This document shows, piece after piece, positions 1-36,806 of a stretch of 36,806 bases of DNA. The DNA comes from Bdellovibrionales bacterium (lineage in GTDB: Bacteria; Myxococcota; XYA12-FULL-58-9; SYDY01): the NCBI GenBank assembly GCA_005801425.1, contig SYDY01000058.1, forward strand, positions 1-36,806. Reading direction: 5' to 3'. Both the position numbers and the translations under genes were made by a program. The notes below the pieces were generated by a model, which saw nothing but the letters and a program-made list of their open reading frames with translations, searched no databases and had not been told where the DNA came from. Each line of letters begins with the position of its first letter. Position 1 is the stretch's first letter.

Positions 1-1454
<1,454 letters not shown>

Positions 1455-1480
1455 GTTTTATCCAAACAGGAGATAACGTT

Positions 1481-2155
1481 TTGATTACAAAAACTGCATG
1501 TGTCGTTCTTTCGGGTTGTGGACATCTTGATGGAACAGAAATCCAAGAAGCCGTCCTTTCACTGTATTTTTTAAGTCGCGAAAATATTGCGGTGCAATGT
1601 TTTGCGCCTGATATGCCTCAAATGCATGTCATCAATCATCTCAACGCAAAGCCTACAGAAGAAACGCGCAATGTGTTGCAGGAAAGCGCGCGCATTGCCC
1701 GTGGGAAAATAGCGCCCTTGTCTGAAGCCCATATGGATGCCTTTGATGCATTGGTGCTCCCTGGTGGATTTGGTGCCGCAAAAAATCTATCCACCTTCGC
1801 AATCAACGGCAAGGACTGCACAGTCAACAGCGATTTGGTACGCCTTATCGGCGAAGCCCATCACGCAAAAAAACCGATTGTTGCCATCTGCATTTCACCC
1901 GCCGTGTTGGCGGCAGCCATGCACGCCAATGGCGATAAAGGTGCACAACTTACCATAGGCAATGACAAAGGCACCGCCGATGCCATCGAAGCACTCGGTG
2001 CAACACATGTCACATGTCCCGCAGGTGAAAGTCGCATCGATGTAACAAATCGCATCATCACCACGCCCGCTTATATGTACAACAGCACCCCTGCACAGGT
2101 CGGTGCTGGCATCGAAGCCACAATCAAGCAACTGGGGCAGTGGTTGCATTCCTAA
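1481..2155 (+). CDS. elbB: ElbB-type DJ-1/PfpI-family glyoxalase
   Basis: A 224-residue protein of the DJ-1/PfpI superfamily, close in sequence to E. coli ElbB (about 217 residues), which has been linked to isoprenoid metabolism and shown to have weak glyoxalase activity. Visible family blocks are VLSGCGHLDGTEIQEAV near the N-terminus, APDMPQMHVINHL, ETRNVLQESARIARGKI, LPGGFGAAKNLS, and the nucleophile-elbow region AICISPA with Cys137. TTPAYM lies near the C-terminus. It starts at TTG 1481, behind AGGAG at 1467-1471. It is separated from pyrG by repeat element R1 and ends 6 bases before the convergent SET-like gene. The family assignment is firm; the physiological role is not. Confidence 0.93.
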   Translation: MITKTACVVLSGCGHLDGTEIQEAVLSLYFLSRENIAVQCFAPDMPQMHVINHLNAKPTEETRNVLQESARIARGKIAPLSEAHMDAFDALVLPGGFGAAKNLSTFAINGKDCTVNSDLVRLIGEAHHAKKPIVAICISPAVLAAAMHANGDKGAQLTIGNDKGTADAIEALGATHVTCPAGESRIDVTNRIITTPAYMYNSTPAQVGAGIEATIKQLGQWLHS

Positions 2156-2161
2156 AGCGTG

Positions 2162-2839
2162 TCATTTGTCTTCATCTGAAACACATCTGTGACTCGGTGT
2201 TCGGTACTCAATCTCCTCATGCCTTGCTTCGAACCACGCATCGCCGTAACACTCAAGGATCTGCCCTCCCACGGGGATCCTTTGTATTGTCCATACTTCC
2301 GCTTCAACTGCAGGCTCTCCGGAAGGAAGCTGTGACATACGCAATGCAGTTCGCACATTCGCCAAATGCGCATCCCAGGATGATACACCATTGATTGCGT
2401 TCAAAAGATTGCCATTAAAATGCTCTGGTGTCCCACCAGGCATCGCATCAAGAAGTAAATCATCCATCACGCCTTGCAGGGAAAAGGCATCGGCGTAATC
2501 GCTCACCCCTACATGCTTACCGCCGACTATCCATGTACCACACAAGGTGCCTAAAAATACCGTGGGAGGAATTTCCTGGGCAGCAAAAAGACCTAAGCAG
2601 TCCTCTCCCAATTTGCGATCGACGTCCAAGAAACACAGGCCCTGGGGCACCATGGTCACGGGTTTCGGCGCAGGCGGCATCAAACCGAACTCTTCGGACA
2701 CCAAGCGATGCTTGTGCTGTGCTACCCATATCAGGGCCGGCGGAGTCCATGCCGTATTTCCGGAAAGCAGCGTTGATCCCTCAAAAAGAGATCTTCCCGA
2801 ACCCGGTGAAAAACCACATACCAAAGGGGTCACAAACAT
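2162..2839 (-). CDS. SET-domain-like protein, catalytic motif degenerate
   Basis: A 225-residue protein from ATG 2839 (a TTG at 2845 would add two residues). Residues 82-90 (LGLFAAQEI) resemble the start of a SET domain (GxGLFAxxxI). Residues 147-154 (NAINGVSS) sit where SET methyltransferases have the INHSC motif. Residues 183-200, VWTIQRIPVGGQILECYG, match the end pattern of an aromatic strand, IxxGEEL, then DYG. The active-site His is replaced by Gly and the Asp before Tyr by Cys, while Tyr198 is kept. SET enzymes methylate protein lysines; whether this one is active is unclear. It is the last gene after rapZ on the same strand, 42 bases downstream. The first 75 residues match nothing I recognise. 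No clear ribosome binding site is visible. Confidence 0.6.
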   Translation of the reverse strand: MFVTPLVCGFSPGSGRSLFEGSTLLSGNTAWTPPALIWVAQHKHRLVSEEFGLMPPAPKPVTMVPQGLCFLDVDRKLGEDCLGLFAAQEIPPTVFLGTLCGTWIVGGKHVGVSDYADAFSLQGVMDDLLLDAMPGGTPEHFNGNLLNAINGVSSWDAHLANVRTALRMSQLPSGEPAVEAEVWTIQRIPVGGQILECYGDAWFEARHEEIEYRTPSHRCVSDEDK

Positions 2840-2881
2840 CTTCAATATCTAATGGTATCAGAAGAAAACGAGAAGACTTAA

Positions 2882-3742
2882 TCACGACGAACTTGCGGCA
2901 CACTCCCGATGCCTCACATCCACTGCCACTTCACCTGCGCGTAAATGTTCGTGCAAAGCGCGAACCACGGACACCGATCGATGTTGTCCGCCTGTGCATC
3001 CCACTGCGACTGTGATCCGCCGACGTCCCTGCTGCCCAAATGCCGCGAACGAAAATTCTAAAAAGTGCAACAAGCGTTTCATGTATTCTGAAAAGCCACT
3101 GGCCGTGGTCACTCTCCGGTACACGGCATCATCATGACCCGTCAGCTGCTTAAGAGAAGGCTCAAAATAGGGGTTGGGTAAAAACCTCACATCAAAAATT
3201 ATATCCGCATCCAACGGCAATCCGTACTTGTAACCAAAACTCACCAATTGAATCTGCAAACGTGTATCTGCCGACATCCCCACAAAACGCGATGCAACCA
3301 ACGTACGAAAATCTTGTGGATTCAAATGGCTGGTATCAACAATATCATCGGCAATGCTTCGCAAAGGGTCCAAAATTTCGCGTTCTTGTGCAATGGCGGT
3401 TGGTAAATCGGTATGATGGGCAAGCGGATGCACACGACGTGTTTCGGAATAACGCTGGATCAACGTTTCATTACTGCTCTCCATAAAAATCATTTTTGCG
3501 TTATAACGCGCACGCAAACCTTGCCACAGCTCCAGAAACTGAACCACAAGAATAGCAAAATGGAGATCAGCACCAAAGGCCAAACGTGAATATCGCGATT
3601 CACGATCGACTGTATCCATGAGATCGGGAACCAAACTCACAGGAATGTTGTCAACACAGCAATAACCATGATCCTCAAACACATCGAGCGCAAGCGACTT
3701 TCCCGAACCGGACAAACCGGCTACAACAATGACGGTATCCAC
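2882..3742 (-). CDS. rapZ: RapZ/YvcJ-type nucleotide-binding protein
   Basis: A 286-residue member of the RapZ (YvcJ, UPF0042) family, P-loop proteins; in enterobacteria RapZ is an RNA-binding adaptor controlling glmS regulators, and in most other groups its target is unknown. The Walker A motif GLSGSGKS is at residues 9-16, followed by DVFEDHGYCCVDNIP. The C-terminal half carries VSFGYKYGLPLDAD, DVRFLPNP and GCTGGQHRSV, with Gln where Lys is frequent. The start is GTG 3742, immediately after the ptsN TGA, which implies coupled translation. The rpoN-ptsN-rapZ order is the usual setting. The SET-like gene follows. Confidence 0.96.
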   Translation of the reverse strand: MDTVIVVAGLSGSGKSLALDVFEDHGYCCVDNIPVSLVPDLMDTVDRESRYSRLAFGADLHFAILVVQFLELWQGLRARYNAKMIFMESSNETLIQRYSETRRVHPLAHHTDLPTAIAQEREILDPLRSIADDIVDTSHLNPQDFRTLVASRFVGMSADTRLQIQLVSFGYKYGLPLDADIIFDVRFLPNPYFEPSLKQLTGHDDAVYRRVTTASGFSEYMKRLLHFLEFSFAAFGQQGRRRITVAVGCTGGQHRSVSVVRALHEHLRAGEVAVDVRHRECAASSS

Positions 3743-4219
3743 TCAGTCATCCTCATCACGCGACGAAATCGCCGCATAGATTGCTTGGGTATCCTGCAAC
3801 AACAACAATTCGTCCTTAAATAACTCGTTTTTAAGCAAACGAGACACACGCGCCAGTGCTTTCAAATGTATCACTGATGCCTGTTCAGGCACCAAAAGCA
3901 TAAACACCAAGGTCACTGGACTACCATCCATGCTATCAAAATTAATGCCAGCCGGAATTCGCGCAAAGATGCCCACTAAAGAATCAAGCTGGGGGATCTT
4001 GGCATGAGGTATGGCCACGCCACCTCCCACACCGGTAGAACCCAATTCTTCACGATGCATGATCGCATCCAACACCGAGGCCTCCGAGTGGAGACGCCCA
4101 GATCCGTGAACCGCCGCATGATGCACCATCGCAGTAAGCAATGTTTCTTTGTTTGCAGCCTCAACCGAAGGCATCACCATCGCAGGCCTTAAAATTTCTG
4201 CCATATGCATCGCACTCAT
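3743..4219 (-). CDS. ptsN: PTS EIIA-Ntr regulatory protein
   Basis: A 158-residue EIIA of the nitrogen-related phosphotransferase system, which takes phosphate from HPr/NPr and acts as a regulator rather than a sugar transporter. The phospho-acceptor His lies in GVAIPHAKIP (about residue 72), in the family context of GSTGVGGGVAIPHAK. The C-terminal part (LVFMLLVPEQASVIHLKALARVSRLL, interrupted only by normal variation) is also typical. I prefer ATG 4219, behind GGGGAG; a TTG directly in front at 4222 would add one residue. It lies 20 bases after rpoN and abuts rapZ. The hpf gene often found between rpoN and ptsN is absent. Confidence 0.96.
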   Translation of the reverse strand: MSAMHMAEILRPAMVMPSVEAANKETLLTAMVHHAAVHGSGRLHSEASVLDAIMHREELGSTGVGGGVAIPHAKIPQLDSLVGIFARIPAGINFDSMDGSPVTLVFMLLVPEQASVIHLKALARVSRLLKNELFKDELLLLQDTQAIYAAISSRDEDD

Positions 4220-4239
4220 CAACCTACTCCCCTCACTTC

Positions 4240-5670
4240 TCAGAAAACTTTTTTACGCATGGTCGACGTGGGTATTCGCATCATCTCACGATACTTTGCC
4301 ACCGTTCGCCGCGCGATCTTGATACCCGATTTCCCCAACAAGGCGACAAGCTGCTGATCCGAGATGGGATCATGCTCACTCTCTGCAGCAATCAGCTTTT
4401 TTATATGCTCGCGAACCGACTCAGAGCCAATCATCTCAGCCCCTGGCCGTTTGATCGCTGAATTAAAGAAATATTTCAACTCGTAAAGACCTTGCGCAGT
4501 ATGGACATATTTATTCGAAGTCACACGTGAAATCGTTGATTCGTGCATAGCAATACTTTCTGCAACGTCTTTTAAAATCAAGGGCTTAAGAAATGAGGGT
4601 CCCTTTTCAAAAAATTCTTTCTGAAATTCAATAATGCTCTCCATGACACGAGCAATGGTACGTTGTCGCATGTGGATACTTCGAATCAACCATGTCGCAC
4701 CACGCAGTTTTTCTTGCAAATAGGATTTTGCCGAGCCCTTCGGGTCATGTAATAGCGAGCCGTAATACGGTGAGATTTTTAAACGTGGCAGTCCCTCTTC
4801 ATTAACAATCACCACAAATGAATCGCCAACTTTACGCACGTAAACATCTGGAACAATGTACTTTGTTTTGTCCTCAGCCAATGCAAGACCTGGCCGTGGT
4901 TGCAAGTGCATGATCTGGCGCATCGCTTCACGCACATCATCCCAAGGTACGCCGAGGCGTGTCACAATCGTTTGTAAATCGCGCCGTTGCACATCCTCCA
5001 AGTGATCCTCCACCACCCGCCACGCTGTGCCATGGGCAAGTCCTTGGGCCGCAAGTTGAATATGTAAACATTCACGCAAACTTCGCGCCCCAACACCCAA
5101 CGGATCAAACGATTGCAACACACGAAGCACATCTTCTACCTGAGAAGCCTCAACACCCCATTCTTCGGCACTGGCTGCAACAATGTCTTCTGGCAAATAG
5201 CCATCGTCACCGATGGCATCGATCAAAAACAATCCCATGCTATGCTGCTCTGAGGTCAGCACACTCATCTGCAATTGATCACGCAAATGCTGCGCAAGTG
5301 AACCTGCAGCCGAGAGCGTCGCATCAAACGCAGGCATCTCATCGCCATGCACACCAAGCGATTCCCCAAAAGGAAGCGTCTGCCCATCGGCTTCCAAATA
5401 ACGCTCCCAGTCGATGTCCTGCTGATTGGGTTCTTCATCTTGAGCGCCAAGATCAGCGTCGATTTCCACTTCCCGATCATCATCCGATTCACCTGGTGCC
5501 GGATCTTCATCGCTGCCTTCTTCAAGCAATGGATTTTCTTGCAATTCCTCTTGAAGTACATCGACAAGTTCAAGATGAGAAAGTTGCAACAGTTTGATCG
5601 CCTGTTGCAGTTGAGGCGTCATTACGAGATGTTGTGACATCTTTTGTGATTGTTTAAGCTCTAGTGCCAT
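4240..5670 (-). CDS. rpoN: RNA polymerase sigma-54 factor
   Basis: A 476-residue sigma-54, which directs RNA polymerase to -24/-12 promoters that need an AAA+ activator. The N-terminal activator-contacting region begins MALELKQSQKMSQHLVMTPQ and is Gln/Leu-rich. An acidic linker (about residues 50-90) follows, then the core-binding domain. The C-terminal DNA-binding domain ends with the RpoN box ARRTVAKYRE near the C-terminus. The frame is open up to 5886, but that extension overlaps comEC and is not conserved. ATG 5670 has AGGTGGAG a few bases upstream and gives the family N-terminus. It follows comEC by 37 bases and precedes ptsN by 20. Confidence 0.97.
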   Translation of the reverse strand: MALELKQSQKMSQHLVMTPQLQQAIKLLQLSHLELVDVLQEELQENPLLEEGSDEDPAPGESDDDREVEIDADLGAQDEEPNQQDIDWERYLEADGQTLPFGESLGVHGDEMPAFDATLSAAGSLAQHLRDQLQMSVLTSEQHSMGLFLIDAIGDDGYLPEDIVAASAEEWGVEASQVEDVLRVLQSFDPLGVGARSLRECLHIQLAAQGLAHGTAWRVVEDHLEDVQRRDLQTIVTRLGVPWDDVREAMRQIMHLQPRPGLALAEDKTKYIVPDVYVRKVGDSFVVIVNEEGLPRLKISPYYGSLLHDPKGSAKSYLQEKLRGATWLIRSIHMRQRTIARVMESIIEFQKEFFEKGPSFLKPLILKDVAESIAMHESTISRVTSNKYVHTAQGLYELKYFFNSAIKRPGAEMIGSESVREHIKKLIAAESEHDPISDQQLVALLGKSGIKIARRTVAKYREMMRIPTSTMRKKVF

Positions 5671-5707
5671 GATGCATGCTCCACCTAAACCACTCCCGTG
5701 GTCAATG

Positions 5708-8044
5708 TTACATGCGAAAATCGTGCCAAGGTAAAATGTTTGTCGAATTCTCCGGCGGCCGAACCGCCCAAACATGCCAATTGGCACCATCGGAAAGAAA
5801 TCGACACGCACCATGGGTTGGGGTTTCCAAAAGCGAAATACCATGCGCTCCGTAACGCTCAACCACCTCAGTATGGGGATGCCCAAACTGATTGCTCACG
5901 CCTGCGGACAGCACCGCCCAGCTGGGTTTGGTGCGCACAAGCAATGCTTCACCTGATGATGTCCGGCTGCCGTGATGTGGCACTTTAAGAAGATCGATGG
6001 ATGGAACCTCGCCCTCCAACAAAAGTGCCTCTCCCATCGCTTCGATGTCCCCCGTTAAAAGCACATGGTGTTTGCCATAGGAGAGATCCAACACCAGTGA
6101 ATTATCGTTGGCACCTAATTCTTCGTACACGCCCCCTTCTTGGGATCGCGGATGCAATACACGAACACCAACATCGCCATACAAGAAAGGCCCACGTTCG
6201 TGATTGGGTGTGCGTACAACAACGCCCCGCGATTTTGCCAAATCCAAAATAGCAGCAAATTCCGAGGGGATCTCCCCGCCCGGCCACCACAATTCCCTCA
6301 TAGGAAATCGTCGTAACAATGCAGCAAAGCCATTGAAATGATCGGGATGGGCGTGGGTCACCACCGCAACATCTATTGAGCGCACACCTAAGCTTGCAAG
6401 CATATCGACCAAAACACGATCATGGGTGCCTATGCCTGCATCAACCACCAACGTATGCCCAGACGGTGTTCGCACAACGGTCGCATCACCCTGACCGATG
6501 TAAGGGAATATCAATTCTAATTCCGAGGGTGGAAAAAATCCGGGCCCCAGCAGCAAAATACAATGCATCAACACCGATAGCCCCACCGCGCGCATGTAAA
6601 ATGCACGTTTGAGCAACCACCAGAAAAGACACAACAATATCAAATATAAAACACACACGGCACTGTGGAGTTTAGGTACCGTCATGATTGCCATGGGCCA
6701 CGACGCCCACCAAAAAACCCATCGATCAAAAATCCATGCTGAACGATCAAGCACCCATACAACCCATGGCCATGTTCCAGACAAGGGTCCCAAAATCAAA
6801 CACAAAGGTGTCAAAATAAAACTTGCGGTGGGGATCAAAAATAAATTCACCATCACCGAAATCAAGGAGATCCTGCCAAAAGTGGCTGCCAAGACAGGCG
6901 CTGTGGCCATACCGGTCGAAAGCGACAAAACGAGCAAAGATCGCAATTCTCCACGAAAGCCCTTCGCGTCCATCGGTTGAAGAATAAGGATCGCTGCCAC
7001 GGCCGCAAACGATAGCAAAAATGAAATGTCATCGATGGCACTGGGATCCAGCAGCAGCAAGATACAGCCTGACCATCCAAATGCCGTCCAGCCCGTGGAT
7101 GTCCGTCCCACCAAAAACGCAAGCATATAGGCCGATGTCATCCATGCAGCGCGCAAGACCGAAACCGTACTTCCCGACCACAGTACGAAACCCCATATGC
7201 ACAAGAGCGCAAAAATTGCGGCAAGGCGTGTTGCCACACGCGGCCACAACGGCATCAGAAAACAAATCAATCGCCCAAGCCACAAACCGATCGCCGCCAC
7301 CAAACTCGTATGCAAACCACTTAACGCGAGCAAATGGGCAACCCCTGCATCGGACCATCGCTGACGTTGATCAATATCGATGCCATAGGTATCACCCACC
7401 GCAAGGGCCGCGACCAATCCTGCTGTTCGCTTGGGAACATGCTTCCAAATGGTTGTATTCACATCGTTGCGCCAACCATCAATCACCGCCAAAAGCCCCG
7501 AGGCGCGCTGCCCAATGGTATAGCCGTGCACTCGGATACGCGGTGATAATTGCAACGCGCCAGGATTGAGCTGCGGTTCTATGGGATGCACGGTGAGATC
7601 CATCCACAGCACATCACCACGGGTTACTGTTTCGGCATCGAATGGAAGCGTGACAGCGACATCGTAACCCCTGTTTCTCCATCGTCCATCACAAGATTGC
7701 GCAAGCAATCGAACGGGCACGCGCAGCGTTTGCACACCACGTTGCTGTGGTTTAATACGCGATGCACCGCGGATCTGAGCCTGCCACAAAGAACGTGGCG
7801 CACATGTTTCAATGGTAGGATCATACGTATGCCCAGCCTGGGCGACCATGCCCGCGATAAACACGACAACACTTGCAGCAAGCCATGTCCCGCGTCGTTT
7901 CTTCCAAGCACAAAACGCCATCAGCAACGCACATGCTGTCCATAGGATCACCGCCCACGATGGCATCGTAAAAATCCGCTGAACACAGATCCCCAACGCA
8001 AGTGAAGCAAAAAAAACCAACGATGTGTGAAGTGAAACAAGCAT
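5708..8044 (-). CDS. comEC: ComEC/Rec2-family DNA uptake channel with metallo-beta-lactamase domain
   Basis: A 778-residue inner-membrane protein of the type that carries single-stranded DNA into the cytoplasm during natural transformation. Membrane segments fill about residues 5-70, a soluble N-terminal (DUF4131-like) part spans 75-185, and the competence domain of many membrane segments spans 195-500 with the hallmark HLLALSGLHTS at 238-247. From about 508 there is a metallo-beta-lactamase-like domain with VVDAGIG, THAHPDHFNG (563-572), LLTGDIE and PHHGSRTSS, so the metal ligands look intact. ATG 8044 is the only plausible start and lies in the arm of a hairpin (8041-8062). No good Shine-Dalgarno site is visible. 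It lies between a lipoprotein gene and rpoN. Confidence 0.95.
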   Translation of the reverse strand: MLVSLHTSLVFFASLALGICVQRIFTMPSWAVILWTACALLMAFCAWKKRRGTWLAASVVVFIAGMVAQAGHTYDPTIETCAPRSLWQAQIRGASRIKPQQRGVQTLRVPVRLLAQSCDGRWRNRGYDVAVTLPFDAETVTRGDVLWMDLTVHPIEPQLNPGALQLSPRIRVHGYTIGQRASGLLAVIDGWRNDVNTTIWKHVPKRTAGLVAALAVGDTYGIDIDQRQRWSDAGVAHLLALSGLHTSLVAAIGLWLGRLICFLMPLWPRVATRLAAIFALLCIWGFVLWSGSTVSVLRAAWMTSAYMLAFLVGRTSTGWTAFGWSGCILLLLDPSAIDDISFLLSFAAVAAILILQPMDAKGFRGELRSLLVLSLSTGMATAPVLAATFGRISLISVMVNLFLIPTASFILTPLCLILGPLSGTWPWVVWVLDRSAWIFDRWVFWWASWPMAIMTVPKLHSAVCVLYLILLCLFWWLLKRAFYMRAVGLSVLMHCILLLGPGFFPPSELELIFPYIGQGDATVVRTPSGHTLVVDAGIGTHDRVLVDMLASLGVRSIDVAVVTHAHPDHFNGFAALLRRFPMRELWWPGGEIPSEFAAILDLAKSRGVVVRTPNHERGPFLYGDVGVRVLHPRSQEGGVYEELGANDNSLVLDLSYGKHHVLLTGDIEAMGEALLLEGEVPSIDLLKVPHHGSRTSSGEALLVRTKPSWAVLSAGVSNQFGHPHTEVVERYGAHGISLLETPTHGACRFLSDGANWHVWAVRPPENSTNILPWHDFRM

Positions 8045-8062
8045 AGCGTTGAAAAGCTATGC
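8041..8062 (-). promoter_or_regulatory. Inverted repeat covering the comEC start codon
   Basis: GCATAGC at 8041-8047 and GCTATGC at 8056-8062 form a perfect 7-bp stem with an 8-base loop. The ATG of comEC (8042-8044 on the minus strand) lies in one arm, so a folded transcript would hide the start codon and the place where a ribosome binding site should be. The repeat is seen directly; a role in limiting comEC translation is inference. Confidence 0.4.
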
Positions 8063-8080
8063 AAGAATTGAACCGGTCTA

Positions 8081-9040
8081 TTATTCTTGATGACACCCCA
8101 TGCAGGCAAATGCCGTATCAATCATCATGCGATGTTCTTTCTCGGTGTCATTGGGCAAACGTTCAACACGAAAAAGAGCGACATTGTCTTCGGCCTGCGC
8201 AATCCGGCGATCAAGAACATCACGATACGGCCATTGTGCATAGGTTTTTGACTGCTTGGCTTGTGCGTAGGCTGCGCGCGCAATTTTTGGATGGCCAGCC
8301 TTCACTTCCATGTCCCCTAAATTGAGAAAAAACCCTTCAAAATTATGGGGCGCAATCTCAGAATTCCAGCAAGCACGTTTAGGACCTGTGCGTGTCTCAA
8401 GCCTCATCCATGGTGCAAAATCCAGATTTTCACGATCAACATGGGTCCCCACACAGAGATCCAACGTGGCCCATTGTTCCTCCAATGCTTTTAAAAATTT
8501 TTCGCTGTCATAGGGAAATGTGCTCATCACATAGCCACTGGTAAACAGATTAAATTCAGGCCAAGCATCAACCGCATCTTGCATCATAAAAAAGCCCTGA
8601 CGGATTTCTTTTTCATCGCCATGCAGGGAACCTTCCGCCATGGTCATAGAGGCCAAAAAACCGCGAAACCGTGCGTCGTGTGGTGCGAGCTTAACCGCCT
8701 CTTGAAAATACGTACGCGCCATGGTCGCATCATCGGTGATGCTTGCTGAAATTTGCGGTAGGCGTGTGCGCTCGGTAAGCCGCCACACATGTAAAAATGC
8801 GATATGGGACGCAATGCGCGCATCCTGGGGATGCTTGAGATACGCAGCCTTAAGCTGATCCAATGTCGCACCGATGGCGCCATACTCTCCCCCATGCAGC
8901 ACTTTCCAAAAAGCGGCATCCGCCGATGTTGCCTCGGGACTCACATCGATCAATGGCGCTTTTGACGGCGCGGCCATGATGGCCATGGATGTACAACCTG
9001 CTAACAGAGTCCAAAAGAAAAATATGGGAATACGACGCAT
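8081..9040 (-). CDS. Lipoprotein ending in a CxxCH haem-binding-type motif
   Basis: A 319-residue protein that I do not recognise as a named family. From ATG 9040 it begins with a basic, hydrophobic signal (MRRIPIFFFWTLLAGC) ending in the lipobox LAGC, so it is probably lipidated at Cys16. The body is helical, with TPR-like stretches such as ARTYFQEAVKLAPHDARFRGFLA and ARAAYAQAKQSK. The last nine residues are FACMGCHQE: a CxxCH motif of the kind that binds haem c, placed unusually at the extreme C-terminus. An alternative start is ATG 9061 (seven more residues); the frame is open further upstream but runs into the tRNA gene. comEC follows 36 bases later. Confidence 0.7.
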   Translation of the reverse strand: MRRIPIFFFWTLLAGCTSMAIMAAPSKAPLIDVSPEATSADAAFWKVLHGGEYGAIGATLDQLKAAYLKHPQDARIASHIAFLHVWRLTERTRLPQISASITDDATMARTYFQEAVKLAPHDARFRGFLASMTMAEGSLHGDEKEIRQGFFMMQDAVDAWPEFNLFTSGYVMSTFPYDSEKFLKALEEQWATLDLCVGTHVDRENLDFAPWMRLETRTGPKRACWNSEIAPHNFEGFFLNLGDMEVKAGHPKIARAAYAQAKQSKTYAQWPYRDVLDRRIAQAEDNVALFRVERLPNDTEKEHRMMIDTAFACMGCHQE

Positions 9041-9112
9041 GCAGATGGAATCGAAACGCATACACAAATATAGCGCTATTTTTGAATTTTTTGAAAATAT
9101 CGCGATGATGGT

Positions 9113-9188
9113 TGGTGGGCGCGGACGGAATCGAACAGTCAACCAATGGATTAAGAGTCCACTGCTCTACCAATTGAGCTACGCGCCC
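9113..9188 (-). tRNA. tRNA-Lys(CTT)
   Basis: On the minus strand the acceptor stem GGGCGCG (9182-9188) pairs with CGCGCCC (9117-9123), followed by discriminator A and an encoded CCA (9113-9115). The D arm reads TAGCTCAATTGGTAGAGCA. The anticodon stem-loop has loop CTCTTAA, hence anticodon CTT, which reads AAG lysine codons. The T arm contains GTTCGATTC. Length is 76 bases. It lies upstream of the lipoprotein-comEC-rpoN gene run, on the same strand. Confidence 0.95.
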
Positions 9189-9228
9189 ATGAACGGATCC
9201 ATCCAGATCGACCGACCTGGACGCTCCG

Positions 9229-9257
9229 CATATATCCATGTATGCCTCTATTGACAA
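9229..9257 (-). promoter_or_regulatory. Promoter in front of tRNA-Lys
   Basis: On the minus strand TTGTCA (9252-9257) is a -35 box with five of six consensus bases. A 17-base spacer leads to TATATG (9229-9234), four of six for a -10 box. Transcription would start near 9222, about 35 bases before the tRNA 5' end. It is the only recognisable promoter upstream of the whole run from tRNA-Lys to the SET-like gene. Confidence 0.55.
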
Positions 9258-9280
9258 GAGGTAGCTCTAAGGAGAACACC

Positions 9281-9796
9281 GTGTCAGTCACCATCGATCG
9301 CGTCCACACGCTCCGTATGCTGGTTTTTATTATGCTGATGGCCAGCGCCATCGGTGCCTTTATGCTTACCCCTGTTTTGTGGAATGCAGCATCCACAGGC
9401 AAGCTTCCGGGCTGGGCACCTTTTATGGCACCTACTGCATTCAGTGCCTTTGTATTTATGTATGCCATGGATCGAGGGCGACTGGTGGCACGCAAAAACT
9501 ATCCGCTCACCAAAGCATGCGGACAAGTTTTTCTTGCCGTGAGTTTTTTACTGCTTCTTTGGTCCCAACAACGCGATCAGCAGCGAACCGCCCAAGCCTC
9601 TGAATTCAGTATTGATTTGCAAATGCTGCTTTCACACAGGCAGCCCATGGTGCGTGCAGCGGCATGCGAGCTTGCGGGATCTCGTCACGCGATAAGCCAC
9701 GAATCGGCCATGCGAAAGCTTGCGAGCAACGACCCATGGCGTATTGTGCGCGATGCATGCCAGACTGCGGCGGAAAAAATCGGCGCTACTGAATAA
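9281..9796 (+). CDS. Small membrane protein with C-terminal HEAT-like repeats
   Basis: A 171-residue protein, not assigned to a named family. The start is GTG 9281, preceded at good distance by AAGGAG (9269-9274); the frame is open to 9242 but lacks a ribosome binding site there. Three hydrophobic segments are visible, at about residues 12-34, 42-60 and 77-93. After the basic/Gln stretch QQRDQQ the cytosolic or periplasmic tail has two helix-pair units (HRQPMVRAAACELAGS and NDPWRIVRDACQTAAEKIG) that resemble HEAT/armadillo repeats, usually protein-binding. It overlaps the end of the convergent giant lipoprotein gene by 11 bases. Confidence 0.75.
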   Translation: MSVTIDRVHTLRMLVFIMLMASAIGAFMLTPVLWNAASTGKLPGWAPFMAPTAFSAFVFMYAMDRGRLVARKNYPLTKACGQVFLAVSFLLLLWSQQRDQQRTAQASEFSIDLQMLLSHRQPMVRAAACELAGSRHAISHESAMRKLASNDPWRIVRDACQTAAEKIGATE

Positions 9797-12700
9797 CAAG
9801 ATCAGCGTTCACCTTTGAAGCACCTGCATCATAAATCACATCCGGGTAAACATTGATTTGGCCCTGTATGCGATGCTCAATATCTACACCCACATTTTTA
9901 TCGCTGCCCTGATTGCGCACCGTCATCTGAGCAAGGTGCACATCTAATGAATAAGTACGAACATTCCATACTTGTGTCTTGCCATCATAAACCAATTGAC
10001 GCACTTTTTTCGGCCCGTTGTGTGATGGAACACCAATTTTTGGTCCATAAGAGCCATACGTAAATTGCATATCAGGATAAGCCGAGCGACCGTAGATCAA
10101 AATCCCCATCCACCCCATGCTAAATCGAGATTGTCCGGGCAATAACACCGCGTCGTATTCTCGGGGCGTATCTCCATTGCTTTGGTAATACGCAGGAGAC
10201 AAGAAAGTGCCATAGCCTGTGATGATATCATCCGGATACCCTGTGCTGCCGTTCACCGTAACAAATAACTGGTGGGGAGGTGTCGTCACGCATCCCATGG
10301 ATTGCCACGGCGAATTATCCCCATTGAGATATTGCCAATAAGTCGAATAGGTCATCGCTGCCGTTGGCGTGCCTGCACATGACCATCCAACACGATTTCC
10401 TTCTATCGAAAGAAATGTTGATCCCATACTGTATTTATTAAAACGAATATCAAAATTGGCATTCGCATTTGTTGCGGTCAAAGCAACAACCGACGGCAAC
10501 CAACCAGAACTCGCGGGGATAGGGAAATCGACCACGTTCTCCACGAATGGTGCAAAAGTTAAGTTTCCAATATCGAACAAAGTATCGACCAACGCGTCAT
10601 TGCCGATACGAGAAAACATCGAAGCCCATTTCGTTTCTACAACCCGAACCGGCGGAAAACGATACGTTGAAAACACCCGCACGATTTTCTCTGCCGACGA
10701 ATTCCCTGTGGTATCACGCATTCGGATTTTCAGTGTATGAAATTGATCCGTCCCCAATCGTTTGATCAAACCTTCCTGACACAACACATTTTTTGAACAA
10801 AGCGCCTCAACGGTTAGCATAATTTCCGCACGGGAAATATCGGGTCCCGTCATCAAACGCGCAGTTTGCCAACCCAGTGGCGACGATGTCATTCCATTGG
10901 GTGTAAATGCATATTCAACCACGACCGGCTCTGTGTCTTGATCTTGATTGGAGATCAAAAGATGTGGCACATGCAATGGATCACCCGCCAAATCTACGTA
11001 GGTCGTAAAACGCAGGCCTGTATCCGTAAGCAACGTACTCGGATTGACTGTCGCCGTCGTACTTTCAGCATGCACATACGCGCCAGCAGCATTAAACGAG
11101 ACCGTCCCTGAAGCATGATCTTGAAATGTCGTTTCTACAAATCCTGTAAATATGGGTGCAACATTATCACATACTATATTGGCAAGGGTCGCAGTACTCA
11201 TACGATTAGCGCTATCGCGCACGGTGGCCACAAGTTTCGTTCGACCTGCACACGTAGGCAATGTCAACGCATACGCATCGGTACTTTTAGGCAATACAAC
11301 CTGTTTGAGCACCGACGAAACGCCCAATGCACTATCGGGCGCACCTTTTGCATTCGCTTGTTGCACTGAAAATTCGAGGGTTTCAACCCGCGTATCATCA
11401 TCGGACGTATTCACACGCACGGCAAGCGTCGCCGACTGAAGTGTTCCTGATCCATCGGTACGTTCAAGCGTCACATGGGGATCGCGCCAATCGTAAACAT
11501 CAGCGACATCGGTTGAATCAAACAACGCATTGGAACACTGCATCAGGCTCGGCAAAAAACCTGTGATAGGCTGTGAATATCCTGCAATATCGAGATGGGC
11601 TTGCTCATTGAGCCAATCAATCAACCGAGACACAAGCAGTGAACGATGTTCTTTAGGTTGAAGCAATATGCCGTTCCCCACGCCCACCGCGGCATCGTAA
11701 TTTTTCCCATTCCACACACCGTCCAATGCATCGAGTCCCAAAGACCATACGTAATCGTTGAGTTTAACACGCACATCAAAAGATGAACCCAAGTCGTAAA
11801 AATTCGCTCGCAACTGATAACCCACGTGCAACAGCGCCAAGCGATCCGCGAATGAATCACGCAGTTTAGAAACATCGCCGAGTGACGATGGCAGCACACG
11901 ACGAATATCAGATGACGCATTGATAGTGCTCAAATCGACATAACACGCGCCTGAAGGATCATTGTATGGATGAGGAAGAATCGGTTCATGGGTGACTTTG
12001 TTTTCAAATAAACACGTGCACGACGACAAACGCTGCGCAAGCAACGCGTGGGCACGGATCACCGATTGAGAAAGCGATGTTCCAGGTTCATTATGTTTGA
12101 ATCCATCAGCAAAAGATGCCGCCAACGATGTTTCGGCATTCACCACCACAGTGCCCAAATCCACACCTGTGGATTGTACACTGCGTTTCTTGGGAGAATA
12201 GGCAATCCACGTGCGATAGGCGGGCGTTGAAATATAGCTTTTTGGTTTTGCAATATCGCTTATCGATTGGGTGGTGCCACCATCAATAAACAATTCAATC
12301 ACGCCGCTGTAGGTTTCATTGACCGTGTTGATATCACGCAATCGCAATACTGCACGCCCTGTGCTATCGGTGATACAACCGCTATCGACTGCGCATGCAT
12401 CAATGCGTCGTCCCCGACGTCCATCGTTCATGATCTGATAAGCACGCGCCATGCCACCCACAATGGGGAAGCCTATATGAGCTTGCACAGTCACACTGCC
12501 ATCGGCGTAGAGATCAGGCGATACGGTGGTTGATTTTTGTGCATCGTCAAAACCCGGTGATGAAATTTTACAAACAAAACCATTCACAACATCGTCTGTC
12601 GGCAAATGTCCTGTGGACCATAGACAGGAATGCTTATGGGGAAGCCGCGTGTCGCAGATAAGATGTTTGTCTTCATCGATACGTGCGACGTAATCATCTG

Positions 12701-14021
12701 AACTTCCTGCAGGGACGGGTTTTCCCTGAGGCCCTGCAATAATTTCGCACGATGTTTCTTCATCGGGACATTCGCAGGTGATGCGCGCAATTTCGGGAAT
12801 GCCACTGGGCACTTGACCAAACGTAATTTCGCCATAGGTCCCATTGTAATGCACAGGCACACGCAATGTGCTGGTTTGCTCAAAAATATCGGTGGCAACA
12901 CAAACGAGGGTCGCATCCATATCGCCTTGTCTGATCGCATCGGCATTCAACATCATTCGACGTCGCTCAATACCGTCCTGCGTGCCAGGAACAACTTCCT
13001 GCACTGCATATTGTTTGTTTTCATATTCAAAAAACACTGACATTTCCGTCACACGCGATTGGTCCGTGGCTTCACATAGCACTGCCAAACTGGGCCATAC
13101 CAAATCCCCCGGGTAAATATCTTTAAGCGCCAGTACAGGCGGGCGCACATCAAACGTTTCTGTGGCCACAACAAATGCACCACCCGACATGGTCGCCATA
13201 CGATCAATCAACGATGCTTCCGAACTTTGTGTGAGGCCCAATGTATTTGCAATACTACCAAGCCAACGGTGCAGTGAACGAGCCATTTCTGTACGCAGTA
13301 AATCAGAGGGTATCGCGATATTGTTGATTGTTATTTCTTGGGTGCCTTCTTTTCCGTCGGCCACACCATCGGCTGCGATATCACGGGCAAGCGCATCACG
13401 AATCGCATCCACCGAATAAAAGGAGGACGCTACACGCGCACGTGTCGCAAGCATATTCCCAAGCACTGAAATAGATTCAAGATAGGCTCGCAATTGCATC
13501 CCTGTGGACTTGTCCACATTTTTATCACTCGGATAGGTGCGTTGCGGATCAAAGCCAACATACTTCACAAAATTCATGGATGCTTGGGTATGGGCTTCGA
13601 TGGGATCACGATGTTGGTCGATCAAGTACTTGTAATAAGCGCCCTGCCATTGACTGAGTATATGCAAATGAACAGGCCCAAACTCGGTCTTGTCGTCGGG
13701 GAAAGCGTATACGTAGCTGCGCAATACAACATTATTCAGAATAGGATTTGCGATTTCGACAAGATATGCGCCATCGTCCAAACCAAGATCGATATTAAAC
13801 GTACCCGAGGCGTTTGTTGTTGTACTGGCCCGAACGCTCCCTGCACCGCTTGCCGAATAAGGATAGAGACGCACTGTATGGCCGCCCAACGCGCTTCCAT
13901 TGAACCATGCAGTGCCTTGAAGTTTCACCACTTCATCACGCACATTTTTGAGCGGATTATCTTGCTGACACCCCGAAAGAAACAACACAAGCGTGAAAAT
14001 GCGTACTATCCCAAATCTCAT
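9786..14021 (-). CDS. Giant multidomain surface lipoprotein, unknown function
   Basis: About 1411 residues, the longest gene in the window. The N-terminus is a lipoprotein signal (MRFGIVRIFTLVLFLSGC) with lipobox LSGC, lipidation at Cys18. Residues of about 35-110 look like a carboxypeptidase-regulatory/transthyretin-like beta-sandwich: GTAWFNGSALGGHTVRLYPY, then NASGTFNIDL, then GAYLVEI. A helical region (about 120-280) follows. The rest appears to be Ig-like beta modules; the joints RPPVL.LKDIYPGD and VRDSANRMSTATLA..VCDNVAP recall such modules. Many cysteines, some in pairs (TCECP, SCTC), suggest disulfides in an oxidising place. The start is ATG 14021 (a TTG at 14024 also fits); the ribosome binding site is weak. 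No catalytic motif is recognised; adhesion or scaffold roles are only possible. Confidence 0.85.
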   Translation of the reverse strand: MRFGIVRIFTLVLFLSGCQQDNPLKNVRDEVVKLQGTAWFNGSALGGHTVRLYPYSASGAGSVRASTTTNASGTFNIDLGLDDGAYLVEIANPILNNVVLRSYVYAFPDDKTEFGPVHLHILSQWQGAYYKYLIDQHRDPIEAHTQASMNFVKYVGFDPQRTYPSDKNVDKSTGMQLRAYLESISVLGNMLATRARVASSFYSVDAIRDALARDIAADGVADGKEGTQEITINNIAIPSDLLRTEMARSLHRWLGSIANTLGLTQSSEASLIDRMATMSGGAFVVATETFDVRPPVLALKDIYPGDLVWPSLAVLCEATDQSRVTEMSVFFEYENKQYAVQEVVPGTQDGIERRRMMLNADAIRQGDMDATLVCVATDIFEQTSTLRVPVHYNGTYGEITFGQVPSGIPEIARITCECPDEETSCEIIAGPQGKPVPAGSSDDYVARIDEDKHLICDTRLPHKHSCLWSTGHLPTDDVVNGFVCKISSPGFDDAQKSTTVSPDLYADGSVTVQAHIGFPIVGGMARAYQIMNDGRRGRRIDACAVDSGCITDSTGRAVLRLRDINTVNETYSGVIELFIDGGTTQSISDIAKPKSYISTPAYRTWIAYSPKKRSVQSTGVDLGTVVVNAETSLAASFADGFKHNEPGTSLSQSVIRAHALLAQRLSSCTCLFENKVTHEPILPHPYNDPSGACYVDLSTINASSDIRRVLPSSLGDVSKLRDSFADRLALLHVGYQLRANFYDLGSSFDVRVKLNDYVWSLGLDALDGVWNGKNYDAAVGVGNGILLQPKEHRSLLVSRLIDWLNEQAHLDIAGYSQPITGFLPSLMQCSNALFDSTDVADVYDWRDPHVTLERTDGSGTLQSATLAVRVNTSDDDTRVETLEFSVQQANAKGAPDSALGVSSVLKQVVLPKSTDAYALTLPTCAGRTKLVATVRDSANRMSTATLANIVCDNVAPIFTGFVETTFQDHASGTVSFNAAGAYVHAESTTATVNPSTLLTDTGLRFTTYVDLAGDPLHVPHLLISNQDQDTEPVVVEYAFTPNGMTSSPLGWQTARLMTGPDISRAEIMLTVEALCSKNVLCQEGLIKRLGTDQFHTLKIRMRDTTGNSSAEKIVRVFSTYRFPPVRVVETKWASMFSRIGNDALVDTLFDIGNLTFAPFVENVVDFPIPASSGWLPSVVALTATNANANFDIRFNKYSMGSTFLSIEGNRVGWSCAGTPTAAMTYSTYWQYLNGDNSPWQSMGCVTTPPHQLFVTVNGSTGYPDDIITGYGTFLSPAYYQSNGDTPREYDAVLLPGQSRFSMGWMGILIYGRSAYPDMQFTYGSYGPKIGVPSHNGPKKVRQLVYDGKTQVWNVRTYSLDVHLAQMTVRNQGSDKNVGVDIEHRIQGQINVYPDVIYDAGASKVNADLVIQ

Positions 14022-14110
14022 CAAAAAGCCTATTCAAACTCATATAGGTTAATAATTGATCTTCTTACTATTTAGGTAAAAAATAACAAGTGTTGCGATG
14101 TGTCATTTTG

Positions 14111-14272
14111 CTACAAACAGAGTCCCAATCGTGCACGATCCTCTGCGCTGAACGTCACGGCATCGACCTCGCGCACAATCAATATTCGTTTAAGCAACAA
14201 GGCGGTAATAAAAACGCCAAACACATACACCGCGATCCACCGCAAAGACATACTTGTAATTATGGTAACCAT
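14111..14272 (-). CDS. Possible 53-residue single-pass membrane protein
   Basis: The minus strand holds an uninterrupted ORF from ATG 14272 to TAG 14111. Residues of about 8-29 (MSLRWIAVYVFGVFITALLL) form a membrane segment, followed by the basic KRILIVRE and a charged tail, VDAVTFSAEDRARLGLCL. An internal ATG at 14251 would give 46 residues. The composition (a basic hydrophobic helix, then a soluble tail with normal codon choice) looks real, and it fills most of an otherwise empty 316-base gap (14022-14337) upstream of the giant lipoprotein. No ribosome binding site is visible. The remaining 14022-14110 is AT-rich and could hold the lipoprotein promoter, but I see no convincing boxes. Confidence 0.45.
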   Translation of the reverse strand: MVTIITSMSLRWIAVYVFGVFITALLLKRILIVREVDAVTFSAEDRARLGLCL

Positions 14273-14337
14273 TTAAAAATGGTCGTCAAATGCTTGGCAC
14301 ATCGACGCACGCCACATTTTCCGATACCCATATGGTT

Positions 14338-14754
14338 ATGACCGATACACTTTTTTCACGCATCATTGACGGCAGCATTCCGTGCCACAAAGTCTACGAA
14401 GATCCTTATGTTTTGGCGTTTTTGGATATCAATCCATTAAGCATTGGGCACACGCTTCTAATCCCCAAAGAAGCCAAGGCAACCATGGGCGAATTATCCG
14501 ACGAAAGTGCTGCGGCCCTTGGCCGCGTGCTGCCGCGCATCTGCCGTGCCATTTGTGAGGAAACAGACTGCCAAGATTATAATATTCTGCAAAACAACGG
14601 CAGAGCCGCCCATCAAGCGGTATTCCATGTGCATTTTCACATTATTCCCAAACCCTCATCCCAGGAAGGACTTGGGGTCCGTTGGCCTACAAAAGATATG
14701 GATCATCAAGAAGGTGCTGCGATGGCACTGAGGTTAAAGAACAGGATTCTTTGA
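14338..14754 (+). CDS. HIT-family (histidine triad) nucleotide hydrolase
   Basis: A 138-residue HIT protein. This superfamily hydrolyses nucleoside phosphoramidates or dinucleoside polyphosphates through a His nucleophile. The N-terminus reads MTDTLFSRIIDGSIPCHKVYE, the block LAFLDINPLSIGHTLLIPKE is typical, and the catalytic triad HVHFH lies at residues 97-101, followed by IIPK. ATG 14338 gives the family N-terminus; ATG 14332 and ATG 14290 are also in frame, with no clear ribosome binding site for any. The C-terminal 21 bases overlap the convergent end of obg. The specific substrate cannot be told from sequence. Confidence 0.93.
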   Translation: MTDTLFSRIIDGSIPCHKVYEDPYVLAFLDINPLSIGHTLLIPKEAKATMGELSDESAAALGRVLPRICRAICEETDCQDYNILQNNGRAAHQAVFHVHFHIIPKPSSQEGLGVRWPTKDMDHQEGAAMALRLKNRIL

Positions 14755-15795
14755 GACTGCTTCAGCATTGGCACGCAGTGCCTTGCGTTGCTCGGCAACC
14801 ATGTATCCAAGAGACTTAGACAATTGATCAACGCCCGCACCCGTGACCGCTGAAATCGTAAAAAATGGCAGCTGATGCACACGGGCATAGTCTGCAACAC
14901 GCTCTTCCGCTTCAGTCACAAAATTCAAATCGGCACGATTGAGCACCAACACACGCGGGACTTTGGCCAAATCGGGATTGTGGGCACGCAATTCAGCCTC
15001 GATCGCTTCAAAATCAGCAATCGGCTCGCGCGATTCGTCGTCGGGGATGACTGTCACCATATGAACAATGACACCCACACGCTCAACGTGGCGTAAAAAT
15101 TGCGTACCAAGCCCCGCGCCCTCACTTGCCCCAACAATCAAGCCAGGAACATCGGCGACCACATAATCGAGATCATGATTCACACGAACCACACCAAGAT
15201 TTGGGACCAGCGTCGTAAAGGGATAATCTGCGATTTTTGGACGGGCCGCAGATATTTTAGCGATCAGCGATGACTTGCCCACATTGGGAAATCCAATGAG
15301 TCCAACATCCGCCAGCAGTTTGAGCTCAAATCGCAATGATTTTTCTTCCCACGGTTCACCCGGTTGGGCTTTTCGCGGCGCCTGCTGAATGGAGCTTTTG
15401 AAATGGGTGTTGCCTTTGCCCCCACGACCTCCGCGGCACACAACCAGTCGTTGTCCATCATCTACGAGATCGGCGATCAATTCACCCGTCACATTGTCGT
15501 AAACTTCGGTGCCACATGGCACAGGCAGAATAGCATCTGCGCCATCGGCTCCGGTTTTCAAACAACCTTCTCCACCGCAGCCATTTTTGGCTTCGTGGCT
15601 TCGCTTGTAGCGATAATCAAGAAGTGTCGCGAGCTGGACATCGGCAACTATAATAACATCACCACCATGACCGCCATTACCACCGTCGGGACCACCAAAT
15701 GGGATGAATTTTTCACGACGAAAAGAAATGGAGCCAGGTCCACCTTTGCCAGAACGAACCTGAACGGTTGCTGTATCGGTAAACCTGTATTTCAC
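14734..15795 (-). CDS. obg: Obg/CgtA-family ribosome-associated GTPase
   Basis: A 353-residue Obg GTPase, involved in large ribosomal subunit maturation and stress signalling. The Gly-rich Obg fold fills about residues 1-158 (RSGKGGPGSISFRREKF, GGPDGGNGGHGGDV, GGRGGKGN). The G domain follows with G1 GFPNVGKSS, the switch I region YPFTTLVPNLG and G3 DVPGLI. The G4 motif is NRAD, where Obg proteins have NKxD. There is no C-terminal OCT domain, as in many proteobacterial Obg proteins. The start is GTG 15795. It lies 23 bases after rpmA in the common rplU-rpmA-obg order. Confidence 0.96.
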   Translation of the reverse strand: MKYRFTDTATVQVRSGKGGPGSISFRREKFIPFGGPDGGNGGHGGDVIIVADVQLATLLDYRYKRSHEAKNGCGGEGCLKTGADGADAILPVPCGTEVYDNVTGELIADLVDDGQRLVVCRGGRGGKGNTHFKSSIQQAPRKAQPGEPWEEKSLRFELKLLADVGLIGFPNVGKSSLIAKISAARPKIADYPFTTLVPNLGVVRVNHDLDYVVADVPGLIVGASEGAGLGTQFLRHVERVGVIVHMVTVIPDDESREPIADFEAIEAELRAHNPDLAKVPRVLVLNRADLNFVTEAEERVADYARVHQLPFFTISAVTGAGVDQLSKSLGYMVAEQRKALRANAEAVSKNPVL

Positions 15796-15818
15796 GGCGA
15801 TGTTCTACTTCTTGGATA

Positions 15819-16088
15819 TTAGGCAGGTACTGGAACAGCAGCAGGCACAACAACCGCAAACGTGCGTTCACGGCGTGATTGGTAACGAACAACACCATCC
15901 GCCGTAGCGAACAATGTAAAATCGCGCCCAAGACCTACGTTTTTGCCCGGATGGATTTTTGTACCCACCTGACGCACGAGGATGTTCCCAGCCACAACAG
16001 ACTGACCATCGTGACATTTTACGCCACGATACTTCGGATTTGAATCGCGACCGTTTCTACTGGAGCCTTGACCTTTTTTATGTGCCAC
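15819..16088 (-). CDS. rpmA: Ribosomal protein bL27
   Basis: An 89-residue large-subunit protein whose N-terminus reaches the peptidyl transferase centre. The sequence [31 protein letters not shown] and [19 protein letters not shown] is classical bL27. No cleavable N-terminal extension of the Firmicutes kind is present. The start is GTG 16088, 3 bases after the rplU TAA, with a GTGGGG-like run just upstream. The C-terminus ends in a short Val/Pro/Ala tail. Confidence 0.98.
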
Positions 16089-16091
16089 GAA

Positions 16092-16406
16092 TTACCCCAC
16101 AATTTCTGTGATTTCGATCTCAGTATAGTTTTGACGATGTCCGATGGTCTTGTGGAAACCCTTGCGGCGTTTCTTTTTGAACACACGGATTTTCGGTCCG
16201 CGACCATGAGAGACAATCTTTGCCTTCACAGAAGCGCCAGCCACCAAAGGCTGACCGATTTTCAGGTCCAAATCACCTGAAAGCATCAAAACTTCTTCGA
16301 TCACGAACTCGGAGCCCACGTCGCCTGCGAACTGGTCGACTTTGAGACGTTCACCCTGAGTGACTCGATGCTGTTTTCCACTGTTGCGTATAACCGCATA
16401 TGCCAT
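16092..16406 (-). CDS. rplU: Ribosomal protein bL21
   Basis: A 104-residue large-subunit protein. It starts MAYAVIRNSGKQHRVTQGERL and ends with the conserved KRRKGFHKTIGHRQNYTEIEI stretch. ATG 16406 is preceded by AAGGAG; the frame remains open upstream to 16478 but that part overlaps the promoter and is not bL21-like. It is the first gene of the rplU-rpmA-obg operon. Confidence 0.98.
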   Translation of the reverse strand: MAYAVIRNSGKQHRVTQGERLKVDQFAGDVGSEFVIEEVLMLSGDLDLKIGQPLVAGASVKAKIVSHGRGPKIRVFKKKRRKGFHKTIGHRQNYTEIEITEIVG

Positions 16407-16440
16407 GGCCTGGCTCTCCTTAACTGCGCGAACTGGCTGC

Positions 16441-16468
16441 TTTATTGCAGGCTGTTGCGCTATGTCAA
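16441..16468 (-). promoter_or_regulatory. Promoter of rplU-rpmA-obg
   Basis: On the minus strand a perfect -35 box TTGACA (16463-16468) is followed after 16 bases by AATAAA (16441-16446) as the -10 box, with TG two bases before it as in an extended -10. The predicted start is near 16434, leaving a leader of about 28 bases with AAGGAG before the ATG. No leader hairpin for autoregulation is visible. Confidence 0.6.
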
Positions 16469-16499
16469 GGGAGGCCAAGCCGTGAAATCGCAGAACACA

Positions 16500-16523
16500 G
16501 GGCGGCTCACCAACCGCCCCTAC
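16500..16523 (-). repeat. GTAGGGGC-type palindrome (element R2)
   Basis: GGGCGG (16500-16505) and CCGCCC (16514-16519) form a stem, with CTAC completing the GTAGGGGCGG border on the minus strand. The core is TTGGTGAG rather than TTCGTGAA. It lies in the divergent space between rplU and the transaldolase gene, upstream of the rplU promoter; it is the only copy of the family not located just after a gene. Confidence 0.75.
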
Positions 16524-16544
16524 ATATAACCACCATGGAGCCGC

Positions 16545-16573
16545 TTGACACCTCGTGCAGCACCGTTTAGCGG
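16545..16573 (+). promoter_or_regulatory. Possible promoter of the transaldolase-family gene
   Basis: A perfect TTGACA (16545-16550) is followed after 17 bases by TAGCGG (16568-16573), a poor -10 box; GATAAA lies slightly further on. The spacing to the ribosome binding site AAGGAG just before ATG 16601 is reasonable. The -35 box is the main support. Confidence 0.35.
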
Positions 16574-16600
16574 ATAAATGCCATTCCCAAGGAGCACGCC

Positions 16601-17248
16601 ATGGAAATTTTTATCGATAGCGCTGATGTGAACGAAATACGCGAAGCCGCCTCCTGGGGCATTGTCGACGGTGTCACCACCAATCCTTCGCTGATCGCAA
16701 AATCAGGCCGTGATTTTCGTTCGGTGGTGCATGAGATCTGCGAAATCGTTGATGGCCCCATCTCTGCAGAAGTGGTGTCCACAGAATCCGCAAAGATGAT
16801 CCCCGAAGCCCGTGAAATCGCGAAAATTCACCGCAACATTGTGGTTAAATTGCCGCTCACGACCGCAGGACTGCAAACCACCAAAATCATGTTTGAGGAA
16901 GGTATCAAAACCAACGTCACGCTATGTTTTTCTGCAGCCCAAGGGCTTCTTGCTGCAAAAGCAGGCGCAACGTATATCTCGCCATTCATTGGACGCCTTG
17001 ATGATCTCGCCCATGTTGGCATGGATATCATCGAAGAGTTGGTCACCATCTACGACAACTACGGTCTCCCAACCAAAGTGCTCGCCGCAAGTATCAGACA
17101 CCCAAGACACGTTGTTGATGCAGCCCTGATCGGTTCGCACGTATGCACCATTCCATTCAAAGTGCTTGCACAACTCGTCAAACATCCGCTTACAGATAGT
17201 GGCCTCGCTGCATTTCTTAAAGATTGGGAAAGTGTGCCTAAGCGCTAA
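16601..17248 (+). CDS. Transaldolase / fructose-6-phosphate aldolase-family protein
   Basis: A 215-residue short-form transaldolase (TalC/FSA group), a TIM-barrel enzyme that forms a Schiff base. The N-terminus [21 protein letters not shown], the motif [14 protein letters not shown], the catalytic Lys83 in NIVVKLPLT, and [16 protein letters not shown] and [10 protein letters not shown] are all family hallmarks. It interconverts sugar phosphates in the non-oxidative pentose phosphate pathway; sequence alone does not separate transaldolase from fructose-6-phosphate aldolase. AAGGAG stands six to eight bases before ATG 16601. The diacylglycerol kinase-like gene follows on the same strand. Confidence 0.94.
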
Positions 17249-17301
17249 GCTGCACCCACATCCCATTTGGACCCGGTCACGATCTGTTGCAAACTTACTG
17301 C

Positions 17302-18435
17302 ATGATACAACATCCTATTATCGATTCAGCTCTGCCCAATCATGGATCGGCACACCCAAGTGCCCCACACAAAGAACATCCCGTATTATTGTTTAATCGG
17401 CGCGCTAAAAATGCCAGTGATAGTATCGCCCATCACTGCCGCCGAATGCTGGGTGATGAGTATTTCATGAGCACAGGCTCCCTCAACGACGCCGAAAGTG
17501 CATGCCGACAAATCGTGCAATCAGGCTATCAAACGGTGCTTTGTGGAGGCGGTGATGGCACCATGGTACGCACTTTCAATATCATATTAAACTATGTGCG
17601 AGAATCCAATCGATGGCGCGAAGAACGACGAAACCGATCCGGTGAAATATTACCCAATATTGCAATGCCCGTCTTTGGGTTTCTTCCCCTCGGCACAGGC
17701 AACAGTCTGCAGCGTGTTACAGGAACACAAGCCAATCAACGCGGCATTCGCACACTCATGGACACCGCCCATCAACACACCATGCAGTTGCCTTTGCTTA
17801 CCGATGGCGATGACCATTTTTATTTCGGTGGGTTTGGTTTTGATTCACTTTTACTTCAGCATTACACAAGCCTAAAAGACCAAACACAATCGACTTTTAT
17901 CAAGCCATTCGTACACTCGGTCCTTGGCTACGTACTCGCCGGTTTAGGAAAAACACTCCCACGTATGGTGCTCGGTTACGATTATATGCCTGAAGTGTGT
18001 GTGCGCACACGCAATGAGGCTTGGTACGTTGATCCGCGCAGAGGCGATTTTCTCGTCCCCATTGAAGCAGGAACCGTGTTGTATGAAGGCCGCGTTGGTT
18101 TGGTCGGCGCTGCAACGTCGAGTTTGTATGGCTATGGCTTTAAAGCATTTCCCCTTGCAGGTTTATCGCAAAACCGCTTTCATTTGCGCATTGCGACGTT
18201 TGGTGCAGGACGCGCGCTTGGGCAACTTTTACCCATCTGGCGTGGTAGTTATCGTTGTCACCATGATATGTTCGATTTTCTAGCCACCGATGTTGACATA
18301 GAACTCACAAAACCCTTTGCGTACCAACACTCCGGCGATTCCTTGGGTGAAAGATCCTCTCTTCGATGGCGTATGAGCCAAGAGTCCATTAAACTCATTG
18401 ATGCATATCAACCCCTTTTCCCATCCATGACGTAG
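17302..18435 (+). CDS. Diacylglycerol kinase-family lipid kinase
   Basis: About 377 residues with the diacylglycerol/sphingosine kinase catalytic fold. The N-terminal strand is HPVLLFNRRAKNASD; then come the nucleotide-binding loop CGGGDGTMVRTFN and the second hallmark FGFLPLGTGNSL. The C-terminal beta-sandwich includes FGGFGFDS and ends with YQHSGDSLGE, as in the YegS/DgkB group. It probably phosphorylates a lipid, substrate unknown. An insertion of charged residues (SNRWREERRNRSGE) follows GGGDGT, which is unusual. The start is uncertain: ATG 17302 is used here, TTG 17287 is also open, and neither has a ribosome binding site. Confidence 0.85.
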   Translation: MIQHPIIDSALPNHGSAHPSAPHKEHPVLLFNRRAKNASDSIAHHCRRMLGDEYFMSTGSLNDAESACRQIVQSGYQTVLCGGGDGTMVRTFNIILNYVRESNRWREERRNRSGEILPNIAMPVFGFLPLGTGNSLQRVTGTQANQRGIRTLMDTAHQHTMQLPLLTDGDDHFYFGGFGFDSLLLQHYTSLKDQTQSTFIKPFVHSVLGYVLAGLGKTLPRMVLGYDYMPEVCVRTRNEAWYVDPRRGDFLVPIEAGTVLYEGRVGLVGAATSSLYGYGFKAFPLAGLSQNRFHLRIATFGAGRALGQLLPIWRGSYRCHHDMFDFLATDVDIELTKPFAYQHSGDSLGERSSLRWRMSQESIKLIDAYQPLFPSMT

Positions 18436-18456
18436 GATATTGTCGTACTTGTCTCT

Positions 18457-18485
18457 TTGAAATTCGTCACAATTTGTGGTACTAT
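18457..18485 (+). promoter_or_regulatory. Promoter of the lytic transglycosylase gene
   Basis: TTGAAA (18457-18462), a 17-base spacer and TACTAT (18480-18485) make a sigma-70-like promoter. A start 6-8 bases after the -10 box falls at 18491-18493, only 2-4 bases before ATG 18495, so the transcript would be nearly leaderless. A second AT box, TATTAT, occupies 18489-18494. Confidence 0.5.
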
Positions 18486-18494
18486 CCTATTATC

Positions 18495-19511
18495 ATGCGC
18501 AAACAATGGGCCTTGATAGGTGTTGTTATGTTGGCACCTGCTGGCGCGTTTGCCGAAGAACCTAAACCATCGAGTGATTTGTTTCAGGTGTCCGCCTACC
18601 TTGAACCTACTGTGCACTTTTGGGAGCAAATTTTCACCGAATATACGAGCACGCAACTTGTGATCCATGATCTCTATCGTCCAGGCATTATCTGGAACGT
18701 AGTGGATCTCAAAACGGCCTATGAGGAAATTCCACGCCGCGAAGTCCAAGAAATCACCCGCTTTGCCATGCTCGACATCCAGACGCGCTTACGCCGTCTC
18801 CACGAACACCCCGTCGCCACCGATGCGCTTGATGATCACCTTCTTGCCATTACTGCAAGCCTTGATGACCATGGCATTGATGAGCCATGGACGCGACTGC
18901 GCATTCAGCGTGGGATCTCCGATGAATTTCAAGTAAGCCTCGCACGCTCGAAACGCTGGATCCCTGACGTGCGCCGCGTGCTCGCACAAGAGCGCGTTCC
19001 TGTGCAATTGGCGGCGCTGCCTTTTATTGAATCGATGTACAACAACAAGGCCTATTCAAGTGTGGGCGCTGCTGGTGTTTGGCAGCTCATGCCCAATACG
19101 GCGCGCCAATTTGGTCTTAAAGTATCCCGCAAACGCGATGATCGCTACGAAATTACCCACGCAACCAAAGCAGCCGCGCGCCTTCTTCAAAGCAATCTGA
19201 AACGGCTAGGAAGCTGGCCTCTCGCAATCACCGCATACAATCATGGTGCGGGAGGCGTGAGCCGTGGCATCAAACAGGTGGGATCACGTGAAATTGAGCA
19301 TCTGATCAGCAATTACCAACGCGGTAGCTGGGGCTTTGCTTCTAAGAATTTTTACGCCGAATTTTTGGCAGCCTTGGGTATCGCCGAAGAACATATTACA
19401 ATCATCCATCCATCCACAGCCCCGACGCCTGCCCAAAAATTGGCAAAAAAAATAGCCAAAAAGCATACAAAAATTCCTGCTAGAAAAATAGCCAAAAGAC
19501 ATACATACTAA
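18495..19511 (+). CDS. Periplasmic lytic transglycosylase (SLT domain, MltD-like)
   Basis: A 338-residue murein-cleaving enzyme. The N-terminus MRKQWALIGVVMLAPAGAFA is a signal peptide, probably cut after AFA at residue 20. The SLT domain begins near residue 165 with VPVQLAALPFIES, catalytic Glu179, followed by SSVGAAGVWQLMPNTA and, later, ITAYNHGAGGV. It lacks LysM repeats. The C-terminal tail of about 35 residues is Lys/Ala-rich and contains an internal repeat (KLAKKIAKKHT, ARKIAKRHT). ATG 18495 gives a clean signal peptide; the frame is open to 18474, but that part overlaps the promoter. The next gene is a peptidoglycan synthase, which fits a role in wall turnover. Confidence 0.92.
   Translation: MRKQWALIGVVMLAPAGAFAEEPKPSSDLFQVSAYLEPTVHFWEQIFTEYTSTQLVIHDLYRPGIIWNVVDLKTAYEEIPRREVQEITRFAMLDIQTRLRRLHEHPVATDALDDHLLAITASLDDHGIDEPWTRLRIQRGISDEFQVSLARSKRWIPDVRRVLAQERVPVQLAALPFIESMYNNKAYSSVGAAGVWQLMPNTARQFGLKVSRKRDDRYEITHATKAAARLLQSNLKRLGSWPLAITAYNHGAGGVSRGIKQVGSREIEHLISNYQRGSWGFASKNFYAEFLAALGIAEEHITIIHPSTAPTPAQKLAKKIAKKHTKIPARKIAKRHTY
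19449..19497 (+). repeat. Direct repeat in the transglycosylase tail
   Basis: AAAATAGCCAAAA occurs at 19449-19461 and again at 19485-19497, coding for the two KIAK units of the basic tail. The two copies are in the same frame, as expected for a duplication within the gene. Confidence 0.6.
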
Positions 19512-19541
19512 CTCCCCTGGCTGACCCCGTTATTCTTCGCT

Positions 19542-21995
19542 ATGGTGCACAGGGTGAAATACCAGTCACCCGCAAAACGTATTGTTCGCACCCTGGCCAT
19601 CGCATCCGTCGCATTGATTTTAATGACGAGCGTAAGCGTTGGTGCAATCAAAAGCTCACTTCCGGCTATCAGCAAAATATCCGATTACAAGCCACCCCAA
19701 TCAACCCATGTTTACACCGATGACGGTGAGCTTGCGGCCGTGTTTGCCGAAGAACGGCGTACAGTCATTGAAATACGCAGCTTGCCCAAATTTGTCGTGA
19801 ATGCATTTCTCGCCGCCGAGGATGCTAAATTTTATGAACACAAGGGACTTGATTACACCGGCATATTTCGGGCCGTACTCAAAAATCTGCGACCTGGTGC
19901 ACATCGTCAAGGTGCAAGCACCATCACTCAACAAACCGTCAAAGCATTGATCACCGGCGATGAACGTACCTACGGTCGCAAGATCCGCGAAGCGATGCTC
20001 GCATTTGAGCTCGAACGCCTATTAAGCAAAGACGACATTCTATACATCTACTTAAATCAAATTTATTTTGGTTCAGGCGCCTACGGTATCGAAGAAGCAG
20101 CACAAACCTATTTTGGGAAACCCGCCAAACGCTTATCCATTGCAGAAGCAGCAATACTCGCTGGAGCACCCAAAAATCCTTCAAAATACAATATAAGGTC
20201 CAATCCAGAAGCCGCCAAAGAACGACGCAAATATGTGCTTGACCAAATGCAAGAACATGGATGGATCACACAGTCCGAATGGAACAATGCCCTGCAAGCA
20301 TCTATTCCGCTTCCAGCGACAACTCTCGCTGCAATTAAATTAGGTCCACACTATATTCATCACGTTCGTGAACAACTCGTTCAACGTTTTGGTGAAAAAC
20401 AAGTCATGGAAGGCGGCCTTACCGTCTATCTCGGCATGAACGCTGAGATGCAGCGTGCCGCCACTCGCGCTCTTCAGACCGAGCTTGAAACATTTACAAA
20501 AATGCACGGATGGAAAGGCGCAAACGCCCGTGTTGAAGTGAATCGCTGGAAAACATTTTACACAGAATTACGCACAACCTATGCATCAGCGAAATTACGG
20601 CGCGCACACTATGTCACGGGAGCCAATGGCCTTTGGATTTGGGATCTACGTGCGATGTTGCAATCTATCAAAACAGGGACCCCTGTTGATCTCATGGAGA
20701 TGCAACTTCTTCCCGCCAAACGACAAACCCGCATTGTTGTGCCCATCACGCAACTTCGTCCCAGCGAAGGATTGGCATTTGCTGATCTCGGTGGATCCCT
20801 ATCCCCACTCAAGCTTACCGATCTGAAATGGGCACGACCACTCAGCGTAGATTCATACACACCTGAACCACGCAATATATCAAGCGTTTTCCATGTTGGG
20901 GATCTGGTTGAAGTTGAGATCATAAATCCCAATACAAATCCTATTCAAATTCAGCTTATCCCTATCCCTGCGGTACAAGCCGCGTTGGTATCCATCGATC
21001 CTGAAACCTATCACGTGCGTGCACTGGTCGGTGGTTATGAGCAAACACCCGGTGGCCTTAATCGTGCAACACAAGCACTCAGACAGCCTGGTTCAGCTTT
21101 TAAACCCATTCTCTACGCCGCAGCGATTGCCGCAGGCACCATCACACCTGCATCTATTTGCCCCGATTCTCCCGTTGTTCGCTATGATCCTTGGACCGGC
21201 CAATCATGGAAGCCTGAAAATTATGAAGATGGCGTTTACGATGGGAACATCACCTATCGAACCGCGTTAACGCGATCGAAAAATACATGCTCCGTAAAAC
21301 TTATCGAACAGTTGGGCGTGGCTCCCGTGATCGATCTCGCAAAACGCCTCGGCATTGCAAGCAGTCTTCCAGCCAACGATACTTTGGCACTGGGCACTGG
21401 AGATATAACACCACTTGAATTGGCCGGGGCTTACAATGCTATCGCCGCCAAAGGCGCATACGCCACACCCATTTTCATTCGTAAAGTTGAAGATGCCAGA
21501 GGAATAATTTTACTCGAAAATAAAGCGCAACCTGAGCAGATACTCACGCCTGCCGCAGCCTACGTGGTGACATCCATGATGGAATCGGTGGTTGAATCAG
21601 GAACAGGAAAACGCGCACAAGCCCTTGGACGACCCATTGCGGCCAAAACAGGCACAAGCAACGAATCACGCAATTTATGGTTTTCAGGTTTTACGCCCGA
21701 TCTCGAAGCCACCGTATGGATCGGACTTGATGACAACAAACCTGTCGGGAGATCAACAGGCAGCAGCGCCGCACTTCCTATTTGGCTCGCGTACATGCAA
21801 GAAGCGGTGCGCGGAACAACCCCCACACCATTTACACCGCCACTCGAAGGGATCACCATGATTCCTATCGATCCTATCACTGGCGACCTCGTCGACATCG
21901 CACTGCCCCATCGCATGGAAGTATTCATCACTGGCAGCGAACCCACCGTGAATACCAAAGCACCTGAAAGTATTTTTTTAGAAGATGAACCGTGA
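19542..21995 (+). CDS. Class A penicillin-binding protein (PBP1A type)
   Basis: An 817-residue bifunctional peptidoglycan synthase, anchored by one membrane segment (about residues 14-35). The GT51 glycosyltransferase domain has EDAKFYEHKG (catalytic Glu93) and GASTITQQ, then YLNQIYFGSGAYGIEEAA. A region of about 180 residues with an OB-like part (PSEGLAFADLGGSL) separates it from the transpeptidase domain. That domain has the active Ser518 in GSAFK, SKN in TRSKNTCS, and KTGTS. All motifs are intact. The C-terminus is an acidic tail after GSEPTVNTK. The start is ATG 19542, 30 bases after the transglycosylase gene. Confidence 0.97.
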   Translation: MVHRVKYQSPAKRIVRTLAIASVALILMTSVSVGAIKSSLPAISKISDYKPPQSTHVYTDDGELAAVFAEERRTVIEIRSLPKFVVNAFLAAEDAKFYEHKGLDYTGIFRAVLKNLRPGAHRQGASTITQQTVKALITGDERTYGRKIREAMLAFELERLLSKDDILYIYLNQIYFGSGAYGIEEAAQTYFGKPAKRLSIAEAAILAGAPKNPSKYNIRSNPEAAKERRKYVLDQMQEHGWITQSEWNNALQASIPLPATTLAAIKLGPHYIHHVREQLVQRFGEKQVMEGGLTVYLGMNAEMQRAATRALQTELETFTKMHGWKGANARVEVNRWKTFYTELRTTYASAKLRRAHYVTGANGLWIWDLRAMLQSIKTGTPVDLMEMQLLPAKRQTRIVVPITQLRPSEGLAFADLGGSLSPLKLTDLKWARPLSVDSYTPEPRNISSVFHVGDLVEVEIINPNTNPIQIQLIPIPAVQAALVSIDPETYHVRALVGGYEQTPGGLNRATQALRQPGSAFKPILYAAAIAAGTITPASICPDSPVVRYDPWTGQSWKPENYEDGVYDGNITYRTALTRSKNTCSVKLIEQLGVAPVIDLAKRLGIASSLPANDTLALGTGDITPLELAGAYNAIAAKGAYATPIFIRKVEDARGIILLENKAQPEQILTPAAAYVVTSMMESVVESGTGKRAQALGRPIAAKTGTSNESRNLWFSGFTPDLEATVWIGLDDNKPVGRSTGSSAALPIWLAYMQEAVRGTTPTPFTPPLEGITMIPIDPITGDLVDIALPHRMEVFITGSEPTVNTKAPESIFLEDEP

Positions 21996-22008
21996 TATGA
22001 AATAGACA

Positions 22009-22044
22009 ATAGCAGATGGAAATTCTCTGTTATTTTTTATTTTG
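22009..22044 (+). terminator. Rho-independent terminator after the PBP gene
   Basis: ATAGCAGA (22009-22016) pairs with TCTGTTAT (22026-22033), with one G-U pair, around a 9-base loop; TTTTTTATTTT follows. It lies 14 bases after the PBP stop. The stem is A/T-rich, so the terminator may be moderate in strength. Confidence 0.6.
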
Positions 22045-22070
22045 AAACATGGGCATAGCTTTGCAAAAAT
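22042..22070 (+). promoter_or_regulatory. Possible promoter of the Cys-rich lipoprotein
   Basis: TTGAAA (22042-22047), a 17-base spacer and AAAAAT (22065-22070) form a weak sigma-70-like promoter directly behind the terminator. It would give a leader of about 58 bases ending in GAGGAG. Confidence 0.3.
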
Positions 22071-22135
22071 TGCCCTGTGATGCTTCTCGTGGTTAAAAGA
22101 TGCCAATCTATTTAACACTCATTGAGGAGTTTCCC

Positions 22136-22687
22136 ATGCGTTATCTTGTTATTTCTGCTTTGGCATTGGGCTTAGCCGGTTGTGGTGATGATGATGCTGA
22201 CGTGACCGCATCAACATGCGCTGCAGTGGGTAAGAAGCTTGTTGGAGCCGCTTGCGCGGATCTTGATCCAACTGACAAATATGTTGTTGCAAGAAGCACG
22301 ACGTACACAATATGCTGGACATATTCAAGTTCGACTTTCGCATCGCTTGGACTCGTATTAACCCACGCGACAAACGCGACGGCACTTCCAGCAGCCGCAT
22401 GCCCTGCAACAACAGGTGCGGGTGCTATGGATTTACTTGGAACTTGCAATACCAACGACGAACCCGCCGAGCCCGTTTTCTCGGTGTTTGAAGCCACAAC
22501 ATCGACAGAAGTAACAAATTGTAGAGCCGGCGTTGCAAGCGGCTCAGGCAACGATGCAAAGGTCACTGTTGCAGGCCAGGATTGTATTACCTCCAATGTA
22601 TGGAAGACAGATTGCGCAGACACCGGCGCCACGGTATGCTCCACAACCGCGGGTGACACGTTAAATACATGTGTAACTCCATCATAA
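22136..22687 (+). CDS. Cys- and Thr-rich lipoprotein, unknown function
   Basis: A 183-residue secreted protein. MRYLVISALALGLAGC is a lipoprotein signal with lipobox LAGC, lipidation at Cys16, followed by the acidic GDDDAD; Asp right after the lipid-modified region can favour inner-membrane retention in enterobacteria, but that rule may not hold here. The mature part is rich in Ala, Thr and Cys (about a dozen Cys), with beta-type segments, which suggests disulfides. I recognise no family. ATG 22136 is preceded by GAGGAG (22123-22128). It ends 8 bases before the convergent tsaB. Confidence 0.8.
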   Translation: MRYLVISALALGLAGCGDDDADVTASTCAAVGKKLVGAACADLDPTDKYVVARSTTYTICWTYSSSTFASLGLVLTHATNATALPAAACPATTGAGAMDLLGTCNTNDEPAEPVFSVFEATTSTEVTNCRAGVASGSGNDAKVTVAGQDCITSNVWKTDCADTGATVCSTTAGDTLNTCVTPS

Positions 22688-22694
22688 TTTTCAT

Positions 22695-23351
22695 CTAAAT
22701 ATCACCTTGCCTATTGAGCTCACGCTCCGCAATAGGTGCACGGAGATACTGCGGAAGCAGTGTCATCGGATCATCAAAATTACCCAATTCAATCCGTTGT
22801 GCAGCAAGCACAATCAATGCAGCCGCATCGGGCGCAAACGCGCGCGGCTCACAATGCTGTTCATGCGCGATGCGATTGGCCACATCACTTCCGTCGGTCA
22901 CCACGCCATCAAGACATATCTGACGAAGGCGTGTGATGGTTGCATCGGGCGAATCAATCTCATCGGCAAGCAAAGTTCCGCCTGTCATACTGTAGACCGC
23001 AGAAAAAACTTCATCCCGGCGCGCATCAAACGCAGCTGCCCAAGGGCCGCCGCCCATGCTCAAACACTGAAGCCCAAGGCTTGAAACACCAACAATCGGC
23101 ACATCACCGTATCCCAGAGCCAAACCCTTGGCAGTGGCAACTGCGACACGTACCCCCGTAAAAGAACCCGGTCCAATGCCTACCACAATGGCTTTAGGTT
23201 TTTCATGTAGCCAAGATTGGAGATGCACCATCAAGGCTTCTGAGGGTTGGCCTTGCATCGGCAGGCGATGCGAATTGACCGACGTAGGAGTCACAAGCGC
23301 AGCGCATCCTGGCGTTACCGAAGTATCAAACGCGAGAATGCTGCCGTTCAT
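22695..23351 (-). CDS. tsaB: tRNA threonylcarbamoyladenosine biosynthesis protein TsaB
   Basis: A 218-residue protein of the ASKHA fold that, with TsaD and TsaE, transfers threonylcarbamoyl to A37 of tRNAs reading ANN codons. The N-terminus MNGSILAFDTSV, the motif VVGIGPGSFTGVRVAVATAKGL and AFDARRDEVF are the family landmarks. ATG 23351 is chosen because it gives the normal N-terminus; ATG 23369 and a TTG at 23399 are in frame. None has a strong ribosome binding site. It lies downstream of rseP, with the palindromic element R3 between them. Confidence 0.94.
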   Translation of the reverse strand: MNGSILAFDTSVTPGCAALVTPTSVNSHRLPMQGQPSEALMVHLQSWLHEKPKAIVVGIGPGSFTGVRVAVATAKGLALGYGDVPIVGVSSLGLQCLSMGGGPWAAAFDARRDEVFSAVYSMTGGTLLADEIDSPDATITRLRQICLDGVVTDGSDVANRIAHEQHCEPRAFAPDAAALIVLAAQRIELGNFDDPMTLLPQYLRAPIAERELNRQGDI

Positions 23352-23417
23352 AAGTGATGCAACGGCCATTGCTTGATCGTGTAAAGTTTGTAGAAACAAA
23401 AATGCACCCCATCGCAG

Positions 23418-23467
23418 GGGCGGTTCGCGAACCGCCCTAACAAGGGTCGTTCACGAACGACCCCTAC
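23418..23467 (-). repeat. Two GTAGGGG-type palindromes (element R3)
   Basis: A perfect 20-base palindrome, GGGCGGTTCGCGAACCGCCC (23418-23437), is followed after 6 bases by GGGTCGTTCACGAACGACCC (23444-23463) and CTAC. Read on the minus strand the pair starts GTAGGGGTCG. It lies between rseP and tsaB, starting about 20 bases after the rseP stop. The two arms show compensating changes (GGCGG/CCGCC against GTCG/CGAC), which keep pairing while changing sequence. Confidence 0.85.
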
Positions 23468-23487
23468 AAAACATGGCAATCACCGAT

Positions 23488-25179
23488 TTATCCTAAGACA
23501 TACCGAACAATGTCATTTTTGAATGCAAGAAGCATCAACATCAAAAGAAGTGCCATACCAATGCTGTTGGCAATTTCACGCATACGCACAGAAGCTGGCT
23601 TTCGCATCACAGCTTCAATGGCCAAAAACACCAAATGGCCACCATCAAGCACCGGCACGGGCAATAAATTTAACAAACCTAAATTGACACTGATCATCGC
23701 AAGCGTACGAAAAAATGCCGACCAGCCATGCTTGGCGCTTTTTTCGGCAACAACAAATAACATGATCGGCCCACCCACGGTGTCCAAGGGCACGCCGCCC
23801 GAAAAGAGCTTGGCCACACCGCGACCAATCAAACTTGCATCATCGCCCACTTGAATAAACGCACGTGCCGACGCATCAAAAAAACCAACATTCAAAATTT
23901 TAGAATACGTGCCAAGCAACGACGTATCATTTTGCATCCCAATCACGCGCACTTTGTGGGACTGCTTCAATTCGTCCTGCTCGTCTTTCACTTCAACAGC
24001 GATGCGTTTATGCATCAACTCCCGACCACGTTGGATCAAAACATCCACTTCCGTTCCAGGCAGCGCCTCTCCCAATGAAGCCAAATCAAAGGTCCACACA
24101 TCCACTGCGCGCGTGTGCGGTACTGCATTGGGCGCATGAAATGTCACCTCAACCAAACGATCACCTGGCTTGATTTCCGCCGATGCCGCGGGTGTGTTCT
24201 CATCCACTTTTGAAACGACACTCTCCATGCTCACGAGTCCCGTGTAACCACCGGATGCATCCGCTGCACTTCCAAGATCTGGACGCATGCCTTCAGGCCA
24301 CACGGCATCGGGTTTAAGCATCACGTCCATCGGCAAAGTATTGCGGAGCACAGAAAGCTTCACCGTCGCGCCGCTCAACACACGGCGCAATCGTTGTTGC
24401 ACCTCATGCCATGCCTGAATTTTATTGCCATCAATGGAAGCGATGATATCGCCCGATTGCAAACCCACCGCAGCCGCAGGACTGCTGGGATCAACCACCG
24501 CCAATACAGGTTTTACATACTGAAGCGAAACACCAATACGACCACGTGAGGAGGAATCGCCCAATGCATCTGTTTCAACCACAGCAAGAGGACGAACCGT
24601 CACATCACGATCGGCTTCACCTTCACGGCTCACACGCATCGTGATCGGCTGTTGCAACGAATCGCCAATACCACGACGCAGATCGGTCCATGTTTCTGTT
24701 GCCTTGCCGTTGATCGCGATCACACGATCACCTGGACGAATACCCGCCTGCCAGGCCGCACCATCGCGTTCAACCACGCCAAGACGTGTATCGCCCACTT
24801 CGCCCGCACCCACAAACATCGCCTGATAAACAAAAAATGCGAGCAATAGGTTAAAAACAGGTCCAGCCAATGCGATACATGCACGTTGCCAAACCGGTCG
24901 ATTGACGAATGCGCGCGCTGCGTCTTCATGGGAAATCGATGCTTCGTCTTCGGGCTGCTCACCCAGCATTTTCACATAACCACCCAGCGGTAAAAGGCTG
25001 AGCCAGTATTCGGTTTCACCATAGGTAAAACCAACGATCTTGGGACCAAAACCCAAACTAAATCGCAACACTTTCACACCGCACCACTTGGCGACCAAAA
25101 AGTGTCCTAGTTCATGAAAGAAAACCAGGCCGCCAAGCAGCAAAACAAACCAGTGAAGATTGGAGATCACATAATCCAT
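23488..25179 (-). CDS. rseP: RseP/site-2 family intramembrane metalloprotease
   Basis: A 563-residue zinc protease that cuts transmembrane segments of anti-sigma factors and signal peptides. The zinc motif HELGH is at residues 22-26 in the first membrane segment, followed by VAKWCGVKVLRFSLGFGP. Two PDZ domains are visible, around AVDPSSPAAAVGLQSGDIIASI and, before it, GAAWQAGIRPGDRVIAING; a third PDZ-like part includes NTPAASAEIKPGDRLVEV. The last membrane part has NLLPVPVLDGGHL. At 563 residues it is clearly longer than E. coli RseP (450), through the extra PDZ-like region. ATG 25179 has AAGGA upstream. It follows cdsA directly, without dxr. Confidence 0.96.
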   Translation of the reverse strand: MDYVISNLHWFVLLLGGLVFFHELGHFLVAKWCGVKVLRFSLGFGPKIVGFTYGETEYWLSLLPLGGYVKMLGEQPEDEASISHEDAARAFVNRPVWQRACIALAGPVFNLLLAFFVYQAMFVGAGEVGDTRLGVVERDGAAWQAGIRPGDRVIAINGKATETWTDLRRGIGDSLQQPITMRVSREGEADRDVTVRPLAVVETDALGDSSSRGRIGVSLQYVKPVLAVVDPSSPAAAVGLQSGDIIASIDGNKIQAWHEVQQRLRRVLSGATVKLSVLRNTLPMDVMLKPDAVWPEGMRPDLGSAADASGGYTGLVSMESVVSKVDENTPAASAEIKPGDRLVEVTFHAPNAVPHTRAVDVWTFDLASLGEALPGTEVDVLIQRGRELMHKRIAVEVKDEQDELKQSHKVRVIGMQNDTSLLGTYSKILNVGFFDASARAFIQVGDDASLIGRGVAKLFSGGVPLDTVGGPIMLFVVAEKSAKHGWSAFFRTLAMISVNLGLLNLLPVPVLDGGHLVFLAIEAVMRKPASVRMREIANSIGMALLLMLMLLAFKNDIVRYVLG

Positions 25180-25205
25180 AGAGTGCGATCCTTTGCGTAA
25201 CACAC

Positions 25206-25229
25206 GGGCGGTTCACGAACCGCCCCTAC
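25206..25229 (-). repeat. GTAGGGGC-type palindrome at the cdsA stop (element R4)
   Basis: GGGCGGTTCACGAACCGCCC (25206-25225), with CTAC (25226-25229). On the minus strand it reads GTAGGGGCGGTTCGTGAA and onward. The TAG of the border, 25228-25226, is the stop codon of cdsA. It occupies much of the 46-base gap to rseP. Confidence 0.85.
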
Positions 25230-26032
25230 GCTAAAAATAAGATGCCATAGTATGCCACAGGGGCTGCAAAAATGAGGGAATCAAACCGATCAAGAAACCC
25301 TCCGTGTCCTGGGATCAACTGTGAGCTGTCTTTCACACCATACGACCGTTTCAGCAACGACTCGCACAAATCGCCAACAATTCCCGCAACACCGACCATT
25401 AAGCCCAATAATGCGCCTATAACCCAAGTTTTCCCAGGAAGAACCCACCCAGCAGCCACGAATATTCCACCAACAGCAACGGATGCACACAAACCGGCCA
25501 ACGCACCTTCTATCGTCTTGCCTGGCGAGACCTGAGGACACAGCCGATGACGACCAAAGGCCCTGCCTGCGAAATAGGCCGCCGTATCCGACAACCACAC
25601 GCATAACAACACCATCCCAGCGGCATACAAACCTTGGTCCATGTGCCGAAGCTGGGCGTAGTATGGCAGTAGCCCCGCGCAATAAAAAATACCCAACAAC
25701 ATGGTTTCTGCGCGTCTGGCCGCAGTTGCAATGTCGATAGAACCCACGAGAACAACCGATAGTACTGCAAGCCCAATCACAGCCCAGATCCCATCGTTCA
25801 CGAGGGGTATCGTGATTAAGCCCGACCGCGATGCATAGGCGGCCAAGACCAAAACATAACCCACAACACGCGCAACAACGCCATGGGATACATTCGCCAT
25901 GCGCTGATATTCCCAGTACATCAAGACACAAATCAGCGCACACAAGCCGTGAAGGAAAAATCCACCCGAATAGGTTGCCCACAGAAGCAGTGGTACAAAC
26001 ACCAATGCAGCCATCACACGATGTTTGAGCAC
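25226..26032 (-). CDS. cdsA: Phosphatidate cytidylyltransferase
   Basis: A 268-residue inner-membrane enzyme that makes CDP-diacylglycerol from CTP and phosphatidate. The protein has about eight membrane segments. The C-terminal signature reads SLLKRSYGVKDSSQLIPGHGG and continues LDRFDS, the CDP-diacylglycerol synthase hallmark. I place the start at GTG 26032, with AAGGGAG five bases upstream and the family-like N-terminus VLKHRVMAALVFVP. The frame is open to 26131, but this part runs through a palindromic repeat. The TAG stop is part of repeat R4. Confidence 0.95.
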   Translation of the reverse strand: MLKHRVMAALVFVPLLLWATYSGGFFLHGLCALICVLMYWEYQRMANVSHGVVARVVGYVLVLAAYASRSGLITIPLVNDGIWAVIGLAVLSVVLVGSIDIATAARRAETMLLGIFYCAGLLPYYAQLRHMDQGLYAAGMVLLCVWLSDTAAYFAGRAFGRHRLCPQVSPGKTIEGALAGLCASVAVGGIFVAAGWVLPGKTWVIGALLGLMVGVAGIVGDLCESLLKRSYGVKDSSQLIPGHGGFLDRFDSLIFAAPVAYYGILFLA

Positions 26033-26050
26033 GAAAACTCCCTTCAGAAC

Positions 26051-26108
26051 ACCCTCACCGCCGCGCTTCGCTCGGCGACTCTCCCAAAGGGAGAGTATTA
26101 GGGGTTGG
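26051..26108. repeat. Second palindromic repeat type (CTCTCCC-AAA-GGGAGAG)
   Basis: ACTCTCCC (26078-26085) and GGGAGAGT (26089-26096) form a perfect 8-bp stem with loop AAA. Next to it CGCCG and CGGCG (26059-26077) bracket a second hairpin. The ends carry ACCCTCACC and GGGGTTGGG, of the kind seen in a widespread intergenic repeat class. The TAA stop of uppS (26100-26098) and the preceding codons (TPNP) lie inside it. Confidence 0.75.
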
Positions 26109-26841
26109 GCGTCATTTGTTGAGCGGTACAACCAAATCGGCGTTTTCGGCCAATATAAACACCTACGGCGTCATCAATATCGCTCGCTGTCATATCTGGC
26201 CACCAACGATCGATAAAAAGTAATTCCGAATAGGAAAGTTGCCAGAGTAAAAAATTGCTAAGACGTTGCTCACCCGATGTTCGCAACAACAAATCTGGAT
26301 CGGGCATGCCAGCCGTACTCAAAAATGACCCAAACAACGCTTCATCAATATCTTGGATTTCAAGCTGGCCTTCTTTAACACGCGAAGCCACGGCACGTAC
26401 GGCACGCAGGATATCATCGCGTCCACCATAATCGAGTGCGAGATTAAGTGTCATACCAGCACAATGCGCGGTTGCTTTGATGGCCCGCTCCACAGCGGCT
26501 GCTGTGCTTTGCGGAAACCGACGCAAGCCACCAATCACATTTAAACGGATCCCCTGTTCAAGCAATGTTGGCGTTTCTTCATCACAATAGGTGCAAAGAA
26601 GATCCATGAGACCGGCCACTTCGCCGTCTGGTCTGCGCCAATTTTCGGTCGAAAATGAAAACAACGTGAGATACGGAATGCCCAATTCACGCACTCTGGT
26701 TGTGATCAGACGAACCGCAACTGCACCACGACGATGTCCGTCTATGCGCGAAAAACCTTGTTCTTCAGCCCACCGCCCGTTTCCGTCCATGATGATGGCG
26801 AGGTGCTGCATCGGTGCGGGTCCGATCGTTCGGTTGCTCAT
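26098..26841 (-). CDS. uppS: Undecaprenyl diphosphate synthase (cis-prenyltransferase)
   Basis: A 247-residue enzyme that builds undecaprenyl diphosphate from isopentenyl and farnesyl diphosphate, the lipid carrier for wall synthesis. Conserved: HLAIIMDGNGRWA with catalytic Asp19, DGHRRGA, LTLFSFSTENW, LDYGGRDDI and, near the C-terminus, PDLLLRTSGEQRLSNFLLWQ and SELLFID. The start is ATG 26841, behind a weak GGGA. The first 77 bases overlap the preceding membrane-protein gene in another frame. The last four residues and the stop come from a palindromic repeat. Confidence 0.97.
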   Translation of the reverse strand: MSNRTIGPAPMQHLAIIMDGNGRWAEEQGFSRIDGHRRGAVAVRLITTRVRELGIPYLTLFSFSTENWRRPDGEVAGLMDLLCTYCDEETPTLLEQGIRLNVIGGLRRFPQSTAAAVERAIKATAHCAGMTLNLALDYGGRDDILRAVRAVASRVKEGQLEIQDIDEALFGSFLSTAGMPDPDLLLRTSGEQRLSNFLLWQLSYSELLFIDRWWPDMTASDIDDAVGVYIGRKRRFGCTAQQMTPNP

Positions 26842-27472
26842 GATTTTCCCGGTCCCCCAAAAGCATATTCCGTATTTGAAACCAAATACCGGTCACCACC
26901 CATACGGTGGCCAAACAGACGTAAAAGCCTGAACAAAGTACATAGGCACCAGGCGCAAAACACGAACCTTCTTCAGCTCGTAACACTGCCCCCAGCGTCG
27001 AAACGATCCCCACGGTGGAAATCAAGGCATAGAACAGCACGCCAGCAAGCTGCAAGCCCCGATACACCCCAACAGCCGCCAACAACGCCCCCGATGTGCC
27101 CAAAAGTAAGGCCTGATAGGCAAATGGAAGAAAATATTTTGCAACCACCATCGTGATCAATGACGCACTCACGACCGTTAAAAAACCAAGAAGAACATCA
27201 AGCAACGGCCAGAGTAAAAATGGAATCATGGCGGCGACAAGGGCTGCACTCGGCACACTAGGCAAAAACATCAGACGGGCCAAAACAAGCCCGCCCCACC
27301 ATCCGAGGGCCCCCAAGGCCACGCCAAGAAAAACACGCGGATATTTCCCGCCAAGCACAAGCGATACCGATGCGTAAATAAAAACAAGAAAAGCAACATA
27401 GCGAGGCGCAGAGGCAAGCGTTGCCATCATCGAGGCAGGAATTGCACTCAAATACTCTACCAATGCGTTCAA
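26765..27472 (-). CDS. Polytopic membrane protein between frr and uppS
   Basis: A 235-residue protein with about five or six hydrophobic segments (for example AFLVFIYASVSLVLGG, MIPFLLWPLLDVLLG, SASLITMVVAKYFL, GTSGALLAAVGVYR and AYVLCSGFYVCLATVWVV). It resembles no family I can name. The start is TTG 27472, overlapping the frr TGA by four bases (TTGA), which suggests coupled translation. The C-terminus (about 26 residues, His/Arg-rich, QPNDRTRTDAAPRHHHGRKR) is read from the first 77 bases of uppS in another frame. The long overlap and late stop could reflect a frameshift near the end; the rest is clearly coding. Confidence 0.75.
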   Translation of the reverse strand: MNALVEYLSAIPASMMATLASAPRYVAFLVFIYASVSLVLGGKYPRVFLGVALGALGWWGGLVLARLMFLPSVPSAALVAAMIPFLLWPLLDVLLGFLTVVSASLITMVVAKYFLPFAYQALLLGTSGALLAAVGVYRGLQLAGVLFYALISTVGIVSTLGAVLRAEEGSCFAPGAYVLCSGFYVCLATVWVVTGIWFQIRNMLLGDRENHEQPNDRTRTDAAPRHHHGRKRAVG

Positions 27473-28026
27473 ATTTCTATGATCTCTCGTTCCTTTTGCC
27501 CGAGGATCCCCTCCACATCTGTGATCCCTTTGTCGATGATCTCTTGCACCTGTTCAAGGGCACGCTTCAGATCATCCTCGGAGATCTCTTTGTCTTTTTC
27601 GAGTTCCTTCAGCATTTCATTGGCATTGCGACGATGATTGCGAAGCGCGACTTTTGATTTTTCGCCTTCGGTTCGGGCCTGCTTCACCAATTCTTTGCGT
27701 CGCTCTTCGGTGAGTTGCGGGATGGGAAGCCGAATAATTTCACCATCACTTTGCGGATTAAGACCAAGTTTCGAGGCCATGATGGCGCGCTCGATATCGA
27801 TCGTGAGCTTCTTTTCCCACGGCTTGATGGTGATCATCCGCGGATCCGTAGCCGAGATCTGCGCCACTTGCGAAAGGGGGGTGGGAGTTCCGTAATAATC
27901 GATACGCACACCATCCAATACAGCAATATTTGCACGGCCCGTGCGCAACTTCGCAAGCTGCATTTTCAAGCCGTGATGGGTATCGCTGATTTCTTTGTCT
28001 AAATCTTTCACAATGTCGTTAATCAT
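27469..28026 (-). CDS. frr: Ribosome recycling factor
   Basis: A 185-residue RRF, which with EF-G splits post-termination ribosomes. It has the usual length. Typical blocks are [19 protein letters not shown]-like (here [20 protein letters not shown]), [49 protein letters not shown] and the C-terminal [23 protein letters not shown] 28026 overlaps the pyrH TGA by four bases (ATGA). Confidence 0.98.
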
Positions 28027-28787
28027 GTGACCTCGGTATAGCGAGCCTGAAAGGCTCGGATCTGCGCTTCGCTACCAATATACGTGCCAATTGGATCGCC
28101 AAGAGACGCTTTGCAAATATTGCCAGCCTTTCCCATGTCAAATACCATCAGCGGCATGCTGTTGTCTTTGCACAAAGAAATAGCGGCGGTGTCCATCACA
28201 CGCAAATCGCGCTGAAGTACATCCATATATGAAAGCGTCGTAAAACGGACTGCATTGGGGTGTGTTTTGGGATCGGCATCGTAAACACCATCCACATGTG
28301 TGGCTTTAAGCAAAACATCGGCGCCAATTTCCATGGCACGAAGGGCAGCCGCTGTATCGGTGGTAAAATAAGGGTTGCCTGTACCTGCTGCAAAAATGAC
28401 GACGCGGCCTTTTTCGAGGTGTCGCATGGCACGGCGTCGGATATAGGGCTCAGCGACAGAGCTCATGGCAATGGCCGTTTGTACCCGCGTACTCACGCCG
28501 ATTTTTTCAAGCCCATCTTGCAATGCCAAAGCGTTGATCACGGTCCCCAGCATCCCCATATAATCGGCATGGGCGCGATCCATCCCATGGGCACTGCCCG
28601 CAACGCCACGGAAAATATTACCGCCCCCAATGACAATCGCAACTTGGATCCCTTGGGAGGCGACTTGTCTGATCTCGTCACCGAGCGACAATAAGATCTG
28701 AGGACTTATTCCGTAACCCCGATCACCTTGGAGCGCTTCCCCTGAGATCTTGAGTAAAATACGTTTAAACGGCAGGCTTGTACTCAT
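28023..28787 (-). CDS. pyrH: UMP kinase
   Basis: A 254-residue amino-acid-kinase-fold enzyme that phosphorylates UMP to UDP. Seen: [60 protein letters not shown] and, at the end, [18 protein letters not shown] 28787 gives the normal N-terminus; ATG 28814 would add nine residues. The genes usually found before pyrH (rpsB and tsf) are absent; instead a divergent hydrolase gene starts 49 bases away. A TTGACA on the minus strand (28816-28821) lacks a good -10 partner. Confidence 0.97.
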
Positions 28788-28836
28788 TACGCATCGCTTC
28801 GTAACAAATGCCATATGTCAACGCAAGGAGATCCCC

Positions 28837-29532
28837 ATGAACAGAAAACCGCGCATCGGAATTACCTGCGACACCACGCAAACGGCAAAAGGTTTTCCAG
28901 CGCTTCTTCTTGAAAATAGCTATGTTGACGCTGTCAAAATGGCCGGTGGTCTCCCGTTTTTACTTGCGCCCGAAATTGATCCAGAACTCTATCTGCCTCA
29001 TCTCGATGGCCTTGTGATCACAGGTGGGGCTTTTGACATCGATCCTGCACATTATGGCCAATCTCCAAGCCCCAATCTAGGAGCCATCAAACACACACGC
29101 ACCGATTTTGAAACGGCGTTGATCAAAGCCGCACTGCATCGCGATATGCCGATGCTTGGGATCTGCGGCGGTATGCAACTTTTGGGGGTTCTCGCCAGAT
29201 GTACGATGATCCAGCATCTTCCCGATCATGGATCCCATGGCCATGAGCAAACAATAAGCAAAACATTGCCTACACATCAGGTGAAGCTTAGCCCAGGATC
29301 GCATCTGCAACGTGCCTATGGACTTGAAAAAATCATGGTCAATAGCACCCACCATCAAGCCCTGGATCAGATCTCCGCACAGGTTCTGGTGTCAGGTGTT
29401 AGCGACGATGGGATCATCGAGGCCATTGAGTTACCAGCCTATCGTTTTGTGGTTGGGGTTCAATGGCATCCGGAAGCTTTGGGAGCTATCGCGCCTTATG
29501 AGGCACTAATACGAAATGCAGGAAGAGTTTAG
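28837..29532 (+). CDS. Class I glutamine amidotransferase-like hydrolase (PuuD-type, peptidase C26)
   Basis: A 231-residue member of the gamma-glutamyl hydrolase/PuuD group; E. coli PuuD frees GABA from gamma-glutamyl-GABA. Residues 60-72 (VITGGAFDIDPAH), nucleophile Cys110 in LGICGGMQLL, and the His211/Glu213 pair in VQWHPEAL are the triad landmarks. ATG 28837 has AAGGAG (28825-28830) at good distance; the frame is open upstream into pyrH's promoter region, which is not used. The real substrate is not fixed by sequence. It ends 3 bases before the convergent dnaB end. Confidence 0.93.
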   Translation: MNRKPRIGITCDTTQTAKGFPALLLENSYVDAVKMAGGLPFLLAPEIDPELYLPHLDGLVITGGAFDIDPAHYGQSPSPNLGAIKHTRTDFETALIKAALHRDMPMLGICGGMQLLGVLARCTMIQHLPDHGSHGHEQTISKTLPTHQVKLSPGSHLQRAYGLEKIMVNSTHHQALDQISAQVLVSGVSDDGIIEAIELPAYRFVVGVQWHPEALGAIAPYEALIRNAGRV

Positions 29533-29535
29533 GCT

Positions 29536-30921
29536 TTACGCCGCAAAACCTGCTGGTGGACCACCGTACGCTTCCTGCTTGGCAAGGGACTCAAAACGAA
29601 CGTGCTTGTTGAAAAATCGCAATTTGACGGTGCCTGTAGGGCCATTGCGTTGTTTGCCAATGATGATTTCAGCAATACCTTGTTCGTTGGTATCGGGATT
29701 GTAATATTCATCGCGATAAACAAAGCATATAACATCTGCATCCTGTTCGATCGCGCCCGATTCTCTCAAATCACTCAACATAGGGCGCTTGTCTTGACGC
29801 TGCTCCAACGAGCGATTGAGCTGACTAAGCGCGACAACAGGAACTTCCAGCTCCTTGGCAAGTGCCTTTAAGCCACGAGAAATTTCTGAGATTTCTTTTT
29901 CGCGACCTTCGGAGCCAGAACGTCCACGCATCAACTGCAAATAGTCGACAATGATCAGGCCAAGACCTTTTTCGGCCTGCAAACGTCGGCACTTGGCACG
30001 CATTTCCATCACATTAAGCGCTGCCGAATCGTCGATATACAGTGGCGTCGCCGAAAGCTCACCTGCCGCCCGTGCGATATGGGGCCATGCCTCTGGCGGA
30101 AATGTTCCCGTTCGCATGGCGCTGCCGTCAATACGGGCCTCGGAGGCCAGCATACGCATCACCAATTGCTCACGTGACATTTCAAGAGAAAAAACCGCCG
30201 TCGGCACTTTGGATAAATGCGCCGCATTGTATCCAAGACCAAGTGCGAATGCCGTTTTTCCCATGGAGGGTCGTCCGGCAATGATGATCAAATCGGAGGA
30301 TTGAAGTCCTGCGGTCTTATCATCAAAATCAGGAAAACCTGACGGCACACCCGTGATCCGTTCCTTGCGCTCGTAGCGCTCTTCCAAACGTCGAAATGCA
30401 TGCTTCACCGCCTCTGACAGGGGCGAGAATGCTTTGTGTTCCCGTGAATTGGTGATTTCAAAAATTTTGGCTTCGGCATCATCAAGCATCGCCGCCACAT
30501 CGGTGGTGCCTTGATAGCCCACGCCCGCAATGGCTGTGGCCGTACTTATTAAACGGCGTGCCAACGCACGATCTTTCACGATACGCGCGTAATGCGACAA
30601 GTTCGCGGCCGTAGGCACATGTTCGGTGAGCGAGGCTAAAAATGCCGATCCACCCACGTTTTCAATCTCACGCATGGTCCGCAATTGCGCGGCAACCGTG
30701 ATCTCATCGATGGGCTCATTGCGTTCGTACAAAGCAGACATTGCAGCAAAAATACTGGCATGCGCTGAACGATAAAAATCGCGATCGGATAAAATACTGA
30801 AGGCTTGGATAGATGCTTCCTCGTCAAGCATCATGGCGCCGAGCACAGAGCGCTCGGCATCCATGTCTTGCGGAGGAACACGGTTTGGACGATCCTGAGC
30901 GACTGTCAACGCCGTTTCCAT
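29536..30921 (-). CDS. dnaB: Replicative DNA helicase DnaB
   Basis: A 461-residue hexameric helicase of the replication fork. The N-terminal domain starts with RVPPQDMDAERSVLGAMMLD; the RecA-like C-terminal domain has Walker A GRPSMGKT at 216-223, AVFSLEMSREQLVMRML, and Walker B LIIVDYLQLM, followed by SQLNRSLEQR and the C-terminal HVRFESL. No intein or insertion is seen. ATG 30921 is used. It lies 105 bases after rplI, with two hairpins between. Confidence 0.98.
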   Translation of the reverse strand: METALTVAQDRPNRVPPQDMDAERSVLGAMMLDEEASIQAFSILSDRDFYRSAHASIFAAMSALYERNEPIDEITVAAQLRTMREIENVGGSAFLASLTEHVPTAANLSHYARIVKDRALARRLISTATAIAGVGYQGTTDVAAMLDDAEAKIFEITNSREHKAFSPLSEAVKHAFRRLEERYERKERITGVPSGFPDFDDKTAGLQSSDLIIIAGRPSMGKTAFALGLGYNAAHLSKVPTAVFSLEMSREQLVMRMLASEARIDGSAMRTGTFPPEAWPHIARAAGELSATPLYIDDSAALNVMEMRAKCRRLQAEKGLGLIIVDYLQLMRGRSGSEGREKEISEISRGLKALAKELEVPVVALSQLNRSLEQRQDKRPMLSDLRESGAIEQDADVICFVYRDEYYNPDTNEQGIAEIIIGKQRNGPTGTVKLRFFNKHVRFESLAKQEAYGGPPAGFAA

Positions 30922-30957
30922 CTTACGAACACCCCACCCAACCGTCGTGAAGCACAG

Positions 30958-31008
30958 ACCTCCCCCGCAAGCAAGGGAGGTTTAAACAGGGCAACCGATT
31001 GGTTGCCC
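30958..31008. repeat. Two hairpins between rplI and dnaB
   Basis: ACCTCCC (30958-30964) and GGGAGGT (30975-30981) bracket a 10-base loop; GGGCAACC (30989-30996), GATT and GGTTGCCC (31001-31008) form a perfect 8-bp stem. On the minus strand the second hairpin follows rplI but has only a weak T tail (TGTTTAAA), so it may attenuate rather than stop transcription. The second stem resembles the GGGCGGTT palindrome family but lacks the GTAG border. Confidence 0.65.
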
Positions 31009-31026
31009 CCCAACGGATCAGGTATC

Positions 31027-31476
31027 TTACGCTTTGGCTTCAACAGCAACTTTAATTTTGGCTTTCACATCACCGCGCAAACGCACCATGATATCGTACT
31101 CGCCCATGGCCTTGATAGGATCGGACAACGAAATATCGCGACGATCCACAACCACACCATGCGCAACCAAAGCCTCTTGCAAATCGCGGTTGGTCACGGA
31201 ACCATAAAGTTTGCCATTCACGCCAACCTTTACAGCCAGACGCACCACGATATTGGCCAATCGCTCAGCCACAGCTTCGGATTCCGCACGCGCAAGCTCA
31301 AGGCGCTTCACCAACAAACGTCGCTCGTGCTCAAGACGACTCTTGTTTTTGGCGGACGCTGTTGCAGCCAAACCACGCGGCGACAAATAATTGCGCCAGT
31401 AACCTGGCTTAACGGTGACCAAATCGCCCATGCGGCCGAGGTTCGTTACATCTTCAATCAAAAGTACTTCTAACAT
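31027..31476 (-). CDS. rplI: Ribosomal protein bL9
   Basis: A 149-residue large-subunit protein. The N-terminal domain reads MLEVLLIEDVTNLGRMGDLVTVKPGYWRNYL-like family sequence (NLGRMGDLVTVKPGYWRN), then a long helix (LEHERRLLVKRLELARAE) and a C-terminal domain with GKLYGSVTNRDLQEAL. AAGGAGG precedes ATG 31476. It lies 13 bases after rpsR in the usual rpsF-rpsR-rplI order. Confidence 0.98.
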   Translation of the reverse strand: MLEVLLIEDVTNLGRMGDLVTVKPGYWRNYLSPRGLAATASAKNKSRLEHERRLLVKRLELARAESEAVAERLANIVVRLAVKVGVNGKLYGSVTNRDLQEALVAHGVVVDRRDISLSDPIKAMGEYDIMVRLRGDVKAKIKVAVEAKA

Positions 31477-31489
31477 GACTCGAACCTCC

Positions 31490-31816
31490 TTATGCGCCCG
31501 TTATCACGTAGGGCAAAAGCGCCAACGAACGCGCACGCTTAATCGCTGTGGTCGTGTCACGCTGATGTTTGGCACAATTGCCAGAAATACGGCGAGGAAC
31601 AATTTTACCACGCTCGCTGGTGTACAGCTTAAGGCCCGTTGCATCGCGATAATCGATAACCGCTTCTTTTTCTGTACAAAAGCGGCACACACGACGGCGA
31701 CGAAATGCATTCTTGCCTTTACGGTCATCGCCTTCACCACGATCGCCGCGGTCGCCACGATCGTTATCACGACCGAACATATCACCATGGTCTCTTGAAT
31801 CTCTTGACTCTCTCAT
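31490..31816 (-). CDS. rpsR: Ribosomal protein bS18 with N-terminal extension
   Basis: A 108-residue small-subunit protein. The conserved core starts near residue 36 with [21 protein letters not shown] and ends [12 protein letters not shown]. The N-terminus adds about 35 residues rich in Arg, Asp and Gly ([16 protein letters not shown]), longer than in E. coli bS18 (75 residues). The Cys pair in CRFC recalls zinc-binding forms, though the other ligands (a later Cys in GNCAKHQ) would be needed. GGAG precedes ATG 31816 at about nine bases. It starts 3 bases after rpsF. Confidence 0.97.
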
Positions 31817-31819
31817 GAC

Positions 31820-32296
31820 TTACTCCGCCGCTCCGTCGATGCCACGCACCGGATCTGCATCACCAAAATCATCCTCTGGGATCATGTCTGCGGACATTTC
31901 TGGTGCCGCAAAGATGTCCACTTCTGTGCTCTCTGAATCGTCTTCTGCAAGATCATATTCAGGACGTTGATATTCCGCTTCGGTACGATCTTCAGCACGC
32001 AATTTTTCTGCCAGTTGAACCGTCAAGAAACGAAGCACGGCATCTGAAATACGCAGATTTCGCTCGATTTCAAGAATCAACGAACGAGGTGCCAAGTAGT
32101 GAATATGCACATAGACACCGCGCGTATGTTTTTTAATTTCATAGGCAAGCTTCTTACGACCCCAGTGGGTAATCGCAATCAATTTACCTTCGCCCACGCG
32201 CACGACATCACGAAGTTTGTCGAGCAACGCTTCAATGGCATCACCGCCGATATCCGGCCGGATCACAACAATAGTTTCGTACTCAGTAAGGAACAT
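31820..32296 (-). CDS. rpsF: Ribosomal protein bS6 with acidic C-terminal tail
   Basis: A 158-residue small-subunit protein that binds bS18. The core starts MFLTEYETIVVIRPD and includes WGRKKLAYEIKKHTRGVYVHIHY and DAVLRFLTVQL. It is followed by a tail of about 55 residues rich in Asp/Glu (LAEDDSESTEVDIF, MIPEDDFGDADP). I choose ATG 32296 because GGAG lies six bases upstream; ATG 32302 is right after that GGAG and less likely. The hppA gene and element R5 lie upstream. Confidence 0.97.
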   Translation of the reverse strand: MFLTEYETIVVIRPDIGGDAIEALLDKLRDVVRVGEGKLIAITHWGRKKLAYEIKKHTRGVYVHIHYLAPRSLILEIERNLRISDAVLRFLTVQLAEKLRAEDRTEAEYQRPEYDLAEDDSESTEVDIFAAPEMSADMIPEDDFGDADPVRGIDGAAE

Positions 32297-32354
32297 TCTC
32301 ATCTCCAGTCATGGGTTTGGCCACACACCATGGGCATGTGACCGACTTATGCAA

Positions 32355-32407
32355 GGGCGGTTCACGAACCGCCCATACGCACATGGCGCAGCAAGCTGCG
32401 CCGCTAC
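32355..32407 (-). repeat. Two palindromes after hppA (element R5)
   Basis: GGGCGGTTCACGAACCGCCC (32355-32374) is followed by GGCGCAGC (32385-32392), AA and GCTGCGCC (32395-32402), a perfect 8-bp stem, then GCTAC. On the minus strand the unit begins GTAGCGGCGCAGCTTGCTGC, and its first G is the last base of the hppA stop TAG (32409-32407), giving TAGTAG. It fills the hppA-rpsF gap. Confidence 0.85.
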
Positions 32408-34458
32408 TATCCTAATAAAGGGGCGATCACCAGAGCAACGACGCTCATAAGCTTAATAAGAATGTTGAGGGCAGGGCCGGCTGTATCTTTAAACGGATCA
32501 CCGACGGTATCACCAACAACCGCAGCCTTGTGCGTGTCGGAGCCTTTCCCACCAAAGGCACCTGCTTCGATGTGCTTTTTGGCGTTGTCCCAAGCGCCAC
32601 CGGCATTGGCCATAAATATAGCAAGCAACACACCTGTAACGGTTACACCGACGAGCAGGCCAGCCAAGGCCTCTTTGTCATAGAAGCCCACCACAACAGG
32701 CACAACAACGGCCATAAGTCCTGGCACAACCATGCTCTTGATCGCTGCTGTGGTTGCAATATCCACACAACGTGCATGATCTGCAACGGCGGTGCCTTCC
32801 ATCAAGCCCTTGATTTCTCGGAACTGACGGCGAACTTCTTTGATCATATCAAAAGCAGCACGGCCTACAGCGGTCATGGCCATGGAGGAGAACAAGAACG
32901 GCAACATCCCCCCCAGCAACACACCCACCAATACGATGGGCTTGGATACGTCAATGGTATCAATATTCGCTGTGGAACGATATGCACTGAACAACGCAAG
33001 AGCGGTTAGCGCTGCTGAACCGATGGCAAAGCCTTTGCCAATCGCAGCTGTGGTGTTGCCAACGGCATCCAATTTGTCGGTTCGGGCACGCACCGAAGAG
33101 TCCATATGACTCATCTCTGCAATACCACCGGCATTGTCAGAGATAGGTCCGTAGGCATCAACAGCAAGCTGAATGCCCGTGGTGGACAACATACCAAGGG
33201 CTGCAAGTGCGATGCCGTAAAGCCCCGCCAACTCGTACGAAACCATAATGGCAATGCCAATCAGGATTGTAGGAACTGCCGTGGAACGCATCCCAAGCGC
33301 CAAGCCCGAGATAATACTGGTGGCTGCACCCGTTTGCGCATCTGATGCAAGTTGCCGCGTTGGTGCTTTTGACTCAGCGGTATAATATTCGGTCACCATG
33401 CCGATTGCAGCGCCGGCAATCAAACCTGCAACGACGGCGATAAATGCACCCATGGCAGAATGCGTTTCGCCACCCAAGGTAATGCCTTCGGGAATAAGCC
33501 ACATAATGAGAAAATACGCAGCCGCAACCATCAAGACACCCGCAATGAAGGTACCTTGATTGAGTGCTTTTTGTGGATCACCATTTTCGCTGGTGCGTAC
33601 AAAAAATGTCCCAATGATCGAAACGATAATACCAACACCCGCAAGCACCATCGGCAAAAGAATACCACCGATTTGTCCACCTGCGGCAGCCAACACCATA
33701 GCGCCCAAAATAGCGCCAACATAGGATTCAAAAAGATCGGCGCCCATGCCAGCCACGTCACCAACATTGTCGCCCACGTTGTCCGCAATCACGGCAGGGT
33801 TGCGTGGGTCATCTTCTGGAATGCCCGCTTCGACTTTACCGACAAGATCTGCACCGACGTCCGCTGCCTTCGTGTAAATGCCGCCGCCCACACGAGCAAA
33901 AAGCGCGATGGAAGATGCACCCAAGGAAAATCCGCTAAGCACAGCAAGCAGACGATTCCAGTCATCACCGAAAATGCCACTGTTGAAATAGATGGCCATC
34001 AACGAACCCATGCCGAGTACGCCAAGTCCAACCACGCTCATGCCCATCACCGTACCACCCGCAAAGGCGATATCGAGGGCAGGCACCAAGCCACGGCGTG
34101 CAGCATTGGCTGTACGCACATTGGCAAGCGTCGCCACATGCATACCAAAAAAGCCCGCGAGGGCCGAGCATGAGGAACCCACCAAAAATGAGACTGCAAC
34201 CAGCCAATGACTTGCAAGGCTGTCGTAGTTGGCGAAACCTAATATTGCGGCAACCACCACGGCAAACACCGCAAGAACGCGATACTCACGGGCAAGAAAC
34301 GCCATAGAGCCTTCGCGAATATAACCCGAGATTTCACGCATACGATCGGTTCCAGCCTCTTGCTTACCAACCCATCGGGCTTTGAAAAACGCAAAAACCA
34401 GCGCCAAGACGCCAGCCAGTGGAATGACACACAACATGTCTTGCAACGAAATCTGCAT
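32407..34458 (-). CDS. hppA: Membrane-bound ion-translocating pyrophosphatase
   Basis: A 683-residue, about 16-segment protein that couples pyrophosphate hydrolysis to H+ or Na+ export. Substrate motifs are present: [43 protein letters not shown] and, near the end, [14 protein letters not shown]. The sequence [14 protein letters not shown] has Ala where K+-independent enzymes carry Lys, which points to the K+-dependent class; whether it moves Na+ or H+ cannot be told here. Its ATG 34458 has CGGAG upstream. It lies between pth and rpsF, with palindromic elements on both sides, and is an unusual guest in a ribosomal-protein gene run. Confidence 0.97.
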
Positions 34459-34485
34459 TGAAAGCTCCGTCTCCTTGGGATTTTA

Positions 34486-34546
34486 GGGCGATTAATGAAC
34501 CGCCCCTACAACATAGAACAAGGTCCGCAGCAAGCAGCGTCCCTAC
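34486..34546 (-). repeat. Two palindromes at the pth stop (element R6)
   Basis: Plus-strand 34486-34509 (GGGCG..., ending CGCCCCTAC) is a decayed GGGCGGTT-type palindrome; 34521-34546 ends GCGTCCCTAC and on the minus strand begins GTAGGGACGCTGCTTGCTGC, like the first half of R1 and R5. The TAG of pth (34545-34543) is the TAG of this border. The unit fills the gap between pth and hppA. Confidence 0.8.
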
Positions 34547-35109
34547 AGCACATCACGCACATTGTGATGACGCATTGCGGATGCAACACCGAGAGTCACA
34601 ATTTCGGTGACCGCATCTGCCGCCTCATCAAACGCCGACCGCATGAGCGGCTGACTTTTAGCATCTATTCTGGATAACACAAACCCTGCGGCATCTTCAT
34701 TACCCAAAGGTTTGCCGATCCCGATACGAACACGCACAAATTCTGCACCCACATGTTGTATCAACGACCGAAGGCCATTGTGTCCGCCATGTCCACCCGA
34801 TTGTTTGACACGAACGATGCCGGGTTCAAAATCCAGTTCGTCATGCACCACGACGATTTGGGTCACATCATCGTAGTAACGGCTGATAGGTCCAACCGCA
34901 TCACCACTCAAGTTCATGAATGTTTTGGGCTTGCAGAGCATCACATCAACGCCTGCGATTTTACCGCGTGCAACATCTGCTTTGAGAAAGGATTTCCATG
35001 GTGGAAAAGAGTAACGTTGGCTTAGGAGATCAAGCACGTCGAACCCAACGTTGTGCCTGGTTCCAGCATAATTGCTGCCGGGATTGCCTAAACCAACAAT
35101 CAGCCACAT
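34543..35109 (-). CDS. pth: Peptidyl-tRNA hydrolase
   Basis: A 188-residue enzyme that releases peptides from drop-off peptidyl-tRNA. Conserved: MWLIVGLGNPG, GTRHNVGFD with catalytic His19, KPKTFMNLSGDAV, VVHDELDFEPG, and GGHGGHNGLRSL. It starts at ATG 35109, 12 bases after rplY, the usual rplY-pth pairing. The stop TAG is part of element R6. Confidence 0.98.
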   Translation of the reverse strand: MWLIVGLGNPGSNYAGTRHNVGFDVLDLLSQRYSFPPWKSFLKADVARGKIAGVDVMLCKPKTFMNLSGDAVGPISRYYDDVTQIVVVHDELDFEPGIVRVKQSGGHGGHNGLRSLIQHVGAEFVRVRIGIGKPLGNEDAAGFVLSRIDAKSQPLMRSAFDEAADAVTEIVTLGVASAMRHHNVRDVL

Positions 35110-35121
35110 GGTGATTTTGTA

Positions 35122-35826
35122 TTATCCCTTGGCCTTAGGCGCGGCTTTCGCAGGAGCAGCTTTACCAGCAGGTGCGGCTTTGCCAGCAGGAGCAGCTTTG
35201 CCACCCGCAGCTGGTGCAGCTGCCGCTGCTGCCTTCGCTGCTTCAGCAGGCGTAAGAACTTCTTCTTTTTGCACTTCAGGTACCGCAGCGATGCTCTCGC
35301 CACCTTGAACCATGGACTGCAAACCTTCGGCAAACGTAAGATCACGCACGTGAATCGAATCACCTACGTTGAGATGTGAAACATCCACGTAAATAACGTC
35401 AGGAATGATCTTCGGCAAGCCGTGCATTTTGATCGTATGCATACGCTGTACCAACGAACCACCCATGCTCACACCCACGGGACGTCCTTGGAGTTCGATA
35501 CGAACGTCCACCGACACCGCACGATTTGGATCGATATGGTAAAGATCAACGTGCATCACAGCGCCTGAAACAGGATCTGTGTCGATGGATTGAATGAACA
35601 CATCGAATGTTTGTTCGCCATCCAGCTGCAATTTAAACGTATGCGCGCGACCGAACGTGCGACGTTGATGCACGAAGGCTCTGGGATTCAACGTGATGGG
35701 TGTTGGTTCAACGGCAGGGCCGTACAACACACCAGGGAGTTGACCCGCAGCACGCAAAGAACGCGCCATGCCTTTTGAACCGGCCTCGCGTCGCTGACAA
35801 TTGATGGTATCCGAAACGTCGACCAT
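35122..35826 (-). CDS. rplY: Ribosomal protein bL25, CTC/TL5 form
   Basis: A 234-residue 5S-rRNA-binding protein in the long (general stress, CTC) form. The first part (about 1-95) is the bL25 beta-barrel with GSKGMARSLRAAGQLPGVLYG; the second, about 100-190, is the TL5 C-terminal domain (VDVSHLNVGDSIHVRDL). The last 45 residues are Ala/Lys/Pro/Gly-rich with a six-residue period (GKAAPA, three copies). ATG 35826 has AAGGAG upstream; the frame is open to 35928 inside prs and is not used. It lies 16 bases after prs. Confidence 0.96.
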   Translation of the reverse strand: MVDVSDTINCQRREAGSKGMARSLRAAGQLPGVLYGPAVEPTPITLNPRAFVHQRRTFGRAHTFKLQLDGEQTFDVFIQSIDTDPVSGAVMHVDLYHIDPNRAVSVDVRIELQGRPVGVSMGGSLVQRMHTIKMHGLPKIIPDVIYVDVSHLNVGDSIHVRDLTFAEGLQSMVQGGESIAAVPEVQKEEVLTPAEAAKAAAAAAPAAGGKAAPAGKAAPAGKAAPAKAAPKAKG

Positions 35827-35842
35827 TTTAAGCTCCTTCTGA

Positions 35843-36793
35843 TTATACGAACAGCGAACTAACCGATTCGCCCAAGTGAATACGTCGCAATGCTTTTCCA
35901 AGAAGCGGCGCAACAGAAAGTACTTCAATCTTGTTGCTGGCTATCATGGCCTCGCGCGGCGCGATGGTATCAGTAACCACGAGCCGCTCCAACGGGGATT
36001 TAGCAATACGATCCATTGCGGGTCCAGACAAGACCGCGTGAGTGGCATATGCAACCACACGCCGGGCACCGGCATTTAATAATGCAGAAGCTGCCTCGGT
36101 CAGGGTGCCTGCGGTATCGACCATGTCATCCACGAGAACCGCGTCTTTGCCGTTCACATCGCCGATGATGTTCATGATCTGGGCCACATTGGCCTTGGGG
36201 CGTCGTTTATCAATAATGGCAAGGCTTGCACCGATGCGTTTTGAATAGGCCCGAGCACGCTCAACACCCCCCGCATCCGGCGACACAACCACGGTGTCTG
36301 GGCCGTTGAATTCGCTTTGGATATGGGAGAGCAACACGGGCATTGCATATAAATGATCGAACGGAATACTAAAAAAACCTTGGATTTGTCCGGCATGAAG
36401 ATCCATGGACAACACACGGGTGGTACCCGCGGCATGGATCAAATCGGCCACCAGCTTGGCCGTAATAGGCGTTCGGGGGGCCACTTTGCGATCTTGGCGT
36501 GCATAGCCGTAATACGGAATGACGGCGCAAATGCTTCTTGCCGACGCCCTACGCAAGGCATCGACCATGATGAGAAGCTCCATCAAATGCTCATTGGCGG
36601 GCGTACCCGTGGACTGAACGATAAAAACATCGGCCCCACGGACGTTTTCGCCGATTTCTACAAAGATTTCACCATCGGAAAAGCGGACGAGATTGGCATC
36701 GCTAAGCTCGACATCAAGCCAATCACAGATCCCTTGCGCAAGGCCGCGATTTGACGTGCCTGAGAAGATCTTAATGTTTTGCTCGGTCGGCAT
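35843..36793 (-). CDS. prs: Ribose-phosphate pyrophosphokinase
   Basis: A 316-residue enzyme that makes PRPP from ribose 5-phosphate and ATP, feeding purine, pyrimidine and histidine synthesis. Seen are the ATP-site region [30 protein letters not shown], the [10 protein letters not shown] loop, [11 protein letters not shown], and the PRPP-binding motif [14 protein letters not shown]. It has the usual length. ATG 36793 is followed by only 13 more window bases upstream, so the promoter is not visible. Confidence 0.98.
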
Positions 36794-36806
36794 ATGAGTA
36801 CTTTCG

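Follow-up and report, generated by a model that had tools for sequence, protein, structure and literature searches.

The window analysed here is the whole 36,806-nt stretch of contig SYDY01000058.1 of a Bdellovibrionales bacterium, and six loci within it hold at least ten repeat units, all of them GTAG-type palindromes, though with a degenerate tag in some. These units (REPs), together with four host genes that were each confirmed by Pfam, are laid out along the window as follows:

45–1409, + strand: pyrG (CTP synthase), with its N-terminus beyond the window
1406–1428, + strand: family B REP (GTAGGGGCGTAGCTTGCTGCGCC); TAG 1407–1409, within GTAG 1406–1409, is the pyrG stop
1431–1454, − strand: family C REP (GTAGGGGCAGGGCTTGCCCTGCCC), the tail-to-tail partner of the pyrG element
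16500–16523, − strand: family A REP with GTAG at 16523–16520 and no gene 3' end adjoining
23414–23437, + strand: family A REP with the mutated tag GCAG
23444–23467, − strand: family A3 REP (GGGTCGTTC..GAACGACCC), 20 nt downstream of the rseP stop (23490–23488)
25206–25229, − strand: family A REP (GTAGGGGCGGTTCGTGAACCGCCC); TAG 25228–25226, within GTAG 25229–25226, is the cdsA stop
25226–26131, − strand: cdsA (CTP_transf_1, PF01148)
32355–32378, − strand: family A REP with the degenerate tag GTAT, the second unit downstream of hppA
32385–32407, − strand: family B REP (GTAGCGGCGCAGCTTGCTGCGCC); its G at 32407 doubles as the final base of the hppA stop 32409–32407
32407–34458, − strand: hppA (H_PPase, PF03030)
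34486–34509, − strand: family A REP (GTAGGGGCGGTTCATTAATCGCCC), the second unit downstream of pth
34522–34546, − strand: degenerate family B REP (GTAGGGACGCTGCTTGCTGCGGACC); TAG 34545–34543, within GTAG 34546–34543, is the pth stop
34543–35109, − strand: pth (Pept_tRNA_hydro, PF01195)

The stem families seen in the window are A (GTAG GGGCGGTTC..GAACCGCCC), A3 (GGGTCGTTC..GAACGACCC), B (GTAG[G/C]GGCGCAGCTTGCTGCGCC-like) and C (GGGCAGGGCTTGCCCTGCCC), and some units are joined in tail-to-tail pairs, which is the dimer or BIME-like composite feature of GTAG REPs. A preliminary description of this DNA had spoken of six copies, and this stands for the loci but not for the units, which are more numerous and belong to several stem families; likewise, the type A listed by the repeat finder fits the cdsA copy with its GGTTC..GAACC stem, whereas the units at pyrG, hppA and pth are of family B. 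It was accurate in every coordinate when it read the TAG of GTAG as the stop codon of pyrG, cdsA and pth, and also in noting that the element at hppA overlaps the stop of that gene by one base, its final G. At the latter gene there is, besides, a second in-frame TAG: the gene ends TAG TAG, its own stop being followed by that of the element (32406–32404, within GTAG 32407–32404).

The genome to which the window belongs comprises 3.38 Mb in 121 contigs, and elements and genes were counted in 2.31 Mb (about 68%) of it, taken from outside masked stretches; 72,000 bases of one contig (G000:C118) read N, and elements there are uncounted. Genes were called with our own simple codon-usage model, which gave 1714 of them with 709 TAA, 647 TGA and 358 TAG stops. 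Elements were searched for by their cores with the tag ignored, and the 305 that were recovered fall into several stem families; their hairpins fold, and an exact GTAG is present on 264 of these cores. Family A has 344 copies at up to three mismatches in the 3.38 Mb, and is thus of high copy number. In 28 of the 305 elements the TAG coincides base for base with the stop of a predicted gene on the same strand (offset +1), against about two at each neighbouring offset. Between −40 and +120, every other offset has at most 8, this being the maximum among offsets −40 to −1, and the positive offsets past +1 hold seven cases altogether. Similarly, GTAG serves as a stop in 34 of 367 REP-like occurrences as opposed to 91 of 6191 other GTAGs (Fisher 2.7e-15). 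This is the genome-wide count that the preliminary description had proposed, and the borders of the repeats did not turn out to coincide with stops merely as often as other GTAGs do. Thus, its contention that chance does not readily explain the pattern is borne out: the stop coincidence is real, strongly non-random and far above chance.

The sharpness of the peak at +1 is partly built in because any in-frame TAG that enters a reading frame becomes the stop of the gene. As an in-frame TAG is always a stop, the peak alone is therefore no proof of targeting, and the informative quantities are instead the rate of TAG cases and the rarity of the other frames and of the other orientation. Near gene ends, the 28 TAG cases compare with 5 forward and 8 reverse read-throughs reaching at most 20 codons past the element, read-throughs being a class that the gene caller may undercount. 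With random frame and orientation, TAG cases would be expected to make up one-sixth. Among the forward elements alone, the TAG frame is occupied by 28 of the 33 near gene ends, as against an expectation of one-third (P 1.5e-9). In its other forward frames and in reverse, the repeat sequence contains few or no stops, so that insertions of these kinds add a tail to the protein. This imbalance favors the other suggestion of the preliminary description, namely that insertions supplying a TAG are the ones that are tolerated.

Elements also occur in the interior of genes. There are 68 element-gene overlaps wholly inside predicted genes among the 305 elements, although some of these are close to a predicted start and may actually precede the true one. 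The remaining elements are intergenic or at gene ends, with many near stops, in keeping with the 3'-end and intergenic placement of GTAG REPs. Forward elements internal to ORFs occupy only the two frames that avoid the TAG, with 37 and 6 of the 43 in each. Since the internal elements avoid the TAG frame, the forward insertions that meet ORFs are divided into 28 TAG and 43 other cases, which is near the one-third that landing at random would give (P = 0.17). A tandem REP array was also observed on the minus strand of another contig (G000:C94, 37139–37256), where four family B repeats follow one another at intervals of exactly 39 nt, all in one frame; its unit is divisible by three, and it is situated inside a predicted gene or in the region upstream of that gene.

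If elements reset gene ends in this manner, the C-termini of the affected proteins become a further source of information. Relatives from the same order, with best hits at 39–77% protein identity, were used for this comparison; no site lacking its element was encountered directly, and one scan of genome contigs with cdsA returned only distant matches of 32–44% identity. Measured against these homologs, pyrG has a C-terminal offset of −4 to −1 residues, cdsA one of −5 to 0 and a gltD-like gene one of −2 to +3. A radical-SAM-like gene (C64) is longer than its relatives, by +1 to +20 residues; control genes mostly fall between −6 and +2, with some outliers. The C-termini are thus nearly unchanged in three of the four tested genes. 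The product of hppA, which retains its own stop, ends at the same residue as in its closest relatives, and for further TAG-terminated genes the homologs within the order align to near their ends. No orphaned coding sequence was found behind any of the 28 elements. The small offsets and the lack of a coding remnant indicate that, where this can be tested, the elements lie at the old ends or no more than a few codons from them, and both lend additional support to the tolerance of TAG-supplying insertions.

The best explanation of the stop coincidence, to which we assign a probability of about 0.72, is insertion combined with selection for a frame that ends cleanly. The repeats are GTAG-tagged REP sequences, i.e., hairpins of 20–25 nt with an unpaired 5' GTAG tag that carries the TAG. 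Being short and non-autonomous, they would have been spread by an enzyme, presumably one of the TnpA-REP/RAYT type that cuts and joins single strands. A copy landing tag-first at the 3' end of a gene or no more than a few codons from it, in the frame xxG|TAG, would cause the gene to end at the first bases of the element, and insertions in this frame would be kept. With a copy in either of the remaining forward frames or in reverse, the reading frame would enter the stop-poor hairpin and the protein would gain a foreign tail, and such insertions would mostly be lost. Given a border that bears a TAG and a filter acting on frame and orientation, the stop coincidence may be seen as the outcome of a selection filter. 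What the counts and alignments show is the coincidence with its excess, the bias in frame and orientation, and the small C-terminal change in three of the four tested genes, from which we infer a history of insertion, an enzyme and selection.

A different view, which the preliminary description had also put forward, is that the mobilizing enzyme prefers the context of a stop codon and that insertion occurs precisely at stops, for example with a pre-existing TAG being consumed. The sharp +1 peak, an approximately threefold excess of family B over a neutral estimate (see below) and the C-termini of cdsA and pyrG, which lie near those of relatives, are all compatible with such targeting, but other observations make it unlikely. 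The bases that precede GTAG at stops show no consensus among the stop-supplying elements. Reverse elements have no sharp peak: gaps of −1, 0, 1, 2, 3 and 4 nt to the stop are seen 2, 6, 4, 3, 2 and 3 times, respectively, and the 31 that lie 0–9 nt from stops are near intergenic chance, with 23 expected from uniform placement in their own intergenic gaps. Forward elements are under-represented at 0–9 nt behind intact stops, with 17 seen where 26.9 would be expected, and none in the 2.31 Mb lies directly behind one (gap 0). Finally, stops with an exact core directly behind them are provided by GTAG in 19 of 19 cases, whereas TAA or TGA is followed by an exact core in none. Taken as a whole, the interpretation given in the preliminary description is partly supported, with tolerance upheld and targeting of a stop-codon context disfavored.

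The reading of insertion followed by selection for cleanly ending frames leaves a difference between the stem families to be considered. Stop-supplying copies make up 14 of 73 (19%) in family B, 13 of 167 in family A and 1 of 8 in A3, with 0 of 42 in A2. The last of these families occurs in a composite arrangement (e.g., G000:C77, + strand, 35764), wherein a T-rich 5' flank is followed by the A2 hairpin, a conserved spacer of about 27 nt and an inverted family A hairpin. A neutral estimate was obtained by simple arithmetic of our own, in which the density of insertions outside the stop is extended over the last 10 codons; for family B this density is based on 29 insertions within 30 nt in both orientations. 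On this reckoning, family A has 13 TAG cases versus about 11, and family B 14 versus about 5. The family B excess, roughly threefold over this simple estimate, is not accounted for by the tolerance model, and it could stem from a broader tolerance, from favored retention or from a degree of preference for 3' ends. A stronger version, rather unlikely in our assessment, is that family B inserts preferentially at the 3' ends of ORFs, or that its TAG-supplying copies are actively retained beyond the tolerance filter, such that the element would act as a portable “stop plus hairpin” cassette.

The flanks of family B are not conserved, which makes the GTAG itself the boundary of this family. In 33 of 66 copies the base before the element is C, and in 46 of 66 the base after it is T, flank counts that are reminiscent of the C|T cleavage described for TnpA-REP. 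Although each side is enriched, the co-occurrence of C and T in these 66 copies is not above that expected; hence, a joint C..T flank was rejected as a target signature of family B, as the two sides do not go together. Excising 23 or 24 nt to rebuild the empty sites of family B yielded no consistent ancestral stop, the right boundary being uncertain.

It might also be envisaged that these are domesticated 3' ends, at which a hairpin right behind the stop is useful, be it for mRNA stability or for control of translation, and is kept for that reason. In its favor are the stable fold of the hairpin at the cdsA stop (−18.2 kcal/mol, z −3.5), the general location of REPs at gene 3' ends (PMC3733652) and the description, in work cited in PMC12306157, of E. 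coli REPs as lowering translation when they lie no more than 15 nt from a stop. Nevertheless, the hairpins of hppA and pth have unexceptional folds (z −1.1 and −0.9), the host genes are unrelated to each other, and among 195 genomes of the phylum the exact family A consensus is found in the present one alone, so that nothing points to long conservation at any site; domestication is accordingly quite improbable. That spurious ORFs were called as genes and end at repeat TAGs by chance is hardly credible, for even though the gene calls come from a simple codon-usage script, pyrG, cdsA and pth are Pfam-confirmed, other TAG-ended genes have homologs in the order that align near their ends, and the effect is missing at other offsets and at other GTAGs.

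With regard to a mobilizing enzyme, the GTAG tag is a recognition element for TnpA-REP (PMC8266576). The whole genome contains four Y1_Tnp genes, of which two resemble the REP-associated type, one is of the IS200 type and one is broken; no family A or B REP lies within about 1.5 kb of any of the four, and the flanking arrangement of a REPtron is thus absent. Two loci (L032:1177-1983 and L033:1414-2376) code for intact Y1 transposases that resemble the REP-associated tyrosine type, score 73 and 67 bits against an NCBIfam cut-off of 80 and have no flanking REPs. At a further locus (L034:871-1794), a transposase of the REP-associated type is split over two frames with extra sequence between them and looks decayed, and the motifs GTAGGGGCG and GGGGACATTCC are found just upstream of it.

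The exact 24-nt consensus of family A is absent from the other 194 genomes of the phylum that were searched. It is matched in 32 stretches of IMG/VR contigs (L243-L274, e.g., L274:1569) with a G+C content of 53–72%, which suggests that family A also occurs outside this genome, be it in other hosts or in DNA that is viral or mis-binned. The 55 elements in these 32 stretches include one clear case of a 481-codon ORF ending at the TAG, a sample that is too small for statistics.

The supply of stops by the border of a REP is an already published property of GTAG REPs: the GTAG-tagged superfamily was defined by Di Nocera, De Gregorio and Rocco (2013; PMC3733652), who reported that the termini of these REPs “often provide” a TAG stop to flanking ORFs and that the REPs are close to the 3' ends of genes. 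In the present genome, the resetting of gene ends by a mobile repeat can be counted clearly: about 9% of the copies, and 19% in one family, are the stop codon of a gene. This bears on the origin of the 3'-end location of REPs, of which filtering by frame and orientation after insertion may explain a large part. It also means that in REP-rich genomes the positions of stops and the C-termini of proteins can be element-derived.

Comparisons may be drawn with several known systems. In their layout of a tag and a hairpin, the elements resemble those of the REPtrons, i.e., the pairs of REPs and TnpA-REP (RAYT) genes (Nunvar et al. 2010, PMC2817692; PMC8266576), and they likewise reside in a genome with Y1 transposase genes resembling REP-associated tyrosine transposases. 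Unlike in REPtrons, the candidate transposases fall under the NCBIfam cut-off and have no family A or B REP beside them, and no cognate enzyme is linked to the elements. The closest correspondence is with the GTAG REPs (PMC3733652), with which they share a palindrome of 20–40 nt with an unpaired GTAG at one end, a high copy number, several stem families per genome, dimers and a mostly intergenic location near 3' ends with some copies internal to ORFs, as well as termini that supply TAG stops (here 28/305). The stop coincidence is counted here by frame, orientation and family, a breakdown that the text of that paper does not give. A parallel might also be struck with the Rickettsia palindromic elements (RPE), in the terms in which they are cited in PMC3733652, as some copies in the present genome likewise lie in frame inside ORFs; however, whereas RPE are presented there as peptides inserted inside proteins, the stop-supplying copies described here end the protein.
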